Below are positions 1 through 64,000 of a stretch of DNA of 64,000 nucleotides, piece after piece. A program made the translations under genes and the position numbers. Within the stretch, counting starts at the first letter, position 1. Each line of letters opens with the position of its first letter. This stretch comes from Capsulimonadaceae bacterium (GTDB lineage: Bacteria; Armatimonadota; Armatimonadia; Armatimonadales; Capsulimonadaceae): the NCBI GenBank assembly GCA_031292625.1, contig JARLGU010000015.1, positions 124,001 to 188,000 on the forward strand, in the 5' to 3' direction. Below the pieces are notes generated by a model that was not told where the DNA came from, ran no database searches, and saw only the letters and a list, made by a program, of their open reading frames with translations.

Positions 1-734
1 CGTACTTAATTGACCACTGCAATCGCTACCTCAACTTTCGCTTGCGACCTGAAGACGTAATCAGCACGATGGCCGGTTATCGTCCGCTCACAAAGCGTGC
101 TGATAATGGCTCGACGCGCAGCTTGTCGCGGCGTCATTTGCTTCACGACGGTCCGTGCGGCATGATTTCAATAACCGGGGGCAAACTGACGACCTGTAGG
201 ATTATGGCCGAGGAGACCGTCGCGCACATTAATCGTCGCGAAGGGCGTCGCGGCGGCGCGCGGACAGTATCCGCTTTGCTCGATGGCGGCGAAAATTGGC
301 CGATAGATTGGGCCGGAACCGTTGCCGCCGTCGCTGTAGGGGCATTGCCTACCGAGCTCACGCGGCATCTGGAAGAGACCTACGGCGGCAATGCCGTCAA
401 GATCGTCGAGATGATAGCGGAGCGCCCGGAATGGGCTGCTAAGATCGTCGATGACCTTCCTTATGTGGTCGCTGAGGTTGCCTATGCCTGCCGTTACGAG
501 CAGGCCCTAGTCCTTGAGGATGTCTTGGAGCGCCGGATCCGTATTGCGCTTGAGCGTTGCGATCACGGTATTGCCGTCGCGTCAAAAGTCGCGGCCTTGA
601 TGGCGGCTGAACTTGGGTGGAGCGACGCCCGGGTGAAAGCCGAGATTGGGTCGTTTGAGGCCGGATGTGCAAGGCGTTACGCTGCCGTGGCTACGGATGC
701 CGCAGGCGCAATCGCAACCCAAGAGACCTTGTAA
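1..734 (+). CDS. glpD: Glycerol-3-phosphate dehydrogenase, C-terminal part (5' truncated by window edge)
   Basis: The reading frame is open from base 3, so this is the last 243 residues of a longer protein. It contains the motif SITGGKLTTCR near residue 55, which matches the FAD-contacting ITGGKLTTYR segment conserved in aerobic GlpD, followed by the helical C-terminal domain with the YVVAEVAYACRYEQA segment typical of the family (family knowledge). GlpD oxidises sn-glycerol-3-phosphate to dihydroxyacetone phosphate and passes electrons to quinone at the inner face of the membrane. The N-terminal Rossmann FAD domain is outside the window, so the start and any operon partners upstream cannot be judged. 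A TTG at 42 is only an internal codon. Confidence 0.85.
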   Translation, partial: YLIDHCNRYLNFRLRPEDVISTMAGYRPLTKRADNGSTRSLSRRHLLHDGPCGMISITGGKLTTCRIMAEETVAHINRREGRRGGARTVSALLDGGENWPIDWAGTVAAVAVGALPTELTRHLEETYGGNAVKIVEMIAERPEWAAKIVDDLPYVVAEVAYACRYEQALVLEDVLERRIRIALERCDHGIAVASKVAALMAAELGWSDARVKAEIGSFEAGCARRYAAVATDAAGAIATQETL

Positions 735-1023
735 TTTCGAGCAAGGCGATTGCGGGCCTTTGCGGCGCCTCCGCCAGGACGCGATTTGCCCGCGCCAAAA
801 TGAAATCTCCTGGAAGTCACAATGGCTGATTATTGCCGGTTCTCGCTTTAAATCTTTTCGTCGAGCCTCCTTGAATTCGCTGAGTTTTACCGTTTGCTGG
901 TCATTCGATGCACGATCGCGGTTGATAATGGCACATAATAGGGTATGGCGTGTTATCAGGCATTACGCAAGGCAGCGACTCTGCCGGTACGATCCCATTG
1001 CGGCAAAACGGAATAGAGGAGAG
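735..1023. other. Intergenic region after glpD
   Basis: I see no convincing gene here. An apparent reading-frame extension upstream of the next gene begins inside glpD and lacks a ribosome binding site. The stretch 895-965 is AT-rich and probably holds the promoter of the gene at 1024, but no hexamer pair is good enough to name. Confidence 0.4.
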
Positions 1024-2853
1024 ATGAACAGACAGGAAGATAAACGATCATGGCCTGTCGTCGCGGCGGCATTGGCGCTTGTGGCGGCTTTGAGCCTCAC
1101 TGCGGCAACCGTTCATCAGCGCGGTATTTCGAGTCGTGCGGTTCGGCATGTACCGGTCGCACGTCAAACGACGGTCGTCCATGCGACGGCGCATCGGACG
1201 CAATGCTTAACGCCGCCTGTGCGCGTCCACATCGCATACGGTCCGCACGCGATGTTCGCTCCGTTCACGCGCGCTCAGGTCGTTGCCGTCATGATACGAT
1301 GGAAAACGACGCCTCCGGTGGAAGTGCGCTCGACGGGACTCGCGTTTTCGAGCCGGTACGAGCAGTGGAAGCAGCGCGCACGTGCCTACGCGAACGCCTT
1401 GCAGGCGCGCGGCGAGATCGACGAGGCCATCGCGTCGCGTCGTTGGATCGCAAGCTATGAGAACCACCAGCGCGCCGCCGGCTTTTCTGCTTTGGCGCCC
1501 ATCCCCGATGATCTGGCGTTGGCCGCTGGAGGCAATCCGCCGCGCGTATTTCGCGGCGTCTGCAACGAGTACACGGTTTATCTTCCGGGGATTGTCCGGC
1601 CGTTCGTTTACCAGGATCATCCTGTCGACCCTGATTACCCGTACCTCGTAAACGATACGGGCGTCGCTGACGAAGGAACGCCCCTCGCGCGTCGTCCAGA
1701 TGCTCCGCACCTTATGCGCGCGGCGGGCCTGACGCACGAGCAGAGGGTCGTGCTGTTGAAGGTCTCCGAGCGTGAAGGGGGCTTCGAGGCGGTCAATACC
1801 TACGACACGGGATATGTCTCGATTGGCTTTATCCAGTTTGCGGCGATGCAATCCGGCACGGGAAGTCTTGCAAAGCTCCTTGAGAAGATGAAGACCACGT
1901 CACCCGGCGAGTTCCGGCATTACTTCCAGAACTTCGGCATTGACGTGGACGATCAGCATTGTCTTTGCGCGATCGATCCAGCTACTGGCAAAGTGCTGCA
2001 TGGTTCTGACGCGGTGGCTGCGATTATCGGCGACAAGCGCCTCACCGCGGTGTTCGGGCATGCAGGCGCCGGCTCGGTTGGCTTTCAAAAGGCGCAACTT
2101 GCTCAGGCGGTTGAACTGTACTATGCGCCGGCGCACGAGTTTTCACTTCCTGTAGCAAAGGTCGTTGACCACTCGGACCCATGGCATCCCGTCGAAACCT
2201 ATTGTTATGGTAATGACGCGATCGCATTCGCCCGAACGACGGTGGTGGCGCAGAACGCGTTACCGTGGCGTCCGCCTGCGCCGCCGGTCATATCCGTGCC
2301 GCCCCATCGCAGCGTGCGCCCTGTGCGCATGGCCCCTGTAAGCGTCTCGTCGACTTCGGGCGCTTTGCCCAGGTTGTCCCCCGAAGGATCGCTTGGTGAT
2401 GGTTTGGCAGCGCCGCCGATGTCTGGCGACACAGCGGAACAGATGTCTGCGGCAGGTGGACGCGTCGCGCCGAAGACGCTGCCGGCTTATCGCGGTCCGC
2501 ACTATTCGCTCGTCATCCTTCCCAACATTACTGGCCGCTATCGTCAGGTCTTTCAGTCGGAGGCTGGACGAACGGCGATCACGGATCGATGCATACAGCG
2601 AGGATACGATGTCGGCCCTACAAAGCAGGGACTGGCCGCAAAGTTCGCGGAAGCCGTCGGCGCCGTCGCCAATGGGGACAAGCTGACCGTCGGCGATCTT
2701 GCCGCGCGCGAGCGCGATCTGGATACGGTCGTGCAAAACCGTATCATGGTTTTAGGGGATTCGTCATTAGGTCAACCAGGCGAGGCGTCCCGCGTTGCGT
2801 CGCGAACCCATTCCCGCGCGGCGTTGCGCCGAGGTAAAACCGGGGGCGCGTAG
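1024..2853 (+). CDS. Secreted or membrane-anchored protein with a lysozyme-like domain
   Basis: The 609-residue protein starts at ATG 1024 behind a GAGGAGAG ribosome binding site; this start is chosen over in-frame upstream codons because a signal-anchor segment (about residues 11-27, VVAAALALVAALSLTAA) follows at once. Residues about 229-380 contain SEREGGFEAVNTYD then GFIQFA, a pattern seen in muramidase-like peptidoglycan hydrolases of phages and proteobacteria, where the Glu before GGF is a candidate catalytic acid (inference). A Pro/Ser-rich linker (about 415-485) separates this from a C-terminal domain with no recognised motif. A role in cell-wall turnover is likely but not proven. It is followed by metH on the same strand, which has its own promoter. 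Confidence 0.6.
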   Translation: MNRQEDKRSWPVVAAALALVAALSLTAATVHQRGISSRAVRHVPVARQTTVVHATAHRTQCLTPPVRVHIAYGPHAMFAPFTRAQVVAVMIRWKTTPPVEVRSTGLAFSSRYEQWKQRARAYANALQARGEIDEAIASRRWIASYENHQRAAGFSALAPIPDDLALAAGGNPPRVFRGVCNEYTVYLPGIVRPFVYQDHPVDPDYPYLVNDTGVADEGTPLARRPDAPHLMRAAGLTHEQRVVLLKVSEREGGFEAVNTYDTGYVSIGFIQFAAMQSGTGSLAKLLEKMKTTSPGEFRHYFQNFGIDVDDQHCLCAIDPATGKVLHGSDAVAAIIGDKRLTAVFGHAGAGSVGFQKAQLAQAVELYYAPAHEFSLPVAKVVDHSDPWHPVETYCYGNDAIAFARTTVVAQNALPWRPPAPPVISVPPHRSVRPVRMAPVSVSSTSGALPRLSPEGSLGDGLAAPPMSGDTAEQMSAAGGRVAPKTLPAYRGPHYSLVILPNITGRYRQVFQSEAGRTAITDRCIQRGYDVGPTKQGLAAKFAEAVGAVANGDKLTVGDLAARERDLDTVVQNRIMVLGDSSLGQPGEASRVASRTHSRAALRRGKTGGA

Positions 2854-2964
2854 GGCGTTCCCGGGCTAGTCCGCGAAAGGCGTTCCTCGCCACGATGGCG
2901 GTGCGCCAATTCCAGGCCACTTTTCCGTCCGGAAAGTGCGCGCCTTTCTCTGCCTTGTCGATCT

Positions 2965-2972
2965 GGTATAAT
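2965..2972 (+). promoter_or_regulatory. Extended -10 promoter of metH, probably giving a leaderless mRNA
   Basis: The sequence TGGTATAAT (2964-2972) is a consensus TATAAT hexamer with the upstream TG of an extended -10 element. The metH start codon at 2982 lies 9 nt after the hexamer, about where transcription should begin, and no Shine-Dalgarno sequence precedes it. The -35 region is weak, as is usual for extended -10 promoters. Confidence 0.6.
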
Positions 2973-2981
2973 CGGCAGACA

Positions 2982-5900
2982 ATGCAATTAGACTTCGTAA
3001 GCACTCTCAAAGAGCGGGTTCTCTTTCTCGATGGCGCGATGGGAACCAGCATTTTCGCAATGCAAGAGGAAGGCCGCCTTAGCGTCGATGATTTTGGCGG
3101 CTGTCCGGACAGTACCGAAATCCTCGTCGTAACCAAGCCGTCCGCGATCGCAGAAATTCATGCTGCATACCTTTCGGCCGGCTCCGATGCCGTCGAAACT
3201 GATTCGTTTAACGGGGTCCCCTTTCAGCTAGCCGAGAACGGGTTGGCCGATCGCTGCTACGAGCTCAACTTTGCTGCCGCTAAGCTTGCTCGCTCAGTCT
3301 GTGACGATTTTTCGACGCCGGATCGCAAGCGGTTCGTGATTGGCAGCATGGGACCAGGATCGAAGCAGCCTACGCTTGGCGATATTTCGTTTGACGACAT
3401 GCGAGCCGGGTACGAACTTCAGGCGCGTGCGCTGATCGATGGCGGCGCCGATGTGTTGCTCGTCGAGACCGCGAACGATCTCCTGCAGATTAAATGCGCC
3501 CTGATTGCATGCGCCGATGCCATGAAAGCGGCGGGAAAGCGACTCCCGCTCATGGGGCAGGCGACAATCTTTGACACCGGGGCGATGTTCTTAGGCACGG
3601 AACCGCTCGCCGTTATAACCGCGCTCGAAGGGCTGGACGTCGACGTGCTGGGCATTAACTGCGCCCAGGGCCCTGACGGACTGCTCGATCCGGTCAAGAT
3701 CTTCACGAAACACTGCTCGAAGTTCATTTCGCTGCTTCCAAACGCGGGGTTGCCCGAGCTTCGCGACGGCAGAAGCTATTTTCCGCTGGGAGCTGATGAG
3801 TTCGCGCGCTGGCAGGACCGGTATGTGAGCGAGTTCGGCGTCAATATCGTCGGTGGTTGCTGCGGTACGACGCCTGGGCACATCAAGGCGATGGTGGACC
3901 GCATCGGCTTTCGAGCTCCGGTTGCGCGTCAGATCGAACACATTCCATCGGTCTCCGCGCTGTATTACAACATCCCGTACGAGCAGGAAAATAGCCTGTT
4001 GATCATCGGGGAGCGCACGAATGCGACGGGCAGCAAGAAGTTCCGCGATCTGCTGCTCGCAGGCGATGTGGACGGCATGACGGCGATGGCGCGCGACCAG
4101 GCCAGGGAGGGCGCGAGCGTCCTCGATCTTTCCGTGGATTACGTGGGGCGTGACCGGGTAGAAGACATCAAGCGAGTTGCCGCGAGCATCGGCAAGCTTG
4201 GCGTAATCCCTGTTATGGTGGACAGCGATTCCGCGGACGAGCGAGTCTACGAAGAGGCGCTTAAGCGACTGCCGGGCAAGAGCCTGGTCAACTCGATCAA
4301 CTTCGAGGACGGCGGCAAGAAAATCGCTAAAGTGCTTCCGCTCTGCCGCCGCTATGGGGCGGGCGTCGTTTGCCTGACAATCGACGAGCAGGGACAGCCG
4401 CACGATACGGAAGGCAAGGTGCGGATTGCGCGCCGAATTTACAACGCGGCCGTCAACGAATATGGGCTGCGGCCGGAAAACTTATTTTTCGACACGCTGA
4501 CATTCCCGCTTTCCACTGGGCAGGCAGAGTATCGGGGAGACGCAATCGCCACGATCGATGCGATTCGGCGTATCAAGGCGGAGATGCCGGGCGTTAACAC
4601 CGTTCTTGGCGTCTCAAATTGTTCGTTTGGCCTTGCGCCTGCTGCCCGCGTCGTCCTTAATTCCGTTTTTCTACATTACGCCATGGAGGCTGGTCTTGAC
4701 GCCGCCATTATTAATGCCGCCAAGATCGTCCCGCTAAATCGAATCCCTGGAGATCAGGCGGAGGCTGCGCGCCGCCTAGTCTTTGACGAGCGCACCGAGG
4801 GCTACGATCCTTTGCAGGTGCTCATGAGCTTTTTCGAGGGCGAGGCCGGCAAACTTAAGAAGGCGACCTCGGCGTCCGCCTTTGCCGGACTGCCTGTCGA
4901 GGAACGTCTGCACAAGCACATTGTGGACGGCGAAAAGACTGGTCTTGAGGCCTCACTCGAAGAAGCGCTTGCGAAGTATCCGGCGCTGGAGATCGTGAAC
5001 GTTCATCTGCTCGACGGCATGAAGGAGGTTGGCGAGCTATTCGGCTCGGGACAGATGCAGCTGCCGTTCGTCCTCCAATCCGCCGAGGTGATGAAGAAGG
5101 CGGTCGCGTATCTTGAGCCGCATATGGAGAAGGCAAGCGCGGGCGGGAAGGGGACCATTGTCCTGGCGACCGTCAAGGGCGACGTTCACGATATTGGCAA
5201 GAATCTAGTCGATATTATCCTGACCAACAACGGCTATACGACGGAGAATATCGGCATCAAGCAGCCGATCCAGAATATCGTCGAGGCTGCGCAGAGGGTG
5301 AAAGCAGACGCAATCGGCTTGTCCGGCTTGCTTGTGAAGAGCACTGTCGTCATGCGCGAGGACCTGGAGTACCTGAACGAGAACGGCTTGAGCAGCTTGC
5401 CGGTGCTTTTGGGCGGCGCTGCGCTGACGCGGAAATACGTGGAGCGCGATCTATCGGCGGTCTACAAGGGCAAGGTCTACTATGCTGCGGACGCGTTCGA
5501 TGGACTCCACCTGATGGACAAGCTGATGGGGCATTCCACGCCGGCTCCGAGCGCGCCCGTGGAACCGAAAGAGATCGTTCCCGAGGACGATGCCGCAGTC
5601 GATGCTGAGCAGGAGCGGCGCTCGAACCTCTGGAACTACGTTTCCGATGAGGCGTACGAGTTCGTAACCGAACCGGCCGTATCGCGGGATGTCGACCGGC
5701 CGAAACCCCCGTTTTGGGGCAGCCGCGTCATCAAGGGTATTAACCTGCGCGAAGTGTTCCCGTACATCAACAAGAATATGCTGTTTCGCGGGCACTGGCA
5801 GTTCCGGCGCGGCAGCCGGACGCCTGACGAGTATGCGGTGTTCACGCAGGAGAAGGTCGTCCCGATTTTCGAGACATGGAAAGCGCGTGCAATTCGCGAG

Positions 5901-6500
5901 AATATCTTACGGGCGGATGTTGTGTACGGCTACTATCCCGCAAGCGCGGAGGGCAACGAACTGGTGATCTGGCGGCCCGATGACCATTCGCGAGAATGGC
6001 TGCGCTTCAAGTTTCCTCGACAGCTTCACGATCCCAAGCATCTGTGCCTCGCGGATTATGTTGCACCCTCGACGACGCCTGATGAGCGCGACGTCGTCGC
6101 CTTTCACCTGGTAACCGTCGGCCGTCGTGCGTCAGTCGTTGAGAAGGAGCTGCTCGACTCGGGAGAGTACCGTGACTACTTGTATCTCCACGGTCTTTCC
6201 GTTGAAACGGCGGAAGCGCTTGCGGAATTCTGGCACAAGCGGATTCGGGAAGAGCTAGGCATTGCGGGCAAGGATAACCCTGATGTCGCCAAGCTGTTCG
6301 CCCACGGCTACCAGGGCAGCCGGTATTCGTTCGGTTATCCGGCGTGTCCCAATCTTGAGGATCAGGCGAAGCTGTTTGAACTTCTGGACCCGAGCCGCGT
6401 GGACGTGGGATTGTCTGACGAGTTCATGATGGAGCCGGAGCAATCGACATCGGCGATCATCCTGCACCATCCGGAGGCGAAGTATTTCGGGGCGAAATAG
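2982..6500 (+). CDS. metH: Cobalamin-dependent methionine synthase
   Basis: This 1172-residue protein has all four MetH modules in order. The homocysteine/zinc domain (about 1-310) starts with LFLDGAMGTS and ends with the zinc ligands in GGCCGTTP (about 290). The pterin-binding domain (about 335-600) starts with IGERTNATGS. The B12 domain (about 640-880) has the cobalt-ligand motif DVHDIGKN (about 733). The C-terminal AdoMet activation domain (about 900-1172) is complete, with RPKPPFWG at its start. It methylates homocysteine using 5-methyltetrahydrofolate. ATG 2982 is chosen over an in-frame ATG at 2895, because the extra residues are not family-like and the promoter lies between the two. 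It is convergent with folD, which supplies the same folate pool. Confidence 0.97.
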   Translation: MQLDFVSTLKERVLFLDGAMGTSIFAMQEEGRLSVDDFGGCPDSTEILVVTKPSAIAEIHAAYLSAGSDAVETDSFNGVPFQLAENGLADRCYELNFAAAKLARSVCDDFSTPDRKRFVIGSMGPGSKQPTLGDISFDDMRAGYELQARALIDGGADVLLVETANDLLQIKCALIACADAMKAAGKRLPLMGQATIFDTGAMFLGTEPLAVITALEGLDVDVLGINCAQGPDGLLDPVKIFTKHCSKFISLLPNAGLPELRDGRSYFPLGADEFARWQDRYVSEFGVNIVGGCCGTTPGHIKAMVDRIGFRAPVARQIEHIPSVSALYYNIPYEQENSLLIIGERTNATGSKKFRDLLLAGDVDGMTAMARDQAREGASVLDLSVDYVGRDRVEDIKRVAASIGKLGVIPVMVDSDSADERVYEEALKRLPGKSLVNSINFEDGGKKIAKVLPLCRRYGAGVVCLTIDEQGQPHDTEGKVRIARRIYNAAVNEYGLRPENLFFDTLTFPLSTGQAEYRGDAIATIDAIRRIKAEMPGVNTVLGVSNCSFGLAPAARVVLNSVFLHYAMEAGLDAAIINAAKIVPLNRIPGDQAEAARRLVFDERTEGYDPLQVLMSFFEGEAGKLKKATSASAFAGLPVEERLHKHIVDGEKTGLEASLEEALAKYPALEIVNVHLLDGMKEVGELFGSGQMQLPFVLQSAEVMKKAVAYLEPHMEKASAGGKGTIVLATVKGDVHDIGKNLVDIILTNNGYTTENIGIKQPIQNIVEAAQRVKADAIGLSGLLVKSTVVMREDLEYLNENGLSSLPVLLGGAALTRKYVERDLSAVYKGKVYYAADAFDGLHLMDKLMGHSTPAPSAPVEPKEIVPEDDAAVDAEQERRSNLWNYVSDEAYEFVTEPAVSRDVDRPKPPFWGSRVIKGINLREVFPYINKNMLFRGHWQFRRGSRTPDEYAVFTQEKVVPIFETWKARAIRENILRADVVYGYYPASAEGNELVIWRPDDHSREWLRFKFPRQLHDPKHLCLADYVAPSTTPDERDVVAFHLVTVGRRASVVEKELLDSGEYRDYLYLHGLSVETAEALAEFWHKRIREELGIAGKDNPDVAKLFAHGYQGSRYSFGYPACPNLEDQAKLFELLDPSRVDVGLSDEFMMEPEQSTSAIILHHPEAKYFGAK

Positions 6501-6510
6501 GAATGGAGCC

Positions 6511-6554
6511 TCAATGCTGACCAGGGTCCAGGGCAGGGCTCGGGTCAACATTGA
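6511..6554. terminator. Hairpin between convergent metH and folD
   Basis: TCAATGCTGACC (6511-6522) pairs with GGTCAACATTGA (6543-6554), with one mismatch in 12. It sits exactly between the two converging stop codons, so it may end transcription from both sides. There is no clear T-tract, so this could instead be a 3'-end stabilising hairpin. Confidence 0.4.
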
Positions 6555-6574
6555 GCGATCTGGTTACGGAAGCT

Positions 6575-7432
6575 CTAAGCCTTGGCCGCTCGTTTTGCAG
6601 CCGTGAGCGTGTTGCGCATTAAGGTTGCGATGGTCATCGGGCCGACGCCGCCGGGAACGGGCGTAATCGCCGATGCCGCTTCCGATGCGCTCGCGAAGTG
6701 AACGTCTCCCACATCGGTGTCGCGTCCCTCCACTTTGTTGTAGCCTGCGTCGAGCACGACAGCGCCTGGCTTGATCATATTTCCTGTAATCATCTCCGGC
6801 TTACCGACGGCAGCCACCAGAATGTCTGCCTGCCGGGTCATTTCCGCCAGGTTCGGTGTCCGAGAGTGGCAAATCGTTACGGTCGCGTTGCCGGCGAGAA
6901 GCAGGATCGCCATCGGCTTGCCGAGAATGACCGATCGACCGACTACTACTGCGTGCTTTCCGGCAACGGGGATATTGTAGCGGCGAAGCAATTCCATCAT
7001 GCCCTCGGGCGTGCATGCGTGAAACGCCTCCATGCCGGCCAGGAGCCTGCCCATGGATTGCGGCGCGATGCCGTCGACATCCTTCGCGGGGTCGAGGCGC
7101 GCAAGGACCGCGGCTTCGTCCATCCCCTTGGGGAGCGGGTGCTGGATCAAGATGCCGTGCACCGCGGGATCGGCGTTTAGCTTGTCGACACACTCTTCGA
7201 CTGCGGACTGAGGCGCATCGCTTGGAAACGGATACGTTATCGAGCCGATCCCGGCGCGACCGCATTGCCGTTCCTTCATGGAAACGTAGGTTTGCGACGC
7301 CGGATTGTCGCCGGCAAGAATTGCGGCGAGTACGGGCTTGACTCCCGTTTGGGCGGTTAGGGCGGCGACCTCGGCCTTTATCTCGGCGCGAATGATTTTG
7401 GATGTGGCGTTACCATCGAGGATTAGTGGCAT
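6575..7432 (-). CDS. folD: Bifunctional methylenetetrahydrofolate dehydrogenase / methenyltetrahydrofolate cyclohydrolase
   Basis: The 285-residue protein has the FolD signatures: YVSMKERQCGRAGI (the catalytic Lys of the YxxxK motif), the QHPLPKG active-site loop, and VVVGRSVILGKP plus TPVPGGVGPMT in the NADP domain. It interconverts 5,10-methylene- and 10-formyl-tetrahydrofolate in the cytoplasm. The start is ATG 7432, because the family N-terminus is MPLILDGNATS-like. An earlier in-frame start would add 13 unrelated residues. The first 10 bases overlap the end of the upstream GNAT-like gene, so the two are probably translationally coupled. Confidence 0.96.
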   Translation of the reverse strand: MPLILDGNATSKIIRAEIKAEVAALTAQTGVKPVLAAILAGDNPASQTYVSMKERQCGRAGIGSITYPFPSDAPQSAVEECVDKLNADPAVHGILIQHPLPKGMDEAAVLARLDPAKDVDGIAPQSMGRLLAGMEAFHACTPEGMMELLRRYNIPVAGKHAVVVGRSVILGKPMAILLLAGNATVTICHSRTPNLAEMTRQADILVAAVGKPEMITGNMIKPGAVVLDAGYNKVEGRDTDVGDVHFASASEAASAITPVPGGVGPMTIATLMRNTLTAAKRAAKA

Positions 7433-7887
7433 AGTTGCTTTCTCAACCAGATGAAGTTGGGTCCTGAACATTCAGGCGCTTCGACAAAACCGTTGACAAT
7501 GCCGTTGCTCAGGTCTGCCTCGTATTCCCGGCCGACACGAAGCCAAACTTCGTCATACGGATAATCCAATCGGACCATTTCGCAAAGGTGCGCAACCAGA
7601 ATCCGTCCCGTCGGCTGGCTGCGGCGTTCCGGCGCAATGACGAGCCTTCCGATCTCTATATCGCCATCGGCATCGTCTTCGATAATCTCGCCGTACGCAG
7701 CGGCCTCGCCGTCCACCAACAGGAGGTGCGCGCTGCTGGCTTCCTGCGCCCACATTGCGACTTCGCCCGGCTCGACCGGGTATCGCCGCTCTCCGGTGAA
7801 ACGCGCCGTGTCGTCGGCATCCAGGAGCCAGCTCGCAACGAGACGCGCCTCAAAGATGTGGAATGGGACGAGCTGATACGTTGACAT
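7423..7887 (-). CDS. GNAT-like N-acetyltransferase
   Basis: This 154-residue protein has the overall pattern of a GNAT domain: a central strand with EIGRLVIAPERRSQPTGR, where the RxxxxG stretch corresponds to the acetyl-CoA pyrophosphate loop (motif A), followed by a helix (LVAHLCEMV) and a late strand. The substrate cannot be told from sequence. It overlaps the start of folD by 10 nt and is downstream of nusB by 23 nt, so nusB, this gene and folD look like one operon. The domain assignment is by pattern only. Confidence 0.6.
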   Translation of the reverse strand: MSTYQLVPFHIFEARLVASWLLDADDTARFTGERRYPVEPGEVAMWAQEASSAHLLLVDGEAAAYGEIIEDDADGDIEIGRLVIAPERRSQPTGRILVAHLCEMVRLDYPYDEVWLRVGREYEADLSNGIVNGFVEAPECSGPNFIWLRKQLCH

Positions 7888-7910
7888 GAACCTGTAAGGG
7901 AATGAGCGCG

Positions 7911-8375
7911 CTACTCTTCGTCGATCGCCTGGCCACGCGGCGTTGTGCGCGCGAGGGCGCCCAGGACGCCGTTAACGAACCGGCCGCTCTCGGCTGTGCT
8001 GTACTTCTTGGCCAGTTCGACGGCCTCATTGATCACGGCCGCGACCGGCGTATCCGGCCGGTACAGAACTTCGTAGGAAGTCAAACGCAGAATATTACGA
8101 TCGACCGCGGCCTGCCGGTCGAGAGCCCAGTCGGCGGCAAGGGTCTGTAAGGTCTCGTCGATTTCCGTCTGATGCGCGATCGTCTCGCGAACGACGGACT
8201 CGGCGAACTCACGGTTTGCGCCTTCAAGCACCGATTGGGCGAGCGCGCCCTCGATCACTTCGTTGACAGGCTGCTTGCCTACATCGATTTGGAACAACAT
8301 GCGCAACGCGAGTTCACGGGCTTCACGCCTTGTGTTCTTATGCGCGGAATGCGTTCCTCCGCCATTAGCTTCCAT
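7911..8375 (-). CDS. nusB: Transcription antitermination factor NusB
   Basis: The 154-residue all-helical protein carries the NusB pattern: RREARELALRMLFQIDVG at the N-terminus (the RNA-binding arginine patch), a middle DRNILRLTSYEVLYRPDTP and the C-terminal INEAVELAKKYSTAESGRFVNGVLG. These are near-diagnostic for the family. NusB binds NusE (S10) and boxA RNA to allow antitermination on rRNA operons. It begins 7 nt after a TACAAT -10 box and has no Shine-Dalgarno sequence, so it is probably read from a leaderless transcript. It heads the operon nusB-GNAT-folD. Confidence 0.95.
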   Translation of the reverse strand: MEANGGGTHSAHKNTRREARELALRMLFQIDVGKQPVNEVIEGALAQSVLEGANREFAESVVRETIAHQTEIDETLQTLAADWALDRQAAVDRNILRLTSYEVLYRPDTPVAAVINEAVELAKKYSTAESGRFVNGVLGALARTTPRGQAIDEE

Positions 8376-8382
8376 GCCAATG

Positions 8383-8388
8383 ATTGTA
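8383..8388 (-). promoter_or_regulatory. -10 box of nusB
   Basis: On the minus strand the hexamer TACAAT ends 7 nt before the nusB ATG. The -35 region has no good match. The distance leaves no room for a ribosome binding site if this promoter is used. Confidence 0.45.
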
Positions 8389-8446
8389 CCCGATGCAGGG
8401 CTTGCTCGGCCGGGGCGATTCGGTTAAGTGGGATGCGGGAAATTGG

Positions 8447-9913
8447 CTATTGAACGCGAATGGCAATCACGGTCAAGTCGTCGCCGAGAGCGTCGGCACA
8501 AGCATATTCCATAACGGCCTTCTTAATCTGGTCGGCGATGAGTTGCGGGGAGTCGTCTTTGTGAGCTTCCACGAGCGCCTTGAGGCGTTCGAGACCGAAC
8601 ATTTCGCCGTCAGCGCACTGCGCTTCCGTTACGCCATCGGAATAGCAGAGGAAGAGATCGCCTGGCTGAAAGTGTTCGATGCGCTCCTTATAGATCTCTT
8701 TGGCGGAAAATCCAAGAGGCAAACAGTCCGACTCAAGGAATGTTGTGCGGCCATCTACATGACAGTGGATGGTCTTAGCGTGACCGCAGTCCACATACGT
8801 GACCGTTCGGGCCAGGTTGTCGAAGCGCAGATAACAGACGGTAGCAAAGAACTCAAGACCGATAAAATGCGCCGACATTTCGTTGTGCATGGCCGTCATG
8901 ACGGCTTCGGGACGCGGGAGGCGGGTGCGGCGATCGGTGTGGAGAAGTTGCGCGACTGCCCGGAGATAGCCGCTCTTGATTCCGGCGCCGAGCAACGCCG
9001 CCGGAATGCCCTTGCCCATGACGTCGCCGATTATGACGTCGATACAGTCGTTGTCGTAACAATAGAAGTCGTAGAAGTCGCCGTCGATCGCTTGTGACGG
9101 CTGGCTGATCACGCCGATCTTGAACCAGGGAAGGTGGTCGGGCGGATCGGCCAGCAGAAGGGTCTGCTGAATGCGCGCGGCGGTGACGCGTTCCTGCTTG
9201 CGGCTCTTCGCAAGCTCCTCCTGCGCGGCCTTTCGCGCCGTAATGTCGAGTACCGTGCCCTCGTAGCCAATCAACTGGCCGCGCGTATCGCGCAACGCTC
9301 TGGCATTCTCGCGTATCCAAATCTCCTGGCCGTCTCGTCGCCGGACCTGGGAGTCGAAGTTGAGAACGACATCGGTCGACTGGAGTAACTCTCGGAACTC
9401 CGTTCGCCTGTGGTCGTCAACATAGAGCTGGCTGCCAATATCGGTGAGGCTAACAATGAGTTCCTCGGGGGTGTTGTATCCGTAGATCTGGGCGAGCATT
9501 GGGTTCGCCTTGAGGTATCGTCCTTCCGGCGTTGTTTGGAAGATGCCCTCAACGGCGTTCTCGAAGATGGAGCGATACTGCTCTTCGGCCGTGCTTGCGC
9601 GAAGGCGATGCTGGGCAAGAGTTCTTTCGATGGATGGCAGCGCGGAACGGACGATAAACGCGGTGACTACCGCACCGCCAGCGAGAGCGGAGAACAGGGC
9701 GAGGATTGCGCTCTTGATGCCTAGGTGGGGAGTGGCGACAAGCGCCGCGATGCCCGCGATGCCGACAGCGATGCCGGCTGCGAGAAAGACATAGCTAGGG
9801 GCGAGCCAGACGGCCCAAGGCATCTTGCTAGTGGTCGCTCTGGGATCCACTGCTTGAGCAGGGGGCAGCTTGATGCTCAGTGAGTTTGACGTGCTTTCTG
9901 TCTGGCCGCTCAA
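8447..9913 (-). CDS. Membrane PAS-domain PP2C-type serine phosphatase (RsbU/SpoIIE-like)
   Basis: The 488-residue protein begins at TTG 9913 and has two membrane helices (about residues 34-60 and 66-90), a PAS domain (about 105-225, with YRSIFENAVEGIFQTTPEGRYLKANP and a C-terminal YEGTVLDITARK), a short coiled linker, and a PP2C domain (about 245-488). The PP2C metal-binding motifs are visible: AIDGDFYDFY, VIIGDVMGKGIPAALLGA, and FLCYSDGVTEAQ, ending in DDLTVIAIRV. Such proteins dephosphorylate anti-anti-sigma factors in partner-switching stress pathways. No RsbV/RsbW-like gene is nearby, so the target is unknown. Start choice is uncertain because no ATG precedes the first membrane helix. Confidence 0.85.
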   Translation of the reverse strand: MSGQTESTSNSLSIKLPPAQAVDPRATTSKMPWAVWLAPSYVFLAAGIAVGIAGIAALVATPHLGIKSAILALFSALAGGAVVTAFIVRSALPSIERTLAQHRLRASTAEEQYRSIFENAVEGIFQTTPEGRYLKANPMLAQIYGYNTPEELIVSLTDIGSQLYVDDHRRTEFRELLQSTDVVLNFDSQVRRRDGQEIWIRENARALRDTRGQLIGYEGTVLDITARKAAQEELAKSRKQERVTAARIQQTLLLADPPDHLPWFKIGVISQPSQAIDGDFYDFYCYDNDCIDVIIGDVMGKGIPAALLGAGIKSGYLRAVAQLLHTDRRTRLPRPEAVMTAMHNEMSAHFIGLEFFATVCYLRFDNLARTVTYVDCGHAKTIHCHVDGRTTFLESDCLPLGFSAKEIYKERIEHFQPGDLFLCYSDGVTEAQCADGEMFGLERLKALVEAHKDDSPQLIADQIKKAVMEYACADALGDDLTVIAIRVQ

Positions 9914-10068
9914 TCTGATTCCGATCTGACGCCGGATTGGCGCTCCCTATCGCGCCTGTCGACGGTTCAGCTCGGACCAGCGACGGGCGTGCGATTGATT
10001 GTAGGACGACGCCCCTGTCGTTACCCTTCATCCACTCCATTTCACTGGAATGAACGAACCTCAAAATT

Positions 10069-10097
10069 AGCATACCCGGTTAGGCAGGGCGCGTCAA
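10069..10097 (-). promoter_or_regulatory. Promoter of the PP2C phosphatase gene
   Basis: On the minus strand, TTGACG (10097-10092) is followed after 17 bp by TATGCT (10074-10069). This gives a 5' leader of about 150 nt before the TTG start at 9913. Between here and the thiC promoter at 10318 is an AT-rich, gene-free stretch in which I see nothing else. Confidence 0.5.
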
Positions 10098-10317
10098 CCG
10101 CTGTCAAGTACCGATTTCGCACAATGAAGGACGATTTTTTGTTAAGTTTAAGTTGTCATTTGACCAATTCCAAAACGTGGACGCCGCCCGGCTGCGTAAC
10201 AGCAGCGGAGACCAAATTTGATCGATACATTGCTCATTTGTTCACAATCCATTGTTTTGATGCTATTTATGCACGTATTGGAGGCGCTTGGACGGGCACT
10301 TTTAGCAATTTGGATGG

Positions 10318-10347
10318 TTGACTTTCGACTTCGCCCGAGGATATACT
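10318..10347 (+). promoter_or_regulatory. Promoter of the thiamine operon
   Basis: TTGACT (10318-10323), an 18-bp spacer and TATACT (10342-10347) form a good sigma-70-type promoter. Transcription would start near 10354, about 15 nt before the riboswitch. Confidence 0.75.
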
Positions 10348-10368
10348 GATCGTCGAGAGATTGCCGTA

Positions 10369-12483
<2,115 letters not shown>

Positions 12484-12538
12484 GAATGATGCTGAGATCC
12501 ATGCCCCTCCGGGCCATTTTTCGATTGAGGTGAAGCGA

Positions 12539-13357
12539 ATGAGTGTTGAAGCATTGCCCAAGCAAGGCAATGAGGTTACGATTGGCGAGCAAGACTTTTT
12601 CGAGATCGGCGGCAAGCGCTTTACGTCGCGCTTGATGCTCGGCACGGGGAAATACCGGAATGGCGAGGAGATGAACGCCGCGCTTGAGGCGTCGGGAACA
12701 CAGATCGTCACGGTCGCATTGCGGCGCATCGATCTGGATGCGCCCAAGCGATCGATCCTCGATGAAATCGATTGGAGCCGGTACCAGATCCTTCCGAACA
12801 CCGCAGGCGCGAAGACTGCGGATGAAGCAATCCGAACGGCGCGGCTGGCGCGGGCGATGGGGTTGTCGGATTGGATCAAGGTCGAAGTTATTCCCGATCC
12901 AAAATATCTACTCCCTGATCCGGTCGGAACGTTCGAGGCCTGTGAGGTTCTCGTCAAAGAGGGCTTCGTCGTGCTGCCTTACATCAACGCGGATCCAGTG
13001 CTCGCGTTGCGCCTCCAGGAACTCGGAACCGCGACCGTGATGCCGCTGGCGTCGCCAATTGGGAGCGGACAGGGAATGAAGACGATGGACTCGATCCGGA
13101 TCATCGTCGAGCAGGCGCGCGTTCCGGTCGTTGTGGACGCCGGACTCGGCGTACCCTCGGAGGCGGCGTTGTCGATGGAACTGGGCGCTTCCGCGTGCCT
13201 TATCAACACGGCAATTGCCCGTTCGGATAATCCCGCGTTGATGGCATCGGCAATGCGTCTCGGCGTCAAGGCTGGCCGCACGGCGTATCTAGCAGGGCGG
13301 ATGCCGGTTCTGCCCTTTGCGTCGGCAAGCAGCCCGGTCACGGGCGTCGTGAGATGA
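12539..13357 (+). CDS. thiG: Thiazole synthase
   Basis: The 272-residue TIM-barrel protein forms the thiazole phosphate from deoxyxylulose 5-phosphate, dehydroglycine and ThiS-thiocarboxylate. Family motifs include [50 protein letters not shown] and [20 protein letters not shown]. The Lys of KVEVI is the Schiff-base residue in the family. ATG 12539 follows GAGGTGAAGCGA. Its stop codon overlaps the start of the next gene (ATGA). Confidence 0.97.
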
Positions 13358-14208
13358 CGCCGCTTGCGTCCGGCCGTCCGCTTTTGATGCTCGTCACGGA
13401 ATCGCATGCCGATCTGGTTGAGCGAGTCTTCGAGGCCGTGACGGGCGGCGTGGATTTTGTTTGCCTGCGTGCGCGAGATCTGGATCCTGAAGCGGCGGCG
13501 CGTCTGGGCAGCGCGATCCGCGACATCGTTATTGCGCCCTGCCGCCTTGTTATAAACGGTGCGCCTGAACTGGCTGTTGGATGCAAGGCCGATGGCGTGC
13601 ATCTTCCAGAAGCCGCTTCCGCGAGCGACTTCGAGCGCGCAGGCCGCCATGGCTTGGTTATCGGCGCAAGCGTCCATTCGCTCCGCGCGGCGCAGCGCGC
13701 AATGCGTCTTGGGGCGAGCTATCTGCTGGCCGGCAGTATTTACGAGACCAGATCGCATCCCGGCCGTGCGCCGGCGGGCTTAGGATTTCTTCGCGATGTC
13801 TGCAATATTTCGCGCGTTCCGGTTCTCGCGATTGGCGGGATAAGCCCTGAGCGCACGCCCGACTGTCTGGATGCAGGGGCGTCGGGTGTTGCGGCGATCT
13901 CCGGCATCCTGGGCGCGCCGTCCGTATTGGAAGCTGCTCGTTCGTATCGCGGGGCTTTGGACGAGCATGCGACGAGCCGGAATGCGAGGAAGAACCTTAT
14001 GTCTACGGTAGGAGTGACGATTAACGGAGAACCGCGAGAGATCGAGCAGGGCTCGACAATCTCCGTGTTTCTTGCTTCCATTGCAATCAATGAGAAAACC
14101 GTGGTCGTCGAATACAACGGGAACATTTTGCCGCGCGCCGAATATGCGGCGCAGGTGATCGGACCAGGCGACATCCTGGAAATCGTACAAATGATGGCAG
14201 GTGGTTGA
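13354..14208 (+). CDS. TenI/ThiE-like domain fused to sulfur carrier ThiS
   Basis: One 284-residue frame holds two proteins. Residues 1-205 form a ThiE/TenI TIM barrel. It lacks the Asp of the ThiE pyrophosphate-binding HxGxxD motif (here VHLPEA) and has [15 protein letters not shown], a form typical of TenI thiazole tautomerases. Residues 216-284 are a complete ThiS ubiquitin-fold domain (starting [15 protein letters not shown]) ending in the essential di-glycine MMAGG. TenI aromatises the ThiG product, while ThiS carries the sulfur to ThiG. An ATG at 13999 has AGGAAG at good distance, so free ThiS may also be made from an internal start. A genuine ThiE is encoded separately at the end of the operon, which supports the TenI call. 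Confidence 0.85.
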
Positions 14209-14209
14209 T

Positions 14210-15328
14210 GTGGGCTTAAATGTAGATGTGATTGTTGTCGGCGGCGGAATTGTTGGACTATCCACGGCGTGGCGTCTCTCGCAGACGGGTTTGTCCGTTG
14301 CGGTTGTCGAGAAGTCTCGCCCAGGTTCGGAAGCCTCAAGCGCGGCGGCGGGAATGCTTGCGCCGTATGCCGAGGCGACGAATCGGGGACCATTTTCGGA
14401 GCTCGGTCGAGCTAGCCTGGAACGATACGCGGGCTTTGTCGATGAACTCAAGCGCGAGACGACGCTTGATCCGGAACTCATTCGCACAGGCTTATTGCGG
14501 GTTGCCGAGGGGGTCGAGGGGGAAGCGACCCTTCGCGAGACCTACGCGGCGATGTTGGAGATGGGCTCGCGAGCGGAATGGATTGGCGACAAAGCGCTTC
14601 ACGAAGTCGAGCCAGCTCTTTCGCCCGATGTCACGGCGGCCATCTATTCGCCCACGGAGTGGCAGGTCGATCCCAGGCGCCTGATCCAGGCGTTAGCGGT
14701 GGCTGTTGCGGCCAATGGCGGGGCAATTCTAGAGCGAACAGAGGTGACCGGGTTTACATTGGCCGGCTCCCGCGTGACCGGAGTTAGGACGACTACTGGC
14801 GAGATTTTGTGCGATCGCGTTTTGCTTGCCGGAGGCTCGTGGAACGCCGGATTGCTGGCCCTGCTTGGCGTGGAAATCGGAGTGCGCCCGGTGCGAGGAC
14901 AGATTGCCTGCGTTGGACCGCTCTATCCGATGCCTCTGAGGCATACGGTCTATTCTCACAACGGCTACCTCGTCCCGCGATCCAACGGCAGGGTGCTCGT
15001 TGGGTCAACCGAGGATGAAGCAGGCTTCGATAGCCGTCCGTCGGCAGGCGGAATCGCTGGCATTTTGGGCCGTGGCGTTGCGCTCGCGCCTATGTTGTCG
15101 AGCGCGCCGGTCGAGAGCGTATGGGCAGGACTTCGGCCGCTCTCGCCAGATCGCATGCCGGTGCTCGGACGTGTTGGCCAGTGGCCGAACGCCTTTGTTG
15201 CAGCCGGACACTTCCGCAACGGCATTTTGCTCGCGCCGATTACCTCGGAACTCATGACGACGCTAATTACGACCGGCCAAGCACCGATTGACCCGGCTTT
15301 TTCGCCGGCGAGATTTTCGCAGCCATGA
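14210..15328 (+). CDS. thiO: Glycine oxidase / FAD-dependent thiazole-branch oxidase
   Basis: This 372-residue protein of the DAO family begins with the dinucleotide-binding fold VIVVGGGIVGLSTAWRL, followed by EKSRPGSEASSAAAGML typical of ThiO. A C-terminal GLRPLSPDRMPVLG and AGHFRNGILLAPIT complete the family pattern. It oxidises glycine to the imine used by ThiG. The start is probably GTG 14210, with AGGTGG just upstream; an in-frame GTG at 14201 would overlap the previous gene. Its stop codon overlaps the thiD start (ATGA), indicating coupling. Confidence 0.92.
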   Translation: MGLNVDVIVVGGGIVGLSTAWRLSQTGLSVAVVEKSRPGSEASSAAAGMLAPYAEATNRGPFSELGRASLERYAGFVDELKRETTLDPELIRTGLLRVAEGVEGEATLRETYAAMLEMGSRAEWIGDKALHEVEPALSPDVTAAIYSPTEWQVDPRRLIQALAVAVAANGGAILERTEVTGFTLAGSRVTGVRTTTGEILCDRVLLAGGSWNAGLLALLGVEIGVRPVRGQIACVGPLYPMPLRHTVYSHNGYLVPRSNGRVLVGSTEDEAGFDSRPSAGGIAGILGRGVALAPMLSSAPVESVWAGLRPLSPDRMPVLGRVGQWPNAFVAAGHFRNGILLAPITSELMTTLITTGQAPIDPAFSPARFSQP

Positions 15329-16119
15329 AGCGTCCCGTCGTATTAGTCATCGCCGGGCACGATCCCTCCGGCGGGGCCGGGCTAACGGCCGATCAGCGCG
15401 TCATCGAAGCCATGGGCGGCATCGCCGTGTCCGTAGTCACCGCGCTGACGATCCAGAGCACGGCTGGAGTGCGCGCCGTGCATCCGGTGGATCCGTCCGT
15501 GCTCGCGGCGCAACTCGACGAGATCCTCGCCGACTGCTCGCCGCGCGCGGTTAAGATCGGCATGCTCGGCGGCGGTCGTCAGGTGGCGGAGGCGGCGCGC
15601 GCATTACGCCGCCATTGTCCTCCAAACATCGTCCTCGACCCCGTGCTGGCCTCAACGGGAGGCGCGCCGCTTCTGGACGACGCAGGGCTCGCCGCGCTCG
15701 TTGCCGATCTGATGCCGCTCTGCCGTGTGATTACGCCCAATCTGCACGAGGCGACCCGTCTTGTTGGATTTACGGTGACGGACATCGAGTCGATGCAGCG
15801 CGCGGCGGCGGCTCTGCAGGCGCTCGGTGTGCGTGAGGTTGTCGTCAAGGGCGGTCATCTTGATGGCGAACCGGCGGATGTCGCGGCGCTGGCGGACGGA
15901 TCAGTTGTAATTATTCGCGGCGCTCGGGTAAAGACCGGACACACGCACGGCACCGGCTGTTTTTTATCGTCGGCGATAGCGTACGGTCTGGCAATGGGAC
16001 TGCCTCTGGACCAGGCGGCGCGCGCGGCTCGTACTTTGTTGGTAAAGTCTCTGGAAAAGCCTGTCGTCATCGGTCGTGGGCGGGGTTATCCAGGAGTGTT
16101 GGCGGGTAAACATGAATAG
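15325..16119 (+). CDS. thiD: Hydroxymethylpyrimidine (phosphate) kinase
   Basis: The 264-residue ribokinase-fold enzyme phosphorylates HMP-P to HMP-PP. It shows AGHDPSGGAGLTADQRV at the N-terminus, VLDPVLASTGG, TPNLHEATRLVG, VVKGGHL and the ATP/anion-hole motif HTHGTGCFLSSAIA. All are diagnostic for ThiD. The start overlaps the thiO stop by 4 nt, and the end overlaps the thiE start by 8 nt. Confidence 0.97.
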   Translation: MKRPVVLVIAGHDPSGGAGLTADQRVIEAMGGIAVSVVTALTIQSTAGVRAVHPVDPSVLAAQLDEILADCSPRAVKIGMLGGGRQVAEAARALRRHCPPNIVLDPVLASTGGAPLLDDAGLAALVADLMPLCRVITPNLHEATRLVGFTVTDIESMQRAAAALQALGVREVVVKGGHLDGEPADVAALADGSVVIIRGARVKTGHTHGTGCFLSSAIAYGLAMGLPLDQAARAARTLLVKSLEKPVVIGRGRGYPGVLAGKHE

Positions 16120-16789
16120 AGGCGGACAGGTGGATCAAAGGCTGCTGGACAATATCGCGGGCATCTATGTCGTGACGGATGGGAATTTGCGCCGGGACCG
16201 GTCGCACGTCGATATTGTCGCATGCGCGCTCGACGGCGGCGCGACGGTCATACAGCTTCGTGCAAAGAACGTCGATGACCGCGATCTGCTCGTGATTGCT
16301 AAGGCGATACGCAAGCTGACTGCAAGAGCCGGGGCGACATTTATCGTGAACGATCATGTCGAGGTGGCTCTGTCGTCCGAGGCAGACGGAGCTCATATTG
16401 GGGCAAGCGATGTCGCCGCAGCGGATGCGCGGGCGTTGCTCGGCGCAGGCCGCATCCTGGGCATCTCAGTTGCCACGCTCTCGGAGGCGCGCGAGGCTTC
16501 GGCTTACGCGACATACTTCGGCGTTGGGACGGTTTTCAGCACGTCGACCAAGGCGGATGCGGGCGCTCCCATCGGTTTGACTCGACTAGCCGAGATCCGC
16601 GCCGCTTATCCTCGCATCCCGATTGTTGCGATTGGCGGGATCGGCCGCCATAACCTGGGCCGGGTTCGCGAGACCGGCGTTGAAGCCGCCGCCGTCGTGT
16701 CCGCGATCGTCTGCGCGGACGATATGACGTCCGCCACGCGGGAACTGATGGCGCAATGGAACGGTCATCCCGCATTGATGGCGGGGTGA
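16112..16789 (+). CDS. thiE: Thiamine-phosphate synthase
   Basis: This 225-residue TIM barrel joins HMP-PP and the thiazole phosphate. Unlike the TenI-like domain upstream it keeps the catalytic set: VIQLRAKN, FIVNDHVEVAL, ADGAHIGASD with the Asp that binds the Mg-pyrophosphate, VGTVFSTSTKADAGAPIGL and VAIGGI. ATG 16112 overlaps the thiD stop; an earlier in-frame start at 16076 lies deep in thiD and is not preferred. It is the last gene of the riboswitch-controlled operon. thiF, needed to activate ThiS, is not in the window. Confidence 0.95.
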   Translation: MNRGGQVDQRLLDNIAGIYVVTDGNLRRDRSHVDIVACALDGGATVIQLRAKNVDDRDLLVIAKAIRKLTARAGATFIVNDHVEVALSSEADGAHIGASDVAAADARALLGAGRILGISVATLSEAREASAYATYFGVGTVFSTSTKADAGAPIGLTRLAEIRAAYPRIPIVAIGGIGRHNLGRVRETGVEAAAVVSAIVCADDMTSATRELMAQWNGHPALMAG

Positions 16790-16823
16790 TCGATCCAAAG
16801 GCGTTCGTGAAGGCATAGGCAGC

Positions 16824-17207
16824 CTACTTCTTCAGCGCGATGGCCTCGATTTCCACGAGGGAGTCTAGGGGAAGGCGGGCTACCTGGACGCACGAGCGTG
16901 CCGGACGAATGCTTGTGAAGTAGCCGCCGTAGACCCGATTCAGCTCAGCGAAGTTGTCGAGGTCAGCCAGGAATACGGTGGTCTTGACGATATCGTCGAG
17001 CGTCATCCCTTCTTGATCGAGGATCGCCTGCAGATTTGAGATGGACTGGCGAACTTGTGCGTCGAAGCCTCCTTCGACGAGCACTCCCGTGTGCGGGTCG
17101 AGCGGAATCTGGCCAGATATGAAAACCAGATCGCCGACTTTAACACCGGGTGTGTACGGCGCTCCATGTACGGGGCCAGACAGCGTGTAGATAGGTTCTT
17201 TCGACAT
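16824..17207 (-). CDS. ridA: RidA family reactive intermediate deaminase
   Basis: The 127-residue protein matches the RidA/YjgF/UK114 family over its full length: GAPYTPGVKVGDLVFISGQ, VRQSISNLQAILDQEG, VKTTVFLADLDNFAELN and the active-site RPARSCVQVARLP with its conserved Arg. These trimeric enzymes hydrolyse reactive enamines and imines released by PLP enzymes. ATG 17207 has AGGAG upstream. It is convergent with the thi operon. Confidence 0.93.
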   Translation of the reverse strand: MSKEPIYTLSGPVHGAPYTPGVKVGDLVFISGQIPLDPHTGVLVEGGFDAQVRQSISNLQAILDQEGMTLDDIVKTTVFLADLDNFAELNRVYGGYFTSIRPARSCVQVARLPLDSLVEIEAIALKK

Positions 17208-17305
17208 AGGTTGAGATCTCCTCTCGGATGTGGAGGCGGCCAGAAAGGGCGCCTGAAGGAATGGTACCAGATTGCGACGCGCCAGTGTCCGCCTGCGAAC
17301 CAGGT

Positions 17306-18043
17306 TTAACGCAGCGTAAGCAGTTGATCGAGGGAATCGATTTCGGCTAGCGCCGTCGCGCCGACTCCATACGCCGGATCGGCTTCATCGCGCCACTGAT
17401 GAGTGTAGATCGCGTTGAGACCCGCGCGCGTTGCGCCGATAATGTCCGCATCCCAGTCATCCCCGACGTGCACGATCTCTTCCGGCGCGACCCCGAGCAG
17501 CTTGACTACCTCGGCGAAGACTTTCGCGTGAGGTTTGACGTAACCGACTTCGCAGGATACGACAACGCCGGCCAGATAGGGCGTGATTCCGTCTCGGCGG
17601 AGCGGCTCGCGAATTGCTTCGGCGCGGATGAAGTTTGAACAGACCGCGACCTTCCCGTCGAACTGCTTGCTGAGGGCGGCGATTGTGGATGCGAGGCCGG
17701 GCGGCGCGATCATTGTGTCGATGAATCCAGATGCGTATGCGCGCTCGCCATCGGCGACGACGGCCGGGTCGGGATCGGCGCCGGTGACGCTTGCGACGAC
17801 ATGCGCGATGCGTGCAGTGAAGTCGTTTTCGCGCAGCGTCGGGCGGTTCTCGGTGAACTGACGTTGGCGAATATCGAGATATACCTCGCGCATCGAGGTA
17901 TATTCGATATCCCGGTTAAGTCTTTGAGTTAGGAACGCGTGCAGTCGCCGGATGGTGACTTCCAACTCACCTGAGCGCAATGGGTACAAAGTGTTCGCGA
18001 AGTCGAGGCTTACCGCCCGGATAGAAGCTGGGAACGCGGTCAT
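17306..18043 (-). CDS. HAD superfamily hydrolase with an altered motif I
   Basis: The 245-residue protein has a C1-cap HAD layout. Motif I reads LDFANTLYPL, so the nucleophile Asp is present but the usual second Asp (DxD) is Ala. Motif II is VCSNF, the motif III Lys is in VKPHAKVF, and motif IV is HVGDDWDADIIGATRAG. Loss of the second Asp is known in dehalogenases, phosphonatases and HDHD3-like proteins, so ordinary phosphatase activity should not be assumed. Its ATG directly follows the TAA of the HD-domain gene, so the two are co-transcribed. Confidence 0.8.
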   Translation of the reverse strand: MTAFPASIRAVSLDFANTLYPLRSGELEVTIRRLHAFLTQRLNRDIEYTSMREVYLDIRQRQFTENRPTLRENDFTARIAHVVASVTGADPDPAVVADGERAYASGFIDTMIAPPGLASTIAALSKQFDGKVAVCSNFIRAEAIREPLRRDGITPYLAGVVVSCEVGYVKPHAKVFAEVVKLLGVAPEEIVHVGDDWDADIIGATRAGLNAIYTHQWRDEADPAYGVGATALAEIDSLDQLLTLR

Positions 18044-18712
18044 TTAGAGCTTCACTCCGTTGATCTCCAAACCGAATTTACAGCCGAGAAAGTCGGCGGC
18101 CCGCCGGCAGAGAACCATGCGAAGGACGAAGATCTCGAAATATTCCGTGACGCTTGCGTGCTCGTCGTTAATCTCAAGCTCCAGCTTAATCGTCTTCGCT
18201 TCGGCATCCACGCGAAGGTAGGACTTCTGGACCGCGTGATTAACCCGGTCATGGATGTCGAACTTCGTCGTGTCGGGATTCTGGACGCGCGTAAAGTGCA
18301 CGTCCGACTTGTCGGCGATAATGACGGCGGCCGATTCGCGCGAAATCGGCTCGCCGTTGGGCTCTTCATGATTGCCGATAGCGCCGACGACCGTCGCAAT
18401 TTCGTCGCACGGCATGTTCATCTTCGTGAGAATGTCATAAGCCATGATTGCGCCCGCTTCGACGTGTCCAACGCGGTTTACGACGCAGCCCATGTCATGC
18501 AGGTAGCCGGCGATCGCGGCGACCTCGGCCTGGCGGGAATCCTGCCCGAGCGTCGTAAGAATGTAGCGGGCAATCGTTGATACGATGCCGGAATGCCGGT
18601 GGCCGTGTTCCGTATAGCCAATCGACTTCATCTGGTCGTTTGCACGGGTTATGTAGGTTTGGACGCGCGGATCATGGCGAACTTCCTTTAGCGTTACGAT
18701 CCCATTAGTCAT
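18044..18712 (-). CDS. HD-domain phosphohydrolase
   Basis: The 222-residue protein contains the HD superfamily metal ligands: HGHRHSGIVS (first His), AGYLHDMGCVVNRVGH (the HD pair), and a later HE in GAIGNHEEPNG. The substrate is unknown; relatives cleave nucleotides or phosphoesters. Its ATG follows the TGA of the glycosidase-like gene by one base, so the order glycosidase - HD - HAD is probably one operon. Confidence 0.8.
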   Translation of the reverse strand: MTNGIVTLKEVRHDPRVQTYITRANDQMKSIGYTEHGHRHSGIVSTIARYILTTLGQDSRQAEVAAIAGYLHDMGCVVNRVGHVEAGAIMAYDILTKMNMPCDEIATVVGAIGNHEEPNGEPISRESAAVIIADKSDVHFTRVQNPDTTKFDIHDRVNHAVQKSYLRVDAEAKTIKLELEINDEHASVTEYFEIFVLRMVLCRRAADFLGCKFGLEINGVKL

Positions 18713-18715
18713 ATT

Positions 18716-20581
18716 TCAGCCTTTCGCAGCAGGCGCCGTCGGCGGTTGCTGCTCATCCCGCGCTGGCGCGGGGGCGTTCTGCGGCACGGTTGCCGGCGAC
18801 GTTGTTGACGATGTCACCGTAATCCATCCTTGCTCGCCGGTCCAGGTGATGAAGGTGGAGGCAAGACCGTCTTCATCCGTTACGAGAGTCGTCTGGTCGG
18901 CGCTCCCGCCGGTCACTACAACGGCGAGCGGCATATGGGCTCCCGGTGAACCCGACGACCCAGTCACGCGAATCAGCAATTTCGTGCGTCTCGGCAACGA
19001 CTGCGAATCAAAGAGCTTCAGCGATGCCGTAAATGCTTCCGATGGCGCGGCCGGACCGACCACGGATAGGTTTGTTGTGACTCTCTGTCCATCTAACAGA
19101 GCGCTTGCTTCTCCGGTTCCAGGGCGCAGAGCGTGGAACACGCCATCTTGGGTAACGTAGCCGACGCCGTTTGTTGCTGGTCCTGACCACACGACGCGCG
19201 GATCGGATCCGTCTATGATTGTTCCATGTGATCGGCACTTTAGCGGACAAGTCGCTCCAACGGTCACCGGTGCATCGGGGGGCATTATCAATGCGTCCGT
19301 TCCCGCTGGCGTCGACGAAGCGGGCGCATGAACGAGCAGGGCGTCCGCAACTCGACGTTCGCCGGTGCCCTGGTTGGGGTAGTTGACCGTTAGCCCACGG
19401 ATGGCCATGGTTGTCGATCCGCCGCCGTCGAGATTGATCGCGTTCACGGCTCCGAATCGCAACAGAATGCCCGCCAAATCCAGCAAGGACACGCCGGCGC
19501 TGACGCCCGGTTTGCCTTCTACGGTGACGAGCAGAACTTTGCCGTCTTGCGTCGCACCCACGGCCGTGCGGGGGTGGGGACCTTCGGCGAAGCCATCGTC
19601 GAAGCCCTCAGCTGCGGCGTCGATGTCGATGCGCCCATTGGTCAGCAATTTGGGGCCGCCGCCTACGCCTGTTGAAGCGTTGCCCCAGAGGAGCGCATTG
19701 CGGTTTAAACTGGACGAACGGCTTGTGCTGGCCGCGCTGGCTGCGGCGGTTGACATTGCGAGGCGAGACGCATCGCTCAGGTCTGCATACGGCGCTATGG
19801 CCGCGATGAAATGGATGACGTCTCCTGGCGAAAGCGTGCGTAGGAAGTCGCCGGCCGCTCCGTGCGACGTCGCCGCAATTACGAGACCGTCATCAGGGAT
19901 GGTGGTTTGGACGTTGCTCGCCGGGCAAACGCTGTCCACCGTTCCGACAATCAACTTGTTCGGCTGAATCGGGAGGTTGACACCCTTGACTACGACTTCC
20001 ATCGCGCCAGGCCGAGCCCCTGAAGTTGGGCCATAGAGCTGAGAGTAGACGACCAGATCGGGCCGGTCGGCCCGTGTGAGAGGCCGGTCGATCGCGTTGA
20101 CGGCGACGCGGCCCGGTTTGCCCTCGACGGAAAGATCGCCGGAATACGATAGCACAGAAAAGAATGGCGATCGTCCCGACGCGTCGAGACCGAACGCCGC
20201 CCGCGCGGTTGTCCACGGTTCCGAATAGAGTTCGGATTGTGAGATGCCAAGGCCAAGCGGATCGCCCGTACCGCCGAAATAATCGGCGTTTACGCCCGCG
20301 ATAGCGGTTGTTCTCTCGACTAAGGCGCGAACGGTATCGCGTCCATTGCTTGCGTTGCCCGTACCGGATGTAATCGATCCGCCCGTAATGGCTGCGTCAA
20401 TACGCACGCCAGGAACATTGAGGTCGATGGAAAGAACATTGATCGTGAGGCTGGAACCGATCTCCTGGGTATAGACTACGCCAGGTGCGAGCTGCTTCGC
20501 AATGGATGGGGCTGCGCTCAGCTCATCTCCGCGCGCAACGACGGCAAATACGACCAACACAAGCAGGGGGAACCACCTCAT
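18716..20581 (-). CDS. Secreted phosphodiester glycosidase-like (NAGPA/DUF2233) protein
   Basis: The 621-residue protein has a cleavable signal peptide (about 1-18, MRWFPLLVLVVFAVVARG). The domain at about 75-420 matches the phosphodiester glycosidase (NAGPA) family, shown by AIAGVNADYFGG, PHPRTAVGATQDGKVLLVTVEGK and the near-invariant INLDGGGSTTMAIRG. Family members remove or modify sugar residues, including exopolysaccharide, at a phosphodiester. The C-terminal part (about 440-600) looks like two Ig-like beta-sandwich domains, followed by a Pro/Ala-rich tail. Its substrate here is unknown, and a role in exopolysaccharide processing is inference. Confidence 0.82.
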   Translation of the reverse strand: MRWFPLLVLVVFAVVARGDELSAAPSIAKQLAPGVVYTQEIGSSLTINVLSIDLNVPGVRIDAAITGGSITSGTGNASNGRDTVRALVERTTAIAGVNADYFGGTGDPLGLGISQSELYSEPWTTARAAFGLDASGRSPFFSVLSYSGDLSVEGKPGRVAVNAIDRPLTRADRPDLVVYSQLYGPTSGARPGAMEVVVKGVNLPIQPNKLIVGTVDSVCPASNVQTTIPDDGLVIAATSHGAAGDFLRTLSPGDVIHFIAAIAPYADLSDASRLAMSTAAASAASTSRSSSLNRNALLWGNASTGVGGGPKLLTNGRIDIDAAAEGFDDGFAEGPHPRTAVGATQDGKVLLVTVEGKPGVSAGVSLLDLAGILLRFGAVNAINLDGGGSTTMAIRGLTVNYPNQGTGERRVADALLVHAPASSTPAGTDALIMPPDAPVTVGATCPLKCRSHGTIIDGSDPRVVWSGPATNGVGYVTQDGVFHALRPGTGEASALLDGQRVTTNLSVVGPAAPSEAFTASLKLFDSQSLPRRTKLLIRVTGSSGSPGAHMPLAVVVTGGSADQTTLVTDEDGLASTFITWTGEQGWITVTSSTTSPATVPQNAPAPARDEQQPPTAPAAKG

Positions 20582-20652
20582 ACGTGCACATTATAGCCGT
20601 GCAGGGCTTCCGCTGTCAAACCCGCCGAGAATGCGAGAAACGCAATTGAAAT

Positions 20653-20694
20653 ATCTGGTGTCCGCAAAGAGGTCGTCTATCACGGACACCAGAT
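20653..20694 (-). terminator. Terminator hairpin downstream of the pilin gene
   Basis: ATCTGGTGTCCG (20653-20664) and CGGACACCAGAT (20683-20694) form a perfect 12-bp stem with an 18-nt loop, just after the pilin stop. On the minus strand it is followed by only a weak T-rich tail. Confidence 0.55.
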
Positions 20695-20711
20695 CCGAAA
20701 AGCGGGCGGGT

Positions 20712-21530
20712 TTACATATAGCTGAAGGTCATCGTGTACTTTGCCGCGATCCAGGATGAACCGCCTGCAATTCCGCCGCGGCTCGATGTCGAGGAGCATG
20801 TCTGGGCCGTACTCTGGCTCTGTGGTACGTTCAGGCATCCGGCAGTCGCGTTCGCGCTCGTACAGACCGCGCCGACGCTGACCTTCTCTGGCATCAGGTA
20901 ACGAACGTGAGCATCGGCTGCAACGAACTCTACTCCGGGGCTGTGACGCGGCGTGTTGGTAAGCGTGGCGCATCCGCCAATGCTTGTTCCGATGGCGGTT
21001 GTGCTCAGCGCCTGGACCATCGGAGTGGCAGTCACCGGAAACGGATCAACGCCATCGGCGGCTCCGACGTCCGCCGTGAGCTGAGTCGGATCGCCGTTAT
21101 AGCCCGTGGTCTCGTAGTAGTCGACGACCGTCGCGGGGGAGGCGAATTTTGAGCTGTTCATCGCCGCAAGGTTTGAATTGTAGCCGTACGAATACGCGAT
21201 ATTCGTGCCGCTGGCAGTGTTGTTGTCGTCAGGACACGTGTAGATTCCCTTGGATTTAACGTAAATGTAGAGCTGCGCCGCCCAGTTGCCGTCCGGCACG
21301 GTTGAGCCTGTGCTTGAGGCGATATCCGATGGGAATATCTCGTCGTAGTCCTGTGCGTAGGACAGCGTCGCTACGCCGAGTTGCCTGAGGTTGGATGTGC
21401 AAACCGATTGGCGTCCCTTTTCCCGAGCGCGCGCGAACACAGGAAAGAGAATAGCGGCGAGAATCGCAATGATTGCGATAACTACGAGGAGCTCTATCAA
21501 TGTGAAGCCGTTACGGCCGCGATAATTCAT
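20712..21530 (-). CDS. Type IV pilin-like (DUF1559-type) prepilin
   Basis: The 272-residue protein has a short basic leader, the prepilin peptidase site [18 protein letters not shown] (about residues 7-25, cleavage before Phe with Glu at mature position 5) and [15 protein letters not shown] directly after. Near the C-terminus, [17 protein letters not shown] fits the H-X9-DG type motif of DUF1559 proteins, which are abundant in Armatimonadota, Planctomycetes and relatives. It is probably a major or minor pseudopilin assembled by a type IV pilus or type II secretion machine encoded elsewhere. The start is ATG 21530, behind GGGAG, because an earlier in-frame start adds an unlikely leader. Confidence 0.88.
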
Positions 21531-21597
21531 GTTCGTGTCTCCCAATAATACTAACAATTAAACGATGTGGCCGATGAAAGGTCTAAGGCGTCGAAAT

Positions 21598-21615
21598 GTA
21601 ACATCATATTGTTAC
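21598..21615. promoter_or_regulatory. Palindrome upstream of the pilin gene
   Basis: GTAACA-tcatat-TGTTAC is a perfect 6-bp inverted repeat about 70 bp upstream of the pilin start, overlapping an AT-rich stretch preceded on the minus strand by TTGACG. It could be an operator, but the protein is unknown. Confidence 0.35.
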
Positions 21616-21690
21616 CTGAATACGTCAAAAGTTCCTTCGTGCAAGCAAACTCTTTGTAAAAGAACGCGGTCAAAAAACGCAGTGGTTAGA

Positions 21691-21897
21691 TCAGGCGTCA
21701 CTCCGATCGTTTTGATTGGTTGCCCTTGAAATGCCTAAGGTTTCACCGAGAACCGCTTGGACTTGAGCCGAAGCCGTCAACGCATGCAAATATAGACGTC
21801 GCGAGGCAGCCAATCGTTCGTTTTCGGCGTTGCGTTCTAGCAACTGGATCTCGTGAACGATTTCTTGCCATGTCGGCGCAGCGCACTGAAGCTGCAA
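21691..21897 (-). CDS. Small hypothetical protein (doubtful start)
   Basis: A 68-residue frame from TTG 21897 codes for an amphipathic, helix-rich sequence (for example WQEIVHEIQLLERNAENERLAASRR). The frame stays open for about 38 further codons upstream, to roughly 22011, with protein-like composition but no ATG, GTG or TTG start and no ribosome binding site. It may be a remnant of a longer gene that lost its start, or a chance frame. I do not recognise it. Confidence 0.3.
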   Translation of the reverse strand: MQLQCAAPTWQEIVHEIQLLERNAENERLAASRRLYLHALTASAQVQAVLGETLGISRATNQNDRSDA

Positions 21898-22048
21898 ACC
21901 GGTTCCGATCGCGCGTGGGCGGTACCGTTTGGCTGCTTCGCCACTCCGTACGATGATTTTGTTCGATTTACTATGCCGTTGTGGTGAGTATTGGCAGGCG
22001 CTGAATAAAACTTAAGCGCAGCGGATGAAACCTGGCAATTTCGCCGGG

Positions 22049-22147
22049 TTAATCAATTCGGCGGCGGATGAGTAGAACGAGATAAAGGAGAACCAGCAGC
22101 AGCGCGGCATCAAAGATATACTTGAGGACGCCAAATAGGACATTCAT
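22049..22147 (-). CDS. 32-residue single-span membrane microprotein
   Basis: ATG 22147 overlaps the stop codon of the FHA gene (ATGA), which suggests translational coupling. The predicted peptide has a polar start (MNVLFGVLKYIFDAA), a strongly hydrophobic run LLLVLLYLVLLI and a basic tail RRRID, the layout of a single-span inner-membrane protein with a cytoplasmic C-terminus. Its position in the murJ-FHA operon suggests a small accessory subunit in envelope control (inference). It is too short for routine gene calling. I do not know a family for it. Confidence 0.6.
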   Translation of the reverse strand: MNVLFGVLKYIFDAALLLVLLYLVLLIRRRID

Positions 22148-23322
22148 TGTTTCGTCCCGTCCGGCGCGACAAAGGTGAATAAAGAGGCGCCGAGCTCGAT
22201 GCTGTCGCCATCTTGTAAGCGGATGCGCTCATCGCCAATCACCGGCCGGCCGTTTACCTTCGTCGTCTGCTTGCCAGAGACATCCTGAATGTAGTAATTA
22301 ACTCCATCGGGGGATACGATTGTCGCCTGGCGGATCGAGGAAAGATCATCGTCAAGGACGACATCGCACGTAACCCCGCGGCCAATCAGCGTCTCGGAGC
22401 CCATGGTCGTCGCTGGCGCGCCCACGGCGGGGGCAAGTTTCGCGCGCGAGACCGCTGCTGGGATCGCGGACGGGATGACGCTTGAAGCCTGAGGCGCGGC
22501 AACGAGCTCTTGTTGGAAGACCATTGTCGTGCCGCCGATAACGATCTCATCGCCGTCGTTAAGCGTGACATTGCCGTCAATCAGGCGTCCGTTGACGATG
22601 ACGCCGTTTGTGCTGCCCAGGTCGTAAATTGTCGCCTTGCCGTCAGATTCGCGTTCGATGCGCGCATGTTTCTTGGAGACCTGTCCGTCGCCGGACAGTA
22701 TCAGATGGTTGCCTGCTTGTTTGGAGCGTCCGATGTGAAATTCGGGCGTCGAGATCGTCGTCAGGCTTCGTCTTCCATCACTGTGCGCAATGACGAGCGC
22801 CGCCCAAGATACCTGGTCGCCTGCGATCGTGAGATCTTCCGCGCCGTCGTCGTCCTGGATCGGCCGGACGGCAGCCACGGTAAGGAGGTCGTCTTCTTCG
22901 GCAGGTTGAACGGGCTGGGGCGCGGGAGTCGGTTCGGTCGCGGGCGCTTTTCCGAACCGTGCCTTTACACGAAGCTTCTCGTCGGATTCTTCCGGATCGG
23001 TGTCGACGATCGTAAAGTCGAGAGGGCCTCGCGCGGAGTAGCCATTTTGCGCCATATAGCGCTGGAGCACGCCGGTAAGCTCTTCTTCGTCGAGAAACGA
23101 CAAGAGGTATTCGCGTTCATCGGGGTCCGAGACGCCGAGTTCCAGGACGTACTTGTTGGGGACGTAGATCTTGCCGTCGAAGCCTTCGCTCCGGTTCTCC
23201 TCCATGGCGTCGAGGATGCGGCGCAGGACATCCTTAGGCCGGAGAGCCTGTGAGCCGTCGTCGCCAAAGAGGCGCTCATACCAGCGTCCAAACTTTTGAT
23301 GAAATCTTTCGAATATGTCCAT
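22144..23322 (-). CDS. FhaA-like protein: DUF3662 domain plus two FHA domains
   Basis: The 392-residue protein starts with a DUF3662 (FhaA N-terminal) domain (1-125, with FHQKFGRWYERLFG), then an acidic Pro-rich linker, then two FHA domains. The first (about 173-270) has all phosphothreonine-binding hallmarks: GRS at 198, SKKH at 216 and GSTNG at 236. The second (about 305-386) has GRG at 314 but Gln in place of the conserved His (SSIRQ, 328-332) and no GSTNG, so it may not bind phosphothreonine. In actinobacteria FhaA binds phosphorylated MviN/MurJ to control peptidoglycan synthesis, and murJ is directly upstream here. The gene lies 16 nt after murJ. Confidence 0.85.
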   Translation of the reverse strand: MDIFERFHQKFGRWYERLFGDDGSQALRPKDVLRRILDAMEENRSEGFDGKIYVPNKYVLELGVSDPDEREYLLSFLDEEELTGVLQRYMAQNGYSARGPLDFTIVDTDPEESDEKLRVKARFGKAPATEPTPAPQPVQPAEEDDLLTVAAVRPIQDDDGAEDLTIAGDQVSWAALVIAHSDGRRSLTTISTPEFHIGRSKQAGNHLILSGDGQVSKKHARIERESDGKATIYDLGSTNGVIVNGRLIDGNVTLNDGDEIVIGGTTMVFQQELVAAPQASSVIPSAIPAAVSRAKLAPAVGAPATTMGSETLIGRGVTCDVVLDDDLSSIRQATIVSPDGVNYYIQDVSGKQTTKVNGRPVIGDERIRLQDGDSIELGASLFTFVAPDGTKQ

Positions 23323-23338
23323 TGCGTGATCCCCGAGG

Positions 23339-25105
23339 CTAACCCGCTGCCTTTTGGATTCTTAGACGCACAAGAATGGGGCGAAGCTTCGATGAGGCCA
23401 TGCGGGCGAGGTCGTCAAGCTCAGCCATCTTGAAGTATTTCGCAAGCCCGCAGTATGCCGCCAGTGCAATTGAGCCGCTAAAAATAATCTCGGCAATGCC
23501 GTGAAGCGTAACATGTTTTTCGGGAGTGGGCCATGCGATATTGAACGCGAACTGGGAGACGTAAGCGCCCACGCAAAGCAACGCTGTCGCAATGACGATG
23601 CGAACGATTGCGATGGTGAGCAGTCTGTCTTCAATGTCCTTGAGGCGCCTGTGCAGGAGCGTAATCAAGATTAACATATAGATTGTCGCGGCCAGTGTCG
23701 TGCAAAGCGCGATGCCCTCGATCGCAAGAACGGGATGCGCGCCTACCCCAAAGTGCGCCACTACGACATTTTGAACGAACGTTTGCCATGACGTGACGGG
23801 CTGGTCCCATATCGGGACGCCTCCCGCCGCTAAGTGGACGACGATCAGGTTCAACAGGATCAGCAGGCCGGTCATCCAGCGTCCGGTGCGTACAGGCGTG
23901 CGAGTGTCGTGGAGCGCGTAAAATCCCCGGACCAGAATCGCCTGACACGACCACGCGAAAATGCCAAGCGCATAGAACCGGAGCGCGGCGGCTGTGATTT
24001 CGGCGTCGACCGCGTGGAAATTGTGGCGTTGATAGAGAACCTGAACGAGCGGCAGGGCCAGAATGAACATCAATGCGGACGATGGCACGGTGAGGAAGAG
24101 AATCGTGCGCAAGGTTTTTGACGTTGTTTGGCGGAACTTTTTCATCGCCCCGGCCGCGGTGTGCCGAGACATCGCGGGCAGAACGGCGATGGACATTGCC
24201 TGCGCGAAGATGCCGATCGGAATCAGCATGCACCGGTTTGCAAGCGTGAGCGCCGTTTGACCGCCGTGCGGCAGCATGGAAGCGAAGCTGCGCATAATGA
24301 TCTGGTCGACGTTCGGCAACGCCATGCCGAACATGATAGGCAAGAGCATCGCCCATACCTGCGATACGCCGGGATGACGCCAGTTGAGGCTAAACCGATA
24401 GCGCATTCCCAGCTTGGCGGAGGCGATAGCCTGAATGAGGAAGTTGCCGACGAACGCGCCGCCCAGCGCTCCCCACATCAGAGCCCGCATTCCGCCGAAA
24501 GGCCCGGTATCGTTGGGATGGGCCAGCAAAGCGCCTATGATAATGCCAATGTTGTAGATGCTTGGTCCAAGCGCCGGAACGAGCATTCGGTTGCGCGCGT
24601 TTAGGGAGCCCATCAGCAAACTGCCGACAATGAAGAAGAACTGGGCGGGAAGGACGATCCGCGCGAGGTAGATGGTCTTGTCTATCTGATCCGCGGTGTA
24701 GCCCAGGTTCATGAATGCGACAAGCTGCGGAGTAAAAATCTCCATAAGCACGATTGCCGCAGTCGTTACAATGGCAATAATGCTGCCGACGATGGAGAAG
24801 ACTTCCCAGGCTCCCTTTTCGTCGCCATCGTGCAGATACTTGGTAAAGATCGGAATAAATGTCGAGGAGATAGCCCCGCCCGCCACGAGATACATGAGCA
24901 TGTCGGGGATGCTGAACGCCGCATTGTAAGCATCGGTGTTTGCGGTTCGGCCGAACTGCGCGGCCACAACCATGTCGCGAACCATGCCCAGGAGGCGCGA
25001 GGCGATCACGGCCATCACCATGATGAATGCGGCGCCGCCGATACTGCCTTGCTTGTAATTCGCCGTCGTCTGTTTGTCCGTCGTAGTCAAAGTGGGGGCC
25101 GCCAT
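23339..25105 (-). CDS. murJ: Lipid II flippase MurJ (MviN family)
   Basis: The 588-residue polytopic membrane protein belongs to the MATE-like MviN/MurJ family. It shows ASRLLGMVRDMVVAAQFG, YNAAFSIPDMLMYLVAGGAISSTFIPIFT and VLPAMSRHTA, and has about 14 hydrophobic segments. It moves the peptidoglycan precursor lipid II across the inner membrane. ATG 25105 lies 10 nt after the -10 box and within an 11-bp inverted repeat, so the message is probably leaderless and possibly regulated there. It heads an operon with the FHA protein and the microprotein. Confidence 0.95.
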   Translation of the reverse strand: MAAPTLTTTDKQTTANYKQGSIGGAAFIMVMAVIASRLLGMVRDMVVAAQFGRTANTDAYNAAFSIPDMLMYLVAGGAISSTFIPIFTKYLHDGDEKGAWEVFSIVGSIIAIVTTAAIVLMEIFTPQLVAFMNLGYTADQIDKTIYLARIVLPAQFFFIVGSLLMGSLNARNRMLVPALGPSIYNIGIIIGALLAHPNDTGPFGGMRALMWGALGGAFVGNFLIQAIASAKLGMRYRFSLNWRHPGVSQVWAMLLPIMFGMALPNVDQIIMRSFASMLPHGGQTALTLANRCMLIPIGIFAQAMSIAVLPAMSRHTAAGAMKKFRQTTSKTLRTILFLTVPSSALMFILALPLVQVLYQRHNFHAVDAEITAAALRFYALGIFAWSCQAILVRGFYALHDTRTPVRTGRWMTGLLILLNLIVVHLAAGGVPIWDQPVTSWQTFVQNVVVAHFGVGAHPVLAIEGIALCTTLAATIYMLILITLLHRRLKDIEDRLLTIAIVRIVIATALLCVGAYVSQFAFNIAWPTPEKHVTLHGIAEIIFSGSIALAAYCGLAKYFKMAELDDLARMASSKLRPILVRLRIQKAAG

Positions 25106-25145
25106 ACTGGGCTCTAGTATGGCGGCTGGCCGGTGTTCGTGTCAA
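25098..25145 (-). promoter_or_regulatory. murJ promoter with an 11-bp inverted repeat over -10 box and start codon
   Basis: On the minus strand TTGACA (25145-25140), an 18-bp spacer and CATACT (25121-25116) precede the ATG at 25105 by 10 nt. The arms GCCGCCATACT (25098-25108) and AGTATGGCGGC (25116-25126) are a perfect inverted repeat with a 7-nt spacer. It covers both the -10 box and the start codon. Confidence 0.65.
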
Positions 25146-25170
25146 GCGCGAGCGTCTCGCGGCGCGCTGC

Positions 25171-26172
25171 TTAGCGTGCCGCTGCGCGGTGCGAATACTC
25201 GCAGAGCAGGCTGACGTAGACTCGGTAATTCTCCAGCGTTACGCCTGGCGGGGTTTGGTGATCGACCGATACAATGAAGCCGCCGGAACGCATCACCGGC
25301 AGGAGCCGCTCGAACTCGGCGCGCATGGCAGCTTCGCCGCGCGGCATGACCATCTTGTCGTATCCGCCCATCATTGCCCAACGCGGATACTTTGCGCGGA
25401 TACGCGGAATGTCGACGCCCGCCTGGCGCTCAAGAGGGTAGACGCCATCGATTCCCGCTTCCTGCAGCCAGGGAATCATGTCCTCGATCTGTCCGTCGCT
25501 GTCGACGAGGACCGGAACGCCGGAGGATTTGATCAGAGGGATCAGTTCGTTATAGTAGGGCCGTATGAACTCATTAAAGGCGTCGCGTGAAAGCATGGGG
25601 CCGTTATTATACGACATATCCTCCGCGATGCCGACCATGTCTGGAACGAGTACGGTGAACAGCGCTTCAAGCGTGCGCTTATGAAAGGCCGCGACGTCCC
25701 GGTTCATTCGGTGCATAAGTTCCGGCTGATCGTAAAATGCGTAGAGGTGACCCTCGATGCCCAAAAGGGTGCGGGGGAACCAGAAGAAACCATCGAGCCA
25801 TACTCGAATCGCAATGTCGCCGCGCTCGTGTTTCTGTCGCAGCGATCGCGCGCGATCGAGTAACTCGTCAATTGATTTTTGAGGATAGAGATAAGGAAGC
25901 ACTGCGTCGTAGGATGCCTCGTCCGTGACGATAGCGGCTCCATGATGCGCCGGGACTGGAGTGCCAGCGCCTCTCGTATTGGCGGCTATGTTGTAAAGAG
26001 GATCGAGACCGAAATAGTGGAGGGATTCTTCCCACTCCAAACCGGCGGGAAGTCCTTGCTGTTCCCAGGCCTTGATCGTGTCGCCCCACCAGGCCGCCCA
26101 CTCGATAATGGGTAGGCGGCCTTCCGGTGCTTGAAATGTTAGTGCGCGCGTAAATCGCTCGCGTGGTGTCAT
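25171..26172 (-). CDS. Uroporphyrinogen decarboxylase-like (UroD/MtaA superfamily) protein
   Basis: The 333-residue TIM-barrel protein begins MTPRERFTRALTFQAPEG, typical of the URO-D superfamily, and continues with an EDMSYNNGPMLSRDAF stretch, PVLVDSDGQIEDMIPWL, GVYPLERQAGVDI and the C-terminal GGFIVSVDHQTPPGVTLENYR. Members outside haem synthesis are often methyltransferases or unknown enzymes; the non-haem context (PhyH-like gene, AraC regulator) makes true HemE activity unlikely. ATG 26172 has AGGAG. It is 9 nt downstream of the dioxygenase gene, so they form one operon. Confidence 0.78.
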   Translation of the reverse strand: MTPRERFTRALTFQAPEGRLPIIEWAAWWGDTIKAWEQQGLPAGLEWEESLHYFGLDPLYNIAANTRGAGTPVPAHHGAAIVTDEASYDAVLPYLYPQKSIDELLDRARSLRQKHERGDIAIRVWLDGFFWFPRTLLGIEGHLYAFYDQPELMHRMNRDVAAFHKRTLEALFTVLVPDMVGIAEDMSYNNGPMLSRDAFNEFIRPYYNELIPLIKSSGVPVLVDSDGQIEDMIPWLQEAGIDGVYPLERQAGVDIPRIRAKYPRWAMMGGYDKMVMPRGEAAMRAEFERLLPVMRSGGFIVSVDHQTPPGVTLENYRVYVSLLCEYSHRAAAR

Positions 26173-26181
26173 TCTTTGCTC

Positions 26182-27012
26182 CTATTTGCGCTTCCAGATC
26201 AGCGGCACGATATTAGGATCGTCTAGCTTGTCGCCGGCTTTCAGCATTTCGATGTAATCATTGGGCAGCACGTTCACGTTGCCGTTGAACGTTGCCCCGT
26301 CTGGCATATAAGCGCAGGTCATCGCCCTGCGCGGCCGGTTGGTCATATTCGCGCCGGCTCCGTGCGCCGTGAGGCCGTTATGCAGCACGGCCGTTCCAGC
26401 TTTCGCGGGAACGGGAACCGGATCTATGAGCCGCCATTCCGGATAGATGCTAAAGAGGCCGCCGAGGTTTTGACCAATGCCCGCGTTGTCATAGCGCGCC
26501 GTCTTGTGGCTGCCGGGGATGTACCACATGCAGCCATTCGCAAGAGTGGCATCGTCCAGAGCGACCCATATTGAGACGGCGTCGCGCGACGAAAACGACC
26601 AGTAAGGGTTGTCCAGATGCCACGCAGTAGGATTGCCGAATGGCGGTTTGAAGAGCGCTTGGTCGTGCCAGATGCGTATGCCGTCGACGCCGGCCAGTTC
26701 GCCGGCAACTCGGCCAAGACGAGGATCGTGCATGAGGCGTCGCATGCCGGGATGGGTGTCGGCAAGCTTGATGCATTGCGTAAAGACCTGAGCATAATAC
26801 GCCGTGGGATCCGTTTGGTTATTCAGCCGATGCCCGACTGTCTCGCCGGGAGCGACCGGCGTGTTTTTCTCGACCGCGAGGCGGTCATCGACGGCATCTT
26901 GCGTCGTTTCGCGCCATGTTTGCAACTCTTCGTCGTCGAGGAACCCCTCGATCGCGAGGAAGCCTTGTTCCCGGTATGTGCTGATCTGATGCGAAGTAAG
27001 CTGATCGCGCAT
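26182..27012 (-). CDS. Phytanoyl-CoA dioxygenase (PhyH) family protein
   Basis: The 276-residue protein starts with YREQGFLAIEGFLDDEELQ, the usual PhyH N-terminal pattern, and has the Fe(II) ligands HLDNPYW (HxD, about residue 130) and a distal His in HGAGANMTNRPRRAMTCAYMP (about 216), with the Arg that binds 2-oxoglutarate. It is likely a 2-oxoglutarate-dependent hydroxylase; the substrate is unknown. GGGAGA lies upstream of ATG 27012. It is divergent from the AraC gene at 27180, which probably regulates it. Confidence 0.85.
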   Translation of the reverse strand: MRDQLTSHQISTYREQGFLAIEGFLDDEELQTWRETTQDAVDDRLAVEKNTPVAPGETVGHRLNNQTDPTAYYAQVFTQCIKLADTHPGMRRLMHDPRLGRVAGELAGVDGIRIWHDQALFKPPFGNPTAWHLDNPYWSFSSRDAVSIWVALDDATLANGCMWYIPGSHKTARYDNAGIGQNLGGLFSIYPEWRLIDPVPVPAKAGTAVLHNGLTAHGAGANMTNRPRRAMTCAYMPDGATFNGNVNVLPNDYIEMLKAGDKLDDPNIVPLIWKRK

Positions 27013-27112
27013 TTACTTTTGTCTCCCATGTGCACAGAACGGCGATGGCGGTATTCTTTGCACTCCCGCCAAACGCTCTACGACAATGCTACGACGAAAC
27101 AGAGGGAAGGGT

Positions 27113-27173
27113 TAGTCCGCGATTGAGGGATTAGTTGGACTATATTGACATTTGTGAGAAATCGTGAGATAAC
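27113..27173 (+). promoter_or_regulatory. Promoter and candidate operator of the AraC gene
   Basis: TTGACA (27145-27150), 17 bp, GATAAC (27168-27173), then ATG only 6 nt later at 27180, so a leaderless message is likely. Directly upstream TAGTCC (27113-27118) and GGACTA (27137-27142) form an inverted repeat that could be the regulator's binding site in this divergent region. Confidence 0.5.
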
Positions 27174-27179
27174 GCCCTT

Positions 27180-28151
27180 ATGAAAACCTCGCTTCTCGGG
27201 GAAACTGCGTCGGCTGGCGGCCTCAAGGTTGAGGGCGCCGCCGAGCCCATGCGCGATCTGCCTGCGTCCGTCCACGCTCCCGTGCGCACGCTGGGCATTG
27301 GAAACACCGGCGCACCATTTACGCGTGCAGCCATGCACGTCTTCCACACGGTCGTCAATGGCAACCTTGGCTGTCACGACCATACCTTCATGGAAATTGC
27401 GCTCGTAACGAGCGGGCAAGGGACGCATGTCAGTCAATCCGGTACGTTGCCGCTCGCAACGGCGGATGTGATTGTTTTGCGCCCGGGCGCGTGGCACGCC
27501 TACGTTGCTTGCGAGAATCTTGGGGTGTTTAACTGCTGCGTGAGCATGCAGTTTCTAAGCCGCGACCTTGCGTTCGCGTCCGAACAAGCCGCGCTCAACC
27601 AGTTGTTCTGGGTGAGACCGTTAGCCGGCAATAACCGGGGTGTTTTTAGTTTGCACCTCGGCGAACAGGAGAAGGCCAGCTGCGAGGAACAACTTCGGCG
27701 GGTGGTCGCATGCAATGGCAATAAGAGCGATCCCTGCAGCTTTGTCGAAGGGGTGGGGCATCTACTGATCGCCTTGAGCATCATCGGCCGTCAAATCGAG
27801 CTCGTCGACGGTGAGGCATCCGCGCAGGCGGCGCATCCCGCCGTTCTTGCGTGTCGCGCGCTGATTGAAGATCGATGTGAATACGAGTGGACGTTGGATG
27901 AGCTTGCGCAAAAAGTTCACGTTGCTCCGGAATACCTCGTGCGCATCTTTAAGCGCGACTCAGGCATTAGTCCGATCGCTTTTCTGATGCGTTGCCGGGC
28001 GGAGCGCGCGGCTCTCTTGCTCTTGCGCAGCAAGAAGTCCATTGCCGAAATTGGCGAGGAAGTGGGATGGAGCGAGCCAAGCTATTTTGCGCGCTGCTTT
28101 AAGAAGTGCTACGGAATGTCCGCATCCACATATCGCGAACGCTTTGGATAA
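27180..28151 (+). CDS. AraC-family transcriptional regulator with N-terminal cupin
   Basis: The 323-residue protein has a cupin-like sensing domain (about 50-160, with HDHTFMEIALVTSGQGTHVSQ and ADVIVLRPGAWHAY) and a C-terminal AraC DNA-binding domain (about 225-320). The latter shows two helix-turn-helix units: WTLDELAQKVHVAPEYLVRIFKR and SIAEIGEEVGWSEPSYFARCFKK. Such proteins usually sense a sugar or related small molecule. It is divergent from the PhyH/UroD-like pair and most likely controls it. Confidence 0.88.
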   Translation: MKTSLLGETASAGGLKVEGAAEPMRDLPASVHAPVRTLGIGNTGAPFTRAAMHVFHTVVNGNLGCHDHTFMEIALVTSGQGTHVSQSGTLPLATADVIVLRPGAWHAYVACENLGVFNCCVSMQFLSRDLAFASEQAALNQLFWVRPLAGNNRGVFSLHLGEQEKASCEEQLRRVVACNGNKSDPCSFVEGVGHLLIALSIIGRQIELVDGEASAQAAHPAVLACRALIEDRCEYEWTLDELAQKVHVAPEYLVRIFKRDSGISPIAFLMRCRAERAALLLLRSKKSIAEIGEEVGWSEPSYFARCFKKCYGMSASTYRERFG

Positions 28152-28187
28152 CGGCGGGAGGGTTCGGACGGAATTTCCGGTGAGGCC

Positions 28188-28218
28188 TTGACGAAACGCC
28201 TGTTTTGCCAAGTATGAT
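28188..28218 (+). promoter_or_regulatory. Promoter of recQ
   Basis: TTGACG (28188-28193), a 19-bp spacer and TATGAT (28213-28218). Transcription should start near 28225-28226, at the GTG codon taken as the recQ start. Confidence 0.5.
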
Positions 28219-28225
28219 AAAGGTC

Positions 28226-30340
28226 GTGTCTGATGATCTGCAAACCTCGCTGCGTGACCTCTTCGGCTTTTCAGCTTTTCGTCCACTTCAGGAAAGGGCC
28301 GTTCGCTCCGCCCTTGCTGGACGCGATGCGCTGGTCGTGATGCCTACTGGCGCGGGAAAGTCGCTGTGCTTTCAGCTTCCCGCGCTAATGACCGACGGCG
28401 TAACGGTGGTGGTTTCTCCGCTCATCGCGCTGATGCAGGATCAGGTGATGGCGCTCAAGCGCGAGGATATTCGCTCTGAACTGGGCGTCGAATCTCTTTC
28501 GTCGCTACAGACTCCCTCGGAGCAGCGCGCAGTCATGGCTCGACTTGCCCAGCGCCAAGTCCGGTTGCTGTACGTGGCCCCCGAACGCTTTCGATCGCAA
28601 GGATTTGTCGAGGCGTTGCGGAGCGTTGACGTCAAACGTTTCGTGGTCGACGAGGCGCATTGCATCAGCGAGTGGGGACACGATTTTCGTCCGGACTACC
28701 TTTCCCTTCGCTCGATGATCGACGAACTGGGCTCGCCGCCCGTGATGGCGTTGACGGCTACGGCTACCGTGCGCGTTCAGAAGTCCATCGTGAACAACCT
28801 TCGCCTCTCGGAACCCGATATTATCGTCGGCGGCTTCGATCGGCCGAACTTGCATTGGTCAGTCCACCGCTGCGCCTCGGAGACTGATCGTCGCGAGAAG
28901 CTTGCCCGCGCGCTGCCCAAGCTCGCGTCGGCAGGCGCTTGCGGACTTATCTACACGTCAACGCGCAAGATGTGCGAGGAGATCGGGGCGATTGCGTCCA
29001 ATGCGCTGAGGGATCTCGGCTACAAGGCAGGCATCTACCACGCGGGGATCGATGGAGCCGAGCGGACGGATGCCCAGTTGCGCTGGCTAGAGGGCGATGT
29101 GCGTCTGCTCGTCGCGACGAGCGCGTTTGGAATGGGGGTGGATAAGCCTGATGTTCGCTACGTCATCCACGTCGGCTTTCCGGAAAGTCTCGAGGCATAC
29201 TATCAGGAAGCGGGGCGCGCCGGCCGCGATGGGCGCCGTAGCCGCTGCATGATGCTCACGGCTCCTCTCGACCGCAAGACAAGACAATGGTTTATCGAGA
29301 ACGACACGTTAACGGCGTCGGATGTTGAGTCGACGTACCGTTTTGTCGCTGGGAACCGGGATGGCGATGAGGCGCTAGTTTCTCGCGGGGCGTTGCTTCG
29401 GCAGTTGAGTTTTACGCCTACAAAACTTCGCCTGGCGGTGGCCCAATTGGAGCGTGCGTCCCTGGTGCAGTCGGTAACCGAGACGTCAGACGATATGCAT
29501 CTTGCGATAGGCTCGGAGAAGTGGAACGCTGCCCTTAGGACCCGTATCGAGTCGGGGTTGAGCCAACAAAGGGACGAGAGGCTTCGCCGGTTGGACGAGA
29601 TGGTTGAATACACAAGGATGGCCTCGTGCCGCAGACGGGCAATCTTGTCATATTTCGGCGATGAACTCGTTCAGTCGGAGGCAGCCGTCTGCTGCGACAA
29701 TTGCGCGAATCCGCCAAAGGCGCCAGCGCCGAAACGGACGGCATCGAGCGCGGTCCCGATGCCTGAGAAGATCGTAACCGGCGATCTGCATTCGATATTG
29801 CAGGGCTTGGATGCTCTTTGGCCGGCCCGCGGGGCGACGAGGCTCAACGCTCTGCTGCGAGGCTCGCATGGAAAGACCATTACGGAGAAGGATGCCGCGA
29901 GCCCGCTGTTTGGAGCGCTTAAAGGATTTTCCAAGGACAGGGTGACCGGCGTACTGAACATGCTCATCACTCAAGGTTTGCTTTGTCAGGGCGGCGAGGA
30001 CGAGTATTTCGTGGTGACGGTGTCCGAAGAGGGACGCCGCGCGTGGCAGGAGCGCTTGCCGCTGCAACTTGCGCTGCCCGTCGCCCGGAGCGGATCCGCC
30101 GCGCCGCGCGGGGCGGATGACGCGCTATTTGGCGCGTTGCGCGAGTGGCGACGAGAACAGGCCAGAGCTAAGGCCGTTCCGCCATACGTAATTCTTTCCG
30201 ACGCAACGATCCGGGCTATCGCGGCGGCTCGTCCCGCCAATGCGTCGGAATTGCTCGCTGTGCCGGGGATTGGCGACGTTAAGCTTGAAAAGTACGGAAG
30301 GGCCGTCCTTGATGTCGTTTGCGACGCGAAGGGCGAATAG
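28226..30340 (+). CDS. recQ: ATP-dependent DNA helicase RecQ
   Basis: The 704-residue protein has the complete RecQ layout: helicase motif I PTGAGKSLCFQLPA, motif II DEAHCISEWGHDFRPDYLSL, motif VI EAGRAGRDG, the zinc-binding Cys set CRRRAILSYFG ... CCDNC, a winged-helix region and a C-terminal HRDC domain (ASELLAVPGIGDVKLEKYG). It unwinds DNA 3'-5' in recombination and repair. The start is taken as GTG 28226, 7 nt after a TATGAT -10 box with no Shine-Dalgarno. ATG 28214 and TTG 28205 are in frame but overlap or precede the promoter. An alternative start changes only 4-7 residues. Confidence 0.95.
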   Translation: MSDDLQTSLRDLFGFSAFRPLQERAVRSALAGRDALVVMPTGAGKSLCFQLPALMTDGVTVVVSPLIALMQDQVMALKREDIRSELGVESLSSLQTPSEQRAVMARLAQRQVRLLYVAPERFRSQGFVEALRSVDVKRFVVDEAHCISEWGHDFRPDYLSLRSMIDELGSPPVMALTATATVRVQKSIVNNLRLSEPDIIVGGFDRPNLHWSVHRCASETDRREKLARALPKLASAGACGLIYTSTRKMCEEIGAIASNALRDLGYKAGIYHAGIDGAERTDAQLRWLEGDVRLLVATSAFGMGVDKPDVRYVIHVGFPESLEAYYQEAGRAGRDGRRSRCMMLTAPLDRKTRQWFIENDTLTASDVESTYRFVAGNRDGDEALVSRGALLRQLSFTPTKLRLAVAQLERASLVQSVTETSDDMHLAIGSEKWNAALRTRIESGLSQQRDERLRRLDEMVEYTRMASCRRRAILSYFGDELVQSEAAVCCDNCANPPKAPAPKRTASSAVPMPEKIVTGDLHSILQGLDALWPARGATRLNALLRGSHGKTITEKDAASPLFGALKGFSKDRVTGVLNMLITQGLLCQGGEDEYFVVTVSEEGRRAWQERLPLQLALPVARSGSAAPRGADDALFGALREWRREQARAKAVPPYVILSDATIRAIAAARPANASELLAVPGIGDVKLEKYGRAVLDVVCDAKGE

Positions 30341-30516
30341 GCGGCCTGCGCGTGGTCGATATTCTCTTCGAGTGGTCGAGCGACCCTGACTCGCTCCTGC
30401 ATCTTGCGGCGGCGGCTTCAGCGCTCGATCCACGCGGCTGCCGTTTGCGCGATCACTGTCTTGGCCCCATTGAGTGATTTAGCCAAGTTGTTATCGACGG
30501 CATGAAAAGAAATGCG

Positions 30517-32400
30517 CTAGCCGGCGCCGTGCTCCAGGAGCGAGATTAGGCCAAGCAGCCCGCCAACGAGATCGAACGGATCTCCCTCCGCGTAATCGCA
30601 GCCTTCGCCAGTTTTTGACGAGTAGCTGCGATGGACATGGCGGTGCGAGCGCCACTCGCGCAGCAAGAGCGCCTCGGAGCGGATCGCAAGATCTTCGCCG
30701 ATCGTGCCGAGGTTGTAGTGCCGGAGCGCTAGATATACGAGGAAGTTAAGCCGCGCATCGATCCTGCCTCGATCCGGCGCATTGTCATGGAAGGCCGGAT
30801 CGTTGCGCGCTATCGACGGCAGACACCAGTCGCCCCAGAACTCGGTGGGGTTCGCGAGGTGTCCGCTGACAATCCTTGCTGCCTGGTCGTGCGATGGTAT
30901 TCGTCCAAGGAGCGCGTAGAAGTTCGCTGGCGAGATGCGGCGGTCGAGTTGGCCCGTATCAAGGCGGCGATTGAGGTAGAGCCCGTCTTCTTCGCTCCAA
31001 AAGCGATTGTAGTGTCCGCGATAACGGTCGGCTCTGGCGCGCAGTTCGGCTGCTTCCTTCTTACGGCCAATCGTTCGAGCGATTTCGCCGAGGCAATCGC
31101 AGTCCCAAATGTACAAAGCGGTCAGCCCGGCATCGCCGAACTCCAGAACGCTCTTCTTCTTGTCGAAGAGAACGTCGTCGTATACCGGTGAGTTTTCGAT
31201 CCCCGATTCTTGTTTTGCGCCAGCAAGATCGTTCACGCCCTCCGTCTCCCGGCGGTTGCCGATGACGGAGTCATAGGGCTGGCTGCCCCAGGCAAGGAGA
31301 CCGCCGTTGTCGCGACGATCCGCCCACCAGCGGTTCCACGCCAGCAGGTCGTCAAAGACAGCCTCCGCGACCCATTCATCGCCGAAGCGCTGCAAAAGGT
31401 CGAGCACGGCAAAGGAGCCAACAGGGGGCGCCGATCGATCGCGCGTCACGAAGCCAAAAGCAGTCGAGACCGACGGCACGAACCCCAGACGGAATCGCAC
31501 CGGCGGAATGTTGCCGCCAGCGTCTCTCTCCCAGATGAACTGGCGCATGATCTCAATGATATTGGCGTAGGCGAGTTCCTTGCTGTCGACGGCCGCCAAG
31601 AGCGCCGCGTAAAACGCGTCCTGCCCGCTAAGCGCCCAGCCTCCCTCCGCGAGTGACTGCAGGCGCGACGAGGGGCTGATCACGCGATCGCCGTCAGGGT
31701 CGTAGATGGTGTTCCATGCGACTGCCGTCTGGACGGCATCGTATACATCGCCCTGCTTTCCGAAAAAGGTGCGACGGCGGTGTTGTTCGGCGCGCCGCGT
31801 GATAATCGCTGCCTTGATTTCGCTGAGCGTCCGCCGCCGTCCGGTCGAAAGGCCGATGTCATCGGTAAGCGGAAATGCGAGGTAGGCCGCCTGCGTTGGG
31901 AGGTTTGCTCGTTCGACGGGCGGAACCGTCGCATAGACGCTGATCGTATCGTCCCCGTTATGCGCGACAAGCGTATCGGTCATTCGCTGCACGCACCCCG
32001 CGCGATTCCAAAGAATTCCGGCTTCGACGACGAGCATCGATGGAACAGCTTTTGAAGGCGCTGGCGTAATGAGTAGCACGAGATCCGCCCCGTCCCGTGC
32101 GCTTTCGACGCGCATGTCGATGCCGTTCCAACGAAGCGTTAGATCCGTGTAGGCCCCGTCGGTGGCATGCGCGCCCAACCGGAGATCCTCGCGGCCTGGC
32201 AAGGCCTCCTTGAGATACTTGCCATTGGAAGCCGCCAGCAACGCAAGATTGATCGCGAAGCCGCCCTTGGGTTCGTCATCCGTGACAATCGCCTCGTCAT
32301 CGGGTTTAGGCCCTAGCCAGACATGTGAAAGAACGCTGCGTACATTCCAGGTGTTCCAGCCGGATGCCAGTTTTCGTTTGAGGTCAATATAGGGTTGCAT
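30517..32400 (-). CDS. GH63-like (alpha/alpha)6 glycoside hydrolase
   Basis: The 627-residue protein has no signal peptide. From about residue 200 it shows a barrel with GKQGDVYDAVQTAVAWNTIYD, ESGIENSPVYDD (a feature of GH63 mannosylglycerate hydrolase-like and glucosidase-like enzymes), GDWCLPSIARNDPAF and a late VHRSYSSKTGEGCDYAEGD. The N-terminal 190 residues look like a beta-sandwich. Catalytic acids cannot be assigned with certainty, and the substrate (an alpha-glucoside or alpha-mannoside) is inference. GGGAGA lies upstream of the ATG. It is convergent with recQ. Confidence 0.7.
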   Translation of the reverse strand: MQPYIDLKRKLASGWNTWNVRSVLSHVWLGPKPDDEAIVTDDEPKGGFAINLALLAASNGKYLKEALPGREDLRLGAHATDGAYTDLTLRWNGIDMRVESARDGADLVLLITPAPSKAVPSMLVVEAGILWNRAGCVQRMTDTLVAHNGDDTISVYATVPPVERANLPTQAAYLAFPLTDDIGLSTGRRRTLSEIKAAIITRRAEQHRRRTFFGKQGDVYDAVQTAVAWNTIYDPDGDRVISPSSRLQSLAEGGWALSGQDAFYAALLAAVDSKELAYANIIEIMRQFIWERDAGGNIPPVRFRLGFVPSVSTAFGFVTRDRSAPPVGSFAVLDLLQRFGDEWVAEAVFDDLLAWNRWWADRRDNGGLLAWGSQPYDSVIGNRRETEGVNDLAGAKQESGIENSPVYDDVLFDKKKSVLEFGDAGLTALYIWDCDCLGEIARTIGRKKEAAELRARADRYRGHYNRFWSEEDGLYLNRRLDTGQLDRRISPANFYALLGRIPSHDQAARIVSGHLANPTEFWGDWCLPSIARNDPAFHDNAPDRGRIDARLNFLVYLALRHYNLGTIGEDLAIRSEALLLREWRSHRHVHRSYSSKTGEGCDYAEGDPFDLVGGLLGLISLLEHGAG

Positions 32401-33001
32401 GGGATCTCCCGGTTGCCGGGCCGCGCGTAGACTAGACCGCCGCCGTCGTGGGGTTATACGCTTACTAATTCGTCGCGGCCGCCTTCGTTTCCTCGTATCT
32501 AAATCGCGTAACTTAATCCGCCTGAGGAAGCAGCCTCGTTAGCGCGCACCTATTATGGCAATAGCTTGTAAGGAAAGTCAACAAGTGGTCACCAGAGCCG
32601 AGATAGCGGTGTCCACGGTTTGGCCGACTCATGCCTTCGTTGAATACGCCGAAAAGGGGATTAAGACGAGGGGCCGTTTGGGCATAAGTATATTAAGATG
32701 CAAGGAGAAAGCGCTCCCGCTTTCTGGGCTACAAGTCCCATTGCCCCACATCGCAGGCTGACGAAGGGCAGTCTTTCCTCTGGGGCATTTCGCGATCGCT
32801 TTCTTTGAGGCACAATAAGCGTGTGTTCCGCAATCGATGCGACGCTTGGCGCGATCCAAATGGAATGCGCGGATGTCGTACAGCGGCCTTTCGAGGCCAT
32901 CGTACGCTACACCGCCAGCCCAACCGAGCTATACGGTTAGACGCAGGTCGTCCCGCAGTGTTCGGTCGATTAAGGAGCCGGTTAGAGCGAAAGGAGGGTG
33001 A
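32401..33001. other. Gene-poor interval with a possible transcript start
   Basis: No conventional gene is evident. On the plus strand TATATT (32689-32694) is followed by AGAAAGCG/CGCTTTCT (32706-32713 and 32718-32725), a perfect 8-bp hairpin near the start of any transcript begun there. Short frames exist at 32698-32808 (36 codons) and from GTG 32821 to TAG 32940 (39 codons), neither with a ribosome binding site. Confidence 0.35.
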
Positions 33002-33157
33002 ATGGTAGTAGACGAAGAGAATTGCTTCCATTTGGAGGTTGGACGGCTTAAGCTGACAATGACGTTCGCGAGCGCAACCTTCCAACGACCCGAATTAACG
33101 CTCTCTGTTCTTGATGGGAACGATTCCGCACCGATTCGCAGCGCCATTCGCCTGTGA
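33002..33157 (+). CDS. Small 51-residue protein with a very strong ribosome binding site
   Basis: ATG 33002 is preceded by AAAGGAGGGTG, one of the best Shine-Dalgarno matches in the window. The peptide (starting MVVDEENCFHLEVGRLKL) is soluble and beta-rich in appearance. After the TGA the same frame continues for about 40 protein-like codons (for example VRKTGRELAPRLVAAVLQQ) to TAA 33281-33283. A terminator hairpin follows 8 nt after that. It may be a small gene, a gene broken by a stop, or less likely a recoded stop. I know of no family. Confidence 0.42.
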   Translation: MVVDEENCFHLEVGRLKLTMTFASATFQRPELTLSVLDGNDSAPIRSAIRL

Positions 33158-33290
33158 GTCCGTAAGACAGGGCGGGAACTTGCGCCAAGGCTCGTAGCAG
33201 CCGTTTTACAACAGGACAAATACGGAGCCGGATTGGACCTTGCAGGTGCAAGGAGCGTTGAGCGACCCACAATTGAATAATCACTGAAAT

Positions 33291-33326
33291 ACGGAGGGGT
33301 TCCTGTGGAGCCCCTCCGTTGTTCTC
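33291..33326 (+). terminator. Strong intrinsic terminator
   Basis: ACGGAGGGG (33291-33299) pairs with CCCCTCCGT (33311-33319), extended inside by TCC/GGA around a TGT loop, and is followed by TTGTTCT. It ends a plus-strand transcript that would include the small gene at 33002. Confidence 0.75.
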
Positions 33327-33410
33327 ATGTACGCGATCCGTGATTGTCACGCGGACTAAGTGGAGGATCGGTCCATTGCTTGGCGTGTCGCAATCTCTGC
33401 GTGCGGGCCG

Positions 33411-33938
33411 CTACCATCCGGCCAGCGCCGCCGCGACCGCTGAGAGGCAGATTGCGAGCGTCAGTTGGGGTAAGCATCCGGCCTGCTGGTAAATCCGCCC
33501 CAATCCCCTGGAATCGTGGCGCGCGTTGCGCGTGGGCGGAGATTTGGTATAGTCTGGGCAGGGGACTCGAAACGATTCCGGACGGTTATCGCGCCAGACG
33601 ACGAGGCTCGCGCTGCTGTCGGTAGACGGCGGATAATTGCTTGTGAGTTGAAAAACGACCTCGCCGTCGCCGGGAAGAAGTCGTCCGCCTTCGAAGTAAA
33701 GATAACTTGCGCCGCCGGCATCGGTTATCCAGCGCACTGCCTGGAATCCGGGCGGAGTAAGCTCGCACGTCGGCGCCTCGGGATACATCGGACCATTAGG
33801 GCCGGAGCGAAACCTGTACGGGCCAATCTCGACACGGGTTATGCCGGTGCTGTCCGCGGCCTCCGACAGGCTTATCTGATACAATATCCCGGTTACGACC
33901 TGGTGCGTTTCAACGAGCGGCGCTGTAATCGTTGCCAT
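33411..33938 (-). CDS. Hypothetical protein with C-terminal membrane segment
   Basis: This 175-residue protein (starting MATITAPLVETHQVVTG) is beta-rich over residues 1-130 and ends with a hydrophobic segment LTLAICLSAVAAALAGW, so it may be tail-anchored. GGAGG lies 12 nt upstream of ATG 33938; the in-frame upstream extension reads through the promoter and is rejected. An extended -10 TGGTACAAT on the minus strand (33989-33984) would start transcription about 40 nt before the gene. No family is recognised. Confidence 0.6.
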   Translation of the reverse strand: MATITAPLVETHQVVTGILYQISLSEAADSTGITRVEIGPYRFRSGPNGPMYPEAPTCELTPPGFQAVRWITDAGGASYLYFEGGRLLPGDGEVVFQLTSNYPPSTDSSASLVVWRDNRPESFRVPCPDYTKSPPTRNARHDSRGLGRIYQQAGCLPQLTLAICLSAVAAALAGW

Positions 33939-34062
33939 GAGAGAGCGGTCCTCCAAGATGCTGGTCTCGACGGAATCGACGCTATTGTACCAGAGTGGCA
34001 ATTTGATTCCTATCTGACAACGTCTCTCGATCGGAATTCGAGTGTATTGCTCCTTCCTAGAT

Positions 34063-34092
34063 TTGACATGAAGATCGTGATCAGGGTAAAAT
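34063..34092 (+). promoter_or_regulatory. Promoter of rimO
   Basis: TTGACA (34063-34068), an 18-bp spacer and TAAAAT (34087-34092). The leader would be about 36 nt, with GAGG before the TTG start of rimO. Confidence 0.65.
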
Positions 34093-34134
34093 ACAGGTCG
34101 CTTTCGTGTCCGTGAGGCGGATGAGGATATACGT

Positions 34135-35505
34135 TTGACCAAGGTTGGTCTGATACAACTCGGGTGCCCCAAAAACCAGGTTGACGCCGAAGAGATGTTG
34201 GGCGCGATCATGGAGAATGGGGATAAGAGCTGCGAGATTGCTGGCGATAAGAACGCCGCGGATGTGCTGATCGTCAATACATGCGCTTTTATCGACTCCG
34301 CCAAAGAAGAGAGCGTCAACGCAATTCTTGATGCGGTTCGTCTGAAGACGCATGGCAGCGTAAAGCGAGTGATCGTTACGGGCTGTCTGGCGCAGCGATA
34401 CGGTGAGGACTTGGCGAAGGAAATCCCGGAAGTGGATGCCTTCCTTGGAGTTGAAAGCGCTCACTCGATCAGTAATGTCGTTTTTGGCGAGCTCCCATCC
34501 CAGCGGACGCAGCTAACGGCGCTGACGGATCGGTATCCATTGGTCCCTCGATCGAGGGCAAGGGCGGGATCGCCGTGGACCGCCTATCTCAAAGTTTCCG
34601 AGGGATGCGATCACGGCTGCACATTTTGCTCCATTCCTTCGTTCCGGGGCCGGCATCGATCTAAGCCGATCGAGCGGCTGGTCGCTGAAGCGACGGACTT
34701 AGCGCGCTCTGGGGCGCGAGAGCTTTGTTTGATCGCGCAGGATACGACCGCGTATGGAATGGATCTGTACCGGCGGCTGGCGTTGCCGGAATTGCTTCAA
34801 GCGTTGTGCGCCGTAGAGGGCATTGATTGGCTTCGGCTTTTGTATTGCTACCCGACGATGGTCGGCGATCAGCTGATTGAGACGATGGCGCGGGAGCGCA
34901 AGGTTCTTCCGTATATGGATATTCCCCTTCAACATGGCGACGACGAGATGTTGAAGGCAATGAAGCGGGGCGGTACAGTCAAGCAGTATACGCGGCTCTT
35001 TGAGCGTATGCGCGAGGCGATCCCGAACCTAACTCTCAGAACGACGTTTATTGTAGGGTTTCCGGGCGAGACAGCGGAGCAGTTTGACAATCTCATGCGG
35101 TTCGTTGACGAGATTCGCTTCGATCGTTTGGGAGTGTTTTTGTACTCGAAGGAAGAGAATACTCCGGCAGCGTTGCTTGCCGATGAGGTGAGCCGGAAAA
35201 TCGCGATTGGCCGCCGTGACCGGTTGATGAAGGTGCAACGCTCGATTAGCCGTGAAATGAACTCGGATTGGATCGGCCGGGAGATTGAAGTGCTCGTCGA
35301 ACGGCCGCGTGGAGAGCATTGGCTGGCCCGATCGTGGCGAGATGCGCCTGAGATCGACGGGGCCGTTGTATTGAATGGCGACGCAAAGCCCGGGGAAATC
35401 GTCAATGCGATCGTGACCGGCGCGGATGACTACGATTTGATTGCTGACGCGACCGGCGCGAACGCGGCCGGTAGTTCGATTTTGGTGGCGGAAGCGCACG
35501 CCTGA
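34135..35505 (+). CDS. rimO: Ribosomal protein S12 methylthiotransferase RimO
   Basis: The 456-residue protein has the UPF0004 N-terminal domain (GLIQLGCPKNQVDAEEMLG, VNTCAFIDSAKEES), the radical-SAM cluster CDHGCTFCSIPSFRGRHRSK (CxxxCxxC), and a C-terminal TRAM domain with GREIEVLVE. SIPSFRGRHRSKPIE is typical of RimO rather than MiaB. It methylthiolates Asp in ribosomal protein S12. The start is TTG 34135, where the family N-terminus begins; GAGG lies about 9 nt upstream. Confidence 0.95.
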   Translation: MTKVGLIQLGCPKNQVDAEEMLGAIMENGDKSCEIAGDKNAADVLIVNTCAFIDSAKEESVNAILDAVRLKTHGSVKRVIVTGCLAQRYGEDLAKEIPEVDAFLGVESAHSISNVVFGELPSQRTQLTALTDRYPLVPRSRARAGSPWTAYLKVSEGCDHGCTFCSIPSFRGRHRSKPIERLVAEATDLARSGARELCLIAQDTTAYGMDLYRRLALPELLQALCAVEGIDWLRLLYCYPTMVGDQLIETMARERKVLPYMDIPLQHGDDEMLKAMKRGGTVKQYTRLFERMREAIPNLTLRTTFIVGFPGETAEQFDNLMRFVDEIRFDRLGVFLYSKEENTPAALLADEVSRKIAIGRRDRLMKVQRSISREMNSDWIGREIEVLVERPRGEHWLARSWRDAPEIDGAVVLNGDAKPGEIVNAIVTGADDYDLIADATGANAAGSSILVAEAHA

Positions 35506-35560
35506 TTTTACGAGCGCGTATGTTTGATTTCCAGGCAGAACCTGGCTATGGAGGGTTTCA

Positions 35561-37459
35561 TTGGCTACTAAGACCGCGGATACACACGGAAAGACGAAAG
35601 CCGCGCCGATCGATATCGACGCGCTGGCGGACGCCTATTTGACGCATCAGATCCATCACGCGATCGCTTCTTTGGGCGAGCCCGCTAAGATCGCCGACAT
35701 TGCGCGTGCGATTGACGACGAGGCGATTTCGCTCGGGCTGATTCGGCATACGCTGACGCGGACGCCGAGCCGATTCATTCCAATCGATCGGCGATGGGAC
35801 GTTTCGACGCGCTATTTGGATAAACAGCGTCCCGCCCAGCGTCTTCTTGAGGAGATCGTTTCCAATTTTGACGCGCCCGTCAGTGCGTGGGATGCCGCTC
35901 ATGAGTTCGCGACGGTCAGCGGCCGCACGGCGGAAGGCGTTCTGGTTACGGTCGAGAGGATGCTGCGAGGCTCCAAGCGGTTTACCGAACTCACGGTAGA
36001 CGGCAACTCAAGGTATGTACCGGCCTCCTGGCTGCTCGACACGAACGTCGACTACCTTACGGATGAGCAGGTGCTTTTCTACAACTTCCTTGGGGAGACT
36101 GCGGCGAAGCCGTTTAAAAGCGTATCGCTGGATTGGGTCGAAGATCCGGTTGGCTCCGTGGAGAAGCTGCTGCACAAAGTCTCCGAAAAGGCTCCCCGCA
36201 TTATCGAGAACCGCTTGGTGCAATTCCTGGCCTTTAAGGCGCTCGGCGAAGATTTCGATGCGCGCGCGCTCTACGCAACCCTTCTAGAGACCGATCGTCT
36301 TGTGGTCTTTCCTGGGCACCGGTGGATCGATCCCGAAACCGTTCAGACGTTCCGCAACCTGTTCATCCAGCGTGCCAACGATCTGGCCGACCTTCCCGAA
36401 GAGGAGATCGAAGTCGAAGAGGCCGCGCCTTTGATTATCGGCGAGGACGAACTTATCGAACTCGACCAGACGATCGAAGAAGCCGGCGATCGCGGGGTGC
36501 GCACGACGACGTTGCTGCAAGACGTGTACGAAATCGCCCCTGGCGATCGAACGTTCTCTACGGATGTTCAAACGCTCTTCGATGCGCTGCGGGCGCATCC
36601 GGACCGGTTTGACTGGGTTGGATACGATCGCTTCCGCCTTGCCGGTAGCCTGCCGCCGTACATTGGACAGGTACCGGAAAGCCTGCGCTTCCCGGTCATT
36701 GCGCAAATAGAGACGCCGGAAGGGGATCTGCTTGACCAGATGCTCGACGGCGAAGGCTTCGAGAGAGGCCTTGAGCGCGAGGTGCTTAACTCCCTTGCAC
36801 AGGACGTTAACGACCAGGAGCCGACCGACCAGACCGTATGGCCGGAGGGCGTGAGCGCCGATTCTCAGTCGATTGAGCTGGTTCTGAAGGCCCATCACAA
36901 GGAGATTGGCACGTTCCCGATGTGCCAGATCCCGTTTGGCTTCCTTGCGACTGAGCCGAGCGTCGTCGAGATTACGTTCCGCGACAAGAGCGGCAATTCA
37001 CATCAAGTGTTCGCCGATTACAATACGCAATTGTTGTACGGTCTTGGACTGTTTGACCTTTATGCGGAGATTCCGGCGGAGTCGGGGGCGATTATCCGGA
37101 TCGAGAAAACAAACATTCCTGGCGAGTTCCTCTTCACGGCTACGGGGGACACGCATGCAGATGTCTTCGTTGCGCCTGAGCGCCTCGAACAGTTGCAGAA
37201 TTATCGCAGCGAAATTGAGGCGGGACCGACCCTGTCGACGCACGACATTGTGCGGTTTGTTCTCGAACACAGCAATTCGACGATGTCGTATTTGACTTTG
37301 CTGACCGAAGTGAACATCGTCCGCCGCGTGACGCGCCGTCAGTTGGCCTCGATTCTGAGCGCGTGGTCCGGCTTTGCGCATCGCAGCGGGACGTGGTCAT
37401 ACGACGCGAAGAAGGCGGCGCAGGGCTTCAACAAGTCGAGGCGCAAGTACGCCCTTTAA
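35561..37459 (+). CDS. Large unknown protein, probably with repeated winged-helix domains
   Basis: The 632-residue soluble protein starts at TTG 35561 with GGAGGG upstream. I do not recognise a named family. The sequence suggests several small winged-helix-like units: residues about 25-75 (HQIHHAIASLGEPAKIADIARAI), about 85-145 and about 305-360 (LDQTIEEAGDRGVRTTTLL). These are joined by acidic linkers (EEEIEVEEAAP), with a beta-rich part at about 425-560. The C-terminal part (about 565-632) is basic (FNKSRRKYAL). The overall look resembles HARE-HTH or RNA polymerase delta-type proteins, but that is inference. It follows rimO by 55 nt and ends at a terminator. Confidence 0.6.
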   Translation: MATKTADTHGKTKAAPIDIDALADAYLTHQIHHAIASLGEPAKIADIARAIDDEAISLGLIRHTLTRTPSRFIPIDRRWDVSTRYLDKQRPAQRLLEEIVSNFDAPVSAWDAAHEFATVSGRTAEGVLVTVERMLRGSKRFTELTVDGNSRYVPASWLLDTNVDYLTDEQVLFYNFLGETAAKPFKSVSLDWVEDPVGSVEKLLHKVSEKAPRIIENRLVQFLAFKALGEDFDARALYATLLETDRLVVFPGHRWIDPETVQTFRNLFIQRANDLADLPEEEIEVEEAAPLIIGEDELIELDQTIEEAGDRGVRTTTLLQDVYEIAPGDRTFSTDVQTLFDALRAHPDRFDWVGYDRFRLAGSLPPYIGQVPESLRFPVIAQIETPEGDLLDQMLDGEGFERGLEREVLNSLAQDVNDQEPTDQTVWPEGVSADSQSIELVLKAHHKEIGTFPMCQIPFGFLATEPSVVEITFRDKSGNSHQVFADYNTQLLYGLGLFDLYAEIPAESGAIIRIEKTNIPGEFLFTATGDTHADVFVAPERLEQLQNYRSEIEAGPTLSTHDIVRFVLEHSNSTMSYLTLLTEVNIVRRVTRRQLASILSAWSGFAHRSGTWSYDAKKAAQGFNKSRRKYAL

Positions 37460-37495
37460 GCTTAACGACCGTTAACGAAATTAAGACGGATTATT

Positions 37496-37557
37496 TGCGG
37501 CTGCGCGGCAGGAACATCGGGACGAAACCGAGAACCGAAGCGCAGCCGCATTTTGTT
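37496..37557 (+). terminator. Terminator after the 632-residue protein gene
   Basis: TGCGGCTGCGC (37496-37506) pairs perfectly with GCGCAGCCGCA (37540-37550), followed by TTTTGTT. The 33-nt loop contains a smaller TCGG/CCGA pairing, so the structure is more elaborate than a plain hairpin. Confidence 0.7.
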
Positions 37558-37639
37558 ACAGCCGGGTGGAAGCCGTCACGACCGTTCCGGAACAAGTATG
37601 GGAGTAACGCGCCAGTTTACGGCGCTGGAGGAAAGCAAC

Positions 37640-37867
37640 ATGGAAACGAGAAAGATCAGGCTAGAGTATCCGCTGGACAAAGTTGGAGTCCCCGTATTTT
37701 CACAATTGGCGATCGAGTTCGACGTTCAGCCCAACGTGCTGGCGGCCGACATCAGCCCTCAGAAGGGCGGTTGGCTATTGATCAGCGTGACGGGACCGGC
37801 GAAAAACGTAGACGCAGCGCTGGATTGGGTCGTCCAGAACGGAATTAAGGTGGCCGCGGCAGCCTGA
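37640..37867 (+). CDS. Stand-alone NIL-domain protein
   Basis: The 75-residue protein (starting METRKIRLEYP) matches the NIL domain pattern: RIRLEYP-like strand, PVFSQLAIEFDVQPNVLAADI and GGWLLISVTGPAKNVDAALDWVVQNGIKV, a ferredoxin-like fold. In other bacteria NIL is found at the C-terminus of MetN-type methionine ABC ATPases, where it binds methionine, and in ferredoxin-linked sulfur proteins. Here it stands alone. GGAGGAAAG gives a good ribosome binding site for ATG 37640. It lies 18 nt before the Gfo/Idh gene. Confidence 0.8.
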   Translation: METRKIRLEYPLDKVGVPVFSQLAIEFDVQPNVLAADISPQKGGWLLISVTGPAKNVDAALDWVVQNGIKVAAAA

Positions 37868-37885
37868 AGATCGGAGGACAATCGA

Positions 37886-38890
37886 TTGACACAATCTGTC
37901 ATAACGGTTGGAATGATTGGCGTCGGCGGTATTGCTCAGGGGCATGTTGAGCGCCTCTCGGCGATTGCGGGTGTTCGGATTGTCGGTCTCGCGGATCCAA
38001 GCGAGGCCAATATTGAGAATACGGTTCAGAAGCACGCAGGGCTTGGGGCCGTGAAGAAGTACGCTGACTACGAGGTGCTGCTCAAGGAATTGCGACCCGA
38101 TGCGGTCGTAATCTGCACGCCTCATACCCAGCATTTCGAGCAGGCGGTCAACGCGCTGGATGCCGGTGCGCACGTTCTTCTCGAAAAGCCCATGGTTTGC
38201 CAGGTCGACCACGCACAGAAGCTCCTTGCAAAGATTGAGGCGTCTGGCAAGGTATTTGGCCTCGCTTATCAGAGGCACACGGATCCGCAGTTTCGCTACA
38301 TTCGTGAGCGCATCGCCAGTGGCGAAGTTGGCGCGGTTAAGTTCTTCACGGCCCTTCAGCAACAAGACTGGAAGCGACACACGAAGGGTAAATGGCGTCA
38401 GGATCCTGCTTTGTCGGGCGGCGGTCAGCTTAACGACAGCGGATCGCACCTGCTGGACGTCGTTCTCTGGACGACGGGCCTTGCGCCAGAAGCGGTTGCC
38501 GCGTTCATTGACAACCGGGGAACGCTGGTTGACATCGACTCGGCCGTCACTGTTCGGTTTGTCGGCGGCGCCGTAGGCACGCTCAACGTTCACGGCGACG
38601 CTCCTGGGTGGTGGGAGGACATCACGATTTGGTGCGAGCGCGGGGCGTTCTACGTTCGCCAAGGGCATCCGCTCAAGATCCAGAAAGAAGACGGATCATT
38701 CGAGATCCCGGATGCGTCCGTTCTTCCGCCAGCAACGAATGTCAACGCGAACTTTATTCACGCAATCCAGGGCAAGGAACCCATTGCCGCCCCGGCGATT
38801 TGCGGCTTGCGTACGATTGAGCTCACCGAAGCAGCCTGGGAATCTGGCGCGGCGGGCGGGCAACTGACGATGGTGAAGCGCAGCGCTTGA
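37886..38890 (+). CDS. Gfo/Idh/MocA family oxidoreductase
   Basis: The 334-residue protein begins at TTG 37886 with GGAGG upstream. It has an N-terminal Rossmann fold (GMIGVGGIAQGHVERL), the family motif EKPMVCQV (EKP active-site Lys) around residue 100, and the C-terminal alpha/beta domain with GGGQLNDSGSHLLDVVLWTTG, which holds the usual His near the active site. It oxidises or reduces a sugar or inositol-like compound with NAD(P). The exact substrate is unknown. A strong terminator follows the gene. Confidence 0.9.
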   Translation: MTQSVITVGMIGVGGIAQGHVERLSAIAGVRIVGLADPSEANIENTVQKHAGLGAVKKYADYEVLLKELRPDAVVICTPHTQHFEQAVNALDAGAHVLLEKPMVCQVDHAQKLLAKIEASGKVFGLAYQRHTDPQFRYIRERIASGEVGAVKFFTALQQQDWKRHTKGKWRQDPALSGGGQLNDSGSHLLDVVLWTTGLAPEAVAAFIDNRGTLVDIDSAVTVRFVGGAVGTLNVHGDAPGWWEDITIWCERGAFYVRQGHPLKIQKEDGSFEIPDASVLPPATNVNANFIHAIQGKEPIAAPAICGLRTIELTEAAWESGAAGGQLTMVKRSA

Positions 38891-38912
38891 CGGTTGTGCT
38901 TGAGAACTCCGT

Positions 38913-38959
38913 AGCCTTCCGGCTGACGCAAAATATTTTTGCGTTCCGGAAGGCTTTTT
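38913..38959 (+). terminator. Intrinsic terminator of the NIL-Gfo/Idh unit
   Basis: AGCCTTCCGG (38913-38922) pairs with CCGGAAGGCT (38946-38955), with a further inner ACGCAAAA/TTTTGCGT pairing, followed by TTTTT. Confidence 0.88.
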
Positions 38960-39021
38960 GGCCGCCGGACGGCAATACTTAAGCTGTCCTACGCATCGAT
39001 TCCACGACTGAGGTACCTCTT

Positions 39022-41379
39022 GTGAACCACTTCTCGTTGCATGATCGCGTCATCGAGCTGGCATTGATTTGCATGGCATGTTTTGCCGCTTTACTGGCCG
39101 TCTCGCCGGCCCAAGCCGCGTCTCCGATCTACGAATGGTCGCCTACCGCCGATATGGGGCATGGCGGGAGCGTGACGCTGAGCGTTGACCGCTTCGGCGC
39201 TAAGCCTGTCGTACTCGCGACTGCCAACGGCGGCGAGTGGAACTGGTACTTTGCGTTGCCACAGGGCGTTCTCAAAGCCCCTGGCAACTACGTGGCTCAG
39301 CTCGATTACGAGATCGTCACGCCGACCACGGACGGGCGTGAGTTTTACATGTTTGCGCGCACGGAAAAGCTAGGCTACGACAATGATATATGGGTGAGGT
39401 GGAAGGGGCCGGCGGGAACGAAGGGGACCGCGACGCTGCCGATGACGCTGCGCGGCGTCGACGATTGGAGTATCCAGCTGGGCATACACGGAAACGGCGC
39501 GATCAAGGCGACTGGCTTGCGGATTTTTTCGGGGTCCGCGGGCCGGTACGTGCCTGCCGTAACGAGCGCAAAGCCGGTAGTCGTGAATTTCAAGGATATC
39601 GCATTTCCGATTCCGACTGGATGCGGCCCTGTGGCGATCGATCCCCCGCACAACCCAAGCGGTCCCGTTCTATCGGCCGCGGATTTTGGTTTGAAGTTCG
39701 AGGCGCCTGGCGCGGAACCATCCGCAGATGTCGCGGCGGCGAATGTCGATGCATTTCGCGCGGCGGTGACGGCGGCGCGTACGCAGGGGGCGTCCGTCCT
39801 TCGGTTTCCCAAAGGGCTGTATCGATTTGCGTCGAGCGCGCCGCTTGCGCTCGATGACTTGCATGATATCACGATTGACGGCGGCGGGTCGGAGTTTCTC
39901 TTCGTACAGTATCGACAACGCGGCGGAGCGTCGATTAAGGTCAGTCGTTGCGAACGCGCGCTTGTGAAGGACCTTTTCGTCGATTGGGATTGGTCTGTCC
40001 GCCCCATTGCAACCATTGCGCACGTGGATTCAGTGGATGCCGGCAAGCGAGGGGCGGTGTTCACGTTCCCGGATATTACCGGCGCGGCGACGGAGTTGCT
40101 TAAGACCGTGCCGTGGCAAAGCATCCTTCCGCTGGAAACGTTGCGTCCGACCGGACATCCCGCGAAAGCCGGTTTCGGCAAGCCGGAGATCACCGGTTTT
40201 GAAACGCTCGCGGCAAACAAGCTTCACGTTGCTTTCGCGAAAAGCATGGCGCTTGAAAGCGGAGGGGATTACTGGATCAGGCATTGCTATTATGAAATGC
40301 CGGCCATGGATATTGGGGATTGCAATAATCTCTTGCTCGATCGCGTCGTTATCTATTCCTCGCCAGGCATGGGCTGGACGATGCACGGCGACTTGCATCA
40401 TTGGGAGTTGCATGACTGCCGATTGGAGATCTTGCCCGGCTCGCATCGCCCAATGGCGACGGCCGCCGATGGGTTGCACGTCAGCCGCTCGCACGGCTAC
40501 TTTGTGATGGATGGTTGCGAGATCGGCAACTGCGGCGACGATTGTGTAAACATCCATGACAACTGTGCGGAAGGCGTCGAGCGGGTCGATGAGCACACGC
40601 TGCTTGTGAAGGCGGTCAACGGCCGGCTATCTCTCAAACCCGGCGATGACATTGAACTCTATAACGGCGACTATTCGCCGTTGCCGTTTCGCGCCAGGGT
40701 GGTCTCTTCAAAGGTTGCCGGAGCGAACGTGGTTCTGACGTTTGCCGAGACGATTCCTTCAGCTGTCGGGGATGATACGATCGTTTGGAATCACGCGTTT
40801 GAGACCGGACACGTTTTGATCAAAAACTGCAGGTTCCACGACAATACGGTGCGCGGCATTCTCATGGCTGCGCGCGACGTCACGGTTGAGAACAACGTGT
40901 TTGAGCATACGGCGTGGCGTGCATTCCAGTTTCATACGGAATTGGTGCCTGGCTATTGGTGGGAAGGACACGGCGCGGAGAACGTGATATTCAAAGGAAA
41001 CAAGATTATTGACTGCAACCTCGATGGCCGGGATGGAGGATCGAACGTCTTTGCGCGTCCCGATCTGCCGAACGGACCGACCAGCGTTCCGCTTTTCCAG
41101 AATGTGCTGATCGCAGACAATGAGGTAGTGGATCCCGCCGGACCGTCAATTGATCTTCAGGCCTGCAAGGACGTAATCATAACGGGAAACAGGATTGTTT
41201 GCGCGAAACAGATGTATGCCCCGAACCCGTCGCCCGGGGTTATTAAGCTCGGGCGGTTGTCGAATGTGTACATCGCCGGAAACTCATGGTCTGGCCAATA
41301 CGCGACTGGCGCTGGAGTGCAGTACGATCCTGATACGACCAGCGGCATCGCGATCGGCGATAACACGGTTGCTCCATAG
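39022..41379 (+). CDS. Secreted right-handed beta-helix protein, possibly GH110-like
   Basis: The 785-residue protein starts at GTG 39022 and has a signal peptide (about 1-33, ending AVSPAQAASP). After a beta-sandwich region (about 35-185) a pectate-lyase-like parallel beta-helix runs from about 220 to the end, with repeated strands such as DLHDITIDGGG, VLIKNCRFHDNTVRGILMAARDVTVENNVFEH and NVLIADNEVVDPAGPSIDLQACKDVIITGNRIV. The GDDCVNIHDN motif near residue 510 places two Asp in the helix, as in GH110 alpha-galactosidases and related enzymes. The specific activity is inference. A terminator lies 11 nt downstream. Confidence 0.72.
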   Translation: MNHFSLHDRVIELALICMACFAALLAVSPAQAASPIYEWSPTADMGHGGSVTLSVDRFGAKPVVLATANGGEWNWYFALPQGVLKAPGNYVAQLDYEIVTPTTDGREFYMFARTEKLGYDNDIWVRWKGPAGTKGTATLPMTLRGVDDWSIQLGIHGNGAIKATGLRIFSGSAGRYVPAVTSAKPVVVNFKDIAFPIPTGCGPVAIDPPHNPSGPVLSAADFGLKFEAPGAEPSADVAAANVDAFRAAVTAARTQGASVLRFPKGLYRFASSAPLALDDLHDITIDGGGSEFLFVQYRQRGGASIKVSRCERALVKDLFVDWDWSVRPIATIAHVDSVDAGKRGAVFTFPDITGAATELLKTVPWQSILPLETLRPTGHPAKAGFGKPEITGFETLAANKLHVAFAKSMALESGGDYWIRHCYYEMPAMDIGDCNNLLLDRVVIYSSPGMGWTMHGDLHHWELHDCRLEILPGSHRPMATAADGLHVSRSHGYFVMDGCEIGNCGDDCVNIHDNCAEGVERVDEHTLLVKAVNGRLSLKPGDDIELYNGDYSPLPFRARVVSSKVAGANVVLTFAETIPSAVGDDTIVWNHAFETGHVLIKNCRFHDNTVRGILMAARDVTVENNVFEHTAWRAFQFHTELVPGYWWEGHGAENVIFKGNKIIDCNLDGRDGGSNVFARPDLPNGPTSVPLFQNVLIADNEVVDPAGPSIDLQACKDVIITGNRIVCAKQMYAPNPSPGVIKLGRLSNVYIAGNSWSGQYATGAGVQYDPDTTSGIAIGDNTVAP

Positions 41380-41389
41380 CGGCAGTGCG

Positions 41390-41423
41390 GAGCTTCCGCA
41401 GCGCTGCGGAGGCTCATTTTGTT
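41390..41423 (+). terminator. Intrinsic terminator of the beta-helix gene
   Basis: GAGCTTCCGCA (41390-41400) and TGCGGAGGCTC (41405-41415) form an 11-bp stem with a GCGC loop and one wobble pair, followed by ATTTTGTT. Confidence 0.85.
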
Positions 41424-41589
41424 GGCTTCCAGGCGGGAAACGCGAGCGCCGCGTCGCGCCATCGATCCCTGGCATTGTCGATGTGTGATCCACATTACAG
41501 AATGGGTATGATCCTGTGCTGCCATATTAAGGGCTGGGCCCTGAGGCGGCAGCAATTCGATGCCCGGCCTCGGGCAAAAGGAGCATACA

Positions 41590-42048
41590 ATGGCGCATCA
41601 GTACGAGGCGGTCGTTACGGCGCAGGGCGGGCGGGCAGGCCGTGTTAAGTCGGATGACGGTTACATCGACTTCCAGGTAGCGATTCCCAAGGAGATGGGG
41701 GGACCAGGAGGGGCGACAAATCCGGAGCAGCTTTTTGCCGCAGGGTATTCGGCGTGCTTTGGCAGCGCGATTGCGCATGTCGCGCGGGGGCAACGACTCT
41801 CTCTCGATCGCTCGCAGATTACTGCGCGTGTCGCGATCGATCCCGATGGACAGGGAGGATTTGGGCTTTCGGTGAGGCTTGACATTGATTTGCCTTCGAT
41901 TGACGAGGCAACGGCGTGGAGGCTTATCGATGAAGCGCACCAGGTATGTCCCTACTCGAACGCGACGCGTGGGAACATACCAGTGGAACTGGCTCTCGTG
42001 ACGAGCCGGGCGGCAAGCCTGTCAAAGCCCGCCGCTCCGGTTTCGTAA
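41590..42048 (+). CDS. ohr: Organic hydroperoxide resistance protein (OsmC/Ohr family)
   Basis: The 152-residue protein has the Ohr pattern, including NPEQLFAAGYSACFGSA with the peroxidatic Cys and AHQVCPYSNATRGNIPVEL with the resolving Cys, two residues that detoxify organic hydroperoxides. ATG 41590 has GGAG upstream; the in-frame start 30 nt earlier is not preferred. Upstream, 41484-41499 reads TGTGA-N6-TTACA, one base from a CRP/FNR-like site, of unknown meaning. I see no OhrR regulator nearby. Confidence 0.9.
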   Translation: MAHQYEAVVTAQGGRAGRVKSDDGYIDFQVAIPKEMGGPGGATNPEQLFAAGYSACFGSAIAHVARGQRLSLDRSQITARVAIDPDGQGGFGLSVRLDIDLPSIDEATAWRLIDEAHQVCPYSNATRGNIPVELALVTSRAASLSKPAAPVS

Positions 42049-42068
42049 GGCAGCGCGAAAGTCCGGTC

Positions 42069-43214
42069 TCAAGCCGGATTTTTGCGCGCGAGCATTTCGT
42101 CGACCTTCGGCATCCAATCGGCTATCTCGATCTTTTGCGGGCACTTGTCTTCGCACTCGTGGCACGCTGCACAGTTGTTTGCGCGAGCCTCGGCCTTAAT
42201 GGTCCAGGAATATCTGCCGCGTGCTCCAGGCAGATCGTCATGCAGATGGGCGTAATTGAAGATGTCGAAGTTCCCCGGGATATCGACGCCGCTCGGGCAA
42301 GGCATACAATAGCCGCACTTGGTGCACGGCACCTTTATCCTGCTCTGATAGGCCTCCTGGATCTTGGTGATGAGGTTGTGGGAATCCGGCGAGAACGAGG
42401 CGATGGCTGCGTGATCGGAGGAGACAAGGTTGCCCTCAACCTGCGCCATGTTGCTCATGCCGCTCAGGACGGTCGACACTTCCGGCTGATCCCAAAGCCA
42501 CTGGAGGGCGAGGTCGGCCGGGTTCCACGGGCGCATTAGTTCCCGTATCGAATCCGGCGGCGTCGCGAGCCGGCCGCCCAATAGCGGCTCCATCACAACG
42601 ACCGCGAGTCCCTTATCGGCCGCGAGCTTGAGCCCCGCCGTACCTGCCTGATTTTGGGTGTCCATGTAGTTGTATTGGATTTGGCAGAAGGTCCACTTGT
42701 CGTAGCCATTCAGGATTTCGGTGAACGCGGGATACTCGTCATGGAACGAGAAGCCCAGATGCCGGATGCGGCCATCACGGATGGCATCTTCCGCCTTGCC
42801 GAGAACGCCATGTTTGAGCACGGTATTGCGCCATCGATCGGCGCCAAGGGCGTGCAGAAGATAGAAGTCGATATGGTCGGTCTGTAGTCGCGTAAGCTGC
42901 TCATCGAGCAACTTGTCGAAATCCTCGGGAGCGTTGATCATCCAGACTGGCGATTTGGTGGCCAGATGGACTTTCTGCCGGTAACCGTCCAGCAGAGCGA
43001 GACCCGCCACGACCTCGCTCTTGCCATCGTGATAGCCGTACGCCGTGTCGACGTAGTTGACGCCGTGGTCGATTGCGTGGCGAATCATGCGAATCGCTTC
43101 GGGCTCATCGATTTGGGAGCTTGGAACGCCAGGCCCCGTGAGCGGGAGGCGCATGCAGCCAAATCCGAGTGCAGAGACTGGCCAATCCAGTTTTCCGAAA
43201 TTACGGTAATTCAT
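42069..43214 (-). CDS. Aldo/keto reductase with C-terminal iron-sulfur domain
   Basis: The 381-residue protein has an AKR TIM barrel (about 1-285) with NYVDTAYGYHDGKSE (catalytic Asp and Tyr), LATKSPVW (Lys) and HALGA (His), and a C-terminal ferredoxin-like part with CTKCGYCMPCPSGVDIP and CAACHECEDKCPQKIE, enough Cys for two [4Fe-4S] clusters. Such fused reductases pass electrons between NAD(P)H and a partner; the substrate is unknown. ATG 43214 has GAGAGGAA. It is convergent with ohr. Confidence 0.9.
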   Translation of the reverse strand: MNYRNFGKLDWPVSALGFGCMRLPLTGPGVPSSQIDEPEAIRMIRHAIDHGVNYVDTAYGYHDGKSEVVAGLALLDGYRQKVHLATKSPVWMINAPEDFDKLLDEQLTRLQTDHIDFYLLHALGADRWRNTVLKHGVLGKAEDAIRDGRIRHLGFSFHDEYPAFTEILNGYDKWTFCQIQYNYMDTQNQAGTAGLKLAADKGLAVVVMEPLLGGRLATPPDSIRELMRPWNPADLALQWLWDQPEVSTVLSGMSNMAQVEGNLVSSDHAAIASFSPDSHNLITKIQEAYQSRIKVPCTKCGYCMPCPSGVDIPGNFDIFNYAHLHDDLPGARGRYSWTIKAEARANNCAACHECEDKCPQKIEIADWMPKVDEMLARKNPA

Positions 43215-43463
43215 AAGCCATTCCTCTCAGGCGCTGCTGCTTAAACGGGACAATATCCTGGGGGCGCTTGCGTATGTTAGGAAAGATGTTTTGGGAATGC
43301 GCTACCCGGCATTGCGTCCCTTTGTACGAGCGAATGCCTGCTAATATGAGCATTATATCCCGACCTCGTCTGTTTGAAGCGAGGTATAGAGAATAGTGGC
43401 GCGATAATGTCGATTCATTTTGAGCGTTCTTCCCAAATGTCCATTCGCGGGTGAGCACAGGCC

Positions 43464-45560
<2,097 letters not shown>

Positions 45561-45753
45561 CGGGATCTGGCGGAAATACGCCTGTTCGGCACAAAACTTG
45601 CAACGTTTCATTGTTGAGACTGTCTGTAAGGATGGCGAGGCATGCGCGCGAGCGCATACAGGTAGCTTTGCCGGATTTCTCGCCTTCGCGCTCGCCGGCT
45701 GCAATATTATGAGACAAACGCGTTGGCGCGTGGAATGAGGAATACGAGAGTTT

Positions 45754-46272
45754 ATGCAAAACATCACTAAAGGCATTATCATCGTCGCGCTGCTGGCGCT
45801 TGTTATTGGCGTGAACAACCAGCTTAACAGGGTTTCACCCAAATCAGAGCACGACGACGATAACGATGGAGCTCAGGTGTCGGGAAATGCCCCGACGCCG
45901 GCCGTCAAGACGCCTCCCGCAAAGGCGCCGGCCGCGGCTGCTGCGGACAATCCAATTGACGAGGCGGTTGTCGGCCCCGCCAACGCTCCTGTTACAATCA
46001 CCGTAGGGTATGGGTGGACGCCAGAACTGCAATCGGACCCAGCGCCGCTCGCCCAAGTGATCGCTCAAGCCAAACAGTGGGGCGCTCAACCCGGCCATTG
46101 CGCCAGGATCGTCTGCGTGGATGTGCCGTCAAGCGTTCGCGCCCCTGGCGACAAGGCTCCGGATGCTCCAGGCGTTTATGTCTCGGGAGCCAAACCGGCC
46201 CAGATCTCAGGCTATCCGGGGGCGGACATTAAGCCGGACGCCTTCTCTCATCTGTTGACGACCGTAAAGTAG
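45754..46272 (+). CDS. Hypothetical protein with N-terminal membrane anchor
   Basis: The 172-residue protein has one hydrophobic segment (about 7-21, GIIIVALLALVIGVN), then an acidic stretch and an Ala/Pro-rich linker (about 45-70), and a small C-terminal domain with two Cys (GHCARIVCVDVP). The Cys pair could form a disulphide outside the cytoplasm. GAGGAA and CGAGAG lie upstream of ATG 45754, and TATTAT (45705-45710) is a possible -10 box. I do not recognise a family. It precedes the sensor kinase by 22 nt, so they may be co-expressed. Confidence 0.65.
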   Translation: MQNITKGIIIVALLALVIGVNNQLNRVSPKSEHDDDNDGAQVSGNAPTPAVKTPPAKAPAAAAADNPIDEAVVGPANAPVTITVGYGWTPELQSDPAPLAQVIAQAKQWGAQPGHCARIVCVDVPSSVRAPGDKAPDAPGVYVSGAKPAQISGYPGADIKPDAFSHLLTTVK

Positions 46273-46294
46273 ACAGAAGTTTTTAGAGGTTATT

Positions 46295-48007
46295 GTGCCC
46301 CTCGTTATTCGTCTGCTTTTCTACCTATCTCAGTTTTATCTGTTCGCGGTAACAGGCGTTCTAGCCTATTTGAGCGCGCGCGCCTGGTTGGACCGGAATG
46401 TCGCTGGTCCGACTGTTGGCGGGCCGCGCCTGATGGGCAATTGGGGACACTTTGTTCGCGCGCTGGCGTTCGCGACGCTGACTTTTGCATCCATGCTGGG
46501 AGCGCTCTACCAGGGCAATGTCGGCATTCGGATGGACGGCGTTTCGATTGCTCGCTATTGCGCGTATATTGCGGTCCTTAGCATGATGCCGCGCTCTCTT
46601 CGCTTTTCCCCGAGAATCGCTTTTGCTGTGATCTTTCTCATTGCGGGCGAGGTCATTACCGCGCATCTTGTTCCCACGCCGCCGGGGGCCGCCGCGCTGG
46701 ATCTGACCTATTCCTTCGCCGCGACGGCGCTGCTAGCGCTGGGAACGACGTTAATCGTCACCGCCCTCAAAGGCCAGATCATTCGGGTTTTGGTGCGTGA
46801 CCGGCTCGTTATCGCTTTCGCGATCATGAGTCTTTTGGTCGCCCAGCTTGTTGTCGGCCTTTTCCTCAGTCTGGTGATATCGCTTGACGTCACGCGGGGG
46901 CAGATGCAAGACATTCTCCGGAGCGCCGAGTCTCCGATGATTATCACGCTGGTCGTCGTGCTGGTATTGAGCGCGATCATCGGCTACTTTGTCGCCCGAG
47001 ACATTACGGCACCAATGAACCGCATTGAGAAGGCCTTGCGTGCCATCGGACGCGGAGAGCTCGACTTCCGGCTGGACATCAATACGGGCGGCCAGGATGA
47101 GATGCACGATCTTGCCAAGGCGGTTAATCGCATGGCGGAGAGCCTGAGCGCCGCCGAGACGATGCGCTCGGATTTCCTTTCGTTTGTTTCCCACGAGTTG
47201 CGCAGCCCGCTTACGTCGATCCGGGGCTTTATACAGACATTGGAGGCCGATCCAAGCTTTTCCGAAGAGGACCGGATGGATATTTACCAGATCATTCACG
47301 ATGAGGCTGATCGCCTGCTTCGCATGATCGGTGAATTGCTCGACGTAGCTCGCATCCAGGCCGGCACGCCGATTACCTTGGTGACGCAGCGTTTTGATAG
47401 CGCACGGCATATTCAGAAGGTTGCCGAGATTATGCGGGCGCATACGCAGAAGCACGTCCTGGAAGTTGTCCGTCCATCCGGCCCGGTGCCTGTCGTCGCC
47501 GATCCGGACAAATTCGATCAGATCGTGATCAATTTGCTGAGCAATGCGATCAAATATTCGCCGGATGGCGGCAAGATCGTGATTACTCTCGAACCGGGCG
47601 CAGACAACATACGGATTGCGATCGAGGACACGGGGGTGGGCATGACGCCGGATCAGGCTGCTCACGTTTTCGACAAGTTTTACCGGGTTTCGGATAAAGT
47701 TCGCGTGCCGCGTCGTCTTGCGCGAGTTGAGGGATCAGGAATTGGGCTGTATTTGACTCGAGCGCTCGTTGAGGCTCATCACGGTCGAATCGAGGTGTCG
47801 TCGCAGGAGGGCGTCGGATCGACGTTTACCGTAACTTTGCCCAGGACGATTGCAAGCGATGACGCCGGAGATGCGGCGAGCGGTTCGATGGTAGTCGAGC
47901 AAGAGACGCCGTCGCCGAACGTGCCGCTGATTGTTGGGCCGGAGATCGACGGGGCGCTCGATGCGACCGAGGAAAGTGGTTCGGTTGCGGGGTCGAGCGG
48001 ACGTTAG
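46295..48007 (+). CDS. Membrane sensor histidine kinase
   Basis: The 570-residue protein begins at GTG 46295 with AGAGG upstream. It has about six to seven membrane helices (about 5-235), a HAMP domain (VARDITAPMNRIEKALRAIGRGELDFRL), a HisKA domain with the phospho-acceptor His in FVSHELRSPLTSIRGF (about residue 299), and a HATPase domain with the N box DQIVINLLSNAIKYSP and the G boxes DTGVGM and GSGIGLYL. A Pro/Ser-rich tail follows. No response regulator is adjacent, so it is an orphan here. The signal is unknown; there is no obvious extracellular domain, so sensing may be within the membrane. Confidence 0.93.
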   Translation: MPLVIRLLFYLSQFYLFAVTGVLAYLSARAWLDRNVAGPTVGGPRLMGNWGHFVRALAFATLTFASMLGALYQGNVGIRMDGVSIARYCAYIAVLSMMPRSLRFSPRIAFAVIFLIAGEVITAHLVPTPPGAAALDLTYSFAATALLALGTTLIVTALKGQIIRVLVRDRLVIAFAIMSLLVAQLVVGLFLSLVISLDVTRGQMQDILRSAESPMIITLVVVLVLSAIIGYFVARDITAPMNRIEKALRAIGRGELDFRLDINTGGQDEMHDLAKAVNRMAESLSAAETMRSDFLSFVSHELRSPLTSIRGFIQTLEADPSFSEEDRMDIYQIIHDEADRLLRMIGELLDVARIQAGTPITLVTQRFDSARHIQKVAEIMRAHTQKHVLEVVRPSGPVPVVADPDKFDQIVINLLSNAIKYSPDGGKIVITLEPGADNIRIAIEDTGVGMTPDQAAHVFDKFYRVSDKVRVPRRLARVEGSGIGLYLTRALVEAHHGRIEVSSQEGVGSTFTVTLPRTIASDDAGDAASGSMVVEQETPSPNVPLIVGPEIDGALDATEESGSVAGSSGR

Positions 48008-48020
48008 AGGACTTCATCGA

Positions 48021-48434
48021 TTACGATTTGATCGTCCGGAGGACGTCGCCCAGTTTCTTCGCGAAATCGATTGAGTGGCTAGCGGCGCCTGCGTACTCGA
48101 TCGCGTCGTCGAGCGTTTTGCTGATTTCATCGATGGCGGCGGATGCTCCCGAAAAGGCGATCCCGATTTTATTTGCGGCCTCTCCGACTTGCCCCGAAGC
48201 GCTATTGGCACGTTTTTCCATTCTAGATACGCGCGAGGTTGCGGCATTCGCGGCCTTGATTCCGGTATCATAGATGTTAGTTGCGGCGTTTATGGGACGT
48301 TCTAACGCCTGAATGACCCGTTTACCAAGTTGGATGTAAGCGCGGACGGTGTTGACGATCAGAACGACCACGGCGATCAAGCCGGCGAGTGCGATTATCA
48401 GCAGGAACGCGATGATGTTCATGGCGATGGTCAT
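48021..48434 (-). CDS. DUF948-like membrane protein with coiled coil
   Basis: The 137-residue protein has an N-terminal membrane segment (about 5-28) followed by a long helical, Ala-rich part with heptad-like spacing (about 40-125). This resembles DUF948 proteins, whose role is unknown. AAGGAG lies before ATG 48434; its ribosome binding site overlaps, as a palindrome, that of the divergent gene at 48468. Confidence 0.68.
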   Translation of the reverse strand: MTIAMNIIAFLLIIALAGLIAVVVLIVNTVRAYIQLGKRVIQALERPINAATNIYDTGIKAANAATSRVSRMEKRANSASGQVGEAANKIGIAFSGASAAIDEISKTLDDAIEYAGAASHSIDFAKKLGDVLRTIKS

Positions 48435-48467
48435 AGGGGCAACTCCTTGGAGGAAAGGTTTTTATTT

Positions 48468-48965
48468 ATGAGTACGGCCGTTAAGGTTGATCTGAAGTTC
48501 CAGGACGGCGACCGGGTGCGCGTAATCGATCGCGAACCAGGCGCACCGGATGCGAAGGCAGTTACATACTATCCGTTTTATCGCCATCTCACCGGAAAAG
48601 TCATCAAGGCTTACAATGACAACAGCGTCGCAGTAGACATCGACCGGTCGGCTCTTCCCGCCGAAATCCGCGAGCGGCACGAGCGAAGCGAGACGCTGAT
48701 GCGCGACAAGTGGCTTGCTGGCCTAGGCGAAGAAGAGCGCGAAAAGCTGAGCGAAAGGGCGAAGCGGTTTCACCTTCGTTATACCCTGCTGTTGAGCGCA
48801 AATGACCTGGTTATTGACGAGAAGAAGACCGGGCGGGCAAACCGGGCCAGCGAAGCGGGCAGCCAGAGCGCCGTGTCCGAATCAGCTCGGAAGACCCAAG
48901 ATGACCTGCTTGCGGCGGAAGAGGCGTACTTGCGCTCGGTTGAGCAGAACAAGCTGGCTAACTGA
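48468..48965 (+). CDS. Hypothetical soluble protein
   Basis: The 165-residue protein (starting MSTAVKVDLKFQDGDRVRVID) begins with a beta-rich part of about 65 residues that resembles an SH3-like barrel, GKVIKAYNDNSVAVDIDR, followed by charged helices. GGAGGAAAGG precedes ATG 48468. It starts 33 bp from the divergent DUF948-like gene and ends 3 nt before the ABC permease. No family is recognised. Confidence 0.62.
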   Translation: MSTAVKVDLKFQDGDRVRVIDREPGAPDAKAVTYYPFYRHLTGKVIKAYNDNSVAVDIDRSALPAEIRERHERSETLMRDKWLAGLGEEEREKLSERAKRFHLRYTLLLSANDLVIDEKKTGRANRASEAGSQSAVSESARKTQDDLLAAEEAYLRSVEQNKLAN

Positions 48966-48968
48966 CGA

Positions 48969-49862
48969 ATGCACGCCGGCGTCGTTGTATCGCTCGTTTG
49001 CGCGAGCATCGCGGTCGCTGCGCCGCTTTTGCTTGCGGCGCTCGGCGAAATTGTGGTTGAACGCTCCGGGGTCATCAATGTCGGCATCGAAGGCATGATG
49101 CTCGTCGGGGCGTTTGCTGCATTTGCGGCCGCTCACGCCGCCGGAAGCGCACTCGCCGGGGCAGTTGCCGGATGTGCCTCCGGTGCGTTGCTTGCGGCGC
49201 TATTCGCGCTTATGGCGGTTCGGTACAGGGCAGATCAGGTCGTCACGGGCACTGCGCTGAATATCTTAGCGCTTGGTCTGACGGGAGTTGTTACGCCGTC
49301 TTTGTCGTCCCTGCAGCATACGCCTTCGTTTCACCCCTATTCGCTGCGAGTTCCCGGCGGCCAACCGGTGACGGCGGATGCGCTCTCCATCCTGGCGCTT
49401 ATCCTCGTTCCGGTCATTGGTATTTTTTTAAGCAAGACCAGAACAGGCCTCCGCTTGCGTTCGGCTGGAGAATATCCTAACGCAGCAGCGGATGCCGGCG
49501 CTAACGTTCCTCGCCTTGCCACCGGCGCGATTCTCTTTGGCGGCGGGATGGCTGGACTGGCTGGCGCTTGCCTGTCAATCGCGTACACAGTGGGCGTCGC
49601 GCAGGGGTTGACGAACGGTCGGGGCTTTATCGCGCTTGCGGTTGTGATCGTAGGACGCTGGTCGCCTGCGGGAGCGCTTCTGGCGTCGCTGCTCTTCGGC
49701 GCCGCCAGCGCGTTGCAGGCTTGGGGGCAGGCAATCGATCTTCGCCTGCCATATCAGTTTCTGCTTGCCCTGCCTTATCTCGTGACAATTGCCGCCCTGG
49801 TGTTTCGCGCGAGCCGTAACCTTTCGCCTGCGTCGCTAGGCGTGCCGTACGAGGCGGAATAG
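48969..49862 (+). CDS. ABC transporter permease, BMP/nucleoside or simple-sugar type
   Basis: The 297-residue polytopic protein has the branched-chain-type permease fold with GEIVVERSGVINVGIEGMMLVGAF and a late GLTNGRGFIALAVVIVGRWSPAGALLASLLFGAASALQ, features of the YufQ-type inner-membrane subunit of nucleoside transporters. Its ATPase, second permease and binding protein are not in the window. The start ATG 48969 follows the previous stop by 3 nt without a clear ribosome binding site. Confidence 0.8.
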   Translation: MHAGVVVSLVCASIAVAAPLLLAALGEIVVERSGVINVGIEGMMLVGAFAAFAAAHAAGSALAGAVAGCASGALLAALFALMAVRYRADQVVTGTALNILALGLTGVVTPSLSSLQHTPSFHPYSLRVPGGQPVTADALSILALILVPVIGIFLSKTRTGLRLRSAGEYPNAAADAGANVPRLATGAILFGGGMAGLAGACLSIAYTVGVAQGLTNGRGFIALAVVIVGRWSPAGALLASLLFGAASALQAWGQAIDLRLPYQFLLALPYLVTIAALVFRASRNLSPASLGVPYEAE

Positions 49863-49871
49863 CGGCTGTCG

Positions 49872-50600
49872 CTACGGCGTGGGAGTAATCAGGAGCAGGG
49901 GATTCAGCCGGTTGATCTCGGATTGGCTCTGCTGAACGTCAAGCTCGAGTACACTCATGCGGGTGAGGATGGCGCGCTGGTCAACGGTAAAGATTGTCTC
50001 GCGCCGCTGGTCGTATGCCTGGTTTAGCGTGAGCACCTGTTTGGCTTTTGCATCCTTCGAGAGCGACGTATCGGCATCGAGCTTGCCGACTTTGCCGTTC
50101 ATTTCGTCTTCAAGCGCCAGGATTTTCTTTTTCTGTTCCGGGGATACGGACTGTACAAGTGCCCGGCGTTTGGTAATGTATTCCGATGTGTCGCTCTGGA
50201 TGCGTGCTTGGAGCCTTGCGATCAATGCGTTTTTCTCGGAAAGCTGCTTGTTGATCTGCGAAGACTCGGCGTCAATCTGGGCGCACTGACTTGATGTAAG
50301 ATAGCTCCGAATATCGGATGCGGCGCGCGCCTCCAACTCTTTTATTCGCGCTTGCTTTTGATTCTGGGAAAGTGACGGATCCTGGACGACCGCGTGAGCG
50401 TCTTGCTGGAACCTGATCTTGCGGCTCGCGATAAGCTGTTCTTGCGCATACGATAGGTGCAGAGTGTTGTCGGGAGCGGCCGTGCTGGGCTTGGCAGCAT
50501 TGGCCGGGCTATCCTGCGCTTGTGCGGACGCGAAGCAAAGGTTCGTTACAAGAGCTAACGGGACGATCAGCAGGAAAGCATTGGCGGACAGGCGCAGCAT
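49872..50600 (-). CDS. Secreted helical protein (Spy/CpxP-like in appearance)
   Basis: The 242-residue protein has a signal peptide (about 1-28, ending SAQAQD) and a long helical region (about 45-235) rich in Gln, Lys and Glu, with repeated short helices such as DPSLSQNQKQARIKELEARA and DTSLSKDAKAKQVLTLNQAYD. The pattern resembles periplasmic LTxxQ-type (Spy/CpxP) proteins, but the sequence match is weak. ATG 50600 has AAGGAT upstream. A consensus TATAAT lies on the minus strand at 50670-50665. Confidence 0.55.
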   Translation of the reverse strand: MLRLSANAFLLIVPLALVTNLCFASAQAQDSPANAAKPSTAAPDNTLHLSYAQEQLIASRKIRFQQDAHAVVQDPSLSQNQKQARIKELEARAASDIRSYLTSSQCAQIDAESSQINKQLSEKNALIARLQARIQSDTSEYITKRRALVQSVSPEQKKKILALEDEMNGKVGKLDADTSLSKDAKAKQVLTLNQAYDQRRETIFTVDQRAILTRMSVLELDVQQSQSEINRLNPLLLITPTP

Positions 50601-50664
50601 GTCGGGTGGATCCTTCGCGATGTGAACAAATTTCGAGGTTTGGCGGGTATGGACGTTTGACGTT

Positions 50665-50699
50665 ATTATACCGGATGCGAATGAACGTTTCTCATCCGG
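50665..50699 (-). promoter_or_regulatory. -10 box of the secreted helical protein gene and an inverted repeat
   Basis: TATAAT on the minus strand (50670-50665) gives a leader of about 57 nt. Directly next to it CCGGATG (50671-50677) and CATCCGG (50693-50699) form a 7-bp inverted repeat that lies between this and the divergent promoter at 50727. Confidence 0.45.
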
Positions 50700-50726
50700 G
50701 AGGCCGATAGGCGGAGAGGCAACGGG

Positions 50727-50756
50727 TTTACAGGGCGTTTGTGTTCATGCTATCAT
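50727..50756 (+). promoter_or_regulatory. Promoter of the CelD-like gene
   Basis: TTTACA (50727-50732), 18 bp, TGC-TATCAT extended -10 (50748-50756). The ATG at 50767 is 10 nt after the hexamer, so the message should be leaderless. Confidence 0.6.
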
Positions 50757-50766
50757 CTACTCGTTA

Positions 50767-51948
50767 ATGTGGAAAGTCGATGTTGTAACCAGAACGGGTG
50801 ATTTTGAGGCCCTCAAGGACGAATGGACCGGTCTGGCGGACCGCTCTCCGTCGTCGACGGTTTTTCAGACGTATGAATGGCTGCATGCGTGGTGGCTTGA
50901 AGTTGGTTCGCATCTGATTGGCCGGAAGCTCCATATCGTAACCGTGCGAACGGAAGCAGGCGAGCTGTCGGGCATTGCGCCGCTGATGACGTCCTATTGG
51001 CAGGGGACGCCTTTGCGCCGGTTGACGTTTTTGGGATCTGGAGCATCGGATTACCACGATCTGATTGCCGTCCCGGATTCGGCGGAAGATGTCAGCGCCG
51101 AGGTCTACCGGCATTTGGCGGCCTATGGAGGGTGGAGCATCGGCGACTTTTCACAGTTGCGCGAGGGCGGGCTTTGGCGCAGCCTTCCTCCAGCGCCTGA
51201 AAGCGGGCTCATCTATTCCGATTTTGTTCTCGAGAAATGTCCGTATCTTCCGTATCCCCGGCCTCAAGAAGAGGCGTGGGACTTGTTGCTGAAGCGCTAC
51301 AGCAAAAAGATGCGCTCGCACATTGGGTACTACGACAGAAAACTGCGCTCGATCTATACCGTTCAGTGCGGCGTGGTGGAAAATAAAGCTGATCTTGACG
51401 ACGCGATGGGGGCTTTGTTCGAGCTGCACCTGCGGCGTTGGAACAAGCGATGGCTTCCCGGAGTGCTTGGCGGAGCCAGGACTCAAGCGTTTCACCGGAG
51501 GGTTGCATCGTCGTTTCTCGAGAGGGGATGGCTTCGGCTGCACTATCTTCTGCTTGACGACGACTATCAAGCGATCCTATATTGCTTTGCATATCGCGAC
51601 CGGACGTGCTATTATCAAGGGGGCTTTGAGCCCACGCTTGCCCGGTTGAGCCTTGGCTCCGTTCTCACGGCCTCGGCGATACGGCGCTCGATCGACGAGG
51701 GGCGTCTGGAGTTCGATTTCCTCAGAGGAGATGAACCCTATAAGGAGCGGTGGACGCAAGGATGCTCGCGCGAGAATTTACGGCGGGTGATCGCGCGCAG
51801 GGGGCCGATTATGCTGCCGCTGGCCGGGTGGGCTCATCATGTCGAAAATATGATTGAGATGCGCTTCAAGGACTTCATGCATCATGTTTACTCAAGGGAG
51901 TCAGGCAAAAAGCGGGAGAGGGAGCAAGAAGGAGAACCCGGTAAGTAG
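50767..51948 (+). CDS. CelD/BioF2-like acyltransferase (GNAT superfamily)
   Basis: The 393-residue protein has the double-GNAT layout of the CelD/FemAB-like family: an N-terminal half with STVFQTYEWLHAWWLEVG and GIAPLM, and a C-terminal half with KKMRSHIGYYDRKLR, MGALFELHLRRWNKRWLPG, LHYLLLDDDYQAILYCFAYR, YYQGGFEP and a final FDFLRGDEPYKERWTQG. Such proteins modify extracellular polysaccharide or peptide bridges. The start ATG 50767 is probably leaderless. Confidence 0.82.
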   Translation: MWKVDVVTRTGDFEALKDEWTGLADRSPSSTVFQTYEWLHAWWLEVGSHLIGRKLHIVTVRTEAGELSGIAPLMTSYWQGTPLRRLTFLGSGASDYHDLIAVPDSAEDVSAEVYRHLAAYGGWSIGDFSQLREGGLWRSLPPAPESGLIYSDFVLEKCPYLPYPRPQEEAWDLLLKRYSKKMRSHIGYYDRKLRSIYTVQCGVVENKADLDDAMGALFELHLRRWNKRWLPGVLGGARTQAFHRRVASSFLERGWLRLHYLLLDDDYQAILYCFAYRDRTCYYQGGFEPTLARLSLGSVLTASAIRRSIDEGRLEFDFLRGDEPYKERWTQGCSRENLRRVIARRGPIMLPLAGWAHHVENMIEMRFKDFMHHVYSRESGKKREREQEGEPGK

Positions 51949-51949
51949 A

Positions 51950-52381
51950 ATGATTCGGCGAATTGTTTGGCTTGTTCTCATTCTGTTGTCCTTTTGGCTC
52001 TACTGGCAGAACGTCACCTTGGTGCAAGAAAACCAGAAGCTAAGGGCGAATTTGGCCGCCGCGGACAAGAAGCTCGCAAGGCTGCATCAAAAGGCGCCCG
52101 CGGTGAAGTTCGTTTCGGCTTCCGCCCCGATCGAAGCTGCGCAGCAGCATCTCATTTTCGCTCAAAATGCCTTCTTAAGACGCGACTACGCTACCGCATT
52201 ACACGAACTTGACCTTGCGGAAGCGCAGGCGAGCAAGGCCGCTACGAGCGCATCCCGGCAGACGCGGGCGGCGGCGACGGAACTGTCCGTCCGTCTAAAG
52301 GCGCTGCGCGACCAAATTGGCAAGGCGCCGGGCCCGTGGAGCAAGTCCTCGACGCCTCATGCGTTGAAAGCCGGAGGCTAA
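51950..52381 (+). CDS. Small membrane-anchored coiled-coil protein
   Basis: The 143-residue protein has a membrane helix (about 4-19, RIVWLVLILLSFWLYW), a short coiled coil (ENQKLRANLAAADKKLARLHQ), and a helical hairpin region (about 60-120) that looks like a TPR-like or FIVAR-like pair (AQQHLIFAQNAFLRRDYATALHELDLAEAQ). It starts 1 nt after the CelD-like gene, so they are coupled. No named family. Confidence 0.6.
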   Translation: MIRRIVWLVLILLSFWLYWQNVTLVQENQKLRANLAAADKKLARLHQKAPAVKFVSASAPIEAAQQHLIFAQNAFLRRDYATALHELDLAEAQASKAATSASRQTRAAATELSVRLKALRDQIGKAPGPWSKSSTPHALKAGG

Positions 52382-52428
52382 GCAAAGCGCTCGTTTGCCA
52401 TGAAGGGTATCATGTATTGAGAAATACG

Positions 52429-53199
52429 ATGCGACTCATTTCTGGAGCCCTCGGCGCAATTGTCGCGGCGCTCGCTGTTCTCTCGACAGGCTGCTCGGGA
52501 CCGATTGGCGGTTCGTATAACACGGACCAGGAAATTAAGTTAGGGCGAAAAGTTGCGGCGCAAGTGGAACGCTCTAACAAGATGGATCTCGATCCGTCCG
52601 ATAACGAGCGCATACAGGCGATCGCAAGGCCAATCGAGGCGCAGGCGAAGCTAGCGCGTCCTGATGTGGACTACACCGTCAAGATTATCGAGAGTAAAGA
52701 GGTCAATGCGTTTTCGCTGCCGGGCGGTTTTGTTTATATCTACACGGGCTTGATTAAGGCGGCTGGCAACGATGACGACGCGATTGCTTGCGTGCTCGGA
52801 CATGAGTGTGCGCACGTCGTGCGCCGCCATGCGATCAAGCAGCTCGAACAAGCAAACAAACAAGGTCTGCTGGTCGATCTCGTCGGCATATTTTCTAGGA
52901 GTGACGCAGCGTACCAAGTGGCTTCCCTCGGCTCGCAGCTTCAGCAGTTGCATTACAGCCGTGAAGACGAGTATGAGGCAGACAAATACGGGCTGATGTT
53001 CGCCTACAATGCGGGTTTTGATCCCTACGGAATGCCCCGGTTCTTTACGGTGTTGGCGAATCTCGAAAAGGGTTCTCAGGCTACGCCGCCTTGGGCTAGC
53101 GATCATCCGGTGACAAGCAATCGGATCGACCGCGTTAATCGCCTCATCGAAGTATTGCGGGCGAATCACGGCAAGTATCCGGAAGATACCAGGGAATAG
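52429..53199 (+). CDS. M48 family metallopeptidase, lipoprotein
   Basis: The 256-residue protein has a lipobox (LSTGC, about residue 24) and the M48 zinc site HECAHVVRRH (about 125-134), with the third ligand Glu in EDEYEADKYGL, and the family motifs EVNAFSLPGGFVYIYTGL and DHPVTSNRIDRV. It is likely an envelope protease or chaperone of the BepA/LoiP type. The start is ATG 52429 (an in-frame TTG at 52417 is an alternative). Directly downstream is a second M48 gene, so this is a tandem pair. Confidence 0.9.
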   Translation: MRLISGALGAIVAALAVLSTGCSGPIGGSYNTDQEIKLGRKVAAQVERSNKMDLDPSDNERIQAIARPIEAQAKLARPDVDYTVKIIESKEVNAFSLPGGFVYIYTGLIKAAGNDDDAIACVLGHECAHVVRRHAIKQLEQANKQGLLVDLVGIFSRSDAAYQVASLGSQLQQLHYSREDEYEADKYGLMFAYNAGFDPYGMPRFFTVLANLEKGSQATPPWASDHPVTSNRIDRVNRLIEVLRANHGKYPEDTRE

Positions 53200-53202
53200 C
53201 CG

Positions 53203-53949
53203 ATGTCAAAGTTTCGTAAGCTGAGCGTGTTCGGCGTTGTCGCGGCCGCCGCGGCAATTTTGCTGGCGGGAAGCGGATGTAAATCGCCGTCGTTCGGCAA
53301 TGAAATCAGCCAGCAGCAGGTTGAGCAGATTGGCCGCGAGGAAGCCGGTCAGATTGAAAGCCAGTATCCGGTCGTCAGCACGGGCGAATTGGACCAGCCG
53401 GTTCAGGAGATCGCGGCGAAGATCGTTCCATTCGCGAGGAAGATCAATCCGGATGCGGTTTACAGGGTAAAGGTTATCGAATCCGAGCAGGTGAATGTCT
53501 TTTCATTGCCCGGAGGCTGGATATATGTCGATGCGGGGTTGCTCACGCGCCTGGGTATGAACACCGATATGGTGGCCGGGGTGATCGCGCACGAAATGGC
53601 GCATGTGGTGCTAAAGCACTCGATGCGACGCTTGTCCGATGCGTACGGAAAGGCGGCTCTGGTCGACCTGCTGACACAGGGCGGTTACCAGGAAGCAGCG
53701 GGAATCGCCATAGAACTCGATTTGACCAACCATCCGCGCGAGGAGGAGTACGATGCCGACCACCTTGGCATCAACCTGGCGGCAGAGGCGGGGTACGATC
53801 CAGCAGGAATTCTGAAGGCGATCAACACTTTGCAGACGCCATATCCGTCGCTGCAGCCCGCTGAATGGTTAGGGACGCATCCTGTGACGCCGATGAGGCT
53901 CAAACGGATCGAACAGACTGTTCGAGAGTTTAGCGCAGGTAAATCGTAG
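53203..53949 (+). CDS. Second M48 family metallopeptidase, lipoprotein
   Basis: The 248-residue protein has a lipobox (LAGSGC, about residue 26) and the zinc site HEMAHVVLKH with EEEYDADHLGI, plus QVNVFSLPGGWIYVDAGLL. It lies 3 nt after the first M48 gene. The two share the same layout but differ clearly in sequence, consistent with an old duplication. Confidence 0.9.
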   Translation: MSKFRKLSVFGVVAAAAAILLAGSGCKSPSFGNEISQQQVEQIGREEAGQIESQYPVVSTGELDQPVQEIAAKIVPFARKINPDAVYRVKVIESEQVNVFSLPGGWIYVDAGLLTRLGMNTDMVAGVIAHEMAHVVLKHSMRRLSDAYGKAALVDLLTQGGYQEAAGIAIELDLTNHPREEEYDADHLGINLAAEAGYDPAGILKAINTLQTPYPSLQPAEWLGTHPVTPMRLKRIEQTVREFSAGKS

Positions 53950-53971
53950 TCGTTTGGAGAACTGAATTTAG

Positions 53972-54748
53972 ATGAATGTAGCCGCGATTATTCCCGCGCA
54001 TAATGAAGCCGAGCGTGTCGGCCGGGTGCTCGAAGCAGTGCTGGCGACGCCAATCGTGTCGCGTGTGATCCTGGTGGACGATGGTTCGACCGACGGAACC
54101 GCGCAGATCGGAGCGCGTTACGAAGGCGTGCGTGTCGAGCGGTTTGAGCGAAACCGGGGCAAGGGCGGCGCGATGCTCTGGGGAGCGACGGTGGCGTCCG
54201 ATGCGGACGTGTTGCTTTTCTTGGATGCCGACCTGATCGGACTGACACCTGAGCACGTGGCGCAGCTTTTGGAACCGGTCGTGTCGGGCAAGACCGACAT
54301 GGCGCTTGGACAGTTCACCGCCGGACGAGGCGCGACGGACCTGGCGCAGCTAATCGTGCCGTTCATTACTGGTCAGCGAGCGATTCTTCGCCCACTGTTC
54401 GAGTCTATCCCGGATCTTGATCGCGTGGGCTTCGGTATCGAAATGGCGATTACGCTGCACGTCAAGGCTGCTCAGCGGCCGGTGTCGACCGTCCTGTTGC
54501 GCGGCGTTACGCATCCGATGAAGGAAGAGAAGCTGGGCTTTTGGCGAGGCGCGTGGGCTCGAATGAAGATGTACCGCGAAATGCTGGCCTATGTCGTCAC
54601 GTACAAGCTAAGCGGCCGCGCCAAGAACGCACGACGGTTGTCGGACGACTACGCTGCACGGGCTGAACGGGACGAAAATCGCGGAATGGATTCGGAAAGC
54701 GCGGTAGACCTGATGAGTGAGGCTGCGCCCGCGCAGCAGCGTCCTTAA
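53972..54748 (+). CDS. Glycosyltransferase family 2
   Basis: The 258-residue GT-A protein begins VAAIIPAHNEAERVGRVLEAV and has VDDGSTDGTAQ, RNRGKGGAM, LLFLDADLIGLTPEHV (the DxD metal site) and GFGIEMAITLHVKA. Its short form with no C-terminal membrane helices resembles glucosyl-3-phosphoglycerate synthase-like enzymes, so that or a polysaccharide role is possible. GGAGA precedes ATG 53972. Confidence 0.85.
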   Translation: MNVAAIIPAHNEAERVGRVLEAVLATPIVSRVILVDDGSTDGTAQIGARYEGVRVERFERNRGKGGAMLWGATVASDADVLLFLDADLIGLTPEHVAQLLEPVVSGKTDMALGQFTAGRGATDLAQLIVPFITGQRAILRPLFESIPDLDRVGFGIEMAITLHVKAAQRPVSTVLLRGVTHPMKEEKLGFWRGAWARMKMYREMLAYVVTYKLSGRAKNARRLSDDYAARAERDENRGMDSESAVDLMSEAAPAQQRP

Positions 54749-54774
54749 GCATTGCCTCAAGCCGCTTGCACCAG

Positions 54775-55713
54775 CTACCGAGGCGCCAGGAAGACCTGAA
54801 TGAAGTAGAAGGCGACGGGAGCCGCAAAGAGCAAGCTGTCGATGCGGTCAAGGACGCCGCCATGGTTGGCAAAGGCTGTGCCGAAGTCTTTGAGCCCCAG
54901 ATTTCGCTTAATCGCCGATTCGCAGAGATCGCCCACCTGCCCGAAGACCGTCATGAGAATGCTGAGCGTTAGCGCCGGCACTAGGTCAAACCCCAGCCAC
55001 AGCCCGAGACCTGTTCCCACGAAGGTTCCAAAGAGTGCTCCGCCGATCGCGCCCTCCCACGTCTTCGCGGGACTGATCTTCGGTGCGAGCTTCGTCCTCC
55101 CCACAAAATAGCCGGTAACCAGCGCGGCCGTGTCCCCGAGCCACGTGACCGTACAGACCAGGATAACCAGCCATGGGCCAACGTGATAGTCGGGAATTGA
55201 CGATTTCATAATCACCGTATGGTGATCCATCAATCGAAGGTGGATGAAGAAGCTCATAAGCCAGCCGACATAGATTGCGCCGAGCAGGGTGGTGCCGAGA
55301 TTGGGGATCGGGTGTCCTCCGGCCTTAACCAATTCGACGAAGAGAGCCGCAATCATGAGTATCGCCAATAGGGCGGGTAGGTAGTGGCTAAATATCGGCT
55401 TAGACGAGTAAAGCGCGGATGCCTGGAACAGGATGCAGGCGATGATGCCCAGGATGTCGGTTGGCTCGGAACCTTGCCGCCTGACTGCGCGATAGAACTC
55501 ATGGACGCCCCAAGTCGCTAAGCAGGTCAGGAAGAGTGCAAGAGCCAGCGGAGGGCCCGAATAGATCAGCGCAAGGCATGCGAACGCGCCGCCCACGCCA
55601 ATCGTGATCCGCTGCGCCCAATAGGCCGTTCCCTTGTTCTTGATCCCGTGCTGCTCGGCTTGCGGGGAAGGGACGGTGTCCGGATTTGTTTCCATTATCG
55701 GTTTGTCTCGCAT
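54775..55713 (-). CDS. cdsA: Phosphatidate cytidylyltransferase
   Basis: The 312-residue polytopic protein ends with the CDP-diacylglycerol synthase signature SAIKRNLGLKDFGTAFANHGGVLDRIDS and has SPAKTWEGAIGGALFG before it. It makes CDP-diacylglycerol from phosphatidic acid and CTP. ATG 55713 is chosen because GGAGG lies 9 nt upstream; it overlaps the end of dagK by 19 nt. An alternative ATG at 55695 overlaps the dagK stop (TAATG). Confidence 0.93.
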   Translation of the reverse strand: MRDKPIMETNPDTVPSPQAEQHGIKNKGTAYWAQRITIGVGGAFACLALIYSGPPLALALFLTCLATWGVHEFYRAVRRQGSEPTDILGIIACILFQASALYSSKPIFSHYLPALLAILMIAALFVELVKAGGHPIPNLGTTLLGAIYVGWLMSFFIHLRLMDHHTVIMKSSIPDYHVGPWLVILVCTVTWLGDTAALVTGYFVGRTKLAPKISPAKTWEGAIGGALFGTFVGTGLGLWLGFDLVPALTLSILMTVFGQVGDLCESAIKRNLGLKDFGTAFANHGGVLDRIDSLLFAAPVAFYFIQVFLAPR

Positions 55714-56651
55714 AATGATCTGACCTCCGGAAGCATCATTGGGAGTGTTCCACGCATCATCTCGAATACAACTGGCGTCTGACCGTTGATTTCGCCATCG
55801 ATCCATAGCGGCTTTGGCTTCGCCGTCTGCACTTCGACCGTCTGCCCTCGCATCATGACGACTGCCGGATGTCCGGTATGAGTCCCGCTAATCACGCGAG
55901 GGAATTGCGTCAGAAACTCTAGCCTGCCAACAGGGCCGAGAAAACAGATATCGAAAAGGCCGTCCGACGGTGACGCGCCAGGAGCAATTTTGAGCCCGCC
56001 GCCGGTCGTCTCAACATTGGATATCGAAACGAGGGTGCCGGAGCTAATCGCGAGATCCTGGCCATCGATCTTCAGGCCCATCTCGAACGGCTTCATACGG
56101 GCGAGTGTTAAAATTGTTCCGGCGAGATAGGCCGCTCGCCCGGAAAGCAGCCTGACGCCGTCGTTAACGGTGCGGGCTGCGTCGGCGACAAAACCTAGTC
56201 CGGCGGCCCCAAGAAAGCAGCACGAACCGTCTACTCCGTCGCCGCGCACGCGTCCTACATCGATCGAAGTCCGCGCGCCCGTCAGCAAGTTTTGACAGGC
56301 CCGCTCGATGTTGCCATAGAGACCCAGACCGCGCGCTACGTCGTTGCCTGTCCCTGCTGGAATCAATCCCAGCGTGACGGTGCTGGCGCACCCCGCGAGA
56401 AGCGCATTGGCAACCTCATGGAGCGTCCCATCGCCGCCGACGGCCGCGACGATCCCGGAACCGCGCTCGATCGCATCGTTGGCGAGCACGCGCGCATCCC
56501 CTTTCGCGGCCGTATAGACGATCTCCGCGTTGGCGCCGGCAGCGTTCAGGTAGGCGTGAGCCTTCTTGCCGGCCCGAAGTGCGGCGCCTCGTCCTGCGGC
56601 CGGGTTGACGATAAGAGTGATCGTCGCCGAATTGGATGCAAGCTTTGTCAT
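55695..56651 (-). CDS. Diacylglycerol kinase family lipid kinase
   Basis: The 318-residue protein has the DAGK catalytic pattern: LIVNPAAGRGAALRAGKKA, AVGGDGTLHEVANALL, LIPAGTGNDVARGLGL and a late GLFDICFLGPVG with PLWIDGEING. It phosphorylates diacylglycerol or a related lipid to give phosphatidic acid, the substrate of the overlapping cdsA. The two are translationally linked, suggesting a lipid-recycling role. Confidence 0.9.
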   Translation of the reverse strand: MTKLASNSATITLIVNPAAGRGAALRAGKKAHAYLNAAGANAEIVYTAAKGDARVLANDAIERGSGIVAAVGGDGTLHEVANALLAGCASTVTLGLIPAGTGNDVARGLGLYGNIERACQNLLTGARTSIDVGRVRGDGVDGSCCFLGAAGLGFVADAARTVNDGVRLLSGRAAYLAGTILTLARMKPFEMGLKIDGQDLAISSGTLVSISNVETTGGGLKIAPGASPSDGLFDICFLGPVGRLEFLTQFPRVISGTHTGHPAVVMMRGQTVEVQTAKPKPLWIDGEINGQTPVVFEMMRGTLPMMLPEVRSLCETNR

Positions 56652-56719
56652 CTGTTTTCGTGCGTGGTCGATAAATCGTGAGCACGCACTTGAAAGGGAG
56701 TATGCAACCAGGCGCCTGC

Positions 56720-57499
56720 CTATTTGAAATATGTCTCGAACAGCAAGTCGGTCAACGCGAATATGGCGACGCCTACGAATACGAGGAGAGGCATTCGCTT
56801 ATTCTCTTCCGAGTTGCCGTGCGGGATCAGATCCGTCGCGCTCACATAGAGCGTGACTCCTGCCGCGACCGCAAGCGCCGCGCCGATAGGCATCGACTTC
56901 GTGCAAACAATGAGGGCGACGCCGGCGAGCGTTGCAAAGCCGATCACGACGCTCATCAAGAACGATGACATCCTGTTGAGCCCGGCCACCATGGCGATCG
57001 ACGAGCATGTTGCTCCTTCGGGAAACTTGTGCAGCAGGATCGCAATAAACACCAACCAACCCAATGTGTGCGAAAGCTGTACGGATGCGCCAATTGCGAC
57101 GCCATCAAACATCGAGTGAACAGTCAGGCCGAAAAGCGCTGAGTATGCAGCGGAGTGCGACACCATCTCGGAGCCGTGCGTCTCTTCGCCGAAATGAAAA
57201 TGCGGCGCGATCGTATGCTCAAAAAGATGGATTAGCAGGTAGCCGCCAAGAATAAGCGGAGCGCCCCACGAAATGGGGTGGGTATTGGCCAACGACCAGG
57301 GTATGGTCTCAAGCACGGTTACCGCGAGAAGGAAGCCCGCGCCAATCTGCATTAGCGCATGCAGTCCGCCCCCTCTCCATGGCTTATCCTGGTCCGTCCT
57401 GGCCTCCCACGGCCGGGTTACGAGCAGCCCCCCAAGTATGTTTCCGAGGCCTGCAACAATGCCTAGGATGACACCCAGGTGGTTGATAATGATATGCAA
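56720..57499 (-). CDS. ZIP family metal transporter
   Basis: The 259-residue protein has about eight membrane helices. It has the ZIP metal-binding helices with HSMFDGVAIGA and LLHKFPEGATCSS, and a His-rich loop (HTIAPHFHFGEETHG) that likely collects Zn or another divalent metal. The start is uncertain: TTG 57499 is taken as the first in-frame codon before the first helix. Confidence 0.87.
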   Translation of the reverse strand: MHIIINHLGVILGIVAGLGNILGGLLVTRPWEARTDQDKPWRGGGLHALMQIGAGFLLAVTVLETIPWSLANTHPISWGAPLILGGYLLIHLFEHTIAPHFHFGEETHGSEMVSHSAAYSALFGLTVHSMFDGVAIGASVQLSHTLGWLVFIAILLHKFPEGATCSSIAMVAGLNRMSSFLMSVVIGFATLAGVALIVCTKSMPIGAALAVAAGVTLYVSATDLIPHGNSEENKRMPLLVFVGVAIFALTDLLFETYFK

Positions 57500-57635
57500 A
57501 TCTAACTTACCAGTCGACCAAGAACCTTACAGTCTCTACGGTCTGGTCGCGTACGCACTCCAAGGGAGCGTCCGCTTGGGAATTGACAAATTGAGGCGTT
57601 GCCCAAGTCCGCGCGGCGTTCGTCTTAGCATCCGG

Positions 57636-57974
57636 CTATTGTTCGAGCCCGAGGGCCGTCAATTCGTCGCTGGATGGCGGAGACAATGCGCGAAGCTGCT
57701 GCATGACATCTTCCGTACTCAGGCCTGCGTGGGACATCGCGTCTCGGAGAAACTCCGAGCGGTCCTGCGCGAGCAACATGTCGAGGATGGAAACCTCAAG
57801 GATGTCGGCGAGCGCCCCAAGCGCAGGCACGTGATCGGCAATCTCGGTTTCGACCCGCGCGCGCAGCAAGCTGTGCGCATAAGCCATTTCCTGTGACGCG
57901 CGTTCAAGCGGCGCTGCTAGAATGCGGTACTCCCCAATCTTTTCCGAAAGATAGTCACTGACCGTGTCGACCAT
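57636..57974 (-). CDS. Hypothetical helical protein
   Basis: The 112-residue protein (starting MVDTVSDYLSEK) is mostly helical with no membrane segment. It starts 8 nt after a near-consensus promoter and has no ribosome binding site, so it should be leaderless. An in-frame upstream start would place the promoter inside the gene and is rejected. No family is recognised. Confidence 0.6.
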   Translation of the reverse strand: MVDTVSDYLSEKIGEYRILAAPLERASQEMAYAHSLLRARVETEIADHVPALGALADILEVSILDMLLAQDRSEFLRDAMSHAGLSTEDVMQQLRALSPPSSDELTALGLEQ

Positions 57975-57982
57975 ATTGAACG

Positions 57983-58012
57983 AGTATAGCGCCACGGCGA
58001 CGCCAATGTCAA
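57983..58012 (-). promoter_or_regulatory. Near-consensus promoter of the helical protein gene
   Basis: On the minus strand TTGACA (58012-58007), an 18-bp spacer and TATACT (57988-57983), followed after 8 nt by the ATG at 57974. Confidence 0.75.
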
Positions 58013-58217
58013 GCAAATAGGCGCCGTGGAAGGCGGGGCGTGTTGGCAATGTGTTGTGAAGATATCGGTATGGAGGCGAATCCTGGGTTCTTAGTCGTGG
58101 TCGGGGCAACTTCGTTGTCGAGCAATGGTTTTACGCGAGGATGCCCATGTTTATTCGATAGCGACGCGCGTGAGGCAGAGGCGCTGGATAGCTACGTCTG
58201 CCTCGCGCGCGCACTTG

Positions 58218-59225
58218 TTAGATCTCGGACACTTGAACGCAGCGATTCCCTTCTTCCAGCGAACGGATCGCAGCGTGGATGGTCCGCTGAGCCGCCAGGC
58301 CGTCCGCGCCCGAACCGTCGATATCGGCGGGGGCGACGCCAGCTGAAACCTGTTCGACGAAGCGATTGATTCGTGCGCGAAAGGTATCATCGAAGTCTCT
58401 GTAGCCGCCGAATACGGGGTTGGAATAGACGCGCTTTTCCATTGTCGCGGCTGGATACAACGTCGCCTCGCGCCACATGTCGTCGATCACCAATCTGCCG
58501 TTCACCCCTGCCACCTCGCACCGCTCCACGGTGTGGGCGCGCGCGATATCGTAGCTCGAAGTCAGATGCCCGACGGTTCCGCTGGCGAACCGGACATTGA
58601 TCGAGGCGGTCGACCAGATGTTGCGGCCAGGGGCAACGATCGCAAAGCACTGGACGGCTTCTATCGGACCGCAGAACCAGGTCATCAGGTTAATCGAGTG
58701 TGGATTAAGGGCCTTGAGATGATAGTTTGGCGTCTCGAATTGACCAAACTTGCCAATCCAAAGCGCCATATTGCAAAACAAGAGGCTTCCAAGTTCGCCG
58801 GCGTCGAACCAGGCTTTGGCGGCAAGAGCGGCCGGGGTGAAGCGATGGTTGAAATCGATGCCGAAGCATCGGTTTGCCTTCTTGGCCTCCTCCACCATCT
58901 CACGAGCCTTGCCGAGATCGTTGCAGATCGGCTTTTCGCAAAGCACGTGGCAGCCCGCCGCGAGCGCCTGCATCGTGGGCTCATAGTGGTCGCTGCTGTA
59001 TTCGTATCCGCCTGTCGCCACACTGACGAGATCAGGCGAGAAGGCTCGCAACATCCCGGCGGCATCCGTGAATGACGGAACCGCGTATTTTTCGCCGGCT
59101 TCGCGTGCGCGATCAGGATTGCGATCGCAAATGCCGACGAGTTCTACCTGGGGGTTTTCGAGGTAGATTCGCGAATGCAGGTTTCCGATCGGGCCGAGCC
59201 CGATCACCGCAACGCGTAGTGCCAT
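58218..59225 (-). CDS. Gfo/Idh/MocA family oxidoreductase
   Basis: The 335-residue protein has the N-terminal Rossmann fold (VIGLGPIGNLHSRI), CEKPICNDLGKA with the catalytic Lys of EKP, and a C-terminal domain with NPHSINLMTWFCGP. ATG 59225 has AGGA upstream; the longer frame adds 33 unrelated residues. It is the last gene of a minus-strand cluster that probably runs from 63640. Confidence 0.9.
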   Translation of the reverse strand: MALRVAVIGLGPIGNLHSRIYLENPQVELVGICDRNPDRAREAGEKYAVPSFTDAAGMLRAFSPDLVSVATGGYEYSSDHYEPTMQALAAGCHVLCEKPICNDLGKAREMVEEAKKANRCFGIDFNHRFTPAALAAKAWFDAGELGSLLFCNMALWIGKFGQFETPNYHLKALNPHSINLMTWFCGPIEAVQCFAIVAPGRNIWSTASINVRFASGTVGHLTSSYDIARAHTVERCEVAGVNGRLVIDDMWREATLYPAATMEKRVYSNPVFGGYRDFDDTFRARINRFVEQVSAGVAPADIDGSGADGLAAQRTIHAAIRSLEEGNRCVQVSEI

Positions 59226-59295
59226 AACATTCCTCGGTTCTTGAATTTTAGACGGATGCGCCCGTGCCGGCCGGCACGGGCGCGTCGTGGTCTTG

Positions 59296-60387
59296 CTAGA
59301 TTTTCTCTCGTGCCGGATCGCCATGGATGAACGGCAACGGATGCGGCCGTACGACCGCGCCGCCGCATTCGTAGGATTCGATTACGGCGAAAATATATTC
59401 CATTGTCGCAAGCGCGTCGCGCCCAGACGCTCGAATGTGCTCGTGATGCACTCCGGCTTCCAGGTCTTCGTAGAACGCATGGATGCGCGCCGGGAACGTA
59501 GCGCCAAAGTCCTTGATGCCGGTGTCGAGAACGACGGGGTCGGGAGTGGCGTCCTTGGTTGGCGCGCCCCAATAGGTGAGCTTCTCGACACAGTTCTCGA
59601 TCGCGAAGGTCCCGCGGCTGCCGGCGACTTCAACGCTCCACCAGCCGCCGAGACCGTATACGGCGTCTCCGCGTTGGCTGATCAGGTATCCGACGGTATC
59701 GTCGGCGAACTTCACATGGACGCTGTTGACGGAAAGGAGAAGATCGCCCTTGTTCTTGCGGAAGCCCGGCTTCGTCGAAAACGTCTGGATATGCGTGATG
59801 TCGCCGCAGAAATAGCGCATTACGCTGAAGGGATGCGTCAGAAACGCCTTCATGTGGGCGTATGGATGGTTGAAGCGGCTGCCAGCCTTGCCGCCATACT
59901 TGTTTTCGCCGCCGTTGAAGCCCATCTTGAAAAGAAGATAGAGGGTTTCGCCGATCTCGCCGTCGTTCATGTACTTCTTGGCGCGGGCAGCGGGTTCCGT
60001 GAAGTAGTGGTTCAGGTTGCAGCCCAGGTAAAGTTTCTTGCTGGACGCGTACTTTACTAACTCGCGGGCTTCCTCGATGCTGTTCGATATCGGCTTTTCA
60101 ACGAGAACGTGCTTGCCGGCTTCAAGCGCCTCGAGAGTCGGCTCATAGTGCCAGCTTCCGTTCTCGTAACCGCCTGTCGTTACGTCGACGACGTCAAGAT
60201 CCTCGTTGGCTAGCAAATCCTTGACGCTGTAATAGGCCTTGACCTTGTGCTTCTCCGCTGCGGCGTCGGCCTTTTCCTTGACGACGTCGCAGACTGCGAC
60301 CAAGTTCGCTAAAGGTTCTTTCGCGTAGGCGTCGGCATGGGTGTTTCCAATTCCGCCGAGGCCGACCAATCCAACTTTATATGCCAT
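59296..60387 (-). CDS. Gfo/Idh/MocA family oxidoreductase
   Basis: The 363-residue protein is related to, but distinct from, its neighbour, with GLVGLGGIGNTHADAYAKEP, VEKPISNSIEEARELVKYA, NHYFTEPAARAKKYMNDGEIG and HPYAHMKAFLTHPFSVMRYF. ATG 60387 follows GGAGAT. Two adjacent members of this family suggest oxidation and reduction steps on one sugar-like substrate (inference). Confidence 0.9.
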   Translation of the reverse strand: MAYKVGLVGLGGIGNTHADAYAKEPLANLVAVCDVVKEKADAAAEKHKVKAYYSVKDLLANEDLDVVDVTTGGYENGSWHYEPTLEALEAGKHVLVEKPISNSIEEARELVKYASSKKLYLGCNLNHYFTEPAARAKKYMNDGEIGETLYLLFKMGFNGGENKYGGKAGSRFNHPYAHMKAFLTHPFSVMRYFCGDITHIQTFSTKPGFRKNKGDLLLSVNSVHVKFADDTVGYLISQRGDAVYGLGGWWSVEVAGSRGTFAIENCVEKLTYWGAPTKDATPDPVVLDTGIKDFGATFPARIHAFYEDLEAGVHHEHIRASGRDALATMEYIFAVIESYECGGAVVRPHPLPFIHGDPAREKI

Positions 60388-60482
60388 TATTAATATCTCC
60401 AAAATCGATAGGACGCCAGCGCCGCCGAAGCCTGTTGTCAAGCCTCGTCGAGAGCGGCAAAGGCGTCCCCAATTGACATAGC

Positions 60483-61916
60483 CTAGATGTTTGCCGCCTT
60501 GTTCGCTTCCGCATCCGGGACGGGCTTCGCGGCGACTTCTTCCTGGGCCTTGGCCTGTAGCCTCTGGGCCGCGCCCGGATCGCCGATATGCAGCGTGTCG
60601 TAGGCTTGCTGCGACGAAGTAAAGTAGTCGATGTCCGCGCGACCATGCCAGCCGGGCTGGTTGAGGATGGGGGCTTTGTTGCCGGATTCCTGTTCGCGCT
60701 TGGCGACCCAGGCATCGAGGCGGCCCTTAAGGAAGGCGACGACGTCGGGCAACTCATCCGCGAGGTTGTTGAGCTCCTCCGGATCCTTGAGCAAATTGTA
60801 GAGTTCGACCGGCGGCTTGAAATGGAAGTCGGGCTCGAGGGCCACGATCAATTTCCATTCCGGCGTGCGCCATCCGTGCTTGCGCATCCAGGTGCACTCC
60901 GTGAAGTAGAACTCCGGATCGTGCGTGAGTTCGGTTCCGTTCGCGAGAGGAACCATGCTTTTGCCGTCGAAGTTGTCCGGCGCCTGGATTTCGGCGAGTT
61001 CGAGCAGGGTGGGAACGAGGTCGATGAGCGTGGTGACGCCTTCGACCTGCTTGCCAGCGGGAAGTTTGCCGGGGTAGCGGATGATCATCGGCACATTGAG
61101 CGTGTTGTCATAGGTGCCATGATGATCGTACCAGCACTCGTGCTCGTCGAGCGTCTCGCCGTGGTCGGACGTGAAGACCACGATCGTGTCGTCGCGCAGA
61201 CCCAGGTTGTCGATCGCGACAAGAAGCGTGTTGATGCAGGCGTCCATGTAGGCGATCGCGCCGTCGTACTGCGCGTTGACGTACTTGGCGTCGGTCAGCC
61301 CATTGGGCATCCACGCAGCGAAGTAGTCGCAGAACGGCTTGAACTGCATCACCGGCTTAATGCTTTCGTTGGCCGGATCAAATTCGTTGCCATGGTAAAA
61401 CATGCGATCAAACGGTTTGGGCGGCAGGTACGGACTGTGCGGGTCCATGTGGCGCAGGAAGAGCAAAAAGGGTTCCTCTTGCGCGGCGAGCCGCTCAAGT
61501 TCGGGAACGGCGACGGCATTCATACTCTCGGCCTTGCGGCCGCCCCAGCCCTCAAACGACGAATATTTGTCGAAATTTCGTGCGGAGGGCGACTCGAAGC
61601 CGATACAGGATGTCGTGTAACCGGCATCCTTAAGAATCGTTTGGATTGGCCGGACGCCTGGAGCCATTTCGCCTTTATGGCGCAAGGCAACAATGTTGGT
61701 CGTAAAGCAGTCCATACCCGTGAGCATGGTCGCATAGCCGCTCGTGGTTGGAATGTGGCGGCTGAAGTTATGCTTAAAGAGCGTCGCATCCTTCGCGAAC
61801 TTGTCGATATGAGGCGTCGTGTTGCGGTGATACCCGTACGCGCTCATATGGTCCGATCGGAGGGAGTCGATGCCGAAGATGATGATATTCGGTTTTTTCG
61901 TGTTCGATGCGGTCAT
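60483..61916 (-). CDS. Sulfatase-fold (alkaline phosphatase superfamily) hydrolase with Thr at the nucleophile site
   Basis: The 477-residue protein has the sulfatase fold with metal-binding IFGIDSLRSDHMSAYGY (Asp16) and VFTSDHGETLDEHECWYDHHG (about 250). The position of the formylglycine Cys/Ser in the usual CxPSR motif reads T57 TSGY (PTTSGYATMLTG), so neither Cys nor Ser is there and the following Pro and Arg are changed. Thr is the nucleophile in LtaS and phosphoethanolamine transferases of the same superfamily, so this may be a phosphodiester- or phosphomonoester-cleaving enzyme rather than a sulfatase. It has no signal peptide and is likely cytoplasmic. Confidence 0.8.
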   Translation of the reverse strand: MTASNTKKPNIIIFGIDSLRSDHMSAYGYHRNTTPHIDKFAKDATLFKHNFSRHIPTTSGYATMLTGMDCFTTNIVALRHKGEMAPGVRPIQTILKDAGYTTSCIGFESPSARNFDKYSSFEGWGGRKAESMNAVAVPELERLAAQEEPFLLFLRHMDPHSPYLPPKPFDRMFYHGNEFDPANESIKPVMQFKPFCDYFAAWMPNGLTDAKYVNAQYDGAIAYMDACINTLLVAIDNLGLRDDTIVVFTSDHGETLDEHECWYDHHGTYDNTLNVPMIIRYPGKLPAGKQVEGVTTLIDLVPTLLELAEIQAPDNFDGKSMVPLANGTELTHDPEFYFTECTWMRKHGWRTPEWKLIVALEPDFHFKPPVELYNLLKDPEELNNLADELPDVVAFLKGRLDAWVAKREQESGNKAPILNQPGWHGRADIDYFTSSQQAYDTLHIGDPGAAQRLQAKAQEEVAAKPVPDAEANKAANI

Positions 61917-62055
61917 CTGTCAAGATTCCTTGTAGTTTCCGATGCGAGCCGCCTTCCCGCTTCGCGCCGCTTTAACTCCCGCGATCGGAAGTGGTTGGCG
62001 GAACGACTGGGAAGGTATCGGTTCCGTACTATTAGTTGAACGAGAATTGGTAGGG

Positions 62056-62853
62056 CTATCGCGCGCCGCAGGCTTGTAGACAGGCCTGCATGTGCCCGCG
62101 CGATTCGGCCGCGATTACGCAGCACTGTTCGAGCGAGTACTCCTTTGCTCCAATCACTTCCAGGTCGACCGGTCCGGTGTAGCCGGCTTCGTGGAGCACG
62201 CGAAGGTAACCCAGAAGATCGATGTCGCCGCGGCCGTTCGCCTGCATTTCCGGCTTGCCGGGACCCTGCTGGCTACCCTTGCAGTCGCGGATATGGACGT
62301 GTTTGACGCGAGAGACGACGGCGTGCAGGGCTTCTACCGGGTTTTCGCCAGCACGGTGGATATGCGAAGGGTCCATGTCGATGCCTAGGTGAGGCGACGA
62401 GATCTCCTTCATGACGCGCAATGTCGTCGGCGTGTTGAAGATGGCCGCGCCGACGTGCGCCTTGACGCAAAGCGTCACGCCGTATCGGCCAGCCATGTCT
62501 GCAAGCTTGCCGAGCGAGTCGATGCTTGCGACGAGGGTTGCCTCTTCGCCGCTCTTGCCGCCTGGGCCGCAGTTGATTATCGGAATGCCGATTTCGACAG
62601 CGGCCTGGAATGCTGCTTCCATTATTGCGGGGTCTTGCGACGGCTGCTCCATCGCGAGGAGTTCGAGGCCGTAGTCGGCGCTGAGCTTCTTGATCGTGGG
62701 CGCGATCTCGCGCCATCGATCGATGACAAGGTGTTCGCTCATGCCTCCGATTGCCGAAAGCTCGATGCCGTCGTATCCGGCCATTGCCAGATGCTTAAAG
62801 GCTGCTTCGAGGTCATATCCGCCGAATAGGACGGAATTAGCTCCTAACTTCAT
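62056..62853 (-). CDS. Sugar phosphate isomerase/epimerase-like TIM-barrel protein
   Basis: The 265-residue protein belongs to the AP-endonuclease-2/xylose-isomerase-like family: LAMAGYDGIELSAIGG, PIINCGPGG, LCVKAHVGAAIFNTPTT, LGIDMDPSHIHRAGENP, VKHVHIRDCKG and PVDLEVIG, with acidic and His residues fit for a divalent metal. It probably isomerises a keto-sugar or dehydro-inositol related to the Gfo/Idh substrates. AGGAGA precedes the ATG. Confidence 0.88.
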   Translation of the reverse strand: MKLGANSVLFGGYDLEAAFKHLAMAGYDGIELSAIGGMSEHLVIDRWREIAPTIKKLSADYGLELLAMEQPSQDPAIMEAAFQAAVEIGIPIINCGPGGKSGEEATLVASIDSLGKLADMAGRYGVTLCVKAHVGAAIFNTPTTLRVMKEISSPHLGIDMDPSHIHRAGENPVEALHAVVSRVKHVHIRDCKGSQQGPGKPEMQANGRGDIDLLGYLRVLHEAGYTGPVDLEVIGAKEYSLEQCCVIAAESRGHMQACLQACGAR

Positions 62854-62881
62854 TGTCTCTCCTTATTTTATATGTGCCGCG

Positions 62882-63640
62882 TCAGCGGCTTGAAATCGTC
62901 TGGTGATTGAAATCGTGCGAAACAGGGACAGCGTCTAACGGGTAGTACGCGTCCCTCGGCAAAAAATCGAAATCGACCTTCTCTTCGGAGACGCGCCAGC
63001 GGCCGACCGAATCGGGGCGAACCTCTATTCGGGCGAGCGGAACGCCCGTAAACTCCTCAAGGCGGCTCAGCGTTTCCTCTTGGTGAAGGACAAAATCCTC
63101 AAAGCGGACATCGGTCCGGTATTGCGGCGGCGGCGTCGCTTGCATAATCTGATGCTGGTATTGCCAGCTGATTGCGCGACGGCGAAGCAGGTCGTCCGTA
63201 TGGTTGTAGGGCACGCCAAAGTCCGCGAGATCGTCGGTGACGTGACTTCCGAGGATCGAGTCGCGCGGGTCTCGCGACCAGTAGATGTAGTGAATCTCGG
63301 GGAATAGGCGGACGATCCACGGCAGGATGAGAGTCGTCTCTGGGAGCTTCCAACCCTTTCGGCCGGAAGCGTTGTCTAGCACGGACCGCAGGTAAGACTC
63401 GACGAGACGGGTGAACGCCGGATCGATGGGCATTGTGTGCAGCTGGGTAAAATCCCAATGCACTCCGCCGAGGTGCACGACGTGCCTAGCCATAACGCGA
63501 CAGGCTTCGTAAAGGTCGTCCGGCGGGACAAGATCGCCGGAATTGTTGATTTCGGCCCCCATGAAGAAACCGCTTGCGGTGAGGGTATGCGATATCGCTC
63601 TGGTGCCCGAATGTCCGCGTCCGATGACGGTAATAATCAT
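62882..63640 (-). CDS. P-loop sulfotransferase family protein
   Basis: The 252-residue protein starts with the phosphosulfate-binding loop TVIGRGHSGTRAISHTL, which binds the 5'-phosphosulfate of PAPS, and has YWSRDPRDSILG, the 3'-phosphate site, and a late FLPRDAYYPLDAVPVSHDF. It would transfer sulfate from PAPS to a hydroxyl group, or could act on a phosphorylated ligand in a different way. Its presence beside a sulfatase-fold enzyme is unusual. It is the first gene of the minus-strand cluster; I could not name a good promoter. Confidence 0.82.
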   Translation of the reverse strand: MIITVIGRGHSGTRAISHTLTASGFFMGAEINNSGDLVPPDDLYEACRVMARHVVHLGGVHWDFTQLHTMPIDPAFTRLVESYLRSVLDNASGRKGWKLPETTLILPWIVRLFPEIHYIYWSRDPRDSILGSHVTDDLADFGVPYNHTDDLLRRRAISWQYQHQIMQATPPPQYRTDVRFEDFVLHQEETLSRLEEFTGVPLARIEVRPDSVGRWRVSEEKVDFDFLPRDAYYPLDAVPVSHDFNHQTISSR

Positions 63641-63671
63641 TGTGACGGTTAACCTCGCTGTTCTTGCGAAT

Positions 63672-63711
63672 GTTGAGGTCCATTATGGAGGAGATCGCCT
63701 CAACGGTCCAT
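63672..63711. promoter_or_regulatory. Candidate AraC operator between divergent genes
   Basis: GTTGAGG (63672-63678) and CCTCAAC (63698-63704) form an inverted repeat, and GGTCCAT occurs twice as a direct repeat (63677-63683 and 63705-63711, 28 bp apart). This lies between the divergent sulfotransferase and AraC genes, and AraC proteins often bind direct repeats. Confidence 0.4.
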
Positions 63712-63782
63712 AAATATCGGGTCAAGTATTAGCATAATATGGCCAAAGTCGCCATGGGCGCGGCTTTTGAGAGGATCGGCCG

Positions 63783-64000
63783 GTGAGTTTAATCATATCA
63801 GCTCCTACAACGGGCAACGGGACATTCTTCGAGGCGCTCCCGCTTAACGTCATTCATATACAACATCATGGAAACACGCGGTTGCATCAACATACGTTTT
63901 CCGAGATGGTCATCATACTTCAGGGCAGCGGAGTGCACATCAGTCCGGGCGGAGAGCATCCGATTGCGGCAGGCGATGTTTTCATCGTTCATGAAGGCCA
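63783..64000 (+). CDS. AraC-type regulator, N-terminal part (cut by the window edge)
   Basis: From GTG 63783, with GAGAGG upstream, an open frame continues past the window end. The visible 72 codons show a cupin start with HQHTFSEMVIILQGSGVHIS and GGEHPIAAGDVFIVHEG, closely resembling the sensing domain of the AraC regulator at 27180. The DNA-binding part lies outside the window. It probably controls the divergent five-gene cluster. Confidence 0.78.
   Translation, partial: MSLIISAPTTGNGTFFEALPLNVIHIQHHGNTRLHQHTFSEMVIILQGSGVHISPGGEHPIAAGDVFIVHEG

Follow-up and report, generated by a model that had tools for sequence, protein, structure and literature searches.

What is a perfect inverted repeat doing across both the -10 box and the start codon of a gene for a lipid II flippase? 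The question arises in the genome of a Capsulimonadaceae bacterium, in a stretch of 64,000 nucleotides that is called the window throughout. Two arms, GCCGCCATACT (25098-25108) and AGTATGGCGGC (25116-25126), stand there on the two sides of the spacer GGGCTCT (25109-25115). An earlier note had described them as a perfect repeat of 11+7+11 bp whose arms cover the -10 box and the ATG respectively, and this is what we find: complementarity of the arms is 100%, and, from the positions of CATACT and ATG, the upstream arm on the minus strand contains the predicted -10 box and the downstream arm contains the murJ start codon.

The murJ promoter and its genes

The features at the locus are as follows.

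25171..26172, minus strand: gene of the URO-D family, same strand as murJ, with its end 65 nt upstream of the murJ ATG
25140..25145, minus strand: predicted -35 TTGACA; of the 55 murJ upstream regions that could be read (this genome's among them), 16 have a matching -35
25098..25126 (29 bp), no strand assigned: perfect inverted repeat, candidate operator, 11-bp arms and 7-bp spacer
25116..25121, minus strand: predicted -10 CATACT, within the upstream arm; relatives mostly have TATACT or TACAAT there
25105..25109, minus strand: predicted transcription start zone, placed by spacing about 7 nt past the -10, at the ATG or up to 4 nt ahead of it
23339..25105, minus strand: murJ, lipid II flippase, with its ATG (25105-25103) within the downstream arm
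22144..23322, minus strand: gene with FhaA_N and FHA domains, 16 nt past murJ

The minus strand thus reads TTGACA-18-CATACT-10-ATG. A start is called near-leaderless here when a -10-like box lies within about 7-10 nt of it, and between CATACT and the ATG there are 10 nt; the predicted promoter implies an mRNA that would start at most about 4 nt from the ATG. The box departs from TANNNT in its first base, a C, where relatives mostly have TA. Two further near-leaderless promoters occur in the window, at 20581 (minus strand, TTGACA-18-TATAAT-8-ATG) and at 50766 (plus strand, TTTACA-18-TATCAT-10-ATG). The identity of murJ is given by the curated equivalog model TIGR01695 (319.5 bits, cut-off 235.55), and PF03023 also matches. 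The FhaA_N/FHA gene and murJ are probably co-transcribed. Five of the seven family genomes have the same gene after murJ; in the two remaining ones the contig stops shortly past murJ. Mycobacterial FhaA is a binding partner of MviN, the homologue of MurJ, according to the available part of PMC11898655, and the gene pair therefore hints, by analogy, at a like partnership in another phylum.

The dyad overlaps the predicted core promoter, the position by which a candidate operator was judged. Our preferred reading, put forward tentatively and at somewhat less than an even chance, takes the palindrome for an operator specific to this lineage, superimposed on the core promoter from which a near-leaderless murJ(-fhaA) transcript would start. 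A candidate dimeric repressor would bind both arms, would thereby cover the -10 box and the start site, and would exclude RNA polymerase; promoter use, protein binding and repression by that binding are what we infer at the murJ site. In favour of this reading, the dyad is of operator size, perfect, and directly on the -10/start zone. Against it, half of each arm is already explained by the -10 box and by the ATG-Ala-Ala codons. The dyad is also consistent with a role in RNA on read-through transcripts. The regulator genes near murJ amount to one AraC-type gene (27180-28151). Overall confidence in the operator account is moderate to low. If it is true, a dedicated repressor would control synthesis of the lipid II flippase in this species; titles and the opening parts of abstracts yielded no report of repressor/operator control of murJ.

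Is the palindrome repeated or conserved?

The earlier note had proposed a search for the same palindrome before other cell-wall genes. The murJ palindrome has one copy in the 5.77 Mb genome even when up to 3 mismatches are allowed, therefore a cell-wall regulon is unsupported. A degenerate palindrome search of the own genome returned 13 sites, as did its reversed control (13), and together with the single copy this rules out a regulon of identical sites. Note that a single-target operator would need no recurrence at other genes.

Is the site kept in relatives? The exact murJ palindrome, with a spacer of 4-12, is absent from 60 other genomes. Relatives were searched for by protein; a single-protein contig search found none, and an alignment-based search kept 80 of 356 loci. 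A murJ match was present in 56 of 61 genomes (5 had none), and 55 of the 56 loci were readable upstream, one being dropped for too little upstream sequence. At murJ in the relatives among these 55 genomes, the longest repeat joining the -10 box to the start is 4 bp and there is no palindrome. The comparison covers the family level and beyond, same-genus genomes not being among the 61, and over that range the operator is not conserved. The earlier note had named a lack of conservation in close relatives as grounds for giving up its proposal; at family level such a lack is what the relatives display. The palindrome is probably an isolated site for a repressor, seen up to now in this species alone.

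What relatives do keep is the promoter: TTGACA, -10 box and ATG recur at the same spacing without the symmetry. A strict promoter lies 5-30 nt before an in-frame murJ start in 16/55 genomes. In 14 of the 55, among them the own genome, the distance is 7-10 nt; in the other two of the 16 it is 20 nt, and these are the two best-scoring relatives by protein, whose leader has a GAGG Shine-Dalgarno-like word. In the remaining 39/55 no strict promoter is found that close, and the layout is thus common, not universal. The 14 near-leaderless genomes represent 10 genera (four in one genus, two in another) and should not be counted as 14 independent cases. For comparison, among 196 other genes at the loci of the relatives, 2 have a promoter at 10 nt or less; the near-leaderless layout therefore recurs far more at murJ. 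In a second, named locus set, of which several members are probably the same genomes as in the first and about half lie outside the phylum, the count is 10 of 79 readable murJ loci at 10 nt or less. These spacings suggest that the promoter beneath the palindrome is an older pattern common to related genera. The firmer by-product of the analysis is thus a near-leaderless murJ promoter kept in several genera of this phylum; among titles and abstract beginnings, no report of such a promoter in Armatimonadetes turned up.

Could the repeat have arisen by chance?

The earlier note held that a chance repeat at this exact place is unlikely. By position the palindrome is indeed remarkable; by length alone it is unremarkable. 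For length, four perfect repeats with arms of at least 11 bp and loops of 3-20 were seen in the 64-kb window, and simulated sequence gave a mean of 0.33 (first-order Markov) or 0.92 (second-order) for the same class, so that repeat length alone is weak evidence. For position, a genome sample of 440 kb was used (the window plus 20 stretches), with 287 chosen gene starts and 37 strict promoters within 200 nt. Around and after the -10 of these 37, five dyads of at least 8 bp were observed against 0.21 expected from mononucleotide shuffles, and two of at least 11 bp against 0.003. The two longest belong to murJ and to a GntR/Peripla_BP_3 regulator, the other three to a LacI gene, a second GntR/Peripla_BP_3 gene and gyrA (families by Pfam). 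Control stretches of equal length further upstream have a long repeat (13 bp) in 1/37 cases, thus upstream DNA carries long repeats elsewhere too. Since the murJ site was chosen after being noticed, these chance figures overstate the surprise.

Might the match then be a coincidence, with the -10 box (CATACT) and the start with its Ala codons (ATGGCGGC) complementary by accident at one gene? The -10 box and the ATG are each under their own constraint, as the asymmetric promoters of relatives illustrate. About one repeat of this dyad's length is expected by chance per window, and the palindrome is single-copy, unconserved and selected for its oddness. On the other side, when the -10 word and the ATG are fixed, only 6 of 200,000 simulated near-leaderless starts reach 11 bp. 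In the own-genome sample of 287 genes, scored by a slightly looser promoter rule than the strict set, promoter hits fall 5-10 nt before the start in 7 genes and at 0 in 1, the next coming from 23 nt; there should therefore be about 100 near-leaderless starts in the genome and well under 0.01 such coincidence among them. We regard an accident as somewhat unlikely.

Which protein might bind?

The repressor-site idea of the earlier note gains support from the excess of long promoter dyads over chance, because these stand mostly at GntR/LacI-type genes; it has neither recurrence nor conservation of the murJ site behind it. We examined 41 loci of GntR/LacI-type paralogues and dropped 7; 4 of these lacked an N-terminal hit, and in 3 no promoter was detected. 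Of the 34 promoters left, 13 have a dyad of at least 6 bp just after the -10 box, compared with 7 of the 37 sample promoters; since the latter include murJ and some GntR/LacI genes, the contrast is blunt. The pattern CATACT-N0-12-AGTATG has 4 genome sites (reversed control 0): two GntR/LacI-type regulator promoters, murJ, and one that by translation lies within the rnhA coding sequence. Self-operators are expected at GntR/LacI-type or LacI regulator genes.

Hybrid regulators of GntR/LacI type are expanded in this genome, with 94 matches; two family relatives have 60 and 33, and the other 18 genomes searched have at most 21. At three such loci read fully, a prepilin-like gene with an N-terminal methylation motif comes directly after the regulator (L253 3383-4213, L254 3745-4674, L255 2915-3805; one is DUF1559 by check, two by sequence). 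Two paralogues, L242 (G000:C38:188200-188770) and L134 (G000:C37:4980-5540), have perfect dyads directly behind the -10, with arms of 19 bp and 14 bp, and these may be regarded as candidate self-regulatory operators.

One special case of the operator reading names the protein. The degenerate search, among its 13 sites, gave a palindrome with the same core just after the -10 of a GntR/Peripla_BP_3 regulator on contig C64 (L083:1543-2784), and the repressor of murJ could be this GntR/LacI-type protein or its 54% paralogue on contig C46. The promoters of both regulators carry a dyad similar to that of murJ; ATACTAG-N6-GTAT has 3 genome sites, which are murJ, C64 and C46, and CATACTAG-N3-CTAGTATG with up to 2 mismatches has 2 sites in the own genome and 0 in 60 others. 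The best listed matches of the C64 regulator in 20 other genomes are 34-35% identical, which makes it appear no less lineage-specific than the murJ site, and its gene comes after pgeF, for a peptidoglycan editing factor. However, the patterns were shaped after the C64 site had been seen, and their reversed controls are not empty: that of ATACTAG-N6-GTAT gave 1, and for CATACTAG-N3-CTAGTATG at 3 mismatches 10 sites stand against 3 in the control. At C46 the symmetry of the site extends over just 4 bp. C64 and C46 do share an intact dyad, TAGTAT-N4-ATACTA, but murJ lacks that one, and the murJ dyad does not show the order GT-Nx-AC that marks the GntR consensus as given in the available part of PMC4494728. 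The pattern linking murJ, C64 and C46 is thus suggestive and post hoc, and we think it very unlikely that one of these two proteins is the repressor.

Does the palindrome act on RNA?

The earlier note had also imagined an RNA hairpin hiding the start. On the mRNA from murJ's own predicted start only one arm is left, therefore the hairpin cannot form there, and the idea applies to read-through RNA only. A hairpin on murJ's own mRNA is excluded by the predicted start, and RNA from that start folds less than shuffles do (190/200 and 200/200 shuffles fold at least as well). RNA with both arms, by contrast, reaches -19.9 kcal/mol (z -5.8, 0/200 shuffles as good).

This leads to another explanation, in which the palindrome is an insulator against read-through: RNA from the URO-D gene would fold the 11-bp hairpin and bury the murJ AUG, while the own-promoter mRNA stays open. 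The URO-D gene is a possible source of such RNA, given its strand and its end 65 nt upstream, and no terminator-like site is listed between it and murJ. The device needs one arm before and one after the predicted start, which is the geometry at murJ. But any near-leaderless promoter that carries a dyad will have that geometry, which is seen in no readable relative, and read-through into murJ is an assumption of the model. We judge the insulator unlikely. Its implication, that murJ is translated solely from the own-promoter mRNA, which starts past the first arm, seems to us equally improbable. A combined role, with the 29-bp element acting on DNA and RNA, the hairpin restricting flippase translation to the leaderless mRNA and the same site maybe also serving a repressor, appears quite unlikely.

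Could the hairpin be the intrinsic terminator of the URO-D gene? It is not, because the T run after the hairpin is missing; it is also absent among the 3 terminator-like sites listed. As for known RNA families, the search of the window gave only a TPP riboswitch, at 10358-10495 (plus strand, RF00059, 59 bits, gathering score 54.3), and none at murJ.

Comparison with known systems

In gene e of phage T4, for lysozyme, the promoter lies within a hairpin, and a short transcript without one arm is translatable while the longer RNA is not. The predicted murJ promoter likewise lies within a hairpin and would give a short transcript without one arm. The two differ in that the T4 hairpin hides a ribosome-binding site, whereas the murJ transcript would be leaderless and its read-through is hypothetical.

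As to operators, the GntR family offers a palindromic site at the promoter (PMC4494728, in the part available), as at murJ, and the own genome is rich in GntR/LacI-type self-promoter dyads; unlike those operators, the murJ dyad fails the symmetric order GT-Nx-AC, its left arm GCCGCCATACT having no GT. In the Deinococcus-Thermus phylum the -10 motif of leaderless genes adjoins the ORF (PMC12340547), and in a bacterial survey a -10 box a few nt before the start codon implies little or no 5' UTR (PMC3160421), as far as the accessible parts of these sources describe. The murJ box also stands a few nt before its start codon. Compared with the Deinococcus-Thermus genes, murJ is in another phylum, adds a -35 TTGACA, and has CATACT rather than TANNNT.

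The acuR-acuI-dddL operon of Rhodobacter sphaeroides is leaderless and has an inverted-repeat AcuR operator on its promoter, with 8-bp arms and a 6-nt spacer, a repressor site that mutation supports (PMC3017554, from the portion available). AcuR is of TetR type and encoded in its own operon, unlike the situation at murJ, where the operon has no regulator gene and the repeat has a different sequence. The two systems are alike in their arrangement, a leaderless transcript with an inverted repeat overlapping the promoter, which for murJ is predicted from sequence.
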